Below the pieces are notes generated by a model that made no database searches, had not been told where the DNA came from, and worked only from the letters and a program-made list of their open reading frames with translations. 64,000 nt of DNA from Cocleimonas flava (GTDB lineage Bacteria > Pseudomonadota > Gammaproteobacteria > Thiotrichales > Thiotrichaceae), in NCBI RefSeq assembly GCF_004339015.1, contig NZ_SMFQ01000002.1, positions 497,351 through 561,350 on the forward strand, in the 5' to 3' direction. Positions 1-64,000 of this stretch are shown here, piece by piece (the first letter of the stretch is position 1; each line of letters begins with the position of its first letter). The position numbers and the translations under genes are program-made.

Positions 1-1163
1 AGCAAAGCTTCTCTATATTCACCTGCTGGAAGTGTTAAAACTAATGCGATTGAAATACCACCACGCAAACCGCCCCACGTAAGTATTCTGATTATTTTGG
101 GTGTAAACGTCTGACGTACCTTCATGATTGATACAGGTACTCCGACAGAGAAAAAGCGAATAGCCAACACTACAGGTATCATGATTAAACCAGCAATTAC
201 AGCGGTAGTATCAAAAGTTAATACCAATACCTCTAAACCAATCAACACAAACAGAACGGCATTGAGTATTTCATCGATCAATTCCCAGAAATTATCCAGA
301 TGCTCACGAGTCTTGTCAGACATCGCAAATTTTCGCCCACTATTACCGATCAACAATCCTGCAATAACGATCGCTATTGGGCCGGATAAATGCAATGCGC
401 TCGCTAACGCGTGACCACCGAAAACTAAACCGAGTGTGATTAGAATTTCAACCTGATAATTATCGATTGAAGACAGCATTCGATAGGCAATATAACCAAT
501 CACAAAACCAAAAATGGCACCACCAACTGCTTCCTGAGCAAACAAGGCAGCAATACTGGCAGCGTTTATTTCTTCATGATCTCCATGACCACCAACGCCG
601 GCTATGCCTAACAATACCAGGAACACAACCACAGCTACGCCATCGTTAAACAATGATTCACCCGCAATTTTAGTCTCTAAAGACTTCGGCGCACCGACTG
701 TTTTTAAGATTCCCAGTACTGCAATAGGGTCTGTGGGAGATATTAAAGAACCGAACAATAGACAGTAGATAAAGGGAATATCTAAACCCAGCCAGCCAAA
801 GATATAGTAAGAGGCAAAACCAACCAGAAAGGTAGAAGTCATGACGCCGACACTAGCTAGAATAGCGACTATCCAGCGCTGTTTAATCAACTCTTCAAGA
901 TGTACATGTAATGCCCCTGCAAATAACAAGGCACTAAGCATTCCCTGCATAAGTGTCTCATTAAAGTCGATGCCTTTTAGGAGTGCTATTGCCTGATCTT
1001 CAATCGGCAAACCCATTTTCCCGAGTAATACTATGCCTAATGACATGATCAACGCGATCGCTAATAAGCCGATGGTGGTTGGGATTTTAAGGTATTTATG
1101 ATTGAGGTAACTGAAGATAGCAGCGAGGCTAATGAGTATCGCTATGGTGTTTATTATGCTCAT
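1..1163 (-). CDS. CPA1-family Na+/H+ (cation:proton) antiporter, C-terminus cut by window edge
   Basis: My reading of the minus strand gives an uninterrupted frame from an ATG at 1163 to the window edge, about 387 codons with no stop, so the C-terminus lies outside. It is a polytopic membrane protein. It carries the CPA1 signatures SPTDPIAV and GESLFNDG in the middle (the paired acidic region that binds the cation) and a later WGGLRGGISIALVLTLP helix. The family exchanges Na+ or K+ for protons across the inner membrane for pH and salt homeostasis. A weak AGG ribosome-binding motif precedes the ATG. A perfect palindrome at 1219-1276 separates it from the ubiquinone operon upstream, so it is probably transcribed on its own. 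NhaP type is likely, but the ion specificity is not readable. Confidence 0.9.
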   Translation of the reverse strand, partial: MSIINTIAILISLAAIFSYLNHKYLKIPTTIGLLAIALIMSLGIVLLGKMGLPIEDQAIALLKGIDFNETLMQGMLSALLFAGALHVHLEELIKQRWIVAILASVGVMTSTFLVGFASYYIFGWLGLDIPFIYCLLFGSLISPTDPIAVLGILKTVGAPKSLETKIAGESLFNDGVAVVVFLVLLGIAGVGGHGDHEEINAASIAALFAQEAVGGAIFGFVIGYIAYRMLSSIDNYQVEILITLGLVFGGHALASALHLSGPIAIVIAGLLIGNSGRKFAMSDKTREHLDNFWELIDEILNAVLFVLIGLEVLVLTFDTTAVIAGLIMIPVVLAIRFFSVGVPVSIMKVRQTFTPKIIRILTWGGLRGGISIALVLTLPAGEYREAL

Positions 1164-1218
1164 TGAATACCTATTTATTGTTTAAATTATATATTTAACT
1201 TAATTACTTCAAATATCA

Positions 1219-1276
1219 GCCACCCCCCTACTTAGAGGCACTTTTTTAAAAAAGTGCCTCTAAGTAGGGGGGTGGC
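1219..1276. terminator. Perfect 58-bp palindrome made of two repeat arms; probable bidirectional terminator
   Basis: Each 29-nt arm has the core CACCCCCCTACTT followed by AGAGGCAC and six T. The arms meet at the T6/A6 centre with no mismatch. It lies downstream of ubiI, before the antiporter start. As RNA it would form one very long GC-rich hairpin. It is one of several copies of a dispersed repeat, here with the C-rich ends outward. Confidence 0.8.
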
Positions 1277-1331
1277 TTTCTAAATTAATCTATTCTGTTT
1301 ATCACTACCAAAACGCAACTTTAACAGATAC

Positions 1332-2519
1332 TTACAAACCAAGCGCTTTTCTAATCACTTCATTCTTTACAAGTGGCAATTGGTTAAACATATTCATACC
1401 AAAGTTTCGAATCGACTTTACTGAATTTGCAGAGTGTCCAAAGAGCAAACGAAAACCTTCCATGGCTCGCATTGTTATGACGTTATCACCGCGTCTGGCG
1501 CGCTCGTAACGCCTTAATGCTTTTATTTTGCCAACATCGACAACACCATCGAGTTGTTTTGCTAACTCAACCACATCTTTGATACCGAGATTTACACCCT
1601 GCCCCGCTAATGGATGAATCGTGTGAGCCGCATCACCCACCAAGGCAATTCGCTCCATGACATAAGGCTTCGCTTGTGAACCCCGAAGTGGAAATGCTGC
1701 ACGTTTTCCAACCTTGGTGATATTCCCCAACTTATGATCAAACGCTTCTGCCAATGCTTTTTTAAAATCATTCTTGCTCAACGATAAAAAGTAATCTGCT
1801 CTATCGGACGGCAGTGTCCAGACTATCGAACAACTCCCATCGGATAATGGCAAAAAGGCTAATGGACCTGTCTTCTGAAAACGTTGCCATGCCGTATATT
1901 GGTGATGAAGTTCAGTATTCACCACAGTGACTAAACCGCTCTGCGCATAGTCATCAAACTCAATATCAATACCGGCAAGTTCACGGACACTAGAATTTGC
2001 GCCATCAGCACCCACTAACAGATTGGCTGTTATCACCCCCCCACTTTGGAGGCATATTTCAACAGAATCATCATTAACAGTAAAACTATCCAACGAATCT
2101 GGCTGAAACAAGGTGACCTTATCCAGCTTCTTCAATGCATCAGACACTGCTTTCTGGATCACTTGATTTTCAATGATATGGCCAATATCTGGCTCGCCCA
2201 GTTCAGCAGCATCAAAGCGCACGCTGCCATTACCCTCGGCATCCCAGACTTCCATGCTTTCGTAAGGAGAAGCGCGCATTTCATGCATCACTTGCCACGC
2301 ACCGATTTCTGTAAATGCCTTTTGTGAGGCACGGCTAATTGCTGATACACGAAGGTCATAAGGTGAGTCAGCTGAAAATTCGGTAGCTTTAGCAAATTCA
2401 ATAACCGCTATTGTACGACCTGCTTTAGCCAACAAACACGCCAGAGTAGCGCCAACCATACCGCCACCATTGATGACAACGTCAAAATGCTTTCTTTCCG
2501 TGCTTAATTTATCAGTCAT
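1332..2519 (-). CDS. ubiI: UbiI-type FAD-dependent ubiquinone biosynthesis hydroxylase
   Basis: A 395-residue flavoprotein monooxygenase of the UbiH/UbiF/UbiI/COQ6 family. The N-terminal dinucleotide fold is GGGMVGATLACLLAKAG. The second FAD motif reads GDAAHTIHPLAGQGVNLG, the form I associate with UbiI (VisC) rather than UbiH. UbiI hydroxylates C5 of the octaprenyl-phenol ring in ubiquinone synthesis, at the inner membrane. Its ATG overlaps the ubiH stop by 4 nt (ATGA), indicating translational coupling, and the order pepP-ubiH-ubiI matches E. coli. Oddly, a copy of the dispersed C-rich repeat (2034-2059) lies inside the frame without breaking it. UbiF-like activity cannot be excluded by sequence alone. 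Confidence 0.9.
   Translation of the reverse strand: MTDKLSTERKHFDVVINGGGMVGATLACLLAKAGRTIAVIEFAKATEFSADSPYDLRVSAISRASQKAFTEIGAWQVMHEMRASPYESMEVWDAEGNGSVRFDAAELGEPDIGHIIENQVIQKAVSDALKKLDKVTLFQPDSLDSFTVNDDSVEICLQSGGVITANLLVGADGANSSVRELAGIDIEFDDYAQSGLVTVVNTELHHQYTAWQRFQKTGPLAFLPLSDGSCSIVWTLPSDRADYFLSLSKNDFKKALAEAFDHKLGNITKVGKRAAFPLRGSQAKPYVMERIALVGDAAHTIHPLAGQGVNLGIKDVVELAKQLDGVVDVGKIKALRRYERARRGDNVITMRAMEGFRLLFGHSANSVKSIRNFGMNMFNQLPLVKNEVIRKALGL
2034..2059 (+). repeat. Dispersed C6/C7-YACTT repeat copy inside the ubiI frame
   Basis: Reads CACCCCCCCACTT then TGGAGGCATATTT on the plus strand and aligns with the intergenic copies. The T-tract is degraded. It encodes part of the LQSGGVITA segment of UbiI on the opposite strand. 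Chance resemblance is possible. Confidence 0.45.
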
Positions 2520-3817
2520 GATGCGACTCTCAGTGCCAAGCCTCTAGCGAGACGCGATTGACGATAGTTGATACCCATGCTTTTTCGCGTTAACCAATTT
2601 CTAAGGGGAGGCAATCGATCAAATGCCAATAGCCCTCCTGCACGCGCATGACCTAATAAAGCCTGATCGTTCGAGAATAAACGCACCAGGGAATCGGTGT
2701 ATTGAATTGTGCCTTTCAAATCGCCCTTACGCGTCTCTTCATAAGCGCTTAACAGTGATGCTATGTTATTGATTGTAGATTCAGTTTGATTGCTACCCAT
2801 CAAATCTGCCACCAAGTCCGTTAGCACAGCAACATCACGAAGGGCTAAATTTAATCCCTGACCAGCAACAGGGTGCAAAGTATGCGAAGCATTGCCAATG
2901 ATTACGGTTCTATTCGCAGTATTCTTATCCGCCGTGACTAGCGATAAAGGAAAAGTAGAACGCTTGCCTACTCTGGTAAAACGCCCCAAACGATAGCCAA
3001 ATTCTTTGCCAAGCTCGTTTAAAAAATCCTGATCACTCATCGCCATCACTGCATCAAGGCTTTCTATTCCGCCTTCTGTATTATGCGTCCAAACCAGCGA
3101 ACAACGGTTATCTGACATTGGTAATAACGCAATGGGACCATTATCAGTGAAACGTTCAAAGGCTTCACCGTTATGAGTTTTTTCAGTAGAGACATTACTG
3201 ACAATCGCAGATTGCTTGTAATCTGAGCGGGTAATATTAATCCCCGATAATTCCCTAATTTTAGACGTGGTGCCATCTGCCGCAACCAGTAAACGAGCAC
3301 TTATCTGACTTAATTCATTATTATTTTCTAGTTCTAAAGTTACTGCATTATCACTTTCAGAAAGATTTTTAACACTAGCAGGCTGAATTAAATCAACATC
3401 AGTATTTTTCAACACTTCATACAACTGCTGCCCAAGCACCTTACTTTCAACCAGGTATCCCAACGACGGAACATTTTCTTTTTCTGCCGATAAACGCGCT
3501 GCACCAAAATGCCCTCGATCAGACACGTGGATATTGTTTATTCCAGTGGTTTTCGGTTTTAGCTCATCCCACAAGCCCATGCCTTTAAAAATCAAACTAG
3601 AACCATAGGACAATGCAATCGCTCTATCATCATAAGAAGGCTGCGAAGGAGCACCAAATTCAAACTCATCAACCAAAGCTACTTTTAGCTTAAGCGGTAA
3701 TAACGCTACAGCCAGACTCGCGCCCACCATTCCGCCGCCGACTATGATGATGTCGTAAACATCTTTGCCACCTGGCTGCTTATTTGTTGATTGTTTAGTG
3801 ATAGATTGCTCATTCAT
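2516..3817 (-). CDS. ubiH: UbiH: 2-octaprenyl-6-methoxyphenyl hydroxylase (ubiquinone synthesis)
   Basis: 433-residue FAD monooxygenase. The N-terminal Rossmann motif is VGGGMVGASLAVALL, after a polar leader of about 20 residues. The distal FAD motif is GNASHTLHPVAGQGLNLALRD; the GNA (not GDA) form is what E. coli UbiH carries. UbiH hydroxylates C6 of the ubiquinone head group precursor. It sits 23 bp downstream of pepP and overlaps ubiI by 4 nt, so the three genes very likely form one transcript. Tandem paralogous hydroxylases are normal for this operon. The leader (SITKQSTNKQ) is slightly longer than usual, so an internal start cannot be ruled out. Confidence 0.92.
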   Translation of the reverse strand: MNEQSITKQSTNKQPGGKDVYDIIIVGGGMVGASLAVALLPLKLKVALVDEFEFGAPSQPSYDDRAIALSYGSSLIFKGMGLWDELKPKTTGINNIHVSDRGHFGAARLSAEKENVPSLGYLVESKVLGQQLYEVLKNTDVDLIQPASVKNLSESDNAVTLELENNNELSQISARLLVAADGTTSKIRELSGINITRSDYKQSAIVSNVSTEKTHNGEAFERFTDNGPIALLPMSDNRCSLVWTHNTEGGIESLDAVMAMSDQDFLNELGKEFGYRLGRFTRVGKRSTFPLSLVTADKNTANRTVIIGNASHTLHPVAGQGLNLALRDVAVLTDLVADLMGSNQTESTINNIASLLSAYEETRKGDLKGTIQYTDSLVRLFSNDQALLGHARAGGLLAFDRLPPLRNWLTRKSMGINYRQSRLARGLALRVAS

Positions 3818-3840
3818 AGTGTGATTGCTGATCTATTTAG

Positions 3841-5151
3841 TTAAGACGCCATCAAGCTTTCAATGTCATCTATTTCTTTAATCAAAGCACCTGTCAGCAC
3901 TTCGTTGCCGGTTTCTGTTATTAGCACATCATCTTCAATACGAATGCCGATATTCCACCATCTCTTATCAATGTCATCGCTAGGTGAAACATAGATACCC
4001 GGCTCTACTGTCAGCGTCATTCCCGGCTCTAATTCACGCCATTCTTCGCTGATTTTGTAATCACCCACATCATGCACATCCAAGCCCAACCAATGACCCG
4101 TTTTATGCATGTAAAACGGGAAGTATTTGTTTTCCGCAATCAGCTCTTCAAGGTCACCTTTGAGCAAGCCATTTTCCAATAAACCGGCAGTGATCACTCT
4201 AACAGCAGCATCATGTGGATCGATCCAGCGATTACCGGGTTTTGACATTTCAATCGCGGCATATTGCGAATCAAGTACGATTTGATAAAGAATGCGTTGC
4301 TCTTCACTAAACCTTCCACCGACAGGGAAAGTACGCGTAATATCGCTGGCGTAGCCCTGGTTTTCGGCACCAGCATCAATCAATAGCAAATCGCCATCGT
4401 TTAGTTTTTGGTTATTATCAATATAATGAAGAATACAGGCGTTCTCGCCACCGCCAACAATGCTGGTGTAAGCAGGAACCATGCCTGACTTTCTAAACTC
4501 ATGCATGTATTCAGCATCAATTTCGTATTCCATCATACCCGGCTTACAGGTTTTCATAGCGCGTTGGTGAGCATTTACCGAAACCTTGGCAGCATCTCTC
4601 ATTAGTGCTTGTTCTTGCGGCGATTTGAATAAACGCATCTCGTGAAGCAGAACATCCAAGGAAATAAACTCATACGGAGCTTGCACGCCATTTCTAACCT
4701 TGGCACGCAGAGAATTTACCCAGCTAATAACCTGACTATCAAAGTCTTGATTATGACCAACACTGTAGAAAACCTTATTTCTGTTTTCCATCAAACCAGG
4801 CAGGATTTCGTCAATATCTTCAATAGGAAATGCATCATTAGCACCGTAGTTTTCTACTGCGCCAACCAAACCCGACATACGACCGGTCCACTGCTCTGTC
4901 TTTGGATCTTTCTCACGACAAAACAAGATGTACTCGCTTTCTTCCCTACCAGGGACTAAAACGGCAACCGCTTCTGGCTCATTAAAACCAGTCAAATAGA
5001 GGAAGTCACTATCTTGGCGAAAAACAAATTCAGCATCACGATTACGAATTTGTAACTCAGCAGAAGGGATAATTGCAATTGCATCTTCTCCTATCTGATC
5101 CATTAAATCGCTTCGACGTTGAGAGAATTCTTTGATACTAATCTGTTTCAT
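3841..5151 (-). CDS. pepP: Xaa-Pro aminopeptidase (aminopeptidase P)
   Basis: 436 residues, the usual length for PepP. It has an N-terminal creatinase-like domain (about 1-170) and a C-terminal pita-bread metallopeptidase domain. The five metal ligands are visible in family order: DAGAE, SDITRTFP, the HKTGHWLGLDVHDVG histidine, EPGI in VEPGIYVS, and the final E in IRIEDDVLI. It cleaves N-terminal residues preceding proline in cytosolic peptides using a dinuclear Mn centre. It lies 66 bp downstream of the ygfB homologue and 23 bp upstream of ubiH, the conserved gammaproteobacterial order. Nothing is missing or truncated. Confidence 0.95.
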   Translation of the reverse strand: MKQISIKEFSQRRSDLMDQIGEDAIAIIPSAELQIRNRDAEFVFRQDSDFLYLTGFNEPEAVAVLVPGREESEYILFCREKDPKTEQWTGRMSGLVGAVENYGANDAFPIEDIDEILPGLMENRNKVFYSVGHNQDFDSQVISWVNSLRAKVRNGVQAPYEFISLDVLLHEMRLFKSPQEQALMRDAAKVSVNAHQRAMKTCKPGMMEYEIDAEYMHEFRKSGMVPAYTSIVGGGENACILHYIDNNQKLNDGDLLLIDAGAENQGYASDITRTFPVGGRFSEEQRILYQIVLDSQYAAIEMSKPGNRWIDPHDAAVRVITAGLLENGLLKGDLEELIAENKYFPFYMHKTGHWLGLDVHDVGDYKISEEWRELEPGMTLTVEPGIYVSPSDDIDKRWWNIGIRIEDDVLITETGNEVLTGALIKEIDDIESLMAS

Positions 5152-5217
5152 GGCTCGCTCTGTTTTAAAGTTCTATTGCATTATTTGGCTGTGTTTATAG
5201 ATGATTTATTAATGCTT

Positions 5218-5763
5218 TTAGTGGATTAAAGAGGATTGTTTTAATGGCTGAAGTTCTTCGTTAATCAACAGAACGCCCATACGAACATATTCACTAATTT
5301 CTGCATAAGCTTCTTCAGATTGCTCGACATCTTCAAGATCAAACTCACCCTCAGTGCCGATTTCGGTAATATCCGCCAGTAGCTCACGAGAGTCCTGAGG
5401 CAGAGACTTATGATCTTTTACACCCGACATGCCGATACCCAGGATAAATCCAGAACACCATTGCTGAAGCGCTGTCACTCGAGCATAAAGTGATTCATCC
5501 TCTTCGGGTAACAGCAGATCAAAGCCCATATTAGAATCTTGTAATTGTTGCTTTGTTTCGTCGAATAACTCGCCCGCTAACTTAATCGCTTTATGTTGTT
5601 TCGCATTATCAACATCGACGTCACCAAAGATAAGTTTCACCCAGGCAATCTTGTCAGAAGTAATATTCACCACCAACAATCCACAAGCAATAGCTTGTGC
5701 TTCAGCAGCATTGTAATCGGCCTCAGCATCTTGCAGAGAGAGATCTAAATCAAAATTTTCCAT
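5218..5763 (-). CDS. ygfB: UPF0149 (YgfB) family protein
   Basis: 181-residue acidic, mostly helical protein of the UPF0149/YgfB family. The diagnostic region is QQWCSGFILGIG with the later LLADITEIG and EEAYAEISEYVRMGVLLI segments. The family is cytosolic and commonly heads the pepP-ubiH-ubiI operon, as here. In Pseudomonas, YgfB influences ampDh3 expression, but no general biochemical role follows from this sequence. In many relatives zapA lies divergently next door. Here that neighbour is about 40 kb away, beyond the polysaccharide cluster. Confidence 0.9.
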   Translation of the reverse strand: MENFDLDLSLQDAEADYNAAEAQAIACGLLVVNITSDKIAWVKLIFGDVDVDNAKQHKAIKLAGELFDETKQQLQDSNMGFDLLLPEEDESLYARVTALQQWCSGFILGIGMSGVKDHKSLPQDSRELLADITEIGTEGEFDLEDVEQSEEAYAEISEYVRMGVLLINEELQPLKQSSLIH

Positions 5764-5821
5764 TTTTGTACTTTCAATAATAATAGAACGTAATTTTAGC
5801 GCTTATTAATCAATAAAAATA

Positions 5822-5848
5822 CACCCCCCCACTTATAGAGGGTTTTTT
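5822..5848 (+). repeat. Dispersed C-rich repeat, single arm
   Basis: CACCCCCCCACTT, then ATAGAGGG and six T. It is unpaired, lying between the stop of the KpsC-like gene and the start of ygfB. Its T-tract is on the strand opposite to both flanking genes, so it cannot act as a simple terminator for them. Confidence 0.7.
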
Positions 5849-5858
5849 AAGAAAATAA

Positions 5859-6932
5859 TTACTTAACCAGAAATACTCCGGTTAAATAATTCATCACTTT
5901 TCGAGAGAATCGCTTTAAAAATGAAACCTGATTAGATTGTTTGCCCCCTTGTTTTTCTATTTGTTCTTTAAGTTGCTGAACAACAACTTCAGGCGTTGTT
6001 AATTGATTGGTTTCCCAATTCATATAACGAGGATAATCGATCAATGTTGCAGCAATGAGTTCATTCAAGACCAGCTTTCGAGAGCGCCGAGGCAGATCAT
6101 GCATATCAGAGGTTAAGCCCCAATTAGAATAAAAGGGTAAGCCATAACAAACTACCTTTAAATCACGCAGCAACGCCTCGAAACCCACTAGAGAGGTCAT
6201 TGTATGAACCTCATCCACTACTGCCAGACAATCTGTGATACTGGCATCATACAAAACTAAGTCTGTATGTGCGTCTAAAACCTGCTTATCAACTTTTCCC
6301 TTACGATTACCGCTAACAACATCAGGATGTGGTTTATAAATAAGAAAAGCGTTGTTATTGTTATCTCGCACAGATTCAATCAAGGCAGCGTTAGTGTCGA
6401 TATCAACACAGCCCTTTTTAATCGAAGCATCATCTTCCACCTGACCGGGGATCAATATAATTCTTTGACCGGGTTTTAAAGACAAAGACTCTTTAGTGAA
6501 TGAAACACCTAAATTATATTTACTTAACTCATTCTCAATTAACGAATTTTTTAAAGCTTCGGCCCTATCAAGCTCTTCCTGAGTAAACTTTTTTAATTGC
6601 AGAATAGATTCCAGATCACTTGGCGTATTGGGGTCGTAATAAATCCCGGTTTTATCTAGCACCAATGATGCAGGAGCGGTTAAGTCAGTACCTAAACCTG
6701 CCGAACGAATAAAACCATCTTCTATGTACCATGGGGCTATTCCAAATTCCGCAATCAGCTTATCTACTTCGCTATGATCTTTACTTGCCCATGAGATTAA
6801 TTGGGAATTTCCATTAAACCCTTTTTCAACAGCATTGGAAGCAGAAGAAACGAAAATAGATTCGCCATCTTCTGCCAAAAAAGAGCTAATATAATTGAGC
6901 TTCCAGCGAGTAAAGTTAATGCAATAAAGCAT
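5859..6932 (-). CDS. KpsC-like capsule Kdo-transferase module (single domain)
   Basis: 357 residues matching one catalytic module of the KpsC/KpsS capsule family (Capsule_synth). The N-terminal EDGFIRSAGLGTDL and SLVLD..GIYYDP segments, central PGQVEDDASI and YKPHPDV, and distal VDEVHTMTSLVGFEALL and YGLPFYSNWGL are family hallmarks. KpsC adds the beta-linked Kdo chain that anchors ABC-transporter-type capsules to phosphatidylglycerol. Full KpsC has two such modules in about 670 residues; this protein has one. The ATG directly abuts the upstream stop (TAA-ATG), implying coupling to the GT2 gene. It sits in a locus whose export genes are Wzx/Wzy-type, so its sugar and role are uncertain. Confidence 0.82.
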   Translation of the reverse strand: MLYCINFTRWKLNYISSFLAEDGESIFVSSASNAVEKGFNGNSQLISWASKDHSEVDKLIAEFGIAPWYIEDGFIRSAGLGTDLTAPASLVLDKTGIYYDPNTPSDLESILQLKKFTQEELDRAEALKNSLIENELSKYNLGVSFTKESLSLKPGQRIILIPGQVEDDASIKKGCVDIDTNAALIESVRDNNNNAFLIYKPHPDVVSGNRKGKVDKQVLDAHTDLVLYDASITDCLAVVDEVHTMTSLVGFEALLRDLKVVCYGLPFYSNWGLTSDMHDLPRRSRKLVLNELIAATLIDYPRYMNWETNQLTTPEVVVQQLKEQIEKQGGKQSNQVSFLKRFSRKVMNYLTGVFLVK

Positions 6933-7787
6933 TTAAGTTACTCTCCAATAAATGCTGACGATGAGGAAGGTAACAAAGATACTCAACTTATTTTTTTTAT
7001 AAAACTGAAGAACATAACCACCTTTGTTATAGATGTGTTGTTTACAGGTATACAAATAGAACAATCGAATATGCCGTCCAAATATTGATTTTTTACCCGT
7101 GATTTTAGCAAGTTGAAGATGCCCAAGAATTTTCTTTCTTGGATTATGCGAAATGCGATCATCCCCTGTTTTATTGAAAATAAATTTTATGTCAGGCCGA
7201 CTCACCAATACCTTTGCATGTTTCATTACATCGATATACATTTGCCAGTCTTGGCAAGAGGCGAACGATTTAAACTCGGTTTTTTCTAAAACCTGTCGAG
7301 AAAATGTCACGCCTCCTAATGGCCCCATGCAGTTTCGATAAATTAATCTTGATTTGATTTTATTAGGATGAGATGACTTCAGATTGAAGTATTTTTGTAC
7401 TTTTATTGTGTCTTCGGCCATTTCATGATCAACGCGAGCCGTCATTAAAACATCTAAATTTGAATCTTGTTTAAGTTGCTGTATTACTTTACCGAGCCAT
7501 CCCTCAGAGATAGTGTCATCCGAGTCATGAAAATGAATAAATTGCCCCTGGGATGATTCAAATCCTATCTTTCGAGAAACTGGCGCACCTAAGTTTATAT
7601 TATTCCTTATTAATATGACTTCCATTATCTTTTCAGGAAGTGTTATTTGAGGCGATGAAAAATCATCTATTATTATTACTTCAATTGACTTTTTAAATTC
7701 ATTATTATTTTGTTTAGATATTTCTTCGAGTAAAGAATTTAATGAATCTTGGCGATTAAAAGCAGGAATTACAATTGTTAATAACAT
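6933..7787 (-). CDS. GT2-family glycosyltransferase
   Basis: 284 residues with a GT-A fold. It opens with LTIVIPAFNRQDSL, has an acidic VIIIDDFSS strand, the NLGAPVSRKIG segment, and the DXD-type metal/nucleotide motif in HFHDSDD. Family 2 enzymes transfer a sugar from a nucleotide donor to a growing glycan at the cytoplasmic face of the membrane. There is no signal peptide; the C-terminal 40 residues are basic and aromatic and could associate with the membrane. Its stop abuts the ATG of the KpsC-like gene. It is the first gene of a two-gene minus-strand unit reading out of the 293-bp region 7788-8080. Donor and acceptor cannot be inferred. Confidence 0.85.
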   Translation of the reverse strand: MLLTIVIPAFNRQDSLNSLLEEISKQNNNEFKKSIEVIIIDDFSSPQITLPEKIMEVILIRNNINLGAPVSRKIGFESSQGQFIHFHDSDDTISEGWLGKVIQQLKQDSNLDVLMTARVDHEMAEDTIKVQKYFNLKSSHPNKIKSRLIYRNCMGPLGGVTFSRQVLEKTEFKSFASCQDWQMYIDVMKHAKVLVSRPDIKFIFNKTGDDRISHNPRKKILGHLQLAKITGKKSIFGRHIRLFYLYTCKQHIYNKGGYVLQFYKKNKLSIFVTFLIVSIYWRVT

Positions 7788-8080
7788 TAATTATTCAGTC
7801 TTTAAAAAGTATGAGCGTATTGAAATAATATACTATGTATCTAGTTCTTTATTTTCACTAATTTAACCTTAAATACTCACAGCTTTTTCCGCTTCTTTTT
7901 TACTTTTATTTTTTTATTCATCTTTTTTTAGTCTTCAACAACAATAATATTAATGACTAATGCTTCACCTTATTAGTTACAAACTAATAATGCTATAACT
8001 GTATTCAGTTATTACTAGACAAAAAATACAGCTTTATATTTAATCACTGACTGTATACACATAAGCATAACGGAAATTAT
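7788..8080. promoter_or_regulatory. AT-rich divergent intergenic region
   Basis: This 293-bp gap lies between two divergent genes and must hold promoters for both. It is very AT-rich with T-runs, and several TATAAT-like hexamers are present, but none is paired convincingly with a -35 box. I see no ORF, RNA gene or repeat copy. Confidence 0.4.
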
Positions 8081-9082
8081 ATGTGGTTAAAATTATTGTC
8101 TAGATTGAGAAACCCTACTAAAGCAATCTATGGCTCAAAAATCTGGGAACCATTTGGAGAGATAGAAAATAGTCAATTTGAGGACTTTATAAGTAAAAAC
8201 AGTGTAAGAATGTATGAAAAAAAATGGGATGCTATTCATCGATCACACGGAGTTAAAAGTGAAGACCCCGCAAAAATAATTATTAGCTTCATTGATGAAA
8301 AAGTTAAATCAAACTCCCCTTTTTCGATAATTCGAGCTAATGACGGAGAAGGCACACTCTTATTTGGAGAGACATTTAAAAAATACGATCGCTCTCCACT
8401 AGACACTTATATAACAAAAAGAATTTCGCAAATAATTTTTGGTTCTGATCAGTTAATCCCAGATAATGTTAATGAGTTTAGAAAATTGCTTCAAACGTCA
8501 ATTGAAAATGCTGACGTCCTTGGGATTCCTGTTCGTTCTTTTATAAGAAGAAAACTTAATAACGAACATATTTCAGATGTTGATATTCGCGCTGTTTTAG
8601 GAAGTTATGCACAAGTTTGTTACATTTTTGAAAAGCTCAAATCCAACAAAAATTATTCAACAATAATAATAACAGGGCCTTGGATATCCAAACTATTACT
8701 CCCTCACTTTGGAGAAATTTTTCAGAAATTTAGTAATATATCAATTATTACTGGCAACAAAGGCTTAGGCGAAAAAATTAAAAACTCTTTTAAACTAAAA
8801 CACGTGAATGAAATCAATATCCCAGGCCAACGTTCTATGAGAGATAAATCTGCAGAATTACATTGGCCAGACAGGTACAACTCCGTTTTAAAAGAAATAA
8901 ATAGCCTCCCTTGTGATAGCCTTGTTTTAGTTGCGGCTGGCGTTCTAGGGAAACCTTATTGTAACTCTGTGAAGGCTTCTGGTAATTGTGCAATTGACAT
9001 AGGACATGTAGCGGATATTTGGTATGGCAAAGCTACAAGACCAGGTGTTAAAAATGAAGTTATTGAAGAATGGGCGCTATAA
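8081..9082 (+). CDS. Probable GT-D-fold (DUF1792-type) glycosyltransferase
   Basis: 333 residues, cytosolic by sequence. Two features point to the GT-D fold: an IIRANDGEGTLL motif near residue 85, comparable to the GDGE (DXE) metal site of DUF1792 glucosyltransferases, and a C-terminal LVLVAAGVLGKPYC..CAIDIGHVADIW segment, the family's usual AIDIGH ending. The central ITGPWISKLLLPHFG and ITGNKG strands fit a nucleotide-binding fold. It is the only plus-strand gene among minus-strand neighbours, so it is transcribed on its own from 7788-8080. Remote homology only; the donor is unknown. Confidence 0.6.
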   Translation: MWLKLLSRLRNPTKAIYGSKIWEPFGEIENSQFEDFISKNSVRMYEKKWDAIHRSHGVKSEDPAKIIISFIDEKVKSNSPFSIIRANDGEGTLLFGETFKKYDRSPLDTYITKRISQIIFGSDQLIPDNVNEFRKLLQTSIENADVLGIPVRSFIRRKLNNEHISDVDIRAVLGSYAQVCYIFEKLKSNKNYSTIIITGPWISKLLLPHFGEIFQKFSNISIITGNKGLGEKIKNSFKLKHVNEINIPGQRSMRDKSAELHWPDRYNSVLKEINSLPCDSLVLVAAGVLGKPYCNSVKASGNCAIDIGHVADIWYGKATRPGVKNEVIEEWAL

Positions 9083-9136
9083 AAGTTACTGGAGTACCAA
9101 CTTACTTAATTCAGGTAGTTATTATGTCGATTTGAT

Positions 9137-10792
9137 TTAAGTTAAATACCTTTCAATTTCTATTTTTCCTATCAGGTTATCTAGTAAATAGTCTCGGGTT
9201 TTCTTGCTCTTCATCCAGAAAAACACATAATCCTCAACACCAGTTACATCATCACAAGCTTTACAATTAATGAGAAATACACCAGGGTGAGCCTGAGAGA
9301 AATGCTCAATCAAGTCAATTCCATAGTGTCGATAATGCCCATGAAAGTCTTCTTTTGGGTACCCCCAATCCTCTGTTATCTTTTTTCTAATAGGAAGAGG
9401 CACGGTCATTTGAAGAAAACCATCGTCTGTCAGCACCCGTAATATTTCATTGAATGCCTTTTTATCATCTGCCACATGCTCGAGTATTTGATTGCAGATA
9501 ACCACATCGTAAGATGCATCTTCACGATTAATATTTTGTAAATCTATACTATTCCGATGTTCATAAATAGAAATTTCATGCTCTTGAAACCATGCAGAAT
9601 CAACACTAGGATCTAAGCTAAATTGAAGAACTTTTTTCTGACTTAAAAAATCAGCCGGAATTTTCTCCCATACCGTTCGAATCAAACGATGTCTTTCTAA
9701 TGAGCCGCATGTTAAGCAGTGCGGCATATCACCTGTTTTAGTTAGGCGACCAAAAGGGCCTGGTTTAAACTCTTTAGAGCCACAAATATTGCATTTTTGA
9801 GTTCTTTTTACACATTGATTCTTTAATAAAACCATATTTTCAATGCATACAGAAAACTGCTTAGCTCTATCCTTAAATGTATGATTATTTAATACAAACT
9901 CCCTTCCTTCTTGAGATTTCTTCAATCTTTCTTCAGGATGTGCTAAATAATAAGTAATACAATCTAATAGTTCATTTTTAGATTCATAAGTTTGTATAAA
10001 TTTTTCTAAATCCCCCATCTCCTGCACTTTGTCAGAAACAATAAATGCCTCACTAGCAAGTCCATCATAAATACGATTAGAAATATATCCTTTTACTCTC
10101 ATATCATCCCAATGATCATTTAAAAGGATATCTGCAGAACCATAGTATTTGTATAACTCAGCGTTCTTAATATATTTTCCTTTTAAATATTTTTTAGGGA
10201 TTAATTTAGTCCAGTTTTTTCCATAAACAATAAGATTCAGCGTTGTTGGAAGCAAGTCGGCTATTATTTTTCTTAATTCACCTCTTGAATTTCCTACAAA
10301 CAGTAATTGAGAATTATATTTCTTTTTATCAATATCAGAAGGCTTTTGAAAACGGATTGGGTCAGTGCATTGCAACATAGTTTCTATATTTTCTATGCCT
10401 CTATTTGCAATTTTTTTTGCCCAGAATGAAGACGCTATAAAAACTTTGTCATAACTTTCATATTCATCATCAGACACTAAATCTGGATGAGATATATTCC
10501 ACATAATATTTATTTGATGTGATTGTGGTTCGTATCTGGATAATCCTCTAAAAACAATCGTAATATCATAAGTATTACCTTCATCGTTATACCACTCTGG
10601 TAAAATCTGGATTAATACATCATAACCTTCACACTCAAGTTCTTTTTTGAGTAACACAGCCATATGATAATCCCCCCAGTTTTTAGCCCTTCTCCATTTG
10701 GTAACTGGGGTCTTAATAACAACTGACAGATTTCCTTCTGATTTAATAGGTCTTTTTTTATGAAAAATGCTTTTTAATAGAGAAACAAACAT
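9137..10792 (-). CDS. Glycosyltransferase (CgeB-like) fused to a zinc-ribbon SAM methyltransferase
   Basis: 551 residues with two parts. Residues 1-325 resemble CgeB-type GT-B transferases: KWRRAKNWGDYHMA near the start, then VGNSRGELR, VYGKNW, a YYGSADILLNDHWDDMR segment and a C-terminal VLNNHTFKDRA helix. From about residue 334 there are two Cys pairs (CNIC and CLTC) forming a zinc ribbon, then a class I methyltransferase with DVVICNQILEHVADD and ILRVLTDDGFLQMTVP. It may both add a sugar and methylate the glycan. It lies 21 bp downstream of another zinc-ribbon methyltransferase (10814-11656) in the same direction, so the two are probably co-transcribed. Substrates are unknown. Confidence 0.8.
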   Translation of the reverse strand: MFVSLLKSIFHKKRPIKSEGNLSVVIKTPVTKWRRAKNWGDYHMAVLLKKELECEGYDVLIQILPEWYNDEGNTYDITIVFRGLSRYEPQSHQINIMWNISHPDLVSDDEYESYDKVFIASSFWAKKIANRGIENIETMLQCTDPIRFQKPSDIDKKKYNSQLLFVGNSRGELRKIIADLLPTTLNLIVYGKNWTKLIPKKYLKGKYIKNAELYKYYGSADILLNDHWDDMRVKGYISNRIYDGLASEAFIVSDKVQEMGDLEKFIQTYESKNELLDCITYYLAHPEERLKKSQEGREFVLNNHTFKDRAKQFSVCIENMVLLKNQCVKRTQKCNICGSKEFKPGPFGRLTKTGDMPHCLTCGSLERHRLIRTVWEKIPADFLSQKKVLQFSLDPSVDSAWFQEHEISIYEHRNSIDLQNINREDASYDVVICNQILEHVADDKKAFNEILRVLTDDGFLQMTVPLPIRKKITEDWGYPKEDFHGHYRHYGIDLIEHFSQAHPGVFLINCKACDDVTGVEDYVFFWMKSKKTRDYLLDNLIGKIEIERYLT

Positions 10793-10813
10793 CTATAACA
10801 ATAGTCCTATATC

Positions 10814-11656
10814 CTAATTTATATTTTTTTGAGTAACAAAAGTAAGCAATTTTTTAACATCTACATGTTCATGATCCATGACATCCATATCTACGTTATA
10901 ACCAATTTTAATTAAATGCGACTCAATATCAGCACCAAAATCAGTGTATACCAAGGATTTCCCACCCACACCATTACCATGATAATAAGGCTCTTCTATA
11001 TAAACATCGTCATCACCAGATGTATCTACTCTATATGTCGTTTTACTTTTAATAGGAAAATCTATTGGAATTGAAAAAACATGGTAGCCGCCAGGCTTTA
11101 AAACCCGATAAATATCTGCAAAAGCAACCCACGGTTGTCTCACGTGTTCCATGATATCTGAAGAGATAATCAGATCTATCTCATTTTCCCCAAAGGTTAA
11201 CTCTTCTAAAGACTGACACTGAATATCGTCACTATAATCACCTAAATCTACATCATCCCAATAGAATGAATTTCTATATCCCTTATAACCCGAAAACAAC
11301 TTTCTAAAGGGACCTATAAGACCAGGCTCATAAATAGTTAACTGAGAAAACTCATCATCTTTACTTAAATCTGTGATCGTCTCCTGACCAGGTTTACCAA
11401 ATATTTTTAAAATTGATGCAGCCTGCCCCCTGTATCGAAGTGAGGAATTGCATTCTGGGCACTGATACCCTTCTCTAAAAGAACGATTATTCTTATGAAA
11501 TTCACCATAGAAACCACAAACAGAACATCTATCCGTATAAGTATCTTTAGCTGAGCGAAGTTTAGATTCCTCACTGGTTTTTTGTTTAGGTTTCTCTTCA
11601 GAGTGTTCAATCGCCTCCTTATTGTTATTGAATAGTTTAGATAAAAATTCAAACAT
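10814..11656 (-). CDS. Zinc-ribbon class I SAM-dependent methyltransferase
   Basis: 280 residues. After a charged 40-residue leader come paired cysteines (CSVCG and CPEC) of a zinc ribbon. A class I methyltransferase domain follows with LIISSDIMEHVRQPW and IYRVLKPGGYHVFSIPI. The arrangement resembles the C-terminal half of the next gene (9137-10792), so they could be related or act on the same glycan. Such enzymes O-methylate sugars or aglycones in the cytosol. A dispersed repeat arm lies just upstream (11660-11686), after the stop of the giant fusion gene. Substrate unknown. Confidence 0.8.
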   Translation of the reverse strand: MFEFLSKLFNNNKEAIEHSEEKPKQKTSEESKLRSAKDTYTDRCSVCGFYGEFHKNNRSFREGYQCPECNSSLRYRGQAASILKIFGKPGQETITDLSKDDEFSQLTIYEPGLIGPFRKLFSGYKGYRNSFYWDDVDLGDYSDDIQCQSLEELTFGENEIDLIISSDIMEHVRQPWVAFADIYRVLKPGGYHVFSIPIDFPIKSKTTYRVDTSGDDDVYIEEPYYHGNGVGGKSLVYTDFGADIESHLIKIGYNVDMDVMDHEHVDVKKLLTFVTQKNIN

Positions 11657-11659
11657 AGG

Positions 11660-11686
11660 AAAAACGGCCTGTAAGTGGGGGGGTGC
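11660..11686 (-). repeat. Dispersed C-rich repeat, single arm
   Basis: On the minus strand it reads CACCCCCCCACTT, then ACAGGCCG and five T. It follows the stop of the 1396-residue fusion gene in the orientation that would let its T-tract end that transcript, and abuts the start of the methyltransferase gene. Confidence 0.7.
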
Positions 11687-11706
11687 CTAATATCATTAAT
11701 AAATCC

Positions 11707-14700
11707 CTAAGAAATAAGCTGGTCTATTAATTTGATATACTTATCACCGACATCATCATTTGGATTATCATCATGACGATCAGTCTTGTAACTATGGGTT
11801 GCCAGCATCGAATCCAATTTACTAATAAAATCATTACTAGATTCAGCGACTATAATCATCGGATCATCCTCCGGCAGACTGGGCAATTTAGTTGTTAAAC
11901 TTGTTATCCCCAGTTTTTTATACATTTTTAATTTGATTGGGTCCATAAACTTGGAAATACGATCTTCTTTATGGGGCACCACAGCGAAGTTCACGTGCTG
12001 CAACAATCTAAGTAAATTCGTTTCTCCAATCACCCCATGATAGATACAATTTTCATTGCGTAGTAACTTCTTCATTTTGTCGGATTGTCTGATTGCCGAA
12101 CCCGCAATATGTAAATAGCCAGAGACACCTGATAAGGCTTTACAAATTTTAGCCATCAAATCCCAATCGATTCTATCATTAAGATTACCAGAATAAATCA
12201 GATTGATTTCTCCACTATTCACCGCTCGTTTGTATTCAAAATTACTCGGCAAAGAATACCAATTAGCAATAAAGTGCGGTTTCTTACCTTCAAAAAAGTG
12301 TAAATCATCAAAGTATTCAAGGTTAGTCGGCGAATTTGCAACGACTTCATCCGCTAATGTAATCAACTCATGGTATTGTTTTAAACCCTGCAATCTAACT
12401 TCAGGTTTTTTCATCCATTGCACTTGGTTATCTACAATATCCACAATCACTTTATAAGCGACTAATGACTCGAGTAAAAGACTAAACTGTTGAATTAGAG
12501 GAAACAGAACCATAACGGAATTATCCGGATAGATATGCTCTGTCGTTAAAAAGGCATTAAACTTTTTCTCTAATGAGTTTAATCCATCATGATCTGTATA
12601 CGTCAACAAATGATAATTAATACCATCTACATCATAACGATAAATCTTTTTAGAAAGCACGTTATTAACAATGACAGTAGAATTATCAAAAACAGCACCA
12701 GTGTTTTCAAAATCACTCAAATTCGCTTCATCAAGGATTTCAATAACAGTAACATGAGAATCGGGATGCTTCTGTTTATAGTAACGCGCTAAATGATCAA
12801 CTCTGCGACCATAAATACCAGAATCATGCTGCTTCCAGACTAATACAATATTCGATTTGCCTGCCTTACTTTTATTATTTTTTGAGTAGAAGGGCTCTAG
12901 CTCGAAAATATCCCCTGCTTTCGAATCTGTTTTTGCTGATTTCTCAAGAGCTTCGAAAGTTTCAAATGATTTTTCGATCGTAAACGCGTCAGGCAAGTTT
13001 ATTTCACCATCATGGTTTATAGCCGCCTTAAGTTGGTCATTGAATGTACTTCTATCAAAGACATACAAACCAGAAACATCATGCAAATCCTCCACTGATG
13101 GAGAACTGGGAGTAAGCACAGGTCTCCCAATGGTCAACCCATCTCCAATTTTAGACGTAATTTGTAATTTATTTATTTCTGAGTTTTCTGATTTTTTATC
13201 TGGATATCCCGTGATAACCACATCATACGCTGCCAGGGTTTCAAACAAATCCTCGTTAGCTACTTCATCTAAAATGATGGTATCTGGCGTATCTAGCGTT
13301 TGCCTTAAAGTTGGCGGATTAAAATCACCACCAATAGCCAGCTTTATCTTTTCATCAGTGTTCTGGTTATAACTATGTATAGCATCGACTAACTGTGTAA
13401 CATTTTTATGCGCACGAATCGTTCCAATAAACACAGCCGTTTTTGTCGTATTTTTAGGTTTATCATTACTGGAATTAGAATACTTCTCTCTCGCATGTCT
13501 AACAATCTCTCCACCATATTCCTCCTGAATAGATATACTCGCGACCGATCTGCTTTTAACTCTGCCTAAATAGAAATTGGATTTATTTTTACTAAATATT
13601 CCATAAGGTTTCTGCTCTGATCCTTTCGAGCTCACAAAGACATCTTCATTATCATCCATATCAAGAATACAGGCAGAATCATCTTTTGTAATAAAACTCG
13701 CCAATTCAAAACTATGCAGCCTATGTTTACAAATCCAAACCGTATCAAAACTAATATTTCGATGTTGAATATAAGCCTGATAATTTTCACGTTCAGCATA
13801 GGGAATAAGTACAATATGCATGCCCAAACTTCTCATCGGCATCCAAAGATCTGCACCAAACTCACCAAAAATATATGCGAATAAAACAACCGGACGTTTT
13901 GATTTAACAATATCGTAAAGTACTTTTGCTCTCCCGATAGGGTTATGTGCGCCCTCCCACACCGTTATCGCGACCGCTCCTTTCTGTTTTGATATCTCGT
14001 ATGCTTTATCTAAATCTTGAAATTTATTAGGTTTCAAAAAACTATTTTTGATAGTTTTTTTCTGCACCTGAGTGACCCCATCTTCATTCAGAACAGATAA
14101 CTCAATTTCTGCTTTTTCTTCTACTGATGAAATAACTCTGCATTTAAAACCACCACCGTGTTGGCTAATACCATTTTCATCAAGCACATCTTGATCTAAA
14201 GCTTCGGTTAAAGTTGGAATACCATTAACTTTAATAATTGGAGTGCAACCTTTACTTTGCGTCAACAGCCATCCAGAAATTACACCATCGCAGAATCCAT
14301 CGATTCTACCTTTTGTAGGGCCATGATATTTTGCATGATTAGATTCAGCAGCAAACCCTCCAACAACTGGAGAAGCCTGTTGATTCTGGTCGCGGGGAAG
14401 CATCGGAAAGCGTCCTTCCTTCCTACCATAACGGATATAGTGAAGTAATGGATTAACCCCCATTTGCGCCACATCTTCATACATTGAGAGATATTCTCTA
14501 GTATTAAAATGTGGTCCCGGGTTATGCCCTGCTTTCCAACCATGTTTATTATAAAAATTTAACGGATCAACATTATTTTTCCAAGCCTGCGGATGGTTAG
14601 TTAAATAATAAAAACTAGAAAATAAACCAGACTCAATTATTTCAATTTTATCTTGCAGAAAAGTCTTATTTTTACTTTTGGCAAAAGGCAATAATGCTTT

Positions 14701-15897
14701 CTTTATCTTAAAATATTTGCTTTCTTTAAAAATTCTAGCAAATTTTTTCTGCCATGCTTTATCCTGATAACTTGAAATAAATAACTCATTACCTAAATCA
14801 AGTTGTTGCTTTTTCTGCTTACTTAGCAAGTCTTTAGCTTGCTTCTCTTTATTCAGAGCATCTTTTGACTCTTGCAATAAACTCACCAGCTTATTACAGT
14901 CTTCCACTTTTCTTATAATTTCTGCTTCTTTTTGTTTTAACGCTTCTTGTTTTTCAGTTTGTAATTCCTTGTATGCCTTTTCTGAACTACTTTTAAGTTC
15001 CTCTAAATCTATTTTCTTCGATTGTAAATTACTTTCCGCTTCTGATAACTCTGACTCTAAAAACTCTATTTTTTGGTTTAGATTAATATCATTATATAAA
15101 TATAAGCTTTGAGAGAGATAAAACTCAGACTCAATCGCATCAAATTGCTTAAAGTCAGTTAACTTACCTTTGGCTAATATTTTTATTAAATCTATCAAAT
15201 ATGATGGAACTGCCTCGCTTAAATTATCTTCAAGAGATTTATGATGTGTCAATCTGGGCGTATACAGTTGCTTCGATCGCTCTAAAATCTCATCTATAAC
15301 CTCTACCTGTAAAAACTCACCCAGCTTATAGACAAAAGCCTCTAAATCCTGAAAATCTGCACTGTAGTGCACTAATAAACGTTCGTAAGGACGACTGCTT
15401 ATTTCTGCCTGAAAAAAGTAATGAGACCACATGAGAAGACTTTTTTCCAAAGCCATTTCATTTCTTACTTTGAGAGAATGCCCCACTTCCATTGGGCTGC
15501 GGTAAGCGAGAATAACCTTTATTGTGTAACCTGAATCAAGCAATGCCTTTTCCCACAAAGGGAACAGTAAACACATCCTCGGATCTTTAATAAAAATCCT
15601 TTTTGCAGGACCAAATTCTTCTTTTAAAATAGCTTTGGCGGAAGCAAGGTACTCATGGAAGTCATTCGGCTTGATTTTATCTACCGTAAAAAAATAATCA
15701 TCCCACGAAGTTTTGTAGTCCTCTAAGATAGATTGATTTAAACGATAGACTTTCATATTCTCGAAGAATCCCTTGGGATTATCTTCTCGAACAGGCATTT
15801 CATCAGACCCCAAATAGAAGCCTTGAGCAGCGACTAAACCAGATAAAACAGATGTACCTGAGCGGTGCATCCCCAATACAACAATACATTCTTTCAT
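11707..15897 (-). CDS. 1396-residue sulfotransferase / coiled-coil / double glycosyltransferase fusion
   Basis: A very large multidomain cytosolic protein. Residues 1-255 form a sulfotransferase domain: PAPS-binding loop VLGMHRSGTSVLSG and 3'-phosphate region AYRSPMEVGHS. About 269-366 is a long Glu/Lys coiled coil. Near 445-500 is a region with NTREYLSMYEDVAQMGVNP and LLHYIRYGRKEGR, a repeat-type module common in large polysaccharide transferases, then a beta-rich GRIDGFCDGVISGW segment near 532. A first GT-B transferase spans about 640-990 (FIGTIRAHKNVTQLVDA near 819). A second GT-B-like domain spans about 1010-1396 (VLVWKQHDSGIYGRR; IYSGNLNDRIDWDLM; FAVVPHKED). No stop or frame change interrupts it. 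It probably elongates and sulfates the same glycan. It is divergent from the sulfotransferase at 16052. Confidence 0.8.
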   Translation of the reverse strand: MKECIVVLGMHRSGTSVLSGLVAAQGFYLGSDEMPVREDNPKGFFENMKVYRLNQSILEDYKTSWDDYFFTVDKIKPNDFHEYLASAKAILKEEFGPAKRIFIKDPRMCLLFPLWEKALLDSGYTIKVILAYRSPMEVGHSLKVRNEMALEKSLLMWSHYFFQAEISSRPYERLLVHYSADFQDLEAFVYKLGEFLQVEVIDEILERSKQLYTPRLTHHKSLEDNLSEAVPSYLIDLIKILAKGKLTDFKQFDAIESEFYLSQSLYLYNDINLNQKIEFLESELSEAESNLQSKKIDLEELKSSSEKAYKELQTEKQEALKQKEAEIIRKVEDCNKLVSLLQESKDALNKEKQAKDLLSKQKKQQLDLGNELFISSYQDKAWQKKFARIFKESKYFKIKKALLPFAKSKNKTFLQDKIEIIESGLFSSFYYLTNHPQAWKNNVDPLNFYNKHGWKAGHNPGPHFNTREYLSMYEDVAQMGVNPLLHYIRYGRKEGRFPMLPRDQNQQASPVVGGFAAESNHAKYHGPTKGRIDGFCDGVISGWLLTQSKGCTPIIKVNGIPTLTEALDQDVLDENGISQHGGGFKCRVISSVEEKAEIELSVLNEDGVTQVQKKTIKNSFLKPNKFQDLDKAYEISKQKGAVAITVWEGAHNPIGRAKVLYDIVKSKRPVVLFAYIFGEFGADLWMPMRSLGMHIVLIPYAERENYQAYIQHRNISFDTVWICKHRLHSFELASFITKDDSACILDMDDNEDVFVSSKGSEQKPYGIFSKNKSNFYLGRVKSRSVASISIQEEYGGEIVRHAREKYSNSSNDKPKNTTKTAVFIGTIRAHKNVTQLVDAIHSYNQNTDEKIKLAIGGDFNPPTLRQTLDTPDTIILDEVANEDLFETLAAYDVVITGYPDKKSENSEINKLQITSKIGDGLTIGRPVLTPSSPSVEDLHDVSGLYVFDRSTFNDQLKAAINHDGEINLPDAFTIEKSFETFEALEKSAKTDSKAGDIFELEPFYSKNNKSKAGKSNIVLVWKQHDSGIYGRRVDHLARYYKQKHPDSHVTVIEILDEANLSDFENTGAVFDNSTVIVNNVLSKKIYRYDVDGINYHLLTYTDHDGLNSLEKKFNAFLTTEHIYPDNSVMVLFPLIQQFSLLLESLVAYKVIVDIVDNQVQWMKKPEVRLQGLKQYHELITLADEVVANSPTNLEYFDDLHFFEGKKPHFIANWYSLPSNFEYKRAVNSGEINLIYSGNLNDRIDWDLMAKICKALSGVSGYLHIAGSAIRQSDKMKKLLRNENCIYHGVIGETNLLRLLQHVNFAVVPHKEDRISKFMDPIKLKMYKKLGITSLTTKLPSLPEDDPMIIVAESSNDFISKLDSMLATHSYKTDRHDDNPNDDVGDKYIKLIDQLIS

Positions 15898-16051
15898 TTA
15901 TTAAATTTAGCCCATTCTCAGTTCATACTCTAAGCCATGTGAGTATTCATATAGGTAAATACAAAAAAACCATATATTCACTTTACATGCACACAGGCTT
16001 CACGAATAATTTCACGAGTATATCGCAAATATTCTATAGTTGAGAAAGATA

Positions 16052-16900
16052 ATGGATGTTTTAAAAAGACTGGAAAATGAAATCTCACCTATAGCCATAG
16101 GAGGAGTTGGAGGCAGCGGCACGAGGCTTCTAGCTAGCTGCCTGGAAGAGTTAAATTATTACATTGGCTCAGACCTCAATAAAGCAAAAGACAATTTATG
16201 GTTCACTTTACTTTTTAAACACATAGATGTGCTTAAATACAGTAACGAGCAGATACATGATTTGCTAAATATTTTCTTACAAGGAATGCTTACAAAAGAA
16301 CCTCTAACACAAGAACAACAAAATATTGTAAAAGCGCTAATACATGAGCATCGACACTTACCCGTAGAGTTTTTTCAAGAAAGAGCCAATAGCTTATTCT
16401 CTAGTCACGAAGAGACTCCAATCACCCGTAACTGGGCTTGGAAAGAACCTAATACCCATATTATTCTTGATCGACTCGTCAACCTCATGCCAAATATGAA
16501 GTATATCCATGTGATGAGAAATGGATTAGATATGGCTCACAGCGCAAATCAAAACCAGCAGTTTCTATGGGGGGAAAAGTTTATTGGAAAAAACTTCAAA
16601 CAAACACCTCATTATTCTTTAAAGTATTGGTGCATAGTCCATAAGAGACTGTTAGAAATAACAAAATCTATGGGAAGTAACTTCTTGTTAATAAATTATG
16701 ATAATTTCTGCATAAATCCTGGAACAGAAATACCAAAACTACTTGATTTCCTCAACGTTCCTATTAAAGAAAGAAACATTGATAAACTAAAATCTTTTAT
16801 AAAACCTCCAGTATCTATAGGAAGGTACAAACAATTCAGTAAGACTATTTTCGACCAAGAAGATATAGACTTTGTTGAGACCTTAGGCTTTAACACATAA
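16052..16900 (+). CDS. Sulfotransferase family protein
   Basis: About 282 residues. The 5'-phosphosulfate loop is AIGGVGGSGTRLLAS and the 3'-phosphate site is YIHVMRNGLDMAHSANQ, with NWAWKEPNTH between them, as in PAPS-dependent sulfotransferases. The frame is open from a TTG at 16040, but I chose the ATG at 16052 because GAGAAAG sits just upstream at a normal distance. Such enzymes move a sulfuryl group from PAPS to a sugar hydroxyl. It is followed after 7 bp by a second, differently built sulfotransferase, so the two form an operon divergent from the giant fusion. The acceptor is unknown. Confidence 0.82.
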   Translation: MDVLKRLENEISPIAIGGVGGSGTRLLASCLEELNYYIGSDLNKAKDNLWFTLLFKHIDVLKYSNEQIHDLLNIFLQGMLTKEPLTQEQQNIVKALIHEHRHLPVEFFQERANSLFSSHEETPITRNWAWKEPNTHIILDRLVNLMPNMKYIHVMRNGLDMAHSANQNQQFLWGEKFIGKNFKQTPHYSLKYWCIVHKRLLEITKSMGSNFLLINYDNFCINPGTEIPKLLDFLNVPIKERNIDKLKSFIKPPVSIGRYKQFSKTIFDQEDIDFVETLGFNT

Positions 16901-16907
16901 TTACCCT

Positions 16908-17588
16908 ATGTTAATTTCAGTACACTTACCAAAAACAGCTGGCTCAAGCTTTGCTAACTCCTTATCTGATTGCTTTGGACAAAAGCTTCTAAAAGATTAT
17001 GCCGATTTACCTCTTCACCATTCTAATATTAGACGCAATAAACATGCTGCAATAGAATCCTCTCGTAATTACTTTAAAAATTTTGACGAAATCCAATGCA
17101 TTCATGGTCATTTTTTACCATTAAAATATCGTTTTCATAAATCTAAAATTAATTTCAAATATGTAACATGGATGAGAGAACCCGCTGAACGACTAGCTTC
17201 ACAGTATTATTATATGAAGCGTCACTACTCGGACGAGAAGGCAAAAAATCAACCATTACTCAAGAAGCTTAGTGACGAGAACTGGTCATTAGAAAGGTTT
17301 TGTTTAGGGCCCGAACTCCAAAATACCTATTCTAAATTCTTATGGGGATTCCCACTGGATCTTTTCGATTTCATTGGAATAGTGGAACACTATAATTCAG
17401 ATCTTTCTTACTTTGCAAACCATATATTAAAGGAACCATTATCCACATATAAAGAAAATGTGAATAAACATATAGATCAAAATAAATATAATTTAAGCGA
17501 GTCTTTAAAATCAGAAATCCTGAGACACCATAGCAAAGATTATTCTTTATACCATAGAGCACTTACATTAAGAGACAAGAACAGGTAA
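16908..17588 (+). CDS. Sulfotransferase family 2 (heparan-type) protein
   Basis: 226 residues. It opens directly with the PAPS loop HLPKTAGSSFANS, and has IHGHFLP and the 3'-phosphate site TWMREPAERLASQYYYMK, the pattern of eukaryotic heparan/dermatan sulfate 2-O-type and bacterial Sulfotransfer_2 enzymes. This subfamily acts on uronic acid or hexosamine residues, which fits the UDP-glucose dehydrogenase in the same locus. There is no membrane anchor, so it would act in the cytosol on lipid-linked repeat units. It is coupled to the preceding sulfotransferase (7-bp gap) and converges on the parvulin gene, whose stop is 2 bp away; no terminator hairpin is visible there. Confidence 0.82.
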   Translation: MLISVHLPKTAGSSFANSLSDCFGQKLLKDYADLPLHHSNIRRNKHAAIESSRNYFKNFDEIQCIHGHFLPLKYRFHKSKINFKYVTWMREPAERLASQYYYMKRHYSDEKAKNQPLLKKLSDENWSLERFCLGPELQNTYSKFLWGFPLDLFDFIGIVEHYNSDLSYFANHILKEPLSTYKENVNKHIDQNKYNLSESLKSEILRHHSKDYSLYHRALTLRDKNR

Positions 17589-17590
17589 TT

Positions 17591-18583
17591 CTATTGACTT
17601 GGCCTTATAAATTGCTTAATTGTAACAGGCCTTCTTTTCTCTTTGACTTCTTTCCTAACCACATATTGCTTAAGAATCTCAGTTAGTTTGTCATCATTTA
17701 TATATGCGCTATCTGACAAGATGAACTTACTCGTAAACGCAGCTTCAGACAATGCGCGGTATTGATTTTCTAAGTCCTCTACGATACCAGGCAAGATCTT
17801 TTCTTCAGACATATAAGACGACTCTTTTAATTCATCTAAGCGGATTATATGAAAACCAAATTGGGTCTCAACTAAATCTGAGTAATCTTTTTCTTTTTTT
17901 ATAGAATAAAGTCCCTCCACGAAGTATTTATCCATTTTTGGCTGCCCAGCTATTATCCAAGGCAATAACTTGCCTTTTCTTGCTTTAGAACCAGGATCAT
18001 CAGAATATTTTGCAACCAGCTTTTCAAAGCTCTCACCACTTCTCAAGTCTTTAAGAATTTTTTCAGCAAGAGGTCGCTTTTCATCTCTATCACATTCCCC
18101 TGCTCGACACATTATTAGAATATGAGATGCCTTCCGTCTTTCTGGTGTTTTAGCGTATTTATCTTTATTGACTACCGCCAGCTCTTTTGCAAGCTCATCC
18201 ATATTGGGTACTACAATATTATCTTTGTAATGCTTCAAAAAGATTTTTGTTTGCAAGTTTCTAACCGCAAATTCTCTTTGCCAATATAACTCGGGATCAC
18301 TTTCCTTTGTGATTTTTTCCATTTCTTTAGCAATTTTTAGATTCTGCACAAAACGGCTGAGAAGATTATACTTTAATGCATCATCATCCATAGCCTGCAA
18401 TCTATCCTTCTCCGGCCAGTATTTAATTGCATTTTCTATTTCCTGGTAGCTAACATCAAATCCAGAATCACTGATAATGACATCTTCTTTACTAGCCTTC
18501 TCCACTTCATCCGCATAAACAGAATGAAACATAAAGAACCATATCAAAACCATGATTTTTATTAAATAGTTTGTTTTCAACAT
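17591..18583 (-). CDS. Periplasmic parvulin-type peptidyl-prolyl isomerase (PpiC/SurA-like)
   Basis: 330 residues with an N-terminal signal peptide (IKIMVLIWFFMFHSVYA, cleavage expected after VYA). A helical segment follows, then a rotamase domain at about 150-255: ERRKASHILIMC, FEKLVAKYSDDPGSKARKGKL and TQFGFHIIRLDE. Two cysteines in CRAGEC could form a disulfide. Parvulins of this layout fold outer-membrane or exported proteins in the periplasm. It lies downstream of the secreted acidic protein at 18861-20288, separated by a hairpin terminator, suggesting a dedicated folding factor. The basic C-terminal tail (KEVKEKRRPVTIK) is unusual. Confidence 0.85.
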   Translation of the reverse strand: MLKTNYLIKIMVLIWFFMFHSVYADEVEKASKEDVIISDSGFDVSYQEIENAIKYWPEKDRLQAMDDDALKYNLLSRFVQNLKIAKEMEKITKESDPELYWQREFAVRNLQTKIFLKHYKDNIVVPNMDELAKELAVVNKDKYAKTPERRKASHILIMCRAGECDRDEKRPLAEKILKDLRSGESFEKLVAKYSDDPGSKARKGKLLPWIIAGQPKMDKYFVEGLYSIKKEKDYSDLVETQFGFHIIRLDELKESSYMSEEKILPGIVEDLENQYRALSEAAFTSKFILSDSAYINDDKLTEILKQYVVRKEVKEKRRPVTIKQFIRPSQ

Positions 18584-18800
18584 AAGAATTAAAGATTAAT
18601 TAGATGGAGGAATCGTATTCTATTTAACAAGAAAATCAAGTCTTTTAAAAAACGATTCTTTAAAGGGCTTATTCATTTTTAGACCTTAATGATTCTGCTT
18701 TATAACAGTAATTTTATATAGAGACTAAAGAATAACAATCAAGCAAGGAGTTGCAAATAAAGACATCTGAATGATGTCCAAGACAAATAAAACACACACA

Positions 18801-18831
18801 AAAAAGCCGATACATAAGGTATCGGCTTTTT
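18801..18831. terminator. Rho-independent terminator, bidirectional
   Basis: Stem GCCGATAC / GTATCGGC with a short ATAAG loop, flanked by A-run and T-run. It lies 30 bp beyond the stop of the secreted-protein gene (18861-20288) and about 220 bp before the parvulin start. Confidence 0.88.
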
Positions 18832-18860
18832 GTTAACTTAAAATGTATTTACAAATTAAA

Positions 18861-20288
18861 TTAAGGAGTTGGATTTATACGGCTATGACCAACAATACGA
18901 CCATAGTTCTTAGAAGCGTCTGTAAATGTACGCTGCCAAGCTGTAAAACCTATAACTGGGATACCATTAATAGGAGCCGCAGAAGTACCACCAGTAACAT
19001 CTGTTTGATCATAGATTAAAGGGGCAACTGTGTTACTAGAGATAGACAATGCAGCCCAACCAGTTGAATTAGCAAGACCTGGATCAACTTTAGTCGGTGC
19101 AACAGTATTAAAGACTTTATTGCCGCCCCACTCAATTACGTTAGTCTCTCTCTCAAACTCAGTTGTTGGAACTTCAACTTCTGGAGATGGAGATATAACT
19201 AATCCGCCTTCTTCTTCAGTTGGAGTCGCTTCTTCACGGTCATATACAGCAAAAGCAGCAGTCACAGGTAAATCTCTGTGGTTTGTAACATCGCTAGTAC
19301 CATCTACGATTACAGAACCATTATCCGAAGGATCATCCATTAGATACTGACCAGGAATTGTAACAACCCAATCTGTAGAAACGCCATTAGTAGCATTGAA
19401 AGACCAATCGTTCATGATAGCGTCTGCGCCTAGTGAAAGACGGATCGACGAATCATAAAGACCACGCTGACCAGCAATACCACCATCTAGATCAGGGAAA
19501 TCAAACCCAGTAAGCAAACCATTATTCAAACCACCCTGCTGGTGAGTCATCATTGCCTCATCAGAGAAATCAACGATATGCGTCGCATTATCACCCATTT
19601 CCATACCAGTAGCAGCATCACGGATAAAGTAAGATACTTTCAATACATTACCAGTTTCCTCATAAACACTGTCACCCTGAGTTGCAGCTGGACCCGCAGT
19701 AGAAGTAGTAGCAGCTGGACCAGACTGGTTAGCTATGAAGAAGTTACTACGTGCAGACAAACAGCTACGTGGAGTTCCATCAGAACCGTGAAGTGCAGCA
19801 ACAGAGATCGGCTGATCTTCATCAGCTGCCGCCATACCGATTACTTCTAGGTAACCTTCATCAGCCGCACCATTTGCAGCGAAAACATCTGGAGCTTCCC
19901 ACTTTGGCTTACCGTTTGAATCTGTACCTGTCGCTTGAGGAGCAGTACAAGTGTTATCACTTGAACTAATACCTAAAACACCATCATCATCATTAATAGT
20001 ACCAACCCAAACATCGAAAGGAGACATGATTAAGTTAAAATCAAGTGCATCCGCAGAATCTGAACCACGACGTAAACGTAGTTTAACTACCTGAGTCTGG
20101 TCAGAAGTATTTGTAATATGTACGCCAGTTACGAAATTATCGCGAACTGTGTAGTATGGAACAAGCGCCAAATCACCAAGTGCGTTAGCATCTGTAGCAG
20201 CACTAGCGTTTGTATAAACAGCCATTCCACCCATTGCTAAGGTAGCCGCTACCGCCAACCCCAAAGGCTTCTTTAAAAATTGTTTCAT
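18861..20288 (-). CDS. Secreted acidic beta-rich surface protein of unknown function
   Basis: About 475 residues. I chose the ATG at 20288, not the upstream ATG at 20303, because GGAGAG lies 7-8 nt before it and a clean signal peptide then starts the protein (KKPLGLAVAATLAMGG, cleavage near NASA). The mature part begins with ANALGDLALVPYYTVRDNF, is rich in Asp, Gly, Thr and Ala, and has two widely spaced cysteines (DNTCTAP, RSCLSAR). I recognise no catalytic motif and no PEP-CTERM or LPXTG sorting tail. The good ribosome site, a strong terminator and an adjacent parvulin gene suggest an abundant exported protein, perhaps a surface layer or glycan-bound one. That role is inference. Confidence 0.75.
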   Translation of the reverse strand: MKQFLKKPLGLAVAATLAMGGMAVYTNASAATDANALGDLALVPYYTVRDNFVTGVHITNTSDQTQVVKLRLRRGSDSADALDFNLIMSPFDVWVGTINDDDGVLGISSSDNTCTAPQATGTDSNGKPKWEAPDVFAANGAADEGYLEVIGMAAADEDQPISVAALHGSDGTPRSCLSARSNFFIANQSGPAATTSTAGPAATQGDSVYEETGNVLKVSYFIRDAATGMEMGDNATHIVDFSDEAMMTHQQGGLNNGLLTGFDFPDLDGGIAGQRGLYDSSIRLSLGADAIMNDWSFNATNGVSTDWVVTIPGQYLMDDPSDNGSVIVDGTSDVTNHRDLPVTAAFAVYDREEATPTEEEGGLVISPSPEVEVPTTEFERETNVIEWGGNKVFNTVAPTKVDPGLANSTGWAALSISSNTVAPLIYDQTDVTGGTSAAPINGIPVIGFTAWQRTFTDASKNYGRIVGHSRINPTP

Positions 20289-20386
20289 TATTGAACTCTC
20301 CATTTTTTTATAAAAAAATTACTATATTAACGGCATTACTACCTGGATAATAGAAATAACAACAGACTGTATCTGGTGTTACCCCC

Positions 20387-20800
20387 CTATTCGCTGGAAC
20401 TATGCCACCATTGGCCCTTAATGTGAAGCCATTTCTCACGAATCTCAACACTGGCAACAGTTGCCTCGGCGCTAAGCCCCTTCGAATTTCTAGGCTTAGT
20501 TTCTACTAAAACTTCGACCGTAGCCACACTAGTAGCCGGATCATATTTTATGTCCGCTATTTTTGTCAAGTTCCAATCAACACCGTGACTGAACTGACTC
20601 ACATAGAGGTCTTTAGTAAAAACTGCCCTATAAGTAGGCGTTGCATATTTATAAGCATCGCCAAACTTATGATCAACAAATGCCCCCCAACGCTCACTTA
20701 CGCGAGATTCCAATTTCTCCCTATCTACTACATCAGCTTCTGCCGCAACGATCGAATGAAATTGAAAAAAAACTAAAAAAAAACTAAAAATGTACTTCAC
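20387..20800 (-). CDS. Small exported protein, unknown function
   Basis: 137 residues with an evident signal peptide (KYIFSFFLVFFQFHSIVAA). The mature part starts with EADVVDREKLESRVSERWGAFVDHKFGDAYKY and ends GQWWHSSSE. The helix-then-sheet pattern, with the phrase on a module being exercised to 'YATPTYRAVF', loosely recalls NTF2-like/SnoaL proteins; I would not assign a function. Expected location is the periplasm. It lies about 100 bp upstream of the secreted acidic protein in the same direction and may share its transcript. The region to its right (20801-21385) must contain its promoter. Confidence 0.65.
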   Translation of the reverse strand: MKYIFSFFLVFFQFHSIVAAEADVVDREKLESRVSERWGAFVDHKFGDAYKYATPTYRAVFTKDLYVSQFSHGVDWNLTKIADIKYDPATSVATVEVLVETKPRNSKGLSAEATVASVEIREKWLHIKGQWWHSSSE

Positions 20801-21385
20801 TTATTCAAACCATTTAAATCTAAAAGCATCGTAGTAAACATACGCTTAATACTCGCTTAATATTGAATCTTTACCAACATATTTACACGTGAAGATAAAA
20901 ACCTTAAATTAAACATCGCTAATCTTACTTCTTATTAGCTCGTGTTGCAGTTACGCAACATCATGATGTTTTCGAACACGTTGTTGCTATTATACAACAC
21001 TAAGATCAAAAAAAAACCTTTTTTTTTCTTGATCTGGCGAATGATACCTTTTATGTAAAGATTTCTTCAGCACAAAGCCTTTCAAACTAATTAACTAGCC
21101 TTTGATAGCAACTCTTGTGAACACCCGCAACACAGAGAAAATCTTTTCAAGCACGTCTTTTCATGAGCTACCAATGCTCAACAATACAATTGGCAAAATT
21201 CCTTGCACATATTTTAAACAAACTTTAAACAAACAAAGCTACAAGCCACCGGTACTTTATATCGTAAATTTGAGATATCATTAAACTTTCGAATAATTAG
21301 TCGATAACAAATTTTCACTTTTGTTCGCAGCGCCAAAGAAGCTATTGGTTCATAATTTTATTTTTTGGGGGGGAATGCATTTAAT
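20801..21385. promoter_or_regulatory. 585-bp divergent non-coding region with stacked palindromes
   Basis: No convincing gene. Within 20943-21035 there are four symmetric elements: TGTTGC-N6-GCAACA (20943-20960), the 14-bp palindrome AACATCATGATGTT (20957-20970), TGTTG-N8-CAACA (20982-20999) and an AGATCAA...TTGATCT hairpin with A and T runs (21003-21035). The last could be a terminator; the first three look like operator sites. The region separates the minus-strand exported protein from cysC on the plus strand. Confidence 0.5.
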
Positions 21386-21988
21386 ATGACACAGGACGTT
21401 TACTGGCACGACAACTACATAACCAGACAACACCGCCAGGAAAGAAACAATCACAAGAGCTTTGTTTTATGGTTTACCGGACTCTCTGGCTCTGGCAAAT
21501 CTTCTTTAGCCAACGCGGTTGAAAAGCATTTATTTGAAAGCGGACATAATGTCATCGTGCTTGATGGCGACAATGTTCGTCACGGGCTTTGTTCTGATCT
21601 TCACTTTTCTGCAGAAGATCGTCACGAAAACATGAGACGAGTAGGCGAAGTATCAAAACTATTTGTTGAGGCTGGCACAATTGTACTAGCTGCATTTGTA
21701 TCGCCTTACAGAGAAGACAGAGAAAGAGTGAGAAGCCGACTGCCACATGGCGACTTCCACGAAGTCTATTGCAAATGCGATCTGGAAGTTTGCGAAGAGC
21801 GAGACCCCAAAGACTTATATGCGCGCGCACGAAAAGGCGAGATTGAGAACTTCACCGGAATATCAGCCCCTTATGAAGAACCTATCAAACCGGATATTGT
21901 AATCAACACATCCACACTAACAATAGAAGCAGAGGTGAATGTTATTATTGAGCGACTTAAAGCAAAAAGACTCATCGCGAACCAATAA
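21386..21988 (+). CDS. cysC: Adenylylsulfate (APS) kinase, copy 1
   Basis: About 200 residues. APS kinase phosphorylates adenylylsulfate to PAPS, the sulfuryl donor for the sulfotransferases in this locus. Visible motifs: P-loop GLSGSGKSS, then LDGDNVRHGL, DRHENMRRVGEV, VLAAFVSPYREDR and FTGISAPYEEP, all diagnostic for CysC. The frame extends to a TTG at 21365, but the ATG at 21386 (MTQDVYW) aligns with the start of the second copy (MTKDVYW). No cysD or cysN is present in the window, so APS must be made elsewhere. The two copies are close relatives and flank ugd and a DHH phosphoesterase. Confidence 0.95.
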   Translation: MTQDVYWHDNYITRQHRQERNNHKSFVLWFTGLSGSGKSSLANAVEKHLFESGHNVIVLDGDNVRHGLCSDLHFSAEDRHENMRRVGEVSKLFVEAGTIVLAAFVSPYREDRERVRSRLPHGDFHEVYCKCDLEVCEERDPKDLYARARKGEIENFTGISAPYEEPIKPDIVINTSTLTIEAEVNVIIERLKAKRLIANQ

Positions 21989-22002
21989 CAAAATTGCTTA
22001 GG

Positions 22003-22029
22003 CACCTCCCCACTTACAAGCCTTTTTTT
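22003..22029 (+). repeat. Dispersed C-rich repeat, single arm
   Basis: CACCTCCCCACTT, then ACAAGCC and seven T; one C of the core is changed to T. It lies 14 bp after the cysC stop in the orientation that would let the T-tract end that transcript. Confidence 0.65.
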
Positions 22030-22123
22030 GAGCGACATCATGTGTCGTTAAAATAAAACTACAACCCATTCATGATTAAGTTTAGAATGCGCCGCACAAA
22101 AGGACTTACCAAAAAGACTTATC

Positions 22124-23308
22124 ATGAACAAAAAGCGTTTCAAAATTGCTATTGCGGGAACAGGCTATGTAGGACTATCTAACGGAGTTTTACTGGCACA
22201 ACACAATGATGTAATTGCGCTCGATATTGACGCCGCAAAAGTCGATCAAATCAACAATGGCATATCACCAATATCAGACGTAGAAATCGAAGATTTCTTA
22301 AAAAACAAAACGCTCAGCCTAAAAGCTACGCTTGATAAACACGAAGCCTATCAAAACGCTGATTACGTCATCATCGCGACGCCAACCGATTACGACACAG
22401 AAACCAACTACTTCGATACCTCGACAGTAGAAACTGTCATCAAAGACGTCAAAACGATAAACCCAGAAGCAATCATGGTTATAAAGTCCACTGTACCTGT
22501 GGGGTATACAAAAAGAATAAAAGAAGAACTAGGCACAGACAATATTCTATTTTCGCCAGAATTCTTAAGAGAAGGCCAGGCACTTTACGACAATCTATAC
22601 CCCTCTCGTATCATAGTTGGCGAACAATCAGACCGCGCCCAGCAATTTGCAGATTTACTTCTCGAAGGCGCCATAAAAAAAGACACCCCCCTACTTTTAA
22701 GCGATTCTACAGAAGCTGAAGCAATAAAGTTATTCTCAAATACCTACTTAGCGATGCGAGTTGCATATTTTAATGAACTAGATACCTACGCACAGATACA
22801 CAGCCTAGACACGAAACAGATTATAGAAGGTGTAGGCTTGGACCCACGGATAGGAAATCACTACAACAACCCATCATTTGGCTATGGCGGATACTGCTTA
22901 CCCAAAGATACGAAACAACTAAGAGCAAACTATCAGGACGTCCCGAGCAACCTGATTAATGCCATCGTTGAATCAAACAGCACCCGCAAAGACTTTATTG
23001 CCGAACTAGTTCTGCAAAGAAAACCTAAAGTGGTTGGCATCTATCGATTAATCATGAAAAGCGGATCTGATAATTTTAGAGCTTCTTCTATTCAAGGAAT
23101 AATGAAGCGCTTAAAGGCTCAAGGGGTTGAAGTGATTATTTATGAGCCGGAGTTGCATGAAAAGGAATTTTCAGGTTCGACCGTTATACAAGATTTGAAC
23201 TCCTTTAAAGAAAAATCTGACGTAATCGTTGCAAACCGCTTATCTGACGACATTCAAGACACTGCCGAAAAAGTAGTCACGCGCGACCTATTTGGCAATG
23301 ATTCTTAA
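22124..23308 (+). CDS. ugd: UDP-glucose 6-dehydrogenase
   Basis: 394 residues, the length of short gammaproteobacterial Ugd. N-terminal NAD fold [41 protein letters not shown], the [24 protein letters not shown] helix, and the catalytic cysteine in [14 protein letters not shown] are all present. It oxidises UDP-glucose to UDP-glucuronate in the cytosol, supplying a uronic acid to the glycan. A GDP-mannose or UDP-ManNAc substrate is less likely given the STVPVGYT and LREG pattern. It stands in the plus-strand polysaccharide run, about 135 bp after cysC and 37 bp before the DHH gene. Confidence 0.92.
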
Positions 23309-23345
23309 GCAGAGCATAACGTAATCTTGAATTAGCGAATTAAAA

Positions 23346-24317
23346 ATGAACGATTCAAACAATATAGATGTATTCAATGGCGATGCAGATGGCATTTGTG
23401 CGCTAATACAATTTCGCCTCGCCCATCCGGCAGAATCAACACTTGTTACAGGTGTAAAGCGCGACATAAAACTGCTTGATCGCGTTTCAGCTAACAAAGA
23501 AGATAAAATCAATGTATTCGACATCTCAATGGAGAAGAATAGTAGCGATGTAAAACGCCTATTATCCGAAGGCGCTTCTATTTTTTATGTCGATCACCAC
23601 ATGGCTGGCGAAATACCAAACCACACCAACTTAAATACCATTATCGATACTTCCCCAAAAACATGCACCAGTTTACTGGTCGATGATTACTTAAAAGGGG
23701 AATATACGGAATGGGCAGCAGTTGCGGCTTTCGGAGACAATCTAAACCAAAGTGCAGAAAAAACCGCACAAAGCTTATCCATAAATTCAGATCAACTTAG
23801 TCAGCTAAAACGACTAGGAATCAGCATTAATTACAATGGATACGGCAGCTCACTTGACGATTTACATTTCAAGCCTGATGACCTTTACCAAAAAATGGTT
23901 TCTTACACCTCACCTTTGGATTTTATTGAAGACACAAGCTCAGTCTATTTAGAGCTTCAAGCAGGTTATGATAACGACATTGCACAAACAACCAACCTGA
24001 AAGCTGAAATTGCCACCCCTAATATTGCAGTTTACAAACTACCCGATGAAATATGGGCAAGAAGAGTAAGCGGCGTGTTTGGAAACCAGTTAGCCAATCA
24101 ATACCCAGAAAGAGCGCACGCCATATTAAGCAACAATCCAAAAGGCGGTTATGTTGTTAGTGTACGTGCTCCACTAAATAACCTAGAGCACGCGAGTGAA
24201 CTATGCAAACAATTCCCAAGCGGCGGAGGCAGAAAAGGCGCGGCAGGAATAAATCAGCTTCCAGAAGGTGAATTGAATAACTTCATAGATCTATTGAAGA
24301 AAACCTACACACATTAA
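23346..24317 (+). CDS. DHH/DHHA1 phosphoesterase, possible pAp phosphatase
   Basis: 323 residues. DHH motifs are intact: DVFNGDADGICA near residue 8 (motif I), NVFDIS (II), YVDHHMAGE (III) and AAFGDN (IV). The C-terminal DHHA1 glycine motif is SGGGRKGAAGINQL. The family hydrolyses phosphodiesters or phosphomonoesters using two metal ions; NrnA-type members degrade both nanoRNA and 3'-phosphoadenosine 5'-phosphate (pAp). It sits 37 bp after ugd and 46 bp before the second cysC, within a sulfotransferase-rich locus. My inference is therefore that it clears pAp, the inhibitory by-product of sulfation. A nanoRNase role remains possible. Confidence 0.85.
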   Translation: MNDSNNIDVFNGDADGICALIQFRLAHPAESTLVTGVKRDIKLLDRVSANKEDKINVFDISMEKNSSDVKRLLSEGASIFYVDHHMAGEIPNHTNLNTIIDTSPKTCTSLLVDDYLKGEYTEWAAVAAFGDNLNQSAEKTAQSLSINSDQLSQLKRLGISINYNGYGSSLDDLHFKPDDLYQKMVSYTSPLDFIEDTSSVYLELQAGYDNDIAQTTNLKAEIATPNIAVYKLPDEIWARRVSGVFGNQLANQYPERAHAILSNNPKGGYVVSVRAPLNNLEHASELCKQFPSGGGRKGAAGINQLPEGELNNFIDLLKKTYTH

Positions 24318-24363
24318 TTAGCATTTTCTACAATCTAGCTCAAACAACAGAACAGAATAAATT

Positions 24364-24975
24364 ATGACCAAAGACGTATACTGGCACAACAACCACATAA
24401 GCAGACAACAACGCCAAGAAAGAAATAAACACAAGAGCTTTGTACTCTGGTTTACCGGGTTGTCAGGCTCTGGGAAATCAACACTAGCAAACGCCGTCGA
24501 AAAAGAATTATTTGATAGTGGCCATAATGTTACTGTTTTAGATGGGGATAATGTACGTCACGGACTTTGCTCCGACCTAGGCTTCACCGAAGAAGATCGT
24601 AATGAAAACATGCGTCGAATAGGCGAAGTCGCAAAACTATTCGTAGAGAGCGGAACAATCGTACTTGCAGCATTTGTATCACCCTACAGAACAGACAGAG
24701 AAAAAGTACGGAGCCGCTTACCACACGGTGAATTTTATGAAGTGTATTGTCAATGTGATTTAGATGTTTGCGAAGACCGCGACCCAAAAGGCCTTTACGC
24801 TAAAGCAAGAAAAGGCGAAATACCTAATTTTACTGGTATTTCAGCACCCTATGAGGAACCTATTAAACCGGATATGGTAGTAAATACTAACAACCTCTCT
24901 ATTGGAGAAGAAGTAAAGTTAATAATAGACAATCTTCAAAAGAAAAACTTAGTCACTCAAGGAAATCATGAATAG
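24364..24975 (+). CDS. cysC: Adenylylsulfate (APS) kinase, copy 2
   Basis: 203 residues and closely similar to the copy at 21386 along its whole length (MTKDVYWHNNHISRQQRQER at the start). P-loop [32 protein letters not shown] and FTGISAPYEEP are intact, so it should be active. Its last codons overlap the ATG of the downstream dehydratase by 8 nt, tying it to the sugar-nucleotide operon. Having two intact APS kinases 2.4 kb apart suggests a dosage effect or two transcription units feeding PAPS to the sulfotransferases. Confidence 0.95.
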   Translation: MTKDVYWHNNHISRQQRQERNKHKSFVLWFTGLSGSGKSTLANAVEKELFDSGHNVTVLDGDNVRHGLCSDLGFTEEDRNENMRRIGEVAKLFVESGTIVLAAFVSPYRTDREKVRSRLPHGEFYEVYCQCDLDVCEDRDPKGLYAKARKGEIPNFTGISAPYEEPIKPDMVVNTNNLSIGEEVKLIIDNLQKKNLVTQGNHE

Positions 24976-26065
24976 TATACAAAACAAAAACATACTTATT
25001 ACAGGTGCATGTGGAACCGTTGGTTCAGAACTAGTAAAAGCACTTTTATGCAATGAAGAATATAAACCAAAATCTGTAGTTGGCTTAGATAATAACGAAT
25101 CCGAACTATTTTTTATCGATCAATTATATCTCGACGACCAAAGAGCAAGCTTTCACCTAGCAGATATTCGTGATAGAGATGTTTTAACCCGAGAAATGCA
25201 AGGTATTGATATTGTTTTTCATGCGGCAGCTTTAAAGCATGTAATTCTTTGCGAAAGATCTCCGTATGAAGCTGTCCAAACAAATATTACTGGCTGCCAA
25301 AATATTATTTATGCCGCAGAAGCAAATAATGTTGAGAAAGTAATATTTACAAGCTCAGACAAAGCGGTAAACCCGACTAATGTTATGGGAACATCGAAAC
25401 TAATGGGCGAAAGACTTATGACTGCTGCAAATGGCAGCTCTAAAAAGTCTAACACAATATTTGCATCCACAAGGTTTGGAAATGTATTAGGTTCAAACGG
25501 GTCTGTAATCCCTATATTTAAAAAACAAATACAAAATGGAGGCCCAATAACATTAACTGATATTGAAATGACGAGATTTGTCATGACAGTAGAAGAATCT
25601 GTTCGCCTGGTTATTGATTCAGCCCAACAAGCAAAGGGAGGTGAGGTTTTCATCACCAAGATGCCAGTACTGCGGATCGCGGATATGGCCAAAGTAATGA
25701 TCGAACTATTGGCAAAGCATTATGGGCATAAGCCTGAAGATCTAAAAGTTAACATAATAGGCTCAAAGCCTGGTGAGAAACTATATGAAGAACTAATGAG
25801 TGATGAAGAAACTCGCCGAGCTGTTGAGTTAGAACAATATTTCTCTGTACTTCCTGCATTTAGAGGCTTCCAACAAGATATCGATTATAAATATAAAAAC
25901 GTTGTTAATGAAATAGTCGACGATCCTTATATCTCATCAGAAGCTCAGATGATGACGCCAGAAGAAATAAAAGATTTTCTAATTTCTAATAATTTATTAG
26001 GCATTGAAGAGGATAAATTTGGTGAACGATACTGGCCAGGAGACAAAGAGGAGAAGCAAAAATAA
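24968..26065 (+). CDS. UDP-sugar 4,6-dehydratase/epimerase (short FlaA1/CapD type)
   Basis: 365 residues, an extended SDR without membrane segments. N-terminal NAD motif TGACGTVGSELV, then HAAALKHV, SSDKAVNPTNVMGTSK with Met in place of the usual Tyr (the S-M-K triad of inverting 4,6-dehydratases), RFGNVLGSNGSVIP and GSKPGEKLYEELMS. Enzymes of this class convert UDP-GlcNAc to a 4-keto-6-deoxy sugar. The C-terminus is longer than in PseB by a tail containing MMTPEEIKDFL. It overlaps cysC by 8 nt and sqdB at TAATG, so the genes are translationally coupled. The aminotransferase at 37128 could act on its product. Confidence 0.87.
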   Translation: MNSIQNKNILITGACGTVGSELVKALLCNEEYKPKSVVGLDNNESELFFIDQLYLDDQRASFHLADIRDRDVLTREMQGIDIVFHAAALKHVILCERSPYEAVQTNITGCQNIIYAAEANNVEKVIFTSSDKAVNPTNVMGTSKLMGERLMTAANGSSKKSNTIFASTRFGNVLGSNGSVIPIFKKQIQNGGPITLTDIEMTRFVMTVEESVRLVIDSAQQAKGGEVFITKMPVLRIADMAKVMIELLAKHYGHKPEDLKVNIIGSKPGEKLYEELMSDEETRRAVELEQYFSVLPAFRGFQQDIDYKYKNVVNEIVDDPYISSEAQMMTPEEIKDFLISNNLLGIEEDKFGERYWPGDKEEKQK

Positions 26066-27255
26066 TGAACATACTTATATTAGGTGGAGATGGCTACTTA
26101 GGCTGGCCAACAGCAATGCATTTTTCCAGTCGTGGACACGACGTAACAGTTGTAGATAATTACTTCAGACGCAATGCCTGCACAACTTTAGACACAGGCA
26201 TGCTTTACCCTGTGCCCACACTAATCGAACGAGCTAAAATTTGGCACGAAAAAACAGGCAAAGAGATAAAGGTTGTTATCGACGATTTATCTGAACCCGA
26301 AGTAATGCGTTCATTATTCACTGGAAATAATTTAAGTTACCAGTGGGCAATCAATAATAAATTTTCTGGCAAACCAGAGACAGTTATACATTACGCGGAA
26401 CAGCCTTCGGCGCCTTATTCAGTGGCAAATTACAAACAAGCAGACTTTACACTGATAAATAACCTTCGAGTAACAAACAATTTAATTTGGGCGGTACGTG
26501 ACTTTTCACCAGATACTCACATAATCAAACTAGGCACTATGGGAGTATATGGAACTCCAAACATTGATATTGAAGAAGGATGGCTTGAAGTAGAGCACAA
26601 AGGAAGAAAAGATAAGTTCCTCTTTCCCAGACAAGCCAGCTCTCTGTATCACACAACCAAAATCATGGATACCGATTTGGAATGGTTTGGTGTTCGCATG
26701 TGGGGCTTACGCATAACAGACTTAATGCAAGGCCCTGTTTATGGAATTGAAACCGAAGAATCGAACATTGACGATCGTTTGAAAACTATTTTTAATTATG
26801 ACGAGGTATTCGGCACCATAGTTAACAGATTCATAGTTCAATCAATCGTAGGATATCCTCTAACAGTATATGGAAAAGGAGGACAGACAAGAGGTTACCT
26901 AAACATCAAAGATACATTACAGTGCATAGAAATGGCTGTAAAAACCCCCGCCGAAGCCAATGAACTACGAATTTTCAATCAGATCATGGAAACCTTCTCA
27001 GCAAATGAGCTTGCTGATTTAGCCCAAAAAGTTGGCAATAAATTAGGGTACGATGTAAAAATAGATCATATAGAAAACCCAAGAAAGGAAGCAGAAGAAC
27101 ATTATTACAACCCCACATATCAAGGTCTTCAAGACATAGGGGTAACACCCCACTACCTTGACGAACAGGTAATGGAAAAAATGTTTAAAATAATCGAAAA
27201 ACATAAAAAAAATATTCGTAAAGACGTAATATTTAAAGGGGTAAAGTGGGCATGA
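26065..27255 (+). CDS. sqdB: SqdB/SQD1-like UDP-sulfoquinovose synthase
   Basis: 396 residues. The protein follows the SqdB/SQD1 pattern throughout: ILGGDGYLGWPTAMHFSSRGH, VDNYFRRNA, VIHYAEQPSAPYS, LGTMGVYGTPN, ASSLYHTTKIMD, RITDLMQGPVYGIETEE and FNYDEVFGTIVNRFIVQ, then IFNQIMETFS and ENPRKEAEEHYYNP. The SDR triad (Thr, Tyr, Lys) is intact. SqdB uses UDP-glucose, sulfite and NAD+ to make UDP-sulfoquinovose, the sulfonated sugar of sulfolipid or of glycans. Overlaps on both sides (TAATG, ATGA) place it in a tight operon with two other sugar enzymes and a GT4 transferase. A glycan rather than lipid use is inferred from this context. Some members of the wider family might use other substrates. 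Confidence 0.85.
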   Translation: MNILILGGDGYLGWPTAMHFSSRGHDVTVVDNYFRRNACTTLDTGMLYPVPTLIERAKIWHEKTGKEIKVVIDDLSEPEVMRSLFTGNNLSYQWAINNKFSGKPETVIHYAEQPSAPYSVANYKQADFTLINNLRVTNNLIWAVRDFSPDTHIIKLGTMGVYGTPNIDIEEGWLEVEHKGRKDKFLFPRQASSLYHTTKIMDTDLEWFGVRMWGLRITDLMQGPVYGIETEESNIDDRLKTIFNYDEVFGTIVNRFIVQSIVGYPLTVYGKGGQTRGYLNIKDTLQCIEMAVKTPAEANELRIFNQIMETFSANELADLAQKVGNKLGYDVKIDHIENPRKEAEEHYYNPTYQGLQDIGVTPHYLDEQVMEKMFKIIEKHKKNIRKDVIFKGVKWA

Positions 27256-28229
27256 GATGGCTAATTACAGGTGGTTGCGGGTTTCTTGGAACTAGTGTTA
27301 TTAAAGAACTAGCTAAGGACAAAGAAAATTCTTTTAGAGTATTGGATAATTTAACAGTCGGAACACGTAAAGACTTGGCTGGAGCCATCGACTTTGACGA
27401 AATAGACCATTCAATTGAGATCCCCTCCCTTCACAAAGGAGAATGTCAATTAATCATAGGCGATATACGAGATTCTTTTCTAACAAACACTGCCTGCAAA
27501 AATATAGATGCAATAATTCATTTCGCCGCAAATACAGGTGTACCTAATTCAGTTGAAGATCCTCGCTTAGATATGGAATGCAACGTAATTGGTACATTCA
27601 ATATGCTAGAAGCTGCCCGTCTTCATAATGTAAAAAGATTTGTATTTGCCTCCAGTGGCGCCCCAGCAGGAGAAGTAGAACCTCCAATTCATGAAGAATT
27701 ACCGCCTCATCCTGTTTCCCCTTATGGAGCGAGTAAACTAGCAGGAGAAGGTTATTGTTCCTCATACCATAAAACATTTGGAATAGATACTATTGCTTTA
27801 CGTTTTGGGAATGTTTATGGCCCAGGCTCAAAACACAAGTCAAGTGTCGTAGCAAAATTTATAAGCCTTGCAATGACAGGAAAAAGAGTTGAAATTTATG
27901 GAGATGGCTCACAAACACGTGATTTTATTTACATAGATGATTTAGTAGATGCAGTCATAAAAGCGGGCACCATTGAGGGTATTGGAGGTGAGACTTTCCA
28001 GATAGCTACTGCGAGAGAAACAACACTTAATGAATTAATGGACATTCTTAAATCAGCCTTGAAAAAACATCAAATCGAGCTTGATATCAAGTATGGAGAG
28101 AAACGACTTGGAGATGTAATGAGAAATTTTTCAGACACATCAAAAGCAAGAGACCTTCTTCAATGGCAGATAAATAGCACGCTTAACAACGGCATTGAAC
28201 AGACTATAAATTACTTTAAAAAACTATGA
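27252..28229 (+). CDS. NAD-dependent epimerase/dehydratase (GalE/WbpP-like)
   Basis: 326 residues of the extended SDR family. N-terminal WLITGGCGFLGTSVI, IHFAANTGVPNSV, the SPYGASKLAGEGYC triad region and RFGNVYGPGS..SVVAKFI are typical of UDP-hexose 4-epimerases and related enzymes. The third motif reads FASSGAPAGE, where most relatives have a Tyr-Gly; this may reflect a different substrate. A GTG at 27246 also opens the frame, but I chose the ATG at 27252 because it forms the usual ATGA overlap with the sqdB stop. The gene is coupled to the next (ATGA at 28226). Exact product unknown. Confidence 0.85.
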   Translation: MRWLITGGCGFLGTSVIKELAKDKENSFRVLDNLTVGTRKDLAGAIDFDEIDHSIEIPSLHKGECQLIIGDIRDSFLTNTACKNIDAIIHFAANTGVPNSVEDPRLDMECNVIGTFNMLEAARLHNVKRFVFASSGAPAGEVEPPIHEELPPHPVSPYGASKLAGEGYCSSYHKTFGIDTIALRFGNVYGPGSKHKSSVVAKFISLAMTGKRVEIYGDGSQTRDFIYIDDLVDAVIKAGTIEGIGGETFQIATARETTLNELMDILKSALKKHQIELDIKYGEKRLGDVMRNFSDTSKARDLLQWQINSTLNNGIEQTINYFKKL

Positions 28230-29368
28230 ACGATAAGAAAATACTCCTTTTGACTGGTCGTTCATTTAATGGAGCGAGATCACGCAAGCCTGTTATAGAA
28301 CTACTATTGAAAAAAGGATACCAAGTCATCATTGGTGCAAACTCAGAGGCAGTCTATGACGATGAAATTCGACAAAGTGGTGCAAAGTTTATAGATATAT
28401 CTTTTTATCGGCATGGAATTAAAATATTTCAGGATATACAGACAATTCTGAAAGTAAAAAAACTAATTCGCACACAGAAACCGAAACTGGTTCACGCATT
28501 TAATCCTAAGCCCATTTTTATAGCTGGTTTTGTAGCTTATTTGACCAAGGTCGATAAGTTTTGTGTCACGATAACTGGATTAGGAGCCATAGGAAACAAG
28601 GGATTATCATCAATTATTATCAAGCTCGCTTATAAATTAGCATTACATAAAGCCGACTTAGTAATACTTGAAAATAAACATGATTTAGATTTTGTTTTAC
28701 AAAACAAAATAACTCAAAAAAATAAATGTAGAGTTCAAATTGCATCTGGGGTAGATGTCGCTGCATACAATGAAGTATTAACAGAAAAAAACAATGACGT
28801 AATAATATTTGCGTTTGCTTCGCGACTAGTATGGAACAAGGGGATTAAAGAACTTTTATCTACGGCTAAACGCCTACACTCTGAGTATGGAAAACAGGTC
28901 GAATTTATAATTGCGGGTGATCTTGAAGAAGAGCACCCTAATGGAGTTCCCCGAGACTACATAGAAAATGCTCACAAAGAAGGATATATTAATTATTTAG
29001 GTAGAATATCCTCTAAAGAAATCCCCTCTTTTCTCCAACAATCAGACGTTGTGGTTTTACCATCATATCGAGAAGGTTTTTCAAAAATACTCATGGAAGG
29101 GGCTGCCGCAGGTAAGGCACTAATCAGTGCAGATATACCTGGCTGTCGTGAAATTGTTAACCATGAGATTACAGGACTTCTTGTACCTCCTCGTGATGAG
29201 ACCGCTCTCTATAACGCCTGTAAAACACTAATAAATAATCCATCAAGAATCATTAGCTACGGCAAAGCATCCCGCAAACATGCTATTCAGGATTTTGATA
29301 TTTCTGTCACTGCACCTAAAACACTGACCTGTTATCGAGAAATCGGCTTGCAAATTTCCGATACCTAA
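28226..29368 (+). CDS. GT4-family glycosyltransferase
   Basis: 380 residues with the GT-B fold. The N-terminal acceptor half has LVHAFNPKPIFIAGFVA and ITGLGAIGNKG, the pattern seen in PglA/CapM-like enzymes. The C-terminal donor half has FASRLVWNKGIKELL, GRISSKEIPSFLQQSDV, the E-X7-E region SYREGFSKILMEGAAAG and NHEITGLLVPPRDE. It would add a sugar, plausibly one made by the three coupled enzymes before it, to a lipid-linked acceptor in the cytosol. If the donor is UDP-sulfoquinovose this would be a functional analogue of SqdX, but SqdX-specific evidence is absent. It overlaps the epimerase stop by 4 nt. Confidence 0.88.
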   Translation: MNDKKILLLTGRSFNGARSRKPVIELLLKKGYQVIIGANSEAVYDDEIRQSGAKFIDISFYRHGIKIFQDIQTILKVKKLIRTQKPKLVHAFNPKPIFIAGFVAYLTKVDKFCVTITGLGAIGNKGLSSIIIKLAYKLALHKADLVILENKHDLDFVLQNKITQKNKCRVQIASGVDVAAYNEVLTEKNNDVIIFAFASRLVWNKGIKELLSTAKRLHSEYGKQVEFIIAGDLEEEHPNGVPRDYIENAHKEGYINYLGRISSKEIPSFLQQSDVVVLPSYREGFSKILMEGAAAGKALISADIPGCREIVNHEITGLLVPPRDETALYNACKTLINNPSRIISYGKASRKHAIQDFDISVTAPKTLTCYREIGLQISDT

Positions 29369-29419
29369 TATTAACTTATTCCTAGCCTAACCATGCATAT
29401 TGAATGAAAGAATCTGTCC

Positions 29420-30664
29420 GTGAATAAGTATATAAGATCTACAAAAGCCCCCAAATTAATACTTTCCGTTTTCTTACGGGCAGTTAGTGCTGGAGGCTCT
29501 ATTTTATTAGCATTAGTTGCTGGAGCAGCACTTGGACTTGAGCAATTTGGTATTTTAACTTCTATATTATCTATTTCTACGCTTGTTTCACTAATCTTGC
29601 GATTTGGTGGTGATAAACTTTCTATCAGACACTATTTAGAAGACAAGTATGACGAATCTAAAAAACTAGTCATTAATCAATTTATCATTTCAATTGTTGC
29701 TCTTTGTATCTCAATACCAATTTTTCTTTTCTGGCCCTCAGATAGCCTTCCTTCTCAGTATGTCTATATGATGCCGATTGCCGTGTTACTTGTGCTTGGT
29801 AGCAACCTCACTTCGGTTGGTGTCGGCACAGGGAAAACACACTATGCAAGTATCACACAAATAGGATTTGTACAATTTGTACTTGCCTCGAGCATATGGT
29901 TGTTAGCATCCTACATTGATACATCTTTGACTAGTCTACTCAAATTAACCCTTTCTATACTCATTTCTCTTATCGTCATTTCAATTTTCCTGCAAAAAGA
30001 AACGATTTATAAACTATTTAATTCTGAAATTAAAAAAAAGTCTCGCACTGGAATTAATAAAGAAAGGTTAAATATATTCATTGCCGGACTTGGAGGGACA
30101 TTTCAGACAGTTTCTCTCTATGCTTTATTGAGCTTTATTATTAACCCTGAGCAACTGGGTGAATTTCGTTATCTTGAAAGGGTTGCAGCAATAATATCGC
30201 TTGTAACAATATTCCAAAACATCATTATGCCAAAGTTTGTATTTCCAGATGGTATAGCGATATTAAACAAAACTTCCGTAAAAAGAATTAAAATTGCTCA
30301 AATATTTTCTTTTGGTTTTATAGCGCTAATTATGAGTATTGGAGCACTGATTTTTTTAGTTTTTCCAAATAATGACCTACTTAAAGATTTATCAAACATG
30401 CATTGGATGCTATTAGCACTTTCACATGCAGCAATATCATCAGTTGGAGCCATAAATGTTGCTTTTTTGTTTGCAAGAGAAGAAAGGTTTTTGATGAAAA
30501 TGCAGGTGATTTTTTTGACACTTAGTTTAGTATTATACCCTTTCCAGTTTTATTGGTTGGGTATGGATGGCATTTATATAACATTTTTTATCATGGCTTT
30601 AGCAAAAGGGTTCGTCATGCATCTACGTTATCTGCAAATAATTAGAAAGATCGAAGCAGCATAA
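29420..30664 (+). CDS. Wzx-like oligosaccharide flippase
   Basis: 414 residues, hydrophobic throughout, with roughly 12 predicted membrane segments and the start pattern of the polysaccharide transport/MATE-like superfamily (FLRAVSAGGSILLALVAGAALG, LEQFGILTSILSIS). Such proteins flip undecaprenyl-linked repeat units to the periplasmic face. The start is a GTG at 29420; no ATG lies nearby in frame and the ribosome site is weak. Its stop overlaps a 30-codon micro-ORF (TAATG at 30664). With the membrane protein at 31577 and Wza-Wzb-Wzc it supports a Wzx/Wzy-dependent pathway. Confidence 0.82.
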   Translation: MNKYIRSTKAPKLILSVFLRAVSAGGSILLALVAGAALGLEQFGILTSILSISTLVSLILRFGGDKLSIRHYLEDKYDESKKLVINQFIISIVALCISIPIFLFWPSDSLPSQYVYMMPIAVLLVLGSNLTSVGVGTGKTHYASITQIGFVQFVLASSIWLLASYIDTSLTSLLKLTLSILISLIVISIFLQKETIYKLFNSEIKKKSRTGINKERLNIFIAGLGGTFQTVSLYALLSFIINPEQLGEFRYLERVAAIISLVTIFQNIIMPKFVFPDGIAILNKTSVKRIKIAQIFSFGFIALIMSIGALIFLVFPNNDLLKDLSNMHWMLLALSHAAISSVGAINVAFLFAREERFLMKMQVIFLTLSLVLYPFQFYWLGMDGIYITFFIMALAKGFVMHLRYLQIIRKIEAA

Positions 30665-30756
30665 TGGAATATAAACCGTTGAAGTTCGAGATGGAGTTAA
30701 TTTCACAAAATGACACCAAGTTTAAACTGACCTCGTTTTTATTAGAAGAGCATTAA
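30664..30756 (+). other. Micro-ORF of 30 codons coupled to the flippase stop
   Basis: ATG overlaps the flippase stop (TAATG). The product starts MEYKPLKFEMELISQ and ends LLEEH. It is polar and matches nothing I recognise. It may be a remnant of a deleted gene or a chance frame; the spacing alone hints at translation. Confidence 0.3.
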
Positions 30757-30844
30757 ATAAATACTTCGAATTACAAGCCTCACGATAAACATTAGAATCC
30801 TATATACTCACAATTTTACATAAAATAATTAGCGGACACATTTA

Positions 30845-31507
30845 ATGAAAGATAACTCCTACATTGCTGGAAATAAAATACCTGCACAAGCCAAGCACAA
30901 GGAAAAAACTGAATATAATGATTTTAAAATCAAATACTACATGGATAGATGTAAGGATAAAAAAGTATTAGATATTGGATGTGTTCAGCATAATCAAGAC
31001 AATTGGAAAAGTAAATTTTGGCTACATAAAGCAATAAAAGAAGTTGCAAGTGAGATTCAAGGAATTGATATATTTCAAGAAGGAATAAATAATTTAAAAG
31101 AAAGAGGGTATACAGTTACTTGTGCGGACGCTCAAGACTTTGATTTAGAAGAAAAATTTGACGTGATCGTCGCAGGTGATATCATCGAACACTTAGATAA
31201 CGTTGGTGGATTTGTATCAAGCTGTAAACGCCATATGCATAAAGACTCCCACTTGCTTATATCTACACCAAATATTTTTTCAGCAAGAAAACTATTTAAA
31301 TTCTTAACCAGTAAAAACGGTGAAATTAATGTAAACCCTGAACATGTTCATTGGTACTGCCCAACCACTATTAGGCAATTAATGCAGAGACATGACTTGA
31401 AGTTATCATCAATAACCTATGGTTCACGAACTTTTGACAGATATATTCCCCTCCCAAAAAAGATTCGACATTCTACTTGCTTTTATGACATAGAGTTTTT
31501 CGAATAG
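30845..31507 (+). CDS. Class I SAM-dependent methyltransferase
   Basis: 220 residues. The SAM-binding loop is KVLDIGCVQHN near residue 39, with an acidic IQGIDIF strand, CADAQDF, DVIVAGDIIEHLDNVGGF (the Methyltransf_11/23 post-I to II region) and HLLISTPNIFS. It lacks the zinc ribbon of the two other methyltransferases in the cluster. A glycan or lipid-linked sugar is the likely substrate. It stands between the flippase and the polymerase-like gene, with 180 and 69 bp on either side. Confidence 0.8.
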   Translation: MKDNSYIAGNKIPAQAKHKEKTEYNDFKIKYYMDRCKDKKVLDIGCVQHNQDNWKSKFWLHKAIKEVASEIQGIDIFQEGINNLKERGYTVTCADAQDFDLEEKFDVIVAGDIIEHLDNVGGFVSSCKRHMHKDSHLLISTPNIFSARKLFKFLTSKNGEINVNPEHVHWYCPTTIRQLMQRHDLKLSSITYGSRTFDRYIPLPKKIRHSTCFYDIEFFE

Positions 31508-31576
31508 TAATGTAATCTTCTTTCGTGCGAGTGTGTAAGCAATTTACACACTATCAATTAAAAATGGAAAACAGCT

Positions 31577-32737
31577 TTGCCAATTAAAAAAAGATCAGCT
31601 TATTTTTTACCAATTGTATATATGCTTGTTTTCTTCATCTATGAGATTGTAGGCTTTATAAACTCATATGTAATAAACCTTAAGGGAGCAACTAAAGACG
31701 CTGAAGTCTTCCATCAGTCTGCAACAGAATGGGCATTGAATGGAACTATTGAATTTGCTGTAAATGCACAGTTTTACACACAGACACTTGGGATTCTTTA
31801 TAGAGCTTTTGGAGCAGATGAATACCTCGCGGTTCAACTCAATATTTTTGCGATATTAGGAACCATGTATTTCATGAATAAAGTCATGATTATATTGGAG
31901 GTTGAGGGTAGATATCGGATTTTTGTCATTCTAGTCATTGCTCTGTGGCCGTCATATATCACTAGGGCTAGCACTTCAATGAGAGAACCCCTGATGATAT
32001 TTATGTATTCGGGCTTTATTTATACTTATTTGCGTCTAAGAATACGTTCAACACCTAGCTTATGGTTAAAATTATTATTTTTCTCGTTTTTCATGTTTAG
32101 TTTACATAAGGCTTTTGCTGTATTAATTTTTGTTGCAGGTCTTATAATCATTTACGACCGCTTAAAAAGTACAAAAATAAATTCTGCAAAGGGAATGATA
32201 GTGCTCTTTTTTATTTCAGGAGGATTGATTTCTGGCGCTCTTTTATTAACCTACCTTTCCAGTCTAAATGTAGCGGGACTACGTGAGTTAAATTCCTTAG
32301 TAAATAATGATCAAGAACAAATAAATACAATTCTCGAGTATAAAGCTGGAATCGATGAACGAGCATCATATGGAACAAGAGTTGAGTTCAATAGCCCACT
32401 TGCTTTTTTAAAATCGTACCCAGTTGCCATTATCAACTATTTATTTCAACCTTTTCCAACACGTATTTCAAACATGTATGACTTATACGCTTTTTTAGAA
32501 GCTATTTGGCGTGCCTATGCACTTTTTATTGTATGGAAATTCAGAAAAAATATTGATGGAGCAACACTATTCCTTGTTGGGATGTATTTTGCTACAACAA
32601 TGCTTTGGGCTGCCGGCACGACCAACTATGGAACATCATCCAGACATCATCTAACGCACAATTGGCTTCTTGTTATTATTTTCGCTAAACTTTTTTTGAA
32701 TAAAACGTCCCCACCCAATAAAAATATTAGATACTAA
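31577..32737 (+). CDS. Polytopic membrane protein, probable Wzy-like repeat-unit polymerase
   Basis: 386 residues with about ten hydrophobic segments and a large hydrophilic loop at about 225-290 (LREL..NNDQEQINTILEY..ASYGTRVEF). The PSYITRASTSMREPLMIF and NYGTSSRHHLTHNWLL segments, with conserved Arg and His, resemble oligosaccharide polymerases, whose periplasmic loops link repeat units. The start is a TTG at 31577 with GGAAA upstream; the nearby ATG at 31564 is out of frame. Wzy proteins are poorly conserved, so the call leans on topology and neighbours (flippase, Wza-Wzb-Wzc). Other membrane glycosyltransferases are possible. Confidence 0.65.
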   Translation: MPIKKRSAYFLPIVYMLVFFIYEIVGFINSYVINLKGATKDAEVFHQSATEWALNGTIEFAVNAQFYTQTLGILYRAFGADEYLAVQLNIFAILGTMYFMNKVMIILEVEGRYRIFVILVIALWPSYITRASTSMREPLMIFMYSGFIYTYLRLRIRSTPSLWLKLLFFSFFMFSLHKAFAVLIFVAGLIIIYDRLKSTKINSAKGMIVLFFISGGLISGALLLTYLSSLNVAGLRELNSLVNNDQEQINTILEYKAGIDERASYGTRVEFNSPLAFLKSYPVAIINYLFQPFPTRISNMYDLYAFLEAIWRAYALFIVWKFRKNIDGATLFLVGMYFATTMLWAAGTTNYGTSSRHHLTHNWLLVIIFAKLFLNKTSPPNKNIRY

Positions 32738-33040
32738 AATACTTAATACTTATTTATACATCTAGATAAATAAGTTTATTGCTAACAGTTGAAAACTGTT
32801 TGCCTTATCTTCATTAACTAATTTTCAAGGTTAAACTTAATTTTTATTTAATTAGTGCCTATGGGAAAAATCAATATTTTCATTGGAACTTTTGAAATGG
32901 TTTATAAGAAGTGCAAAGCTCAAAAAATTTCGTTACCATATCCGAGGCACTAACATAGCAATACATAGCTAATTTTTCACATTGTAAATAAGCATATAAA
33001 CTTGAACTAAGTAACATTTAATTAGGTAACATAAAAAGAA
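32738..33040. other. 303-bp AT-rich gap with a 9-bp inverted repeat
   Basis: No gene is supported. A perfect 9-bp inverted repeat, TTAGTGCCT at 32852-32860 and AGGCACTAA at 32945-32953, bounds a 30-codon frame (ATG at 32861). A small AACAG/CTGTT hairpin lies near 32784-32800. It may carry the promoter for the following sulfotransferase, but no clear -35/-10 pair is visible. Confidence 0.3.
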
Positions 33041-33835
33041 GTGAATAACAAAAATATAGTTAGTGGTTTAGTCATTGGAATGCGTAAATCTGGAACCACT
33101 TGGGTATATGAGAATCTTAAGAAATCATCACTTGTAGTAGTATCCGATAAGGTGAAAGAGTCTGGATTTTTCTCGAAAAACAACAAATTAAAGGTCGAAG
33201 GCTATCACGACTTATTTCCTGATGATGATAGTAAAATAATGCTGGAAGTAGACACCAGTATTATCTACGACCTGTCTGCTGCTAAAAAAATATTTGATTA
33301 CAACCCAGATATGAAAATATTAGCAATTAAAAGAGAACCAAAAGAATATGTTGTGTCTCGTTATATTCATGCTAAGCGAAGAGGTCTTTTGACAGAAGAT
33401 ACAATTTACGAAGCTCTTTCAAATCAGGAGTGGTTTCGAGAAGAATTAAAATTTAATAAAAACATCAATAGGTTTTACTCAATTTTTCCTAAAGAAAATA
33501 TTTGTGTTCTAGACTTTGAAGAGCTCAATAGCTCTCCCAATACATTCTTTCAAAATGGTTTTAGGCATCTAACCTCTAAAAATTCTGACTGTGACCCAGA
33601 TTTGGAAATAATTAACCCAGCTAAAGTTTCATCATTCCCAGTAATTACTCATTTTATCTCTGGTGCCGCTCGCTTTTTTCGTAGATTAGGGATGTATTCT
33701 TTCGTAAACTTTTTTAAAAATTTAGGGTTACATAAAAACCTTGAAAACTCAGTAAAGCCAATGGAACTGAACGATGAAGAAATTGATCTAATTCAAAAAA
33801 TCGTAAATGAAGATGAGGCTAAATACCAAATATGA
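33041..33835 (+). CDS. Sulfotransferase family protein
   Basis: 264 residues. The PAPS loop is VIGMRKSGTTWVYENL and the 3'-phosphate site is ILAIKREPKEYVVSRYIHA; the MLEVDTSIIYD segment and later CVLDFEELNSSP fit the Sulfotransfer_1/3 families. It would sulfate a glycan in the cytosol using PAPS from the two CysC enzymes. The start is a GTG at 33041 preceded by an A/G-rich stretch; no in-frame ATG is nearby. Its stop overlaps the deacetylase ATG by 4 nt, so the two enzymes are coupled, suggesting that N-deacetylation and sulfation act on the same sugar, as in heparan-type glycans. That pairing is inference. Confidence 0.83.
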   Translation: MNNKNIVSGLVIGMRKSGTTWVYENLKKSSLVVVSDKVKESGFFSKNNKLKVEGYHDLFPDDDSKIMLEVDTSIIYDLSAAKKIFDYNPDMKILAIKREPKEYVVSRYIHAKRRGLLTEDTIYEALSNQEWFREELKFNKNINRFYSIFPKENICVLDFEELNSSPNTFFQNGFRHLTSKNSDCDPDLEIINPAKVSSFPVITHFISGAARFFRRLGMYSFVNFFKNLGLHKNLENSVKPMELNDEEIDLIQKIVNEDEAKYQI

Positions 33836-34791
33836 GTAACTTTATAATATCATTTGATTACGAGTTGTTATGGGGGTTATACGGCCGGAAAAATTACGGT
33901 TATATCCAAAGCAATGTAACTAACTCTAATTTAGTAGCAGACAAAATACTTGATATCCATGACGAATTTTCTTTTCCTGCAACTTGGGCTATTGTAGGGT
34001 TAGCTGCAGATAAAAAAAACAGATCAGAAAACTTATCTTTCTTTTTTGATAATATTTTTAAAAATTCTGAAATAGAAAATAAGGGGATTTTTAAGAAACT
34101 AAGCTCTAATACAAAGCTATCATATTACGGTGACATCATCGATAAAATTATAGCAACTGAAGATCAAGAGCTAGCTTCCCACACCTATTTTCATATATTT
34201 TTAGATGACTATAAGACTGATAGTATCCCAGTTAAAACTGATTTTGAAAAGTTTTCAGAACTCTCCCAGTCTTTAGATAAAAATGTAGTCTCCATGATTA
34301 TGCCTAAAAACGTTTATGAAGCACGCTATGCAAAAAGCATAAGTGATAGCGGGATAAAGTGTGTGCGCATTAACCCCAATAATTTTTTATATAGTGGATT
34401 TGCATACAAGAAGCCTAACAAAGTAATTAGATTACTAAGAGCACTTGATTATTACTTACCAGTAAATGAAATCATAGATTTATTGCCACAGTCCCGCTCC
34501 ACCTCAGGATCGGAATCTGATTTACTACATTTTACGGAAGCTACATTATTTTTAAGAGGATCAACAAAAAACGAAATCATCAACTGGATTGCTTATTTCC
34601 GCTTTATATTTGCCGTACGCTATCGCATTTTTAGAAAAGAAGACATCCATATATGGACACACCCTCACAATTTCGGCAAAGATATCAAACAATCTTTACG
34701 CTGGTATAAAAAAATGATCATGTACGCTAAAAAATTAGAGAAGAAAGGACTGATTAATACCAAAAGCATGAAAGACCTGATAGCTAGTTAA
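33832..34791 (+). CDS. Polysaccharide deacetylase (NodB-like) family protein
   Basis: 319 residues. NodB motif 1 is IISFDYELLWG (the D-x-E variant), followed by PATWAIVGLA, the metal-binding H-x3-H in ELASHTYFHIF, and a late IWTHPHNFG. Such enzymes remove N-acetyl groups from sugars. No signal peptide is present, so it would act on cytosolic precursors, unlike PgaB-type enzymes. It is coupled to the preceding sulfotransferase (ATGA overlap). Deacetylation would expose an amine for N-sulfation, one reading of the gene pair. It sits 25 bp before the exported beta-helix gene. Confidence 0.8.
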   Translation: MSNFIISFDYELLWGLYGRKNYGYIQSNVTNSNLVADKILDIHDEFSFPATWAIVGLAADKKNRSENLSFFFDNIFKNSEIENKGIFKKLSSNTKLSYYGDIIDKIIATEDQELASHTYFHIFLDDYKTDSIPVKTDFEKFSELSQSLDKNVVSMIMPKNVYEARYAKSISDSGIKCVRINPNNFLYSGFAYKKPNKVIRLLRALDYYLPVNEIIDLLPQSRSTSGSESDLLHFTEATLFLRGSTKNEIINWIAYFRFIFAVRYRIFRKEDIHIWTHPHNFGKDIKQSLRWYKKMIMYAKKLEKKGLINTKSMKDLIAS

Positions 34792-34816
34792 TAGTTGTCA
34801 TACAGAAAAGCTAATC

Positions 34817-36082
34817 ATGAAATATAATCGACCACCCAATTGCCTAATTTCTCGAAGGACATTTATTTTTTGCTCTGCGTCTGTTTTGTTTTCAACTCCT
34901 GCTTTATCATCTATTCGTACCAAAGTTTTCACACCAGAGATGTGCGGAGCTATTGGAAATGGCATTACACCTGATGGCAACGCCTTTCATAAATTGATAA
35001 ATTTAGTCAATAAACAACCTGGTTCTGAAAAAATTATTATTGAATGCCGTGGGAAATACATCCTGACAGGTGGACCTCTACTCTCTTATCCATTTAAGCC
35101 TCCCAGACTAAAAGGAATCGTTAAAGGAATCCCACCCCTCACACGAGATAACATTTTTATAGATGCCCGTGGAGCAGATTTTATTATCCCGAAAGAATTT
35201 CACTGGGAAAGAACAAAACGTGGAGGTAATAATAAAGACCATTTTGCAGTAGGCTGGCATTTTAAAGGAGATAATTGCCAAATGCTGGGGGGAAGAATGA
35301 TTGGCAACCTTGATAAAAGAAATACTATTCGAGGCCCGAGACCTTCCAACTTTGGTGGTCAGGAGTTTGGGCTAGTTATGCAAGGTAGGAACTGGAAATT
35401 AATTGATGTCTATGCAGAAAATTGGGGGACCGATTGCTTAAATGCAGGAGCATCAGGTGAAGCTATTAACTGTACATTTAAAGGTGCGAGAAGAAATTGT
35501 GTATCAATAGTCCCTCGTTTACGATTTACTAAGAACAGTTTTGTGTTACTCGATAGATGTAGCATCAGTAATGCAGGTAATTGGCCAGAACATATTCGCA
35601 ATAACCCTGGGGCAGGTATTGATATTGAAGGAATAAAAAATGATCTTCATGCTACCGTTGAGATTAAAAATACAGTATTTATTAAAAATAAAATGAAAGA
35701 TTTACAAATTTCTAGAGGTGCTAGGGACTGTATTATACAAGGGTGTACCTTCTCCCACGATGTCAAGCTACAACCTGAACAAAAAGGAGGACACACGTTT
35801 ATTAATAATAAATTTTTAGGTGAAGCTAGAATTAAAACGATATATGGGATGCATGATAACCCACCAATCATATTTAGAAGCAACGAGTTTAACTGTAAAA
35901 ATTTCCCGCCATTTAAACATAGAGTCATCAAGGGCATAAACAGAAAGTTTCAAGGGCAACGCTTGATTTTTACTGATAATAAAGCATTGAATTGGAATGG
36001 GAAATTTTCTTCTTTACCGTTTTTTACAAAGGGCAATGTATTTGCCAACAATGAAACCCGCACTAATAAAAAGTTGAAATAA
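34817..36082 (+). CDS. Exported right-handed beta-helix protein with Tat-like signal
   Basis: 421 residues. The N-terminus contains a twin-arginine motif, SRRTFIF, then a hydrophobic stretch ending near PALSS, so folded export to the periplasm is likely. After CGAIGNGITPDGNAFHKLIN (the usual opening of pectate-lyase-3-like parallel beta-helix folds) come repeated strands such as NCTFKGARRNC, LDRCSISNAG and VEIKNTVF. Such proteins are often polysaccharide lyases, epimerases or hydrolases. Within a capsule locus this could trim or release the polymer. I see no diagnostic catalytic set, so the reaction is open. It follows the deacetylase by 25 bp. Confidence 0.75.
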   Translation: MKYNRPPNCLISRRTFIFCSASVLFSTPALSSIRTKVFTPEMCGAIGNGITPDGNAFHKLINLVNKQPGSEKIIIECRGKYILTGGPLLSYPFKPPRLKGIVKGIPPLTRDNIFIDARGADFIIPKEFHWERTKRGGNNKDHFAVGWHFKGDNCQMLGGRMIGNLDKRNTIRGPRPSNFGGQEFGLVMQGRNWKLIDVYAENWGTDCLNAGASGEAINCTFKGARRNCVSIVPRLRFTKNSFVLLDRCSISNAGNWPEHIRNNPGAGIDIEGIKNDLHATVEIKNTVFIKNKMKDLQISRGARDCIIQGCTFSHDVKLQPEQKGGHTFINNKFLGEARIKTIYGMHDNPPIIFRSNEFNCKNFPPFKHRVIKGINRKFQGQRLIFTDNKALNWNGKFSSLPFFTKGNVFANNETRTNKKLK

Positions 36083-36202
36083 TATTCTTATGCTTCCAGA
36101 TGCTAAATTTAACTTTACTTTTTTCATTTGTCATAGGTTGTTTAAGAATAATAATTACCTTTGTATAATGTTATTAATTATTTTTTTAAGTTGTGATTTA
36201 TT

Positions 36203-37075
36203 ATGACGAAGTACAACCCCATTATAATTATCGGCGCTCCTAGATCTGGCACAAATATGCTGCGAGATATTCTTTGTTCTATTGAGAATATCAGTACTTG
36301 GCCATGCGATGAAATTAATTATATCTGGAGACACGGCAATATAAGATCTAAAACGGATGAATTTCCTAAGTCGTTCGCAACACAGCCCATTAAAACTTAT
36401 ATACGCAAGCAATTTAACAAACTCGCTGATAAAGAAAATTCAAGTTACATAGTTGAAAAAACCTGTGCCAATTCATTGCGTGTTGGGTTCTTGGATCAAA
36501 TTATTCCCGATGCTCACTATATCTACATCACAAGAAATGGGTTAGATGTAATAGCTTCAGCAAATCTAAGATGGACCGCAAAACTGGACATCCCTTACCT
36601 GCTAAAAAAAGTGCGATATGTCCCTATTTTTGATTTACCTTATTATGGAGCCAGATACGTCTGGAGCAGGATATATCGTGCATTTTCTCAAGAAAAGAGG
36701 CTTGCCTTTTGGGGCCCTCAATTAAAAGAAATGAAGCGCCTTTTAGAAAAGCACACCTTAGATGAAATATGCGCAATTCAATGGAAACAATGCGTAGAGA
36801 AGTCGGAAGATGACTTTAAAAGCATACCAAAAGAAAGAATAACCAGAGTCAGTTATGAAGATTTTGTTTATAAACCTGAAACCGAACTTAAAAAAATACT
36901 AGAAGAAATTGGTATCGAGTTTGACAAAGCAGATCTAAAAGAGCTCGTCTCCAGAGTATCAAAGAAAAGCGTTGGAAAGTGGAAACAATCATTAAACAAT
37001 GAGACATTAGATCGTATAAACCCTCTAATTGAAGATACCATGATAAAATTAGGTTATAGAAAAGAAAACCTATAA
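36203..37075 (+). CDS. Sulfotransferase family protein
   Basis: 290 residues. The PAPS loop is IIIIGAPRSGTNMLRDIL and the 3'-phosphate site is YIYITRNGLDVIASANLRW, close in style to the sulfotransferase at 16052 (VMRNGLDMAHSANQ). The VEKTCANSLRV stretch and C-terminal RVSYEDFVYKPETELKKILE are typical of the Sulfotransfer_3 group. It is the fifth sulfotransferase domain in the cluster. The 120-bp gap before it contains no repeat. It is 52 bp upstream of the aminotransferase gene. Acceptor unknown. Confidence 0.83.
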   Translation: MTKYNPIIIIGAPRSGTNMLRDILCSIENISTWPCDEINYIWRHGNIRSKTDEFPKSFATQPIKTYIRKQFNKLADKENSSYIVEKTCANSLRVGFLDQIIPDAHYIYITRNGLDVIASANLRWTAKLDIPYLLKKVRYVPIFDLPYYGARYVWSRIYRAFSQEKRLAFWGPQLKEMKRLLEKHTLDEICAIQWKQCVEKSEDDFKSIPKERITRVSYEDFVYKPETELKKILEEIGIEFDKADLKELVSRVSKKSVGKWKQSLNNETLDRINPLIEDTMIKLGYRKENL

Positions 37076-37127
37076 CATCAACATATAGAATATAGGGAGC
37101 CTCAAACAATTAAATTAGAGTTATGCA

Positions 37128-38282
37128 ATGCCGTTAGATAAGTTTAAAAATAATATTAGAGAGTACTTGCAGGACTATGATGGTAAGTTATTCTTTTATT
37201 GGAAAGCGCGAGTAGGTCTCTACACTATATTAAAAGCAATGGGCATAAAAGAGGGGGATGAAGTTATCCTCCCTGCTTTCACTTGTGTAGTGGTGCCCAA
37301 TGCAATCCTATATTTGGGTGCGACACCTATCTATGTTGATGTATCTTCCGATACCTATAATTTTGATATTCCGCATATAGAAAAAGTAATAACAAATCGT
37401 ACCAAGGTGATTATTTGCCAAAATACTTATGGACTTTCTTCTGATCTGGAAGAATTGACTAATCTAGCTAAGAAACATGATTTATTTACTGTTGAAGATT
37501 GCACCCATGGTTTCGGAGGAACTTATAATGGCATCCCGAATGGCTTGTCCTGTGATGCTGCTATATATTCCACCCAATGGAATAAACCCTTTTCTACGGG
37601 TATTGGTGGTTTATTAGTCACTAATAATAAAGAGCTTGCTGATAAAGTGACTGACTTATGTTCGAAACTCATGCCACCAACCTGGAAAGAACTTTTAAAC
37701 CTAAAGCTACTCTTCTTTGTAAAAAGGTATTTAATTAATAATTACACCTACTGGCCTCTAGTTAATTTTTACCGCTGGCTTAGCCACAATACAAATATTG
37801 TTGGCTCATCAACCTCTGAAGAAATAACTTCTTTAGAAATACCTGAGGATTACTTTAAAGCATTCAGTGACGTGCAGGCTAAGGAAGGTTTAAGAAACAT
37901 TTCTAAGCTTGGGGATGATATAAAAAAACGTAAAGAAAATGCCCTACTCTATACTAAGTTTTTGAAGGAGAAAAAGAAAAACCATGTTCCTGAAGATTTA
38001 TTTTCAAACCATTCATTTTTAAAATATCCTCTTTTAGTAAAGAATAGAGAAGAATTTATGAAACTTGCAACTACCGCCCGAATCGCATTAGGTGAATGGT
38101 TTGTTTCACCCTTACATCCGGTAGAAGGCGATTTATCTCTATGGAAGTTTAATAGCAATGATTTCCCAATGGCAAAATATTTATCTAAGCATGTCGTTAA
38201 CTTACCAACAACACCATCCAATATTGACCGAGTGTTCCACTTTCTCGAAAAGCATTCTGATTTTATTATCGACTCTCCATGA
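37128..38282 (+). CDS. DegT/DnrJ/EryC1-family sugar aminotransferase
   Basis: 384 residues with a PLP type I fold. Visible landmarks are GDEVILPAFTCVVVPNAILYLGATPIYVD, VEDCTHGFGG (Asp for the pyridine nitrogen) and STQWNKPFSTGIGG, whose Lys should form the internal aldimine with PLP. These enzymes transaminate nucleotide-linked keto sugars to amino sugars. The 4-keto-6-deoxy products of the two dehydratases in this locus (24968, 38534) are natural candidates. It is slightly diverged from the most common DegT spacing (a long 215-240 insertion, WPLVNFYRWLSH). Its substrate cannot be read. Confidence 0.85.
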   Translation: MPLDKFKNNIREYLQDYDGKLFFYWKARVGLYTILKAMGIKEGDEVILPAFTCVVVPNAILYLGATPIYVDVSSDTYNFDIPHIEKVITNRTKVIICQNTYGLSSDLEELTNLAKKHDLFTVEDCTHGFGGTYNGIPNGLSCDAAIYSTQWNKPFSTGIGGLLVTNNKELADKVTDLCSKLMPPTWKELLNLKLLFFVKRYLINNYTYWPLVNFYRWLSHNTNIVGSSTSEEITSLEIPEDYFKAFSDVQAKEGLRNISKLGDDIKKRKENALLYTKFLKEKKKNHVPEDLFSNHSFLKYPLLVKNREEFMKLATTARIALGEWFVSPLHPVEGDLSLWKFNSNDFPMAKYLSKHVVNLPTTPSNIDRVFHFLEKHSDFIIDSP

Positions 38283-38533
38283 GATTGGCTTATTTGTATT
38301 CAATAAATATTTATACGTCAATATGATTTGCTTCTTTAAATCTTGAAATGAACTATTCTCTTTAGTAATTTACTAATCAAGACGACTTATTCACTTTATT
38401 TAAGGTATCTTATACAAAAAGGCTTCTCGTTATTGAAGATAATGTAGTCTTGCTAATAAATAACTTTGCGCGAGATACATTAATAGATATTACGGTATTT
38501 ACCTATAACATTTTTTCTTTTGCAAAAAAACAT

Positions 38534-40471
38534 ATGTCTCTTATGAAATCAAACCTAAAAAAACATATCTTAAACAGATCCCGGTCTGAAAAGCGCCTTT
38601 TTCTCATAGCTTTAGATATTTTTCTTATTCCTCTGATTTTATTTATTAGCTTTTATAGCACTGAAAAACAGACTTTTCTTCAAAATAGTTATAACTGGCT
38701 AGTCTTTCCCTTATCCATATTGGTCGCTATTCCTATTTACATGAAGATGGGACTTTACCGAGCAATTTTAAAGTATTTCCGTAGTCATGCTATTGGTTCG
38801 ATTTTGATAGCTACTTTAATAGCTGCGGTAGTTTGGGTGGGTGCACTCGTACTCCTAAACTTTCAACATATACCTTCTTCTGTTGTACTTCTCTATTGGC
38901 TTGGCACCTTCATGGTTATTACAGTAACCAGATTAAGCGCACAACAATGGCTTTATGGTGAAATTTCAAAAAATGCGTCAGCAAAAAAAGTATTAATTTA
39001 TGGCGCTGGTTCTGCTGGCTCTCAATTAGCGATGGTTCTTAAGCCTGACCCATCATATTCGCTTATTGGGTTCATTGATGATGATAAAAGCTTAGAGGGC
39101 TGGAATGTATTGGGATTGAAGGTTTTCTCTCCATTACAGTTACCCGCGTCTATTGAAAAATATTGTGTGGATGAAGTTATATTAGCTTTGCCATCTGCGA
39201 ATAGAAGCAATCGTCAATTAATTCTAGAACAATTAGAAAAGTTACCAGTTCACGTCCGTAGCATCCCTGCTTTTGCAGATTTAGTCAGTGGCAAATTACA
39301 AACCGCGGATATCAATGATATCGATATTGATGATTTATTAGGAAGAAACATTGTTGAGCCTGATAGCTCTTTATTACCCATCAATATCACCAATAAAGTG
39401 ATTATGGTTACCGGCGCAGGTGGATCTATAGGTTCAGAACTTTGCCGACAGATAATTAGCTTAGCGCCAAAAAAATTAATTTTATTAGAGCAAAGTGAGT
39501 TTGCTTTATACAAAATAGAACAGGAGCTGGATGCGCTTATTAAAAAAAGTGAAAACCATATTGAATTAAATCGTGTACTTGGTTCCGTCACTAATGAAGT
39601 ATTGTTAAAGCGTTTATTTCAAAACAAAACTATTCAAACTATTTATCATGCCGCTGCTTACAAGCATGTACCTCTCGTTGAAGAAAACCCTGTTGCTGGA
39701 TTAGCTAATAATGTTTTTGGCACACAATTGCTAGCCGAAACTGCGATGAACGCTAATGCCGAATCATTCATTCTTATTTCCACCGACAAAGCTGTTCGAC
39801 CAACAAATGTTATGGGTTGCTCTAAACGTATTGCTGAGCTAATACTTCAAGCGCTTGCCGAAAAGCCAGAAAGCAAAACAGTCTTTACCATGGTCCGATT
39901 TGGCAATGTATTAGGCTCATCTGGGTCAGTTGTTCCTAAGTTCAGACAACAGATAAAAGAAGGTGGACCAATAACGGTCACACATAAAGATATCACTCGC
40001 TTCTTTATGTCTATTCCAGAAGCGGTACAGCTCGTCATTCAAGCGGGCGCCATGGCAAAAGGTGGAGATGTTTTTGTATTAGATATGGGTGAATCTGTCA
40101 AAATAGCCGACCTTGCAGAAAAAATGATTAAACTATCTGGCTTATCCGTTAAAAACGATAAAAACCCGGATGGTGACATAGCCATTCAATTTAATGGTTT
40201 ACGACCTGGCGAAAAGCTTTATGAAGAGCTATTGATTGGTGAAAATGTGAGTGGTACGAAACATCAGCGTATTATGCGTGCAAATGAAGAGTTTATGACC
40301 TGGAGTACTCTTGAGCAAAAATTAGATAAACTAGAAAAAATAATGCAGGTTGATAATATCTTAGAAATTAAATCACAATTAACTAATATTGTTGATGGAT
40401 ATAAACCATGGCTCGAAAAACCGATCATGAGTGATAATAAAAATGTTATACCTATCACTAAAAGTTACTAA
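38534..40471 (+). CDS. WbpM/FlaA1-type membrane nucleotide-sugar 4,6-dehydratase
   Basis: About 645 residues. A frame is open from a TTG at 38450, but I prefer ATG 38534 (or 38543), which gives a short polar leader before four membrane helices (about residues 15-130). A first Rossmann domain follows (KVLIYGAGSAGSQLA) and then the catalytic SDR domain: MVTGAGGSIGSELCRQI, HAAAYKHVPLVEEN, STDKAVRPTNVMGCSK (S-M-K triad), RFGNVLGSSGSVVPKF and RPGEKLYEELLIGENV. Such enzymes make UDP-4-keto-6-deoxy-GlcNAc at the inner membrane, often for the first sugar of the repeat unit. It is the long form of the short dehydratase at 24968. A repeat arm follows its stop. Confidence 0.9.
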   Translation: MSLMKSNLKKHILNRSRSEKRLFLIALDIFLIPLILFISFYSTEKQTFLQNSYNWLVFPLSILVAIPIYMKMGLYRAILKYFRSHAIGSILIATLIAAVVWVGALVLLNFQHIPSSVVLLYWLGTFMVITVTRLSAQQWLYGEISKNASAKKVLIYGAGSAGSQLAMVLKPDPSYSLIGFIDDDKSLEGWNVLGLKVFSPLQLPASIEKYCVDEVILALPSANRSNRQLILEQLEKLPVHVRSIPAFADLVSGKLQTADINDIDIDDLLGRNIVEPDSSLLPINITNKVIMVTGAGGSIGSELCRQIISLAPKKLILLEQSEFALYKIEQELDALIKKSENHIELNRVLGSVTNEVLLKRLFQNKTIQTIYHAAAYKHVPLVEENPVAGLANNVFGTQLLAETAMNANAESFILISTDKAVRPTNVMGCSKRIAELILQALAEKPESKTVFTMVRFGNVLGSSGSVVPKFRQQIKEGGPITVTHKDITRFFMSIPEAVQLVIQAGAMAKGGDVFVLDMGESVKIADLAEKMIKLSGLSVKNDKNPDGDIAIQFNGLRPGEKLYEELLIGENVSGTKHQRIMRANEEFMTWSTLEQKLDKLEKIMQVDNILEIKSQLTNIVDGYKPWLEKPIMSDNKNVIPITKSY

Positions 40472-40476
40472 TTTAA

Positions 40477-40503
40477 CACCCCCCTACTTATAAGCACTTT
40501 TTT
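40477..40503 (+). repeat. Dispersed C-rich repeat, single arm
   Basis: CACCCCCCTACTT, then ATAAGCAC and T-tract; same sequence as the right arm at 58876. It lies 6 bp after the dehydratase stop in terminator-like orientation, separating it from wza. Confidence 0.75.
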
Positions 40504-40660
40504 ATTTTTAATACGCAAAAACTTTATACGATAGTTTAATCTAAATACATCGATTAAATGAAATGAGGTTTTTAACGTGATCTTTGTAATTACTGATTAT
40601 TACCTATAAAATCCCCCATGTTTTGCATCTCCTTCTTTTAATATTCTAGTAAACCTATTT

Positions 40661-42022
40661 ATGAAAAAACTTTGCCGAGCACTTTTAACATTTACTGCTG
40701 TCATCTCTCTTGTTGGTTGTTCATTTAGCCCTGGCGTTCCAGGCTTAAGCTCGAAATCTAGCCGATACGAGAAAGCCCAAAAAGAAGGAGTTGATTATAA
40801 ACTGGTTGTTATCGACAGAAAAATGATTCAAAGCCAAAAACCTTTTAATTATGCAAACTATATAACTAATAAGAAAAAACGCTACCAGAGCTATGCTTCT
40901 GATACTGAAAAAAGTTCAAGCCCAATAAGAAAGCCTCATCGTAATAACCATACCAGTCCTACCAAAACAACAGGTGCTGTTAGCTTTGCGGGGGTTTCTG
41001 CTGATGACGTGAAATCAAATTATCAATACTTTATCGGTGATCGCGATATTTTGAGTATTACTGTATGGGATCATCCTGAACTCACTATTCCCGCTGGCGA
41101 TGCTCCTGCCACTCACGACGTAGGTAATGATGGTAAGTTTTACTTTCCTTATGCTGGCAAAATTCAAGCTACAGGCAGAACGGTAGAGGATGTCAGAAAA
41201 GATCTTGAGAAAAAATTACAAACGTTTATCGCTAAACCACAAGTAAGTGTAAGAGTAGCTAGCTTTCGCAGCCAAAAAGCCTATATTTCTGGCGCAGTAC
41301 AGCAGCCAAACACCCTTGCAATTTCTGATACACCACTAACGGTTAGAGACCTTATATCTAGAAGTGGCGGTGTTATTTCTAGAAAATATACCGGTCAAGC
41401 TTCTTTGCAGCGTGGTAATAATACGATATCGATCGATTTAAATCGTATGCTAAAGTTTAATGACAATAGACAGAATTTTATTCTACGAAATGGCGATAGA
41501 CTACATGTGGTTGAAATTGATGAATTGGACGAGTGGAAAAAAGAGCTAGATCAAGCAATAAACAAGGAACTAATCCTTAATCCTATTCGATTGCAATTCG
41601 AACTAGAAAAAGAAAAGGCCATAGCAAGACAAAAGAAAGAACTTGAAAGAGAGCTGAAGTCTGAACAGGCAAAAGTTTTTGTCATGGGAGAAATAAACAA
41701 ACCAGGGACTGTCAAATATCAAATTGAAGACGGCATGACATTAGCCGAAGCCATTAACGATGCAGGCAGCCTAAATGAAGATACGGTAAACCCCAAGGGC
41801 ATTTTTGTTATACGCCAAGAGTCATCGAATGATTCCATACCAACGGTTTATCAGCTTCCTATCGCCTCTGTTCATTCCATGTTATTAGCCGAACAGTTTG
41901 ATATTAGACCGAGAGACATTGTCTATGTTACTGCTACACCTTCAATCAGATGGAATAGAGTCCTAGGTTTACTATTACCTTCTCTCACTATTTTGAATAC
42001 CTTTGAAAACCTTACGAACTAA
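40661..42022 (+). CDS. wza: Wza-like outer-membrane polysaccharide export lipoprotein
   Basis: 453 residues. A lipoprotein signal ends at the lipobox LVGC (Cys near residue 20). A polysaccharide-export (PES) domain follows: YFIGDRDILSITVWDHPELT and GNDGKFYFPYAGKIQATGRTVEDVRKDL. Then SLBB-type domains: AYISGAVQQPNTLAI and VFVMGEINKPGTVKYQIEDG. The C-terminus (WNRVLGLLLPSLTIL) supplies the amphipathic helix of the octameric pore. Wza conducts capsule through the outer membrane together with Wzc. Oddly, residues about 287-337 form a very charged helical stretch (Glu/Lys-rich) inserted before the last SLBB domain. It is followed at 8 bp by wzb and then wzc, the canonical order. Confidence 0.92.
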   Translation: MKKLCRALLTFTAVISLVGCSFSPGVPGLSSKSSRYEKAQKEGVDYKLVVIDRKMIQSQKPFNYANYITNKKKRYQSYASDTEKSSSPIRKPHRNNHTSPTKTTGAVSFAGVSADDVKSNYQYFIGDRDILSITVWDHPELTIPAGDAPATHDVGNDGKFYFPYAGKIQATGRTVEDVRKDLEKKLQTFIAKPQVSVRVASFRSQKAYISGAVQQPNTLAISDTPLTVRDLISRSGGVISRKYTGQASLQRGNNTISIDLNRMLKFNDNRQNFILRNGDRLHVVEIDELDEWKKELDQAINKELILNPIRLQFELEKEKAIARQKKELERELKSEQAKVFVMGEINKPGTVKYQIEDGMTLAEAINDAGSLNEDTVNPKGIFVIRQESSNDSIPTVYQLPIASVHSMLLAEQFDIRPRDIVYVTATPSIRWNRVLGLLLPSLTILNTFENLTN

Positions 42023-42030
42023 AATAAATT

Positions 42031-42462
42031 ATGTTTAATAATGTAATGATGGTGTGCATAGGTAATATATGCCGCAGCCCCATGGCAGAAGCTATTTTGC
42101 AACATAACAGACCTGAGTTAAAAGTATATTCATCAGGCTTGGGGGCTCTGTCAGGCAAGCCGGCAGACCCCAGCACGATGAAAATTCTGTCGGAAATAAA
42201 TATCGATTTTGATCATGTAGCACAACAAATTAACAGCGTTCTGGTAAAAAACGCTGACATTATTCTGACCATGGAAGACAAACATATTCAAAGCATCATC
42301 TCTCAGTTTCCTGAGTCGCGCGGCAAAGTTCACTTGATTGGGAAGTGGCAGAATAATGAACAAATTCCTGATCCTTACAAAAAAGATTTTGAAGCATTTC
42401 AGGAATCTTATCGTTTAATAAATAAAGGCCTAAAAACCTGGCAAGAAAAACTGTGGGATTAG
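42031..42462 (+). CDS. wzb: Low-molecular-weight protein-tyrosine phosphatase Wzb
   Basis: 143 residues. The active-site loop is MVCIGNICRSPMAE (C-x5-R-S) near the N-terminus and the general acid is in PDPYKKD near residue 115, both needed for LMW-PTP catalysis. Wzb removes phosphate from the tyrosine cluster of its partner kinase Wzc, controlling polymer length and export. It starts 8 bp after wza and ends 55 bp before wzc. Length is normal. Confidence 0.93.
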   Translation: MFNNVMMVCIGNICRSPMAEAILQHNRPELKVYSSGLGALSGKPADPSTMKILSEINIDFDHVAQQINSVLVKNADIILTMEDKHIQSIISQFPESRGKVHLIGKWQNNEQIPDPYKKDFEAFQESYRLINKGLKTWQEKLWD

Positions 42463-42517
42463 ATTTAAAAGTATTTATTAATTCCAATTTAAAGATGACT
42501 GAGAACATACACATTAA

Positions 42518-44722
42518 ATGAGCACTACAAATCAACAATATTCAGATAATGACGAAATTGATCTAAGAGAATTATTAACTACTTTATTAGATGGTAAGTG
42601 GTTAATTCTTTCTTTAATAATTGCATCATTATTGTTAGCTTTAATTTATGCTTTTGGTGCAACACCTATCTACAGAGCAGACACACTTCTACAAATAGAA
42701 GCAGAAAAAGCCGGAATTCCTGGTCTTGAAGAAATTACGGGGCTTGGCAGTGACAACGCTTCAGCCAGTACCGAATTACAAATCTTAAAATCTAGAAAGA
42801 TTATAGGAAAAGCCGTTCATGATTTAAAGCTGGACATTATTGCCACCCCAAAAAAAATCCCGCTATTTAGCAATTTGAGCAAGCGCTTCCTGAAAGAAAG
42901 TGATATCAATTTTGTACCATTTAATATTTCATGGCTGAGCAGTTATTCCTGGGCTTATGAAAGCATAAAAATCAATCGCCTTGAAGTTGGAAAAAACTAT
43001 ATTAATGAGCCATTGACATTAATCAGCCATGAGTTCGGGGAATATAGTCTGTACCATGATGACAAGCTTCTTTTAACAGGAAAAGTTGGCAAACTAGAAT
43101 CTAGTTCTGATGGCTTATTAGAAATAAATATACAGGAACTGAATGCTAGCGATGGTAAAGAGTTTTCAATTAATAAACTAAGTAATTACCAAGCCATCGT
43201 AGAATTACAGAAAAAAATTGGAGCATCTGAACAAGGTAAAAACACAGGAATTATCAACCTTGCACTAGAAGGTGAAAATCAAGAGCAAATTTTAGATATT
43301 TTGGACAATGTTTCTAATTCTTATTTATTACAAAACAAATCACGCAGCTCTGAAGAAGCCAGCAATGCGCTTAATTTTCTTAATGAGCAAATTAAACCCG
43401 TCAAAGAACGATCAGAAATAGCTGAAGCAGCCTTAAAAGAATATAGAACGAATAATCGTACTGCCGATATGTCAATGGAAACTCAGACTATATTAAAAGT
43501 AGTCGCTGATATAGATACTCAACTCCAACAATTATCCTTAAGAAGAGATCAGTTAAACTTAAAATACACGGCTAATCACCCGACCTTGACATCACTCGCA
43601 TCGCAAGAAACCAAGTTAAATAAAAGACGAAATGAAACGCTTTCTAAGATAACTGAACTTCCTGAAACACAACAGCAACTTCTAAAATTAGAGGGCGATT
43701 ACACAGTTGCCAATACGATCTATGTTGATTTATTGAATAAAATTCAAGAGTTCAAAATAGCTAAAGCCAGTAATGTTGGTAATGTTTATATTCTTGATAC
43801 AGCTGCTGTAAACGAAGAACCAGTAAAACCTAAGAAAGCATTAATCTTAGCACTGGGTTCATTACTGGGTCTCATGCTAGGGATACTAATCATATTCCTC
43901 AAAAAAGCACTATACTATAAAGTCAACAATCCTGAAATACTTGAAGAACAAATTGGCTTACCAGTCTACGCAACCATACCTTTATCTAAAGGTGTTAAAT
44001 TAACTGGCGGCCTTAAAAAGAAGAAACAAAAACAAAAAACTTTGCTAGCGATTGAAGATAATAACGACCCTGCTATTGAAAGCTTAAGAAGTCTGAGAAC
44101 AAGCCTTCACTTCGCATTATTAGAAGCCAAAAATAATATTGTGATGATCACAGGCCCTTCTCCCGGAATTGGAAAGTCTTTTATCTCGTCTAACTTAGCC
44201 GCCGTCATATCAGGAAGCGATCAACGTGTTTTGCTTATTGATGCGGATATGAGAAAAGGATATTTACACAATCTAGTCAATGTTCCTATAACACCAGGCT
44301 TATCCGATTTAATCAGCGAGAAAAGCACAATTGAAGACTCCATACATACTTATAAATGCAACGGAAATAGCTTCGACGTATTAACTCGAGGTCAAACGCC
44401 TCCCAACCCATCAGAGTTATTGATGCATCAAAACTTTGAGAAGTTACTTACTGAGTTATCTGGTAACTATGACTTAATTTTAATTGATACCCCACCAATC
44501 CATGCGGTAACTGACCCGACTATAGTGGGTCGTTTATCGGGTGTGGTGTTCATGGTAGTTCGTCAAGATATGCATGCGATGAAAGAGATTGAACATGCCG
44601 TGAAGCGATTAAGTAATACAGGTATTGAAACCAAAGGATTTATCTTTAATGGCTATGATGCCAAGAAGAATAGAAATGCTTATGGCTACCAATCTTATTA
44701 TGGAGAGTATCAATCAGATTAG
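42518..44722 (+). CDS. wzc: Wzc-type polysaccharide co-polymerase and BY-kinase
   Basis: 734 residues. Two membrane segments (near 30-50 and 445-465) frame a periplasmic Wzz-like domain. A cytoplasmic bacterial tyrosine kinase follows: Walker A TGPSPGIGKSFISSN near residue 550, Walker A' VLLIDADMRKG and Walker B LILIDTPP. The C-terminus carries a tyrosine cluster (AYGYQSYYGEY) that is autophosphorylated and dephosphorylated by Wzb. Wzc spans the inner membrane and couples with Wza to set chain length and secrete the polymer. It ends at a large hairpin (44736-44806) that closes the plus-strand run. Confidence 0.95.
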   Translation: MSTTNQQYSDNDEIDLRELLTTLLDGKWLILSLIIASLLLALIYAFGATPIYRADTLLQIEAEKAGIPGLEEITGLGSDNASASTELQILKSRKIIGKAVHDLKLDIIATPKKIPLFSNLSKRFLKESDINFVPFNISWLSSYSWAYESIKINRLEVGKNYINEPLTLISHEFGEYSLYHDDKLLLTGKVGKLESSSDGLLEINIQELNASDGKEFSINKLSNYQAIVELQKKIGASEQGKNTGIINLALEGENQEQILDILDNVSNSYLLQNKSRSSEEASNALNFLNEQIKPVKERSEIAEAALKEYRTNNRTADMSMETQTILKVVADIDTQLQQLSLRRDQLNLKYTANHPTLTSLASQETKLNKRRNETLSKITELPETQQQLLKLEGDYTVANTIYVDLLNKIQEFKIAKASNVGNVYILDTAAVNEEPVKPKKALILALGSLLGLMLGILIIFLKKALYYKVNNPEILEEQIGLPVYATIPLSKGVKLTGGLKKKKQKQKTLLAIEDNNDPAIESLRSLRTSLHFALLEAKNNIVMITGPSPGIGKSFISSNLAAVISGSDQRVLLIDADMRKGYLHNLVNVPITPGLSDLISEKSTIEDSIHTYKCNGNSFDVLTRGQTPPNPSELLMHQNFEKLLTELSGNYDLILIDTPPIHAVTDPTIVGRLSGVVFMVVRQDMHAMKEIEHAVKRLSNTGIETKGFIFNGYDAKKNRNAYGYQSYYGEYQSD

Positions 44723-44735
44723 ATTGATCTTGCTG

Positions 44736-44806
44736 AAACTAGATCCTTTGTATTATTTACTCAATGTTAAGTGATTGATAGAGTAAAAACAAAAGGATCT
44801 AGTTTT
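44736..44806. terminator. Large inverted repeat, probable bidirectional terminator
   Basis: Outer arms AAACTAGATCC and GGATCTAGTTT with ACTC/GAGT pairing inside the loop, then a T-run. It lies between the convergent wzc and wzi stops. Confidence 0.8.
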
Positions 44807-44880
44807 ATTTAGCGACAATGCTTGCTTGTTATCACTTAGAGCAAAAAACCAAACAATAGCACTTATAAACGATTTAGTTC

Positions 44881-46389
44881 CTAGAAGGACTTGGTAAAAC
44901 CAAGTGATATACCAACATCATTTTCTCTTTTACTTGAGTAATCTCTCTCGGAAATTAACTGAACCCCCAGGTTTATTTTTGTATCTATATTAAGCGGCTT
45001 TTCCAAACTTAATCCTACTGCTGACCACTCTTTTCCGTTTGGAGCTATAGGGTTTTTACCTACCCCATCTTCATTAAGCTTTGCATGCTTAACCCAGCCA
45101 CGCCAAAAATTACCATTATTCTGATTAAGAATTAACCCTGCACTGACCATTTGGCTATCTGAATCAATTCCATGCCCCATTGATACATCTAGATAGCGAT
45201 AACCATCGGTATAGCTACCGTGATTATAAACAATATTATTTCTGTCTCTACCTTTATAACTGCCAGCGCTAGTATCAGTTGCTTCGAGGTAAGCTCTCCA
45301 TGAACCTTGCAGTTTTTTAGAATAACCTGCTACCGAGCCACCTAACATAAAGACTTCATCGCCAAGCAATATTGAACCATCAACACGATCCTCTCCGATA
45401 TATTGCCCATACAATGAATAATGGTTACTAGTGCCACCCACAGGAAGCTTCCATCTAAAATCCAATCCTGCTATTTGATTTCCTCTTACCGTTCCAAGTG
45501 CCCCATCTTGCTCTTCAACTCTTACACTAAAGAACGTTTTAGTAAAATCAGAAAAACTCTCATCTTGACCTTCTCCGCCCCACTGAATAGTTCTATGCAA
45601 ACCTATTTCAAGCGACTTAAAAGGCCTAAAGGTAAAACGCGTACCGATGAGTTTCGCATCTGGGATTCCTCTATCAGATTCGAGCTGCCCCACGAAAGCG
45701 TGAAGTTTGCTAGTACCCAGCCACCTTAATAGGAAAAAATCATCCTCATCAGGTTTTGATAATACATTCTCGACAGAAATACTGGGTATCGGTCGAGCAT
45801 TATTTGAAAGAATCAGAGACCCATCCCAACCTGGCCCCCAATATCTAGATTGTTTTCCTACTGTGATTTTCCAATTACCTAAATCACTTGCTATATATGA
45901 CTCATCCAATCTAAATGCGCTATCGTCTGGATGATCTGTTTCATCTGCTACTGTTGCTTTTAAACGCAAATCAATGAAAGGGTTACCCCACTCACCATCG
46001 TAAGATACTGAGTATTTTTCTCTGCCTTCTCCAGAAAAGTCTCTTATCAACAGTTCTTGAGAACGAGCATCGGCAGTTATTTTAAAACTGGAGTTATAGT
46101 CTTCTTCTTTTAAACGTTGTTTAACATTTGCATAAGCCTGCCTTAATGCAGGTAACATCGGAGAATCTTTAACAGGCTCTTTTAGGTTTTCATGTATATC
46201 TTTTGCAGCTAACGGCCATGTTGTTAACGGCGAATCTAATAAACGTGCATCAGATAGTAGCTGTAACTCATGCCTTAATTTCATATCTCCCGCGTCTAAC
46301 CATGGCTTTGCCAGAACTTGGCTTGATACAAAGAGCATTGGTAACGTTGCAAACAACGAGCATATTTTTATATTTGTTTTCTTAGACAT
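44881..46389 (-). CDS. wzi: Wzi-type capsule assembly outer-membrane beta-barrel protein
   Basis: 502 residues. A signal peptide (KICSLFATLPMLFVSSQVLA, cleaved before KPW) is followed by WLDAGDMKLRHELQLLSD, the usual Wzi opening. There is a helical bundle region and then many amphipathic strands such as WKITVGKQSRYWGPGWDGSLILS and NQIAGLDFRWKLPVGG. It ends in a terminal phenylalanine, as outer-membrane barrels do. Wzi is an outer-membrane lectin that attaches capsule at the cell surface. Its presence argues for a cell-bound capsule rather than only secreted slime. It converges on wzc and follows zapA in the same direction. Confidence 0.9.
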   Translation of the reverse strand: MSKKTNIKICSLFATLPMLFVSSQVLAKPWLDAGDMKLRHELQLLSDARLLDSPLTTWPLAAKDIHENLKEPVKDSPMLPALRQAYANVKQRLKEEDYNSSFKITADARSQELLIRDFSGEGREKYSVSYDGEWGNPFIDLRLKATVADETDHPDDSAFRLDESYIASDLGNWKITVGKQSRYWGPGWDGSLILSNNARPIPSISVENVLSKPDEDDFFLLRWLGTSKLHAFVGQLESDRGIPDAKLIGTRFTFRPFKSLEIGLHRTIQWGGEGQDESFSDFTKTFFSVRVEEQDGALGTVRGNQIAGLDFRWKLPVGGTSNHYSLYGQYIGEDRVDGSILLGDEVFMLGGSVAGYSKKLQGSWRAYLEATDTSAGSYKGRDRNNIVYNHGSYTDGYRYLDVSMGHGIDSDSQMVSAGLILNQNNGNFWRGWVKHAKLNEDGVGKNPIAPNGKEWSAVGLSLEKPLNIDTKINLGVQLISERDYSSKRENDVGISLGFTKSF

Positions 46390-46446
46390 GTAGAACCCAG
46401 TTTGGAGAGTGATATTTGAAGTGGTTTTATCTGCTTAGATACAGAG

Positions 46447-46749
46447 TTAAAACTTTGATGATTTTAACATTAGATCGATAGATTGCTGCATATCATCAAT
46501 TCTATCTGAAATATCAGAATCAACTTTAGGCTCTCTATTTGATTTAATTAAATCATGGGCGATATTAATTGCTGCCATCACCGCAACTCTATCAGCACTC
46601 AAGGCTTTTCCACCTTCTCTGACTTTGTGCATATTTTCATTGACGTTTCTAGCTGACACTAATAAAGATTCATGCTCACCTTCAGGACAAGAAATTTTGT
46701 ATTCTTTTTCCATGATCCTTACTGTTACAGGTATTGTTTCTCTGCTCAT
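46447..46749 (-). CDS. zapA: Cell division protein ZapA
   Basis: 100 residues. N-terminal TVRIMEKEYKISCPEGEHESL gives the beta-hairpin head, then ARNVNENMHKVR and a long helix DRVAVMAAINIAHDLI with a coiled-coil tail, matching ZapA. ZapA tetramers cross-link FtsZ protofilaments at the division ring. It is 29 bp downstream of the ZapB-like gene. In many gammaproteobacteria 6S RNA and a 5-formyl-THF cyclo-ligase gene follow; here wzi follows within 57 bp and no ssrS-like RNA is visible. Confidence 0.92.
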   Translation of the reverse strand: MSRETIPVTVRIMEKEYKISCPEGEHESLLVSARNVNENMHKVREGGKALSADRVAVMAAINIAHDLIKSNREPKVDSDISDRIDDMQQSIDLMLKSSKF

Positions 46750-46778
46750 CTTTGATTCCCCTAATTCCTTGGCATCTT

Positions 46779-47018
46779 TTAGGATGCTTTGTCCATTGCT
46801 TTCAATCTTTCCATCATTGCTTCTACCTGACCACGCACTTTGTCGTTCTTAGCCTGTAGCTCTGATCTTTCCAGCATTAATTGCTGATTACTAAATTTAA
46901 AGGCATCGTTCTCTTCAGAGAGTTTTTTACAATATGCCAGCAACTCTTTTACTGAGCTTTCTAATTTATCTATTTTCATGGTGATAGAAAGCTGCTCATC
47001 ATTGGATGTCTTATTCAT
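46779..47018 (-). CDS. ZapB-like short coiled-coil protein (TIGR02449 type)
   Basis: About 79 residues from an ATG at 47018 (MNKTSNDEQ); a second ATG at 46979 (MKIDKLESS) would give 66 residues, the usual family length. The longer frame to 47126 is unlikely because its extra residues are basic and low-complexity. The protein is one continuous coiled coil (ESSVKELLAYCKKLSEEND; KVRGQVEAMMERLKAMD). Members sit immediately upstream of zapA in Pseudomonas and relatives and are thought to aid division-ring assembly. The true start is not settled. Confidence 0.75.
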   Translation of the reverse strand: MNKTSNDEQLSITMKIDKLESSVKELLAYCKKLSEENDAFKFSNQQLMLERSELQAKNDKVRGQVEAMMERLKAMDKAS

Positions 47019-47428
47019 AATTACATTAAATCCCGAATGAAAGTTGGCTTCAAAAATGCCTAAGAAATGGAAGAGTTTCAGTATACGTAATTTAAACTTC
47101 AAAAACAAAAATTCAACTCTCGTCAAATGATAAGAGTTATTTTATCGACGAAGTGTTCAATTTTTATTATCACTGGCCAGTTTTAACAATTTTATTAAGT
47201 AATATTACCTAGAAACTTTGATTAACTTATAAGCGTTATAAGAACATAGTAATATACTGTTTTTAAAGAAATAAAAATAAACCTGACAAAGCTTGAAAAA
47301 TGGTCTTTACTCTGTGTAAGATGCGCTCGTGCGAATACTTAATACTAGGTATTGGAATTTCTGTTTTAGAATTCCCAAACTAGATTTGCGCGGCATTTTA
47401 ACCCCCTACACAATTAAAGAGGTATACC
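47019..47428. other. Divergent gap upstream of the aap operon
   Basis: About 410 bp between the minus-strand ZapB-like gene and aapJ. It holds the aapJ promoter at 47293-47322 and otherwise AT-rich sequence. I see no RNA gene or repeat arm, and no CDS beyond the alternative upstream start of the ZapB-like gene. Confidence 0.5.
47293..47322 (+). promoter_or_regulatory. Predicted sigma-70 promoter for the aap operon
   Basis: TTGAAA at 47293-47298 and TAAGAT at 47317-47322, separated by 18 bp, 107 bp upstream of the aapJ start. Match by eye only. Confidence 0.5.
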
Positions 47429-48439
47429 ATGAAGAAGAGCGTTTTATTCGGTCTTGTAACTGCTGCTATTTTTAGCTCAAACGTACAAGCTGACACACTA
47501 GATGATGTTAAAAAAGCAGGAATGCTTAAGTGTGGCGTTAGTACTGGCCTTGCTGGCTTTTCACAAAAAGATGAAAAAGGTAACTGGAGCGGACTAGACG
47601 TAGACGTTTGTCGCAGCGTTGCTGCTGCTGTACTAGGTGATGCTTCAAAAGTTAGTTACAAGCCACTTACTGCTAAAGAGCGTTTCACAGCATTACAATC
47701 TGGTGAAATCGACATTTTGTCTCGTAACACAACCTGGACTGCTACTCGTGATACATCACTCGGTCTAAACTTTGCTGGCGTGGTTTATTATGATGGTGCT
47801 GGCTTCATGGTTAACAAGAAGTTAGGCGTTGATAGCGCACTTAAGCTTGATGGTGCTGCGGCATGTATCCAGGCTGGTACTTCTACAGAATTAGCGATTG
47901 CTGATTATTTCCGTGAAAACAACATGAAGTACAAAGTTGTAACATTTGAAACGTCTGATCAAACTCGTTCTGGTTTTGAATCTGGTCGTTGTGACTTCTT
48001 AGTATCTGACCAATCACAGCTTTACTCTTTACGTATCGGTCTTAAAGATCCTGATGGAGCTGTTGTATTACCTGAAGTTATCTCTAAAGAGCCACTAGGA
48101 CCTGTTGTACGCCAAGGCGATGACAAATGGTTCAACATCGTAAAGTGGTCACTTAATGCAATGATCGAAGGTGAATTCCAGGGCGTTACATCTGCAAATG
48201 CAGACGAAATGGCTAAATCTGGCAAGCCTGGTCAAAAGCGTCTTTTAGGTGCTGAAGGCGATCTAGGTGAGAAACTAGGCCTCAGCGCAGACTGGGCTCA
48301 TCAAATCATCAAGCAAGTAGGTAACTACTCTGAGTCTTTCGAGCGTAATGTTGGTATGGACTCAGCACTTAAAATTTCACGCGGCTTAAACGCTCAGTGG
48401 AACAAAGGCGGAATCCTTTACTCTCCAGCAATGCGTTAA
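47429..48439 (+). CDS. aapJ: Periplasmic general L-amino-acid-binding protein AapJ
   Basis: 336 residues with a signal peptide ending QA before DTLDDVKKAG. The ligand-binding fold shows LKCGVSTGLAGFSQ, GNWSGLDVDVCRSVAAAVLGD, LTAKERFTALQSGEIDILSRNTTWT and CDFLVSDQSQL, the pattern of AapJ-type solute receptors that bind diverse polar and charged amino acids. A stem-loop follows its stop (48453-48475), which should lower expression of the downstream permeases relative to this abundant receptor. It is first in the order aapJ-aapQ-aapM-aapP. Confidence 0.93.
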   Translation: MKKSVLFGLVTAAIFSSNVQADTLDDVKKAGMLKCGVSTGLAGFSQKDEKGNWSGLDVDVCRSVAAAVLGDASKVSYKPLTAKERFTALQSGEIDILSRNTTWTATRDTSLGLNFAGVVYYDGAGFMVNKKLGVDSALKLDGAAACIQAGTSTELAIADYFRENNMKYKVVTFETSDQTRSGFESGRCDFLVSDQSQLYSLRIGLKDPDGAVVLPEVISKEPLGPVVRQGDDKWFNIVKWSLNAMIEGEFQGVTSANADEMAKSGKPGQKRLLGAEGDLGEKLGLSADWAHQIIKQVGNYSESFERNVGMDSALKISRGLNAQWNKGGILYSPAMR

Positions 48440-48452
48440 TAGCATAGCTATA

Positions 48453-48475
48453 TTAAGGGGCCTTTGGCCCCTTAA
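48453..48475 (+). terminator. Intercistronic hairpin between aapJ and aapQ
   Basis: Perfect 10-bp stem (TTAAGGGGCC / GGCCCCTTAA) with a 3-nt loop and a T-rich tail, starting 14 nt after the aapJ stop. Likely an attenuator or 3' stabiliser of the receptor mRNA. Confidence 0.8.
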
Positions 48476-48562
48476 TTTTAACCCTTATTCTTTCCTTTAA
48501 GCTTGTTCGCTTAAATCTATTCAGAAGCGTGCAATTGAGTTACTCAACGATAGTTTTAATAT

Positions 48563-49756
48563 ATGCAAACTAACAAATCCAAAAACTCATCCGCCACTCC
48601 CAAAGCAGCATTTTATAACCGCGCCGAAGTACGATCCGTCGTATTCCAAGCGATCGTGTTTCTGGGACTCGCGTATTTTTTCTACACCATTTACAACAAT
48701 ACCTTAACGAATATGGAGGCTAGAGGCATCCGTACTGGTTTTGGTTTTATGAGCCAGCCTGCCGGCTTTGATATCTTATTATCACTGATCCCTTTTGAAG
48801 CCACAGACTCTTATGGCAGAACCTTTTTTGTCGGCTTATTAAATACACTATTAGTCTCAGCTATCAGTATTGTATTTGCCACTCTCTTAGGTTTTTTAGT
48901 GGGTGTTTCTCGTTTATCTTCAAACTGGTTAGTATCGAAAGTCGCTACAGTGTTTGTTGAAACGTTTCGTAACATTCCTCTACTACTACAAATTTTCTTC
49001 TGGTATTTTGCGGTACTCGCAACGTTGCCAGGTGTTCGAGATAGTATCTCCCTTGCAGATTCAATATTTGTCAATGTCCGTGGATTGTCAGTACCAAAGA
49101 TAGTTTGGTCCGATGGTGCAAGCATTGTCTTTTATGCATTGATCGCTGCCATTGCAGGTGCTTTCTTTTTAAGCCGCTGGGCAAGAAAACGCCAGGAAAG
49201 CACTGGTCAACCTTTCCCAACTCTTTGGGCTAATTTAGGATTAATCATCGGCTTACCATTTATTGCTTTCCTACTCATGGGCTTACCAGCTTCTATCGAA
49301 GTGCCTAAATTAGAAGGCTTTGGATTTAAAGGCGGAATGACGCTGATTCCTGAACTGGTCGCATTGACCGTTGCGTTATCAGTATATACCGCGGCATTTA
49401 TTGCAGAAGCGGTTAGAGCCGGCGTTCAATCAGTATCACATGGACAGGTTGAAGCCGCTGCCGCTTTAGGCTTACCTAGTGCAAAGGTATTGCGCTTTGT
49501 TACGATTCCTCAAGCACTACGCGTTATCGTACCTCCACTGAACAGTCAGTATCAAAACCTAATCAAGAACTCGTCCTTGGCAATGGCTATTGGCTATCCG
49601 GACTTAGTCGCTGTATTTATGGGCTCCACGCTTAATCAGGTAGGACAGGCCGTAGAAATTGTCTTTATGACGATGATGGTCTATCTCATTATTAACTTAA
49701 CGTTATCCATGTTTATGAACTGGTATAACGCTCGTATTAAACTCGTTGAGCGCTAG
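48563..49756 (+). CDS. aapQ: Amino-acid ABC transporter permease AapQ
   Basis: 397 residues. A membrane protein with about eight hydrophobic segments. An NTRFGF-like early segment (GIRTGFGFMSQPAGFDI) is typical of AapQ, and the ABC permease coupling loop EAVRAGVQSVSHGQVEAAAALGL (EAA motif) sits near residue 285-307. It would pair with AapM to form the translocation channel for amino acids at the inner membrane. The gap of 123 bp after aapJ contains the intercistronic hairpin; aapM follows 12 bp later. Confidence 0.93.
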   Translation: MQTNKSKNSSATPKAAFYNRAEVRSVVFQAIVFLGLAYFFYTIYNNTLTNMEARGIRTGFGFMSQPAGFDILLSLIPFEATDSYGRTFFVGLLNTLLVSAISIVFATLLGFLVGVSRLSSNWLVSKVATVFVETFRNIPLLLQIFFWYFAVLATLPGVRDSISLADSIFVNVRGLSVPKIVWSDGASIVFYALIAAIAGAFFLSRWARKRQESTGQPFPTLWANLGLIIGLPFIAFLLMGLPASIEVPKLEGFGFKGGMTLIPELVALTVALSVYTAAFIAEAVRAGVQSVSHGQVEAAAALGLPSAKVLRFVTIPQALRVIVPPLNSQYQNLIKNSSLAMAIGYPDLVAVFMGSTLNQVGQAVEIVFMTMMVYLIINLTLSMFMNWYNARIKLVER

Positions 49757-49768
49757 GAGGCTATTGCT

Positions 49769-50872
49769 ATGGATAATACTTTTACACCAATAGAAGCAAG
49801 AAAACCGCCTTCAAGTGCAATTGGTCCAATTGCATGGATGAAGGAAAGTTTATTTTCATCACCAGTAAATACTTTATTAACCGTATTTTTTGGATATTTG
49901 ATCATTCGATTTGTACCTCCCGTTATTGATTGGGCTTTTATTAGCGCTAACTGGGTCGGAACAACACAGGATGAATGTACAAAATCGGGCGCATGCTGGA
50001 TTTTTATCAAACAGTGGTTTAGCCAGTTACTTTATGGTTCTTATCCTGAAAATCTTCATTGGCGCGTAAACCTGGCTCTAATCGGATTAGTTGCAGTTGT
50101 TGTATTGCAGTTCTTCCTACCTCAGCACCTACGTCGTCGTGTTGGCTGGGTTAGCCTATTAGTTTACCCACTAGTATCACTATGGTTAATGTACGGTGGT
50201 TTTGGTCTAGAAACAGTAAGCACTGATAAGTGGGGCGGTTTCTCACTTAACATCCTACTCGCATTTGCTGGCATTTTGATGTCTTTACCGATAGGTATTA
50301 TTTGGGCACTAGGTCGCCAATCTAAAATGCCTTTTGTTAGAGTTGTCTGTATCTCATCGATCGAGCTGTTTCGCGGTGTTCCACTAATTACGATACTCTT
50401 TATGGGTTCTGTAATGTTGCCACTATTCTTCCCTGCGGGTGTCCAGCTGGATAAGTTAATGCGAGCATTTATCGCTATTACCTTATTCCAATCGGCATAT
50501 ATGGCTGAGGTAATTCGTGGTGGTTTACAAGCAATCCCTAAAGGACAAGTAGAAGCGGCTAATTCACTTGGTTTAGGTTACTGGAAAACTATGCGTCTGA
50601 TTGTGTTACCACAAGCGCTTAAGATTTCGATACCTAATATCGTGAATACCTTTATCGCTCTATTCAAAGACACCACCCTTGTATTGATCATAGGTCTGTT
50701 TGAAGTACTGAGTACTATTCAGGCAGCACTACAAAATTCAAATTGGCTCGGCGGTCATCACATAGAAGGTTATGTGTTTGTTGCGTTTGTGTTCTGGGTT
50801 TTCTGTTACACCATGTCACGCATTAGTGTACACATAGAAAATAAACTCAACACCGGCCACTCAAGAAGCTAA
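49769..50872 (+). CDS. aapM: Amino-acid ABC transporter permease AapM
   Basis: 367 residues, hydrophobic, with the EAA coupling loop AEVIRGGLQAIPKGQVEAANSLGL near residue 247 and the preceding FRGVPLITILFM segment typical of polar amino-acid permeases. An N-terminal extension with a cysteine pair (DECTKSGACW) in a loop is typical of AapM. It forms the heterodimeric channel with AapQ. It begins 12 bp after aapQ and ends 21 bp before aapP, so all three are surely co-transcribed. Confidence 0.93.
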   Translation: MDNTFTPIEARKPPSSAIGPIAWMKESLFSSPVNTLLTVFFGYLIIRFVPPVIDWAFISANWVGTTQDECTKSGACWIFIKQWFSQLLYGSYPENLHWRVNLALIGLVAVVVLQFFLPQHLRRRVGWVSLLVYPLVSLWLMYGGFGLETVSTDKWGGFSLNILLAFAGILMSLPIGIIWALGRQSKMPFVRVVCISSIELFRGVPLITILFMGSVMLPLFFPAGVQLDKLMRAFIAITLFQSAYMAEVIRGGLQAIPKGQVEAANSLGLGYWKTMRLIVLPQALKISIPNIVNTFIALFKDTTLVLIIGLFEVLSTIQAALQNSNWLGGHHIEGYVFVAFVFWVFCYTMSRISVHIENKLNTGHSRS

Positions 50873-50893
50873 TTAGAAATTCGGAGATATTTA

Positions 50894-51694
50894 ATGTCTA
50901 TTACAGAAAAAACGTCTGACAATAATTCGTCAACAACTGAAACAAGAACAAGTAATGCAGATTCAATTATTCAAATAGAGAATCTGAACAAATGGTACGG
51001 CGCGTTCCATGTACTTAAAGATATCAACCTGGACGTCGCTAAAGGTGAGCGTATCGTTGTCTGTGGTCCATCAGGATCTGGTAAGTCAACATTGATTCGC
51101 TGTATTAATCGCCTTGAAGAATTCCAGGAAGGTAGCCTGACAGTAGATGGTGTCGCACTGAATGAAGATATCAAGAATATCGAAGCAGTTCGTCGTGAAG
51201 TAGGTATGGTGTTTCAACACTTTAACCTATTCCCGCACCTTACAATTTTAGAAAACCTTACTTTAGCGCCACTATGGGTACGCAAAATACCGAAGAAAGA
51301 AGCTGAAGCTACGGCGATGGAATACTTAGAGCGTGTAAAGATTCCTGATCAAGCTTTGAAATTCCCTGGTCAGTTATCGGGTGGTCAGCAGCAACGTGTT
51401 GCGATTGCACGTTCATTATGCATGAACCCTAAAATCATGTTATTTGATGAGCCTACCTCGGCACTTGATCCAGAGATGATCTCTGAAGTATTAGATGTAA
51501 TGGTAGAACTTGCTGAAGAAGGCATGACTATGCTTTGTGTAACGCATGAAATGGGTTTTGCGAAGAAAGTTGCGGATCGCGTTATCTTCATGGATGCCGG
51601 ACAAATTGTTGAGCAGAACAATCCACACGAGTTCTTCGACAATCCACAAAACGAAAGAACACAAGCCTTCCTAAGCCAGATTATTGGCCATTAA
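50894..51694 (+). CDS. aapP: Amino-acid ABC transporter ATPase AapP
   Basis: 266 residues. Complete ABC ATPase: Walker [14 protein letters not shown] near residue 57, Q-loop FQHFNLFPH, signature [15 protein letters not shown], Walker [15 protein letters not shown] and the switch His in CVTHEMGFA. The polar amino-acid subfamily (GlnQ/AapP) is clear from [14 protein letters not shown]. It powers uptake by AapQM. A poly-Ser/Thr leader of about 25 residues precedes the domain. A good rho-independent terminator follows. Confidence 0.95.
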
Positions 51695-51714
51695 GGTTTT
51701 ATTTAAGACTTAAT

Positions 51715-51743
51715 AAAAAAACCACCTTCAAGGTGGTTTTTTT
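51715..51743 (+). terminator. Rho-independent terminator of the aap operon
   Basis: ACCACC / GGTGGT stem (extendable to 8 bp), flanked by six A and seven T, starting 20 bp after the aapP stop. Confidence 0.9.
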
Positions 51744-51784
51744 ATGCAAGACAAAAAAGTATTATTCAAATTTTTTTACTTTGC

Positions 51785-51813
51785 CACCCCCCTACTTTGG
51801 GGCAGTTTTTTTT
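51785..51813 (+). repeat. Dispersed C-rich repeat, single arm with self-pairing
   Basis: CACCCCCCTACTT, then TGGGGCAG and eight T. Here the CCCC and GGGG can pair across TACTTT, making a small terminator-like hairpin by itself. It lies about 40 bp beyond the aap terminator. Confidence 0.75.
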
Positions 51814-51898
51814 ACTTCAATTTTAATAAGCAACTCAAATAATTGAAGTTATATAAGATCTCGATTCTTTAGTTATTTCCATCCAGATAAAAAATACA

Positions 51899-52789
51899 CT
51901 ACTTACTATCTTGAGGCTTTCTATTCACCAGATAGATTCCTGAAATAATTAAAGCAGCACCAGTCAACAAAACCATTGACAGCTTCTCATCAAGAACAAA
52001 GAAAGCAATAAAGACGGCGCTCACAGGCATAAAATAAATGAACACAGCTGCCCTTGCTGCGCCTAGCACCTTCACACCTTCCTGGAACCATACAAACCCT
52101 ACTACGGTTGCTAATATTGCGAGATAAAGCAAGTGCATGGAAATGGTAACGTTAAGCGTAGTAAGCGCAGAGAATATTGCTGCAGGCTTAGTCACCAAGG
52201 CAAGCACCAATAAAAATACCGTACCAAAACAACTTGCATAAGTTATCGCGACCAATGAAGATAATTCATTACTAATAAAACGGCCGATCAATGTATAAAT
52301 TGCCCAGCTAAATGCGCAGCCAATAAATGCCATTTCCCCAAGACCAATGCCTTTTTCAAACAGAATTCCCAAATCACCTTTAGAAATAATTAAGAAGGCA
52401 CCAAACACGCACAACACGAGTCCAAACAACCTTACTGTGGTAAGCCTTTCTTTAAACAAAACAATCGATGCAACGGCAGTTAATACAGGATTTGAAGCAG
52501 TTATTAAGCTCCCTCTGCTGGCTTCAGCATGTAATAAACCATAAAAGAATAATAAGTTATAAGCGGCAATACCTGTTGCCCCCATTCCGAGTAATGCGAA
52601 AAACTGTTTTTGAGAAATTTTAGGTAGTTTGCCTTCTTTTATAAAGACCAGTAACAACAATGCAGAAGAAGCCAGCATAAAACGAAATAATGCCGAAATC
52701 ATGGGATCCATTTCAGCACCCAGCATTTTCGCTGACGTGAAAGTTCCTCCCCATATCATCATGGCGAAGAGTAATTTAAGGTAGATCAT
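51899..52789 (-). CDS. EamA/DMT-superfamily transporter
   Basis: 296 residues with about ten transmembrane helices arranged as two EamA repeats. MMIWGGTFTSAKMLG at the start, ALFRFMLASSALLLL, ASRGSLITASNPVLTAV and the second-half FSWAIYTLIGRFIS are typical of drug/metabolite transporters. These export metabolites such as amino acids or drugs; the substrate is unreadable. It is transcribed alone. On its upstream side is a dispersed repeat arm (52871-52897), then the dxs stop. Confidence 0.9.
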   Translation of the reverse strand: MIYLKLLFAMMIWGGTFTSAKMLGAEMDPMISALFRFMLASSALLLLVFIKEGKLPKISQKQFFALLGMGATGIAAYNLLFFYGLLHAEASRGSLITASNPVLTAVASIVLFKERLTTVRLFGLVLCVFGAFLIISKGDLGILFEKGIGLGEMAFIGCAFSWAIYTLIGRFISNELSSLVAITYASCFGTVFLLVLALVTKPAAIFSALTTLNVTISMHLLYLAILATVVGFVWFQEGVKVLGAARAAVFIYFMPVSAVFIAFFVLDEKLSMVLLTGAALIISGIYLVNRKPQDSK

Positions 52790-52870
52790 GATTTAAAGTC
52801 TCGAATAATCAATTAGGGGATAATTGAATACAAATTGCATATTTATCCAATAGACCATGAATTATAAGGT

Positions 52871-52897
52871 CACCCCCCTACTTTGGGGGACTTTTTT
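52871..52897 (+). repeat. Dispersed C-rich repeat, single arm with self-pairing
   Basis: CACCCCCCTACTT, then TGGGGGAC and six T; CCCCC and GGGGG can form a hairpin followed by the T-tract. It lies between the dxs stop and the eamA start, but both genes are on the opposite strand, so its T-tract does not face them. Confidence 0.75.
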
Positions 52898-52938
52898 CAG
52901 AAGTGTTTTATTTAAGAAGGACTCTTAAGATTTTACAA

Positions 52939-54810
52939 CTAAGCGGTTTTAAGATGCTCAGAGTATTTACCCTGATTGAATTCGCCAATCTGTTTAACAA
53001 TACCAGCACCATCGAGACCTATTTCTTCCAGCTGTTCTTCACGAGTGGCATGTTCTATATATTTATCGGGAATACCGCAATTCAAGACAGGCATCGAAAT
53101 ATCCTGCTCAAGCAAGAATTCATTAACCGCACTACCTGCCCCGCCCTTAATAGCATTGTCTTCAAGGGTTACAAATAATTCATGAGATTCGGATAAGCTT
53201 CTTATTAAATCTTCATCGATAGGCTTCACGAAACGCATATTAACCAGCGTGGCACCGAACGCTTTGGCTGCAATTGTTGCCTCTTCTAACAAAGAACCAA
53301 ACATTAAGATTGCAATACTATTGCCTTTGCGTAGCACTTCTCCCTTTCCTACAGCCAGCTCTTTCATTTCTTCCTGAGGTTCTACACCCGTGCCTTTACC
53401 ACGTGGGTAACGAACTGCTGTAGGGCCATTTTGCTGGTAGGCTGTGTAGAGCATTTGTCGGCATTCATCTTCGTTAGATGGAGCCATTACGATCATATTT
53501 GGGATACAGCGCAGGTAAGAAAAATCATAATTGCCCGAATGCGTTGGACCATCTGAACCAACTAAACCAGCTCGGTCGATTGCAAATACAACAGGCAAAT
53601 TCTGTAGCGCGACATCGTGTATTAACTGATCATAAGCGCGCTGTAAAAATGTTGAATATATAGCAACAATTGGCTTTAAACCATCGCATGCCATTCCGGC
53701 TGCAAGTGTTACTGCATGCTGTTCGGCAATCGCGACATCGTAGTAACGATCAGGGAATTCTTTAGAAAACTCAACCAACCCGGAGCCTTCACGCATTGCC
53801 GGAGTGATACCGACAAGCTTTTCATCTTTCGCAGCCATATCGCACAACCAGCGACCAAACACTTGTGTGTATGTCGGCGTACTGGGTTTATTTGATTTTT
53901 GCACTCCGGCTTTAAGATCAAAAACAGAGACCGCGTGATATCCAATCGGATCTTTTTCAGCGGGCTCGTAACCTTTGCCTTTTTGAGTGACAACATGTAA
54001 AAACTTAGGCTCGTTGATGTCTTTGATGTTCTCAAGAATCTTAACCAATTCAATCACATCATGACCATCGACTGGGCCGTAATATACGAAGCCCATTTCT
54101 TCGAATAGCGTTGCAGAGGGCATAATCATGCCTTTGGTATGCTCTTCGGCGCGTCTGGCAAAACGCTTCATGACTGGCGTATTCGCAAGTATTTTCTTGC
54201 TATTTTCACGCATCGTTGAATAAAAATTACCCGACAATAAACGCGCTAGATACTTACTTAAACCACCCACATTGGGTGAAATAGACATATCATTATCGTT
54301 TAAAACAACCAGCATCTCAGTATCAATGTCGCCAGCATGATTCAAAGCCTCATAGGCTAAACCCGCTGTTAATGCGCCATCACCGATAACGGCGATTGAA
54401 TGTCGATCAATACCTTGTTGTTTTGCTGCAAGCGCCATACCTAACGCAGCACTGATAGATGTACTGGAATGGCCTACGCCAAAGTCATCATATTTACTTT
54501 CTTCACGACGCGGAAAACCACACAAACCATCTTTCTTTTTAATGGTACGAAGCTGATCTCTTCGGCCTGTTAAAAGCTTATGTACATAGGCTTGATGACC
54601 GACATCCCAAATCAATCGATCATTTGGCGTGTCGTAGACGTAATGTAGCGCAACGGTTAATTCAAGCGCACCTAAACCAGATGCTAAATGGCCTCCGGAG
54701 TCTGATACTGATTGCAATAAATACTTACGCACCTCATCACACAGCGCTGGCAATTCTTCAATTGTCAGGCTCTTTAAGTCTGCGGGTGTATTTATATTGT
54801 CAAATAACAT
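52939..54810 (-). CDS. dxs: 1-deoxy-D-xylulose-5-phosphate synthase
   Basis: 623 residues, the normal length. Thiamine diphosphate sites are visible: [18 protein letters not shown] near residue 70, the [18 protein letters not shown]...[12 protein letters not shown] cofactor motif, and the transketolase domain [19 protein letters not shown] and [15 protein letters not shown]. It condenses pyruvate and glyceraldehyde 3-phosphate in the cytosol, the first step of the MEP isoprenoid pathway. It is third in xseB-ispA-dxs, 113 bp after ispA. This order is standard for gammaproteobacteria and links to ubiquinone and undecaprenyl carrier supply. Confidence 0.96.
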
Positions 54811-54923
54811 GTATCTTAAATTATAGCCTTGATGGTTATTCTAGATAACAACTCTAGATAGTAAGCCTAGGTAGCGGGTCTATGTATTGTAACTATGATA
54901 ATGAAAAGACGTACTGCTTTAAA

Positions 54924-55826
54924 TCAAGCAATGCGCTTAACAATAAAACTTGCGATTTCTCTTAGTGAATCGGCTTCTTCTCCAAAATCTATGAGAGAGT
55001 CTAACGCTTTTTTGTTCAAATTAAACAATTTTTCTTTAGTTGCTGACATTCCCATGATGGACGGATAGGTTGGTTTTCCTGCCGCAATATCGGATCCCTG
55101 TTGTTTTCCCAGCGTTTCTGTATCGCTTTGAATATCAAGAATGTCGTCTCTAACCTGAAAAGCCAAACCAATTGCTTGAGAGTATTCTGTCAAACTTCTA
55201 CGTTTTTTTACAATCTCTTCGCTATTCGCTTGTTCTTTTGTTTCCATACAATACGTCGCCATTTCAACACTTGCTGTAATTAATGCGCCAGTTTTATGGT
55301 TATGCATGATTTCTAATTCATCTTCAGTTAACTGCTTTCCCACTGCCGCTAAATCTATACTCTGTCCCTTCACCATACCATCTGGGCCTGAGGCAATTGC
55401 CAGGATATTGAGTATTTTTAGCTGATTTTCTGCGCAGATTCCTTGCACTGGGTTTGATAGCAACTGGAATGCCAAGGTCTGCAGAGCATCTCCCGCAAGA
55501 ATGGCTGTCGCTTCATCGAAAGCGATATGAGTGGTTGGTTTGCCTCGTCTAAGCGCATCATCATCCATACTCGGCAAATCATCATGAATCAGAGAGTAGG
55601 CATGTATCAATTCGATAGCGGCCGCAGGTAAATCGAGCAAATCGACATTTATCTTTAATGCTTCTCCGGTGGCATATACCAGTAAGGGACGCACACGCTT
55701 ACCGCCACCCAAAGCTGAATAGCGCATCGCTTCATGCAATTGTGAAGATGAAATGAAAGATGAGCTTGATAGAGGTACCGAGTCTAAAAACTGTTCGATA
55801 CGATGCTGATAGTCTTCGCGTGTCAT
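54924..55826 (-). CDS. ispA: Farnesyl diphosphate synthase (geranyltranstransferase)
   Basis: 300 residues. The first Asp-rich motif is HDDLPSMDDDALRRGKPT and the second is FQVRDDILDIQSDTETLGK, both required for Mg-dependent prenyl transfer; GGGKRVRPLLVYATGEAL is the third family block. It makes C15 farnesyl diphosphate from isopentenyl units. It lies 40 bp after xseB, in the conserved operon with dxs. Length and motifs are normal. Confidence 0.95.
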   Translation of the reverse strand: MTREDYQHRIEQFLDSVPLSSSSFISSSQLHEAMRYSALGGGKRVRPLLVYATGEALKINVDLLDLPAAAIELIHAYSLIHDDLPSMDDDALRRGKPTTHIAFDEATAILAGDALQTLAFQLLSNPVQGICAENQLKILNILAIASGPDGMVKGQSIDLAAVGKQLTEDELEIMHNHKTGALITASVEMATYCMETKEQANSEEIVKKRRSLTEYSQAIGLAFQVRDDILDIQSDTETLGKQQGSDIAAGKPTYPSIMGMSATKEKLFNLNKKALDSLIDFGEEADSLREIASFIVKRIA

Positions 55827-55866
55827 AATATTTTAAAAATTAACCTTGGTGTTTGTCGAAAATAGC

Positions 55867-56121
55867 CTATACAGAACTATCATCAAAATCACTCTCTTCG
55901 TCATCTTCACTGAGAATTTTCACACGATGCTCGGCATCTTTTAGCGCTGCCTGACATGCTCTACTCAGCTTCACGCCATTCTCAAATTCTTTTAGTGACT
56001 CTTCTAAAGATAAATCGCCAGATTCAATTTTCGATACCAATGCTTCCAAATCAGCCATGGCAGTTTCAAAATCTGGTTTTGTTTCATCTGCAGATTCATT
56101 TTTCAGAGACTTTTTATTCAT
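55867..56121 (-). CDS. xseB: Exodeoxyribonuclease VII small subunit
   Basis: 84 residues, a short acidic helical protein. The family core FETAMADLEALVSKIESGDLSLEESLKEFENGVKLSRACQ is complete, with an acidic tail (EDDEESDFDDSS). XseB joins the large subunit XseA to degrade single-stranded DNA. It heads the minus-strand xseB-ispA-dxs operon. The promoter must lie in 56122-56294, the gap towards the tiny plus-strand ORF; I see no clear box pair there. Confidence 0.93.
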   Translation of the reverse strand: MNKKSLKNESADETKPDFETAMADLEALVSKIESGDLSLEESLKEFENGVKLSRACQAALKDAEHRVKILSEDDEESDFDDSSV

Positions 56122-56294
56122 CTAAGCTGTGTATCCAATACGTATGCTGGGCTGTTGATTATAATGGCTTAATCCTGAAAGGATAGTGGTGTTTAACAAT
56201 GCCAGCACGGTTTTATGGATAAATAAGTGTAACTTGCAGAGCGCATTAGAATAACCTAACATATGCCCCTAGTTTTATAGGAGTGGAAATTCTC

Positions 56295-56390
56295 ATGTTC
56301 GATTTTAGTTTTGGTGTACCACTGTTGATCGTTACAGCACTGATCATTTTTGCATGGCTGAGTTTTTTCTCAGTAGTGTTTGGAATGTAA
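56295..56390 (+). CDS. Very short predicted single-pass membrane protein (31 residues)
   Basis: An ATG-to-TAA frame of 31 codons begins MFDFSFGVPLLIVTALI, is hydrophobic through the middle and ends SFFSVVFGM. AGGAG lies 11 nt upstream, slightly far but usable, and a perfect terminator hairpin follows (56418-56445). It is too short for most gene finders. Size and hydrophobicity resemble small membrane subunits of respiratory or transport complexes, but I recognise no named family. Lies between divergent xseB and convergent rpoH. Confidence 0.55.
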   Translation: MFDFSFGVPLLIVTALIIFAWLSFFSVVFGM

Positions 56391-56417
56391 ATTTGCTGAG
56401 TATTAATTACAGACAAT

Positions 56418-56445
56418 AAAAAGGTCGCTTTAAAGCGACCTTTTT
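56418..56445. terminator. Bidirectional rho-independent terminator
   Basis: Perfect palindrome: five A, GGTCGCTTT, then AAAGCGACC and five T. Serves rpoH on the minus strand (35 bp past its stop) and the small membrane ORF on the plus strand. Confidence 0.9.
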
Positions 56446-56479
56446 ATTGTTTTGAATTTACAGCTTGTTAACTGTCGTA

Positions 56480-57364
56480 TTAAGCAGCTTCTACTGAACT
56501 CTTTAGCTTTTCAATCGCGTTACTCTCAATCTGACGAATACGCTCAGCCGACACTTCATATTTTGCAGCCAAGTCCTGCAGCGTCGCTTTTTCTTCTACT
56601 AACCAGCGAGAAGCTAGAATATCCTTACTACGATCATCTAAGGTAGACATCGCGTTTTTGAATAAGACCTGAGTATGAGACTCCCAGTCTGCAGTTTCGA
56701 TAGCATCAGAAGGATCTTCGACATCGGATTGCAAGTACTGATTCGGAGAATACGCACTATCATCATCGTCATCTGTCGATAAATCAAAACCGATATCCTG
56801 ACCAGACATGCGCTTTTCCATTTCCAACACGTCTTTGCTTGTAACACCTAAATCATTCGCGATATCTTTAACTTCTGCATCGTTCATCCACGCTAATCTT
56901 TTCTTTTTACTTCTAAGATTAAAGAATAATTTGCGCTGTGCTTTAGTTGTCGCAACTTTAACAATTTTCCAGTTCTTTAAAATAAACTCGTGAATTTCTG
57001 CACGAATCCAATGAACTGCAAAAGATACCAAACGCACATTTACCGTCGGATCAAAGCGTTTTACTGCTTTCATTAATCCTACATTACCTTCTTGCACTAA
57101 ATCAGCTAAAGGTAAACCGTAACCGCTGTAACCGCGCGCAACTTTAATTACAAAACGTAAGTTATGCATAATCAGTTGGCGAGCTGCTTCAAGATCGTCG
57201 TTATCGCGTAGCTTAACTGCCAGTTCGCGCTCTTCAGACTTCTTTAAAACTGGAATTTCACGTACAGACTGAATGTAACTCTCGAGACTTCCTGAAAGAA
57301 CCGGCATAGTCATCGCTGTACTTGTCGCTGCTGTGTTTCCTACTACTAATGTATTGTTTGTCAT
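56480..57364 (-). CDS. rpoH: RNA polymerase sigma-32 (heat-shock) factor
   Basis: 294 residues. Region 2 has LIMHNLRFVIKVARGYSGYG, LADLVQEGNVGLMKAVKRFDP and SFAVHWIRAEIHEFIL. The RpoH box QRKLFFNLR is intact. Region 4 has ATLQDLAAKYEVSAERIRQIE. It directs RNA polymerase to heat-shock promoters for chaperones and proteases. A perfect CIRCE operator (57404-57430) lies 40 bp upstream of the ATG, so HrcA probably represses transcription. An acidic run (DDDDDSAYSPN) between regions 3 and 4 looks lineage-specific. It ends at a bidirectional terminator. Confidence 0.95.
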   Translation of the reverse strand: MTNNTLVVGNTAATSTAMTMPVLSGSLESYIQSVREIPVLKKSEERELAVKLRDNDDLEAARQLIMHNLRFVIKVARGYSGYGLPLADLVQEGNVGLMKAVKRFDPTVNVRLVSFAVHWIRAEIHEFILKNWKIVKVATTKAQRKLFFNLRSKKKRLAWMNDAEVKDIANDLGVTSKDVLEMEKRMSGQDIGFDLSTDDDDDSAYSPNQYLQSDVEDPSDAIETADWESHTQVLFKNAMSTLDDRSKDILASRWLVEEKATLQDLAAKYEVSAERIRQIESNAIEKLKSSVEAA

Positions 57365-57403
57365 ATCTTTTCCCCTGAAACTTCCTCAGATTGTTATGCT
57401 ATT

Positions 57404-57430
57404 TTAGCACTCAAAGACTTAGAGTGCTAA
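57404..57430. promoter_or_regulatory. CIRCE operator (HrcA binding site) upstream of rpoH
   Basis: TTAGCACTC, nine bases, GAGTGCTAA: an exact match to the CIRCE consensus in both half sites. It lies 40 bp before the rpoH start codon, in the position of a promoter or 5' leader, and just after the hemL stop (57473). Confidence 0.93.
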
Positions 57431-57472
57431 TACCACAAAAAGTTTCGGACAATCCGTAATTATTTTTAATAA

Positions 57473-58753
57473 TTAAAGATTTGCGAAGACTTTTTCAGCG
57501 GCGCCTAATGTTGCATTTATGTCCTCAACAGTATGTGCATTAGACATAAAACCAGCTTCATAAGCAGAAGGAGCCAGATTAACGCCCTCATCCAACATAC
57601 TATGGAAGAAACGATTAAATCGCTCTATATTGCACTTTGATACTTGTGCAAAATTTTCTATTTTATCTTCATCACTGAAGAATAAACCAAACATTCCACC
57701 CACTTGATTACTGCTTAATGGAATGTCGCTCTGTCGCGCACGCTCTAACATTCCATTAACGAATAATTCGGTTTTCTCTGTTAGCTCAGGATAAAAACCA
57801 TCACGAGAGATGATTTCCAGTGTCTTCAAACCAGCAGTCATTGCCAACGGATTACCCGATAAAGTACCTGCTTGATAGACAGGACCTAAAGGAGAAAGTT
57901 TCTCCATAATATCTTTACGCCCACCAAATGCGGCAGCTGGCATACCGCCACCGATAACTTTGCCCAAGGTAGTCAAATCTGGCTTTATGCCGTAATGTGC
58001 TTGTGCACCACCCAGTGCAACGCGGAACCCGGTCATGACCTCATCAAAAATCAATACGGATCCATGCTCATCACACACTTCTCGGAGTGTTTCCAGGAAA
58101 CCTTCCGAAGGTGGAATACAGTTCATATTCCCTGCTACTGGCTCAACAATAATACAGGCGATCTTATCTCCCATTTTTGCAAATAAGTCTTTTACTTGCT
58201 GCGGATTATTGTAATCCAGCGTTAAGGTGTGCTTTGCCAAATCAGCGGGAACACCAGGAGAGTTTGGCTCACCAAAAGTCAAAGCGCCTGAACCCGCTTT
58301 TACTAACAACGAATCACCATGTCCATGATAGCCACCCTCAAACTTCACAATATCATCACGACCTGTGAATCCGCGCGCCAATCGAATAGCTGACATGGTT
58401 GCTTCAGTTCCAGAGCTCACCATTCTCAACATTTCTATGGAAGGCAGGATTTCACAAATTTTCTTCGATATTGTTACTTCTATTTCTGTTGGCGCACCAA
58501 AGCTTAAGCCGTTTTCACTGGCAGTTTTAACCGCTTCGATGACTTCTGGATGCGCATGACCCGCGATCATTGGCCCCCAAGAACCCACATAATCGATATA
58601 TTTGTTGCCATCTACGTCAAATAAATAAGCGCCTTTTGCTCTTTCTATAAATAACGGGGTACCACCGACGCTTTTAAATGCACGTACGGGAGAATTTACT
58701 CCACCAGGGATTGTAAGTTGAGCCTGCTCAAATAAAGATTGAGATTTAGTCAT
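57473..58753 (-). CDS. hemL: Glutamate-1-semialdehyde 2,1-aminomutase
   Basis: 426 residues of the class III aminotransferase fold. N-terminal [43 protein letters not shown], the [21 protein letters not shown] loop, [10 protein letters not shown] and [11 protein letters not shown] (the PLP-binding Lys) are all present. It converts glutamate-1-semialdehyde to 5-aminolevulinate for haem. It is a lone gene on the minus strand, with the paired repeats 58834-58902 upstream and the CIRCE/rpoH unit downstream. Length normal. Confidence 0.96.
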
Positions 58754-58810
58754 AATAATTCCGAATTTTCTAATTAATATATCGTGTGGTTATTTGTCGT
58801 TGTTTTTACG

Positions 58811-58836
58811 TTTCAATGTAAAACATTACATTGAAA
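58811..58836. terminator. 11-bp stem hairpin next to paired repeats
   Basis: TTTCAATGTAA and TTACATTGAAA with a 4-nt loop; perfect stem. It lies between the repeat pair and the hemL start. There is no long T-tract, so a terminator or a processing site are both possible. Confidence 0.55.
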
Positions 58837-58902
58837 AAAAGTGCCTATAAGTAGGGGGGTGCATTAAATTAAATACACCCCCCTACTTATAAGCACTTTT
58901 TT
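58834..58902. repeat. Inverted pair of dispersed C-rich repeats
   Basis: Left arm 58834-58861 and right arm 58876-58902, joined by an AT-rich 14-nt spacer. Each arm has C6-TACTTATA then (A/G)GCAC and a T-run. Here the C-rich ends face inward, opposite to the pair at 1219-1276. As RNA from the minus strand it makes a hairpin with a T-tail after the GTPase gene (58997). Confidence 0.8.
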
Positions 58903-58996
58903 ATTTTATTCCAAGTTAGAATTAACTCAAGCAAGACATCCGTCAATTTTTTGAATGACTATTTATCTATTTGCCTTGTTCTCGGTGAATATGCTT

Positions 58997-60430
58997 TTAT
59001 GAGTCTTCTTTACCGGATGGACTGGTATATCGATCATTCAAGGTTTGGACGAATTTGTCGATATCACTGCGTATACCGTCTAATCTTTTACGTACACCTG
59101 TACCCCAACCGACTGGATTCTTTCTGAAAATACTGCGCCACCAGCGTGTATTTTTTCTAAACGCATTGGCGATATTTCCATAAGGCTCGTCAGTGCTTAA
59201 TTTTTTTGCAACGCCATTCACTAATTTTGAACGGACCATCTGATGAATCAGATAGAAGATCACAACTATCGCAGCTAACACCCCGACACCTAATATTTTG
59301 TTTTGTTTCAAAGCATCCAGCCATGGAGGATTAAAGACCATTCCCTGCCAGTAACCCGCAATCACTGAAAGTGTTATCAAGCCTAAAATGATAGGAACAA
59401 AAACCACCACATCGGTGATTAACACTCTTTTCTTCCAACGTTGCATAGCCAATTTTACTTGAGGCACTGCTTGTTGCTCTATTTGATTAGAGAGTGACTC
59501 CATGCTTCCGATAATTCGATACACTCTTTCCACATCAATATCTTCCATACGTTTAGATATTTCTGCGTAGTCATTATTTCGCTTGTTTAAATATCGCTCC
59601 CAAACGGCTTTATTCTCAACAGGAGCTGCTAAGTCAGTATTAAAAATAACGTAGAAACGGCCGGCATTTAAACCACTTTGCACCAACGCTTTTTGCCATG
59701 ACGCCACAATATCTTCCATATTGTCGTCATTTGCCGATGTATCAATCTGATTCAAGATAAACATGAATTTGCTGTTATCACTGCGCTTTTGTGAACCTTG
59801 CACAAGATGCTCCAGAGTATCTTGCATTGCTCCTGGCTCTGGATGTCTTGCATCAAATAGCACCAACACCAAGTCCGAAAGATCAATAATATGATCAGTC
59901 AGTTTTAAGGTTTCTTTTCGTTGCTCATCCGCGTCAAAACCTGGAGAGTCGATAACTATCTTTCCGCGAAGTTTTTCGCTTGGCGTTGCTTTCATTTGCA
60001 AATAGTTATCAATTCGAGAGCCTTCGCCCTGCGTAACAGATTCAATGTCTTCGCTGATTTGATAAAATGGAAAACGAGGATCACCATCTAAAGCGATGCC
60101 CGGCAATGTACGGACTTTCGAATCTCTACTGTAAGTGAGAACCGTAAATTTATCATCGACTGCCTGATTTCCAGAGTCTTGAACATTAAGCCCCAGATAC
60201 GAATTGATGAAACTTGATTTACCAGCGGAGAACGTTCCTAAAATTGAAACCAGTGGCCACCACGATATCTGGGTAGCATACGATTGATCTGCAGCTAACA
60301 ACCCCATTTTTTGAGAAATTTTATCGAGCTTTCTATAACGATCTACGACTGATACTAATACAGGGTTTTCGGTCTCAAGGTGTTTTTGCAAAAGCTCTAG
60401 TCGGTCTTGCATTCTCTTTGCGGGTGTCAT
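58997..60430 (-). CDS. Membrane-anchored dynamin/EHD-like GTPase
   Basis: 477 residues. G1 loop ILGTFSAGKSSFINSYLG near residue 65, G3 IVIDSPGFDADEQRKE near 160 and G4 FILNQIDTS near 227. The FDARHPEPGAMQDTLEHL segment resembles EHD/dynamin-superfamily GTPases, which bind and remodel membranes. Two transmembrane helices (VVVFVPIILGLITLSVIAGYW at about 335-355; ILGVGVLAAIVVIFYL at about 378-393) anchor it, followed by a basic C-terminal domain with Trp-rich segments. It is the last gene of a six-gene minus-strand unit. The exact action (fusion, fission or scaffolding) is not readable. Confidence 0.8.
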   Translation of the reverse strand: MTPAKRMQDRLELLQKHLETENPVLVSVVDRYRKLDKISQKMGLLAADQSYATQISWWPLVSILGTFSAGKSSFINSYLGLNVQDSGNQAVDDKFTVLTYSRDSKVRTLPGIALDGDPRFPFYQISEDIESVTQGEGSRIDNYLQMKATPSEKLRGKIVIDSPGFDADEQRKETLKLTDHIIDLSDLVLVLFDARHPEPGAMQDTLEHLVQGSQKRSDNSKFMFILNQIDTSANDDNMEDIVASWQKALVQSGLNAGRFYVIFNTDLAAPVENKAVWERYLNKRNNDYAEISKRMEDIDVERVYRIIGSMESLSNQIEQQAVPQVKLAMQRWKKRVLITDVVVFVPIILGLITLSVIAGYWQGMVFNPPWLDALKQNKILGVGVLAAIVVIFYLIHQMVRSKLVNGVAKKLSTDEPYGNIANAFRKNTRWWRSIFRKNPVGWGTGVRKRLDGIRSDIDKFVQTLNDRYTSPSGKEDS

Positions 60431-60501
60431 GAAATTTCCTTCCGAGTCACTTTAGACATCTGGTTTTACTGGTTAAAACGGGTGCAACCAAGCATTTAGG
60501 C

Positions 60502-61233
60502 TTAGTTCATAGAAATCGCAGGCATAGCCAAGTAAGGGCTATTTATTCGTGCAGGACCTTGATCATTAGACATGGATTGCTGGAAAAGAGCTGGCTGCAC
60601 TTGATAACTCGAACCTGCTGGTGATACTGGAACAGGCATTGGAATATCCTGCTGATAATTTGAAACAGGTTGTTCTGCAGGATAGGCGAAATATGATTGT
60701 GGCAAAGGCGCTCTAGAACCCGGGAAAGGCATGCTCTGACTGTTCTTCCAAGGCAAAAAGTTATTCATAAAGCTTAATGGAGTAGAAATATTCTTATTCA
60801 TACTCCACATATCTCTTTGCATATTGTTAGTAGATGCCGCCATGTCGTAAGTAGCTGTTCGCATTCCACCAATACTCGTTACCATTTCATCGGTATTCTG
60901 CGTCATATTGGTCAAGTTACTCGACATGCTATTGGTAGAATCTACCAGACTATCCATTTTTACAGACATCTGATTCATGTCACCAGATATTGAGCTCATA
61001 TTATTGTCTAGTGAACCGCTCATGTGCGCGATTGTATCAGCCATTCTGTTTACGTCAGATGTTAACGAGAATATAAGAAAAAAGCCAAAAATAGAAAGCA
61101 CAAAGAAAGCAAACATAGATGGATAGACCAACATCTGCATACGTTTATGAGTTGCTGCAGCCTTCATTTCAAATTCTTGAAGTTCGTTTTCCATTTCAAG
61201 AATGTAATCTCTATGTAGTTCGCTCTTAGCCAT
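60502..61233 (-). CDS. Single-pass membrane protein with Met/Ser-rich coiled coil, unknown function
   Basis: 243 residues. A charged cytoplasmic helix (YILEMENELQEFEMKAAATHKRMQM) precedes one membrane segment (VYPSMFAFFVLSIFGFFLIFSL, about 37-58). A long heptad-like region follows, extraordinarily rich in Met, Asn and Ser with repeated units such as NRMADTIAHMSGSLDNNMSS, then a Pro/Gln-rich tail (MPVPVSPAG). No enzymatic motif. The repeats resemble coiled-coil sensory or scaffolding proteins. It is 17 bp after the TPR gene and 71 bp before the GTPase gene, so it is part of the same operon. Confidence 0.75.
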   Translation of the reverse strand: MAKSELHRDYILEMENELQEFEMKAAATHKRMQMLVYPSMFAFFVLSIFGFFLIFSLTSDVNRMADTIAHMSGSLDNNMSSISGDMNQMSVKMDSLVDSTNSMSSNLTNMTQNTDEMVTSIGGMRTATYDMAASTNNMQRDMWSMNKNISTPLSFMNNFLPWKNSQSMPFPGSRAPLPQSYFAYPAEQPVSNYQQDIPMPVPVSPAGSSYQVQPALFQQSMSNDQGPARINSPYLAMPAISMN

Positions 61234-61250
61234 ATTTTCCTAATATTTGA

Positions 61251-62192
61251 TTATTGTTTTACAGCTTGTAATTTCTTGTGTATTTCTGCTGCGCGATCAG
61301 GGTAAAACAGACCGATAAAACCTATCATATTTGCGACTCTTTCAGCATTACCTTGCTCAATCATTGGTATCGCGATCTCTGAATATAATTGTGCAGCTTT
61401 TTTAGGGTAGCCTTGTCGCCAATATACGTTACCTAATTCGCCACGATACTCGATCACATTTGGTTCTAATTCGATTAACTGCGAATATATTTGAGAAGCC
61501 TCTTCCAAGCCGTTATTCCAATAAGCTTCGCGGGCCATTAACAACATTTCTTCAGTACTTGATTGCCCTAAATCTTCAATGCTTTTAGCATCTGCCGTAG
61601 CTTCTTCGGGTTTAGGTGTTTCTTCGATTGTAGATGCAGCTGCGACTGCAACATCAGCTTGAGTACCTGTTTTACCCGCTGTTGTTTCTACAACTGCTTG
61701 AGGAGCTTCTGCTTCAGTTGCTTCAGCTTCGGCGATTTTCTTCTTAGTCGATGAGCTACTATACCCACCAACAACCAAACCATCAGGGTATGATCTACTC
61801 GTTACTGTTGTTGAATCTATTGTTGCCTTTTTAACAATTTCTTCACTTACTGGAGCAGTTTTGTTATCTACCACAGCAGATTGCTCTTCAGTTTGCGTAG
61901 ATTTTGTATTTTCTGTTTGAGTGCTTGCGGCTACTTCAGTTTCGACCTCAACTATCTCTTCTACAACTACTTTCTTTTTATCTGATTCGATTAAAGCAGA
62001 AGTCACTGCAGAAGGTGTTTCTAGTGTCTTAGTCGTGTGAGTAGTTTCAACTTGCTGTTGTTTATTAGCATGATCATCTACATGAACATCCTCTTTAGCA
62101 CCGTGATTACCAATAGATAAAAGGATTGCTATCGCACCCACGAACCATGTCGCAAGGATAGGATGCCCCATTAACCAACGAACAATATACAT
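61251..62192 (-). CDS. Membrane-anchored TPR-repeat protein
   Basis: 313 residues. One N-terminal membrane segment (HPILATWFVGAIAILLSIG) is followed by a long low-complexity region rich in Thr, Glu, Val and Ala, reading like a flexible linker (VEEIVEVETEVAAST and ATEAEAPQAVVE). A C-terminal TPR block of about 100 residues follows: EEMLLMAREAYWNNGLEEASQIYSQLIELEP then IEYRGELGNVYWRQGYPKKAAQLYSEI. TPRs mediate protein contacts. Periplasmic orientation of the TPR domain is likely but not certain. It lies 71 bp after the ParA gene and 17 bp before the coiled-coil membrane protein gene. Confidence 0.8.
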   Translation of the reverse strand: MYIVRWLMGHPILATWFVGAIAILLSIGNHGAKEDVHVDDHANKQQQVETTHTTKTLETPSAVTSALIESDKKKVVVEEIVEVETEVAASTQTENTKSTQTEEQSAVVDNKTAPVSEEIVKKATIDSTTVTSRSYPDGLVVGGYSSSSTKKKIAEAEATEAEAPQAVVETTAGKTGTQADVAVAAASTIEETPKPEEATADAKSIEDLGQSSTEEMLLMAREAYWNNGLEEASQIYSQLIELEPNVIEYRGELGNVYWRQGYPKKAAQLYSEIAIPMIEQGNAERVANMIGFIGLFYPDRAAEIHKKLQAVKQ

Positions 62193-62263
62193 TTAATAAA
62201 TCTCCTTAAAATAATATGTGTCTATTACACGAGTTTATACTAGAAATACTATTCTAGTATAAA

Positions 62264-62884
62264 CTAATACAATAGCTCTCCTAATTCTTCTATTTCTGCA
62301 GCGGCCTTTGATTTTGCGTCCATTTCGAACACTGCCATGCCCTCACTAAACGAGCGCCTATATGCTGTTCTTTGATAAAGTCTAGGCTCTATCATTTTAA
62401 TTCCTGACAAACTGTTTAATGCGTCAAAAGCATCATCTGTTTCCCTCACTGCAGTATGCGTATCTGAGCGATTCATGAAACCAATAATTTCTGGAACTAC
62501 ACCAGTTTTTCTAACGTTACTTATTAATTTTAAAAAACGTTGAGTTGACCATACATCTGCCTGACTTGGTGCAACTGGAATCACGATTCTATCTGCGCGC
62601 TGAAGACCTGTATTCATCGCTTCATTATCTGATATACCGATATCTACGATGACTTCAGTATGTTTACCTTCACTACCTAGCTCATTCGCATTATGAATAG
62701 GTTCCAGAGTAGGCATATGACCATCTTCGGTTCTTATTTCCAGAGCATCCGTAATTGTTGCTTGCGGATCTAAATCATAAACAGACACATGTACATTTCT
62801 TCGTGTGGCAACCCAAATAGATAAATTAAAGGCGACAGTACTTTTACCTGTACCACCTTTTAAGTTACCTATAACCGTTATCAT
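62264..62884 (-). CDS. Orphan ParA/MinD-type ATPase
   Basis: 206 residues. The deviant Walker A motif is VIGNLKGGTGKSTVAFNLS near residue 5, then SVYDLDPQATITDAL (A') and VIVDIGISDNEA in place of the Walker B/switch region. RADRIVIPVAPSQADVWSTQRF and the FMNRSDTHTAVRE region are ParA-like. ParA ATPases form dynamic DNA- or membrane-associated dimers that position cargo such as plasmids, chromosomes or protein clusters. No ParB or parS-like partner is visible in the window. Its 4-nt overlap with the upstream proline-rich gene shows tight coupling. Confidence 0.87.
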   Translation of the reverse strand: MITVIGNLKGGTGKSTVAFNLSIWVATRRNVHVSVYDLDPQATITDALEIRTEDGHMPTLEPIHNANELGSEGKHTEVIVDIGISDNEAMNTGLQRADRIVIPVAPSQADVWSTQRFLKLISNVRKTGVVPEIIGFMNRSDTHTAVRETDDAFDALNSLSGIKMIEPRLYQRTAYRRSFSEGMAVFEMDAKSKAAAEIEELGELLY

Positions 62885-63798
62885 TTACTTTGACCTTCCA
62901 ACTCTTTATTTTCTAATTCTGAATGATCTTTCTTCATAGCCTTGTTTTGTGAAGGTAACTTCATACCTTGTTGCCCCCATTGATTGGGAATTGGCGCAAA
63001 GTAGTAACTACCATTTAACTGCGGCTGTTGAGGAAAATGATAATTCGGATAAACAGGCATAGGAACATATCTATATTGCTGCATATACCTGACACCATTT
63101 GGGTTACCAGGCATCTGCATCCAAATTGGTTGACCATTAAGTTGCGTTTTAGGGCTTTCTTTCTTTAAGTTATGACCCTCAGGAGCAACTGGCATTTCCG
63201 GCTTTTGCGGTTTAGCTGTTAATTTATTGCTTGGTAGTTGTGGCGTCTTTTTTAGTTCAGGTTTTAAACGACGAATTTCAGGAGCAAAAGGCTTAACTGG
63301 TTTTTTGGCCGTTACTTCGGCAGTACTTTTAACAGGAGCCTTTATTTCTGGCTTCTTCATAGAGGAATTATCAAGCTTAGGAGCAACTGGTGCTTTTTCT
63401 GTTTGCACTGGTTTTTCTATCAAACTCTCCGGTGCTTTTGGCGCTTCAAGCTGAGGTGATAATTGAGGTGCTTGCGGTTTATTTAATGTTCCTGCAGTAC
63501 TTTTCGAAAAAGGCCCAGGAGGAGGAAGCACAGAAGACTTTAATGTAGACTTGGCATCAGAAGTAGCAGTAGCAACACTAGCTTCAATGCTTTCTGTTAA
63601 TTCTATAGTTACTTCATCTTTAGGCGAATCCTCTTTGACGAGGATTTCTACAGTCGTTTCATTAACACTTATTGATTGGTTTTTTTCCAAAGTCGACTGT
63701 TTATTATCCGCGCTACCCGTTCCAGTCATTAATATCATTACAGAAGTTACTACTGTTGCAACGACAGCAGTGAGTGCTCCTTTTTTTGCATCATTCAT
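62881..63798 (-). CDS. Proline-rich single-pass membrane protein, unknown function
   Basis: 305 residues. A short cytoplasmic start (MNDAKKGA) leads to one membrane segment (LTAVVATVVTSVMILMTG). It is then almost wholly Pro/Lys/Ala-rich low complexity, for example KAPVAPKLDNSSMKKP and EIKAPVKSTAEVTAKKPV, ending in a Gln/Tyr/Pro-rich region (YRYVPMPVYPNYHFPQQPQ). The build is like a TonB-type spacer that crosses the periplasm, but the conserved C-terminal TonB domain is absent. It overlaps the ParA gene by 4 nt and begins 18 bp after the gene cut by the window edge. Confidence 0.7.
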   Translation of the reverse strand: MNDAKKGALTAVVATVVTSVMILMTGTGSADNKQSTLEKNQSISVNETTVEILVKEDSPKDEVTIELTESIEASVATATSDAKSTLKSSVLPPPGPFSKSTAGTLNKPQAPQLSPQLEAPKAPESLIEKPVQTEKAPVAPKLDNSSMKKPEIKAPVKSTAEVTAKKPVKPFAPEIRRLKPELKKTPQLPSNKLTAKPQKPEMPVAPEGHNLKKESPKTQLNGQPIWMQMPGNPNGVRYMQQYRYVPMPVYPNYHFPQQPQLNGSYYFAPIPNQWGQQGMKLPSQNKAMKKDHSELENKELEGQSK

Positions 63799-63816
63799 AT
63801 TCTTACTATACCTACT

Positions 63817-64000
63817 CTATATATCATTTTTTAAACGTATTCCTCTACGTTTTGGTTTTGAACTAGCCGCACTCTTCTTTGTTTCTGTTGGCTTCGTTGA
63901 TGTTTTTGGTTTGGTTTTTGGTTTGGCTGTTGTTTTTGCTTCAGTCTTCGTCTTTGGCTTCGTCTTTGACTTAGTTTTCGACGATGCCTTATTCTTGGCA
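63817..64000 (-). CDS. Lysine-rich C-terminal tail of a gene running off the window (partial)
   Basis: A minus-strand frame ends with TAG at 63817-63819 and continues past the right edge. The visible 60 residues are a repeated Lys/Thr/Pro/Ala tail (KTKSKTKPKTKTEAKTTAKP) ending KRRGIRLKNDI, like the tail of histone H1-type or other DNA-binding proteins. The start and main domain are not in the window, so the function is unknown. It is only 18 bp upstream of the proline-rich gene and is probably the first or an early gene of this operon. Confidence 0.65.
   Translation of the reverse strand, partial: AKNKASSKTKSKTKPKTKTEAKTTAKPKTKPKTSTKPTETKKSAASSKPKRRGIRLKNDI

Follow-up and report, generated by a model that had tools for sequence, protein, structure and literature searches.

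The end of the window, the whole 64,000-nucleotide stretch of Cocleimonas flava DNA analyzed here, raises the question of which cellular task could unite an orphan ParA ATPase, a dynamin-like GTPase and several membrane-anchored proteins encoded in one tight row. The original prediction described six such genes as an envelope-positioning or membrane-shaping machine. The genes so described all exist, tightly spaced on the minus strand, and the Dynamin_N, CbiA/ParA and TPR domain calls hold. One assignment had to be corrected: the partial Lys-rich tail protein, taken for a gene of its own, is really the C-terminal tail of a 1296-aa RND permease (ACR_tran, 1e-147). Extension of the window rightwards, proposed at the same time, yielded the remainder of the RND gene and an MFP adaptor gene. 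With this neighboring DNA included, the operon comprises seven codirectional genes in the order MFP adaptor–RND permease–Pro-rich–ParA–TPR–CC–EHD-like GTPase, as follows (positions in locus L009 plus 57649 give window positions).

58845..58892 (L009:1243-1196), minus strand: intrinsic terminator with a 20-pair stem and a T-rich tail, closing the operon
58997..60430, minus strand: dynamin/EHD-like GTPase of 477 aa with a predicted hairpin of two TM segments close to its C-terminus; from Dynamin_N, AF2 and Foldseek
60502..61233, minus strand: CC, single-TM protein with a Met/Ser-rich coiled coil; from alignment and AF2
61251..62192, minus strand: TPR protein with an N-terminal TM segment, an acidic low-complexity linker and C-terminal TPR; from a domain match
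62264..62884, minus strand: orphan ParA ATPase, 206 aa, deviant Walker A KGGTGKST; from domain matches and alignment
62881..63798, minus strand: Pro-rich exported or anchored protein, PPPGPF motif, P-X2-P periodicity; from the lag-3 Pro count
63817..64000 (part in the window), minus strand: RND permease C-terminal tail ending KPKRRGIRLKNDI; the gene runs on to 67707 (L009:6168-10058)
67771-68994 (L009:10122-11345), beyond the window, codirectional with the operon: MFP adaptor, upstream of the RND gene

Intergenic spacing within the operon never exceeds 71 nt, the distance found both between the GTPase and CC genes and between the TPR and ParA genes; CC and TPR are separated by 17 nt, Pro-rich and RND by 18 nt, and the ParA and Pro-rich genes overlap by 4 nt. 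The strong terminator lies about 100 nt 3′ of the GTPase gene. General secretion pseudopilin genes flank the operon upstream and hemL/rpoH downstream. A promoter scan gave background level only, and an Rfam search returned no match.

The GTPase combines a dynamin-type G domain with a helical stalk, according to its Pfam Dynamin_N match (4.8e-16) and the fold of its AF2 model (pLDDT 76.5), for which EHD4 was the best hit (Foldseek 2.4e-12; VIA Z 21.9, 341 residues aligned at 4.1 Å). It thus resembles the EHD ATPases and the bacterial dynamin-like proteins IniA, BDLP and SynDLP, from which it differs in that its C-terminus carries two predicted TM segments and a short helix; Pfam detected no EH domain. 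The CC protein, conserved in both classes examined, is predicted from its sequence to have a cytoplasmic N-terminus, with the coiled coil and a disordered Pro-rich end outside. Its AF2 model is a single long helix (residues 4-156) running through the membrane, and VYP...AF..L...GF.L is invariant in the alignment. The TPR protein is conserved among the gammaproteobacterial operons and matches Pfam TPR at 2e-4. ParA matches CbiA/ParA at 6.9e-12, with CbiA, AAA_31 and MipZ above cut-off, and KGGxGKST is invariant in 18 homologous sequences. The Pro-rich protein contains 13 lag-3 Pro pairs where 4.4 are expected (p<0.0005). An A-x-A-like site, GSA|DNK, indicates that it may be secreted rather than single-pass. 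A gene of this type directly follows the RND gene in nearly every operon copy examined.

The RND permease (ACR_tran, 1.1e-147) scores far below the curated multidrug-pump cut-offs. With its MFP adaptor it resembles AcrAB-type pumps, but differs in that an outer-membrane factor gene is absent from the operon and in that the RND core is followed by a cytoplasmic, low-complexity, mostly basic tail of 150-340 aa. The sequence and length of this tail vary widely, whereas its terminal motif, RRGI(R/K/Q)L, is conserved.

The operon proved to be widespread. Of the 63 genomes in the host's order, 60 carry the GTPase, among them all 46 of good quality, and gene order was identical in most of them. Among 369 evenly drawn gammaproteobacterial genomes, the GTPase occurred in 90, ParA in 65 and both in 56 (Fisher 8e-33, related genomes, which are not independent, being counted singly here as in the genome counts and p-values below), and ParA and the GTPase lay within 6 kb in 31 of 54 located pairs. 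Matches were sharply bimodal, the weakest for ParA at 3e-54, and this ParA forms a narrow family. The operon was present in about 32 gammaproteobacterial families and in a second class, a phylum-wide draw having placed ParA in 34 genomes outside Gammaproteobacteria. An arrangement that persists through an order, through its class and into a second class is not due to chance. The co-occurrence search suggested by the original prediction revealed a conserved, co-inherited machine; the scattering of homologs in relatives that would have spoken against one was not seen.

Outside the host's order, SGP-type (sulfur globule protein) and DUF4412 genes are found between RND and ParA, and a DUF302 gene later, giving in some gammaproteobacteria the extended order MFP-RND-Pro-SGP-DUF4412-ParA-TPR-DUF302-CC-GTPase. 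NCBIfam holds no model for the SGP, DUF4412, DUF302 or Pro-rich proteins. Most of the ten second-class loci examined read MFP-RND-…-DUF4412-SGP-ParA-CC, and neither the GTPase nor the TPR gene was seen beside ParA in these ten. The core of the system would thus consist of MFP, RND, globule-coat proteins, ParA and CC, and the GTPase and TPR genes look like gammaproteobacterial additions. Departures from the layout include one member of the host's order (L061), in which parA has no adjacent RND gene, and the Leucothrix group, which retains the GTPase, TPR and Pro-rich genes and lacks MFP, RND, ParA and CC.

The SGP-type genes connect the operon with sulfur storage. The SGP domain (PF17228) was detected in 55 of the 369 gammaproteobacterial genomes, 49 of them ParA-positive and the other six GTPase-positive. 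The resulting ParA–SGP association is strong (odds ratio 152, p=4e-40) and persists within dsrA-positive genomes (odds ratio 37, p=3e-15) and at the level of families, 25 of the 27 SGP-containing ones being ParA-positive (p=7e-22, about 176 families). The Pfam SGP model is compositionally biased, yet the 14 control genomes gave no match to it. A distance of about 3 kb or less separates parA from an SGP gene in 14 genomes, and matches inside the operon reached 6.5e-15 (L120, a secreted Gly/Asn/Tyr/Trp-rich protein), 2.4e-6 (L161) and, in the second class, 1.3e-17. Sulfur oxidation genes follow the same trend: dsrA was present in 54 of 65 ParA-positive genomes versus 63 of 304 others (p=2e-21), and soxB in 8 of 11 ParA-positive genomes devoid of dsrA versus 1 of 17 negatives checked. 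Within the host's order, ParA covaries with dsrA (p=0.002); its covariation with SGP is weaker (p=0.0045 at a lax threshold).

The GTPase does not share this bias. The 34 genomes carrying it without ParA showed neither a dsrA bias (p=0.44) nor an SGP bias, so it was rejected as a sulfur marker and is not dedicated to globules. For the window itself, no SGP gene was seen in the operon, and its genome is among 16 ParA-positive genomes with no Pfam SGP match at E<=0.001. This genome does contain dsrA and, far from the operon, a sub-threshold SGP-like secreted protein (G000:C1:383200; E=0.004 genome-wide, E=0.001 in a single-protein scan). The host belongs to the Thiotrichaceae and is Cocleimonas-like, which places it among relatives that store sulfur. 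We conclude that the operon, nearly restricted to sulfur-globule-storing bacteria and often holding a coat gene, probably builds or positions their sulfur stores.

Within the operon, ParA and the RND tail motif tend to occur together. In the host's order, the motif ends the RND permease in 21 of 21 operon loci with a readable RND end; in the second class, it was found in all eight loci having an RND. In gammaproteobacteria outside the host's order, it was present in 34 of 35 ParA-positive genomes with a readable RND end versus 1 of 8 ParA-negative ones (Fisher p=1.9e-6). The sole ParA-positive genome that misses it (G118) carries the motif in an adjacent short frame, RRGIKLKPLDDE, which suggests an RND tail split by a frameshift, and in the only ParA-negative genome with the motif (G149), 88% complete, no ParA was found. 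Three of the ParA-negative genomes (G141, G266 and G369) keep RND, SGP, DUF4412, TPR, CC and GTPase and lack the tail as well as ParA. As a natural knockout, they suggest that ParA and the tail form one dispensable module whose job is spatial rather than the making of globules. CC, which persists in ParA-negative operons, was not favored as a ParA-specific partner.

As a rule, a ParA-family ATPase is contacted by a short basic peptide at one end of its partner, and the first 20 residues of McdB suffice (PMC12204374). By analogy with the docking of McdB on McdA, we infer that the end of the RND tail docks ParA. The comparison extends to the orphan ParA itself, related in sequence to McdA and ParF, and to an organelle-like cargo. 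It differs in that the cargo here lies outside the cytoplasm and in that the role of a small cytosolic partner would fall to the tail of the 1296-aa RND permease. Sulfur globules occupy the periplasm or invaginations of the cytoplasmic membrane (PMC10386293, PMC12481199, PMC11172852), so, if ParA positions them, something must connect the nucleoid with the globule site across the membrane; RND together with the CC, Pro-rich and coat proteins fits this role.

Among the described globule proteins SgpA-D of Allochromatium vinosum (PF17228), whose likes are encoded inside many operon copies, SgpD is the most abundant, localizes to globules and is rich in P-X2-P, and its gene adjoins one for a ‘hydrophobic/amphiphilic exporter’; loss of SgpD gave no phenotype, and the gene after sgpD is not sulfide-regulated (PMC10386293). 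The RND-adjacent Pro-rich protein shares the P-X2-P spacing and the exporter neighborhood, a resemblance to the described features, compared by description, which supports the globule link and makes identity with sgpD a lead. In the literature searched, globules have neither a ParA nor a pump or GTPase attributed to them, and looking for them in combination with ParA, RND or dynamin gave no description of this operon, in agreement with the prediction that no described system has this gene set; no known partition or motility system matched it. A 2025 paper on intracellular carbonate speculated on ParA homologs for inclusion positioning, the genes being unnamed.

These elements can be assembled into a sulfur-globule organizing operon, a reading that we consider reasonably likely as a whole. 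ATP-bound ParA would coat the nucleoid. The terminal RRGI(R/K)LK peptide of RND, carried on its long flexible cytoplasmic tail, would bind ParA and stimulate its release. Periplasmic globule sites would be tied to RND/MFP through the Pro-rich, CC, TPR and sulfur-globule-coat proteins, and RND complexes and globule sites would thereby be distributed over the length of the nucleoid and passed to both daughter cells, as McdA/McdB do with carboxysomes. By analogy with its structural relatives, the EHD-like GTPase fits a remodeler of the membrane at globule sites and could act on the inner membrane bulging inward around a periplasmic globule. The physical ParA–tail contact, the positioning of globules, the membrane remodeling and the pump substrate are inferred here from genomic patterns and analogy. 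The more specific version, in which nucleoid-bound ParA holds the RND tail and partitions invaginated globules while the GTPase shapes their pocket, is plausible, its chances falling somewhat short of even.

A rather unlikely alternative, though the most serious one, is that ParA merely places an RND pump, at the pole or periodically, which exports hydrophobic sulfur species, lipids or coat components, the globules being only a consequence of where material is delivered and not physically attached as cargo. In its favor, the operon varies least in the RND/MFP pair and the ParA-linked tail, the tail motif belongs to the pump rather than to a globule protein, and several homologs have a readable TM4 Asp pair, consistent with an active transporter, in an operon without an outer-membrane factor. 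This explanation has to account, on the other hand, for the globule-coat genes inside the operon, for the tracking of SGP by ParA even among dsrA-positive genomes, and for SGP-containing operons without ParA or tail, whose existence indicates that transport does not need ParA.

The generic envelope role originally proposed, read for example as filament growth or gliding with only an ecological sulfur correlation, would suit the many filament-forming hosts of the order and the Leucothrix group, where the GTPase, TPR and Pro-rich genes remain without ParA, RND and CC. It is exactly the ParA/RND/CC part that this group has lost, however, and no SGP match was found there; moreover, the operon reaches into a second class besides about 32 families of Gammaproteobacteria, its occurrence parallels that of SGP and dsr/sox, and SGP genes are among its members. 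We regard this role as improbable: the conserved, co-inherited gene set that it presupposed stands, whereas it overlooked the RND/MFP pump core, and sulfur globules are favored over a generic envelope function. It is scarcely credible that ParA serves ordinary partition of a chromosome or plasmid and came to lie here by chance. Its best curated match is indeed ParA_partition NF041546 (1e-34; PDB matches ParF and McdA), but the score of 119.8 is below the cut-off of 180, the gene keeps its place in the operon across two classes, and no ParB is found among the operon genes in either class, as the original prediction had noted for this locus. Conserved chromosomal synteny led us to reject plasmid partition.

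Few bacterial inclusions are as conspicuous as intracellular sulfur globules, which can reach a third of cell dry weight. Besides the coat proteins, no machinery to form, hold or inherit them was found in the literature searched, and the operon offers candidates for such machinery, between seven and ten genes together with a single short peptide motif. If the proposed mechanism is true, we know of no earlier ParA system that has a transporter for its partner and carries a mineral store. The operon suggests that ParA-type positioning can reach extracytoplasmic cargo through a membrane transporter.

Seven loci from the Leucothrix group and some Cocleimonas (L043, L048, L052, L056, L064, L075 and L081) carry a reduced form of the operon, in which the TPR and GTPase genes are retained, together with the Pro-rich gene where read, while the genes for the MFP adaptor, RND permease, ParA and coiled-coil protein are jointly missing. 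At locus L061 (2151-5414), the gene order is MFP-ParA-GTPase, with no RND, TPR or coiled-coil gene between them, making this locus an exception to the pairing of RND with ParA. RND paralogues of about 1100 aa, with 56-57% identity, occur in two ParA-positive genomes (G077:C30 and G315:C6); their length is insufficient to include the C-terminal tail.

The operon's own MFP adaptor (L009:10122-11345) harbors, close to the hairpin region, an unusual Met/Gly/Pro-rich insert, PGMGLPSMMDIFMTRP, also present in homologues from some distant relatives, which may alter docking of the outer-membrane factor.

In the genome to which the window belongs, but distant from the ParA/RND operon, a secreted 193-aa Gly/Asn/Tyr-rich protein (L192:1255-1836, near 383200 of G000:C1) is probably a divergent sulfur-globule protein. 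Within the window, a stretch of lower GC has at its end (38450-44722) a group of genes of the exopolysaccharide type, which encode a nucleotide-sugar epimerase, an export protein resembling Wza and a tyrosine kinase resembling Wzc.

Stand-alone members of the operon's GTPase family, apart from other operon genes, were found at L112, L113, L119, L124, L128 and L131. Since the sulfur bias is absent in genomes encoding the GTPase only, this family must have an additional, more general role.
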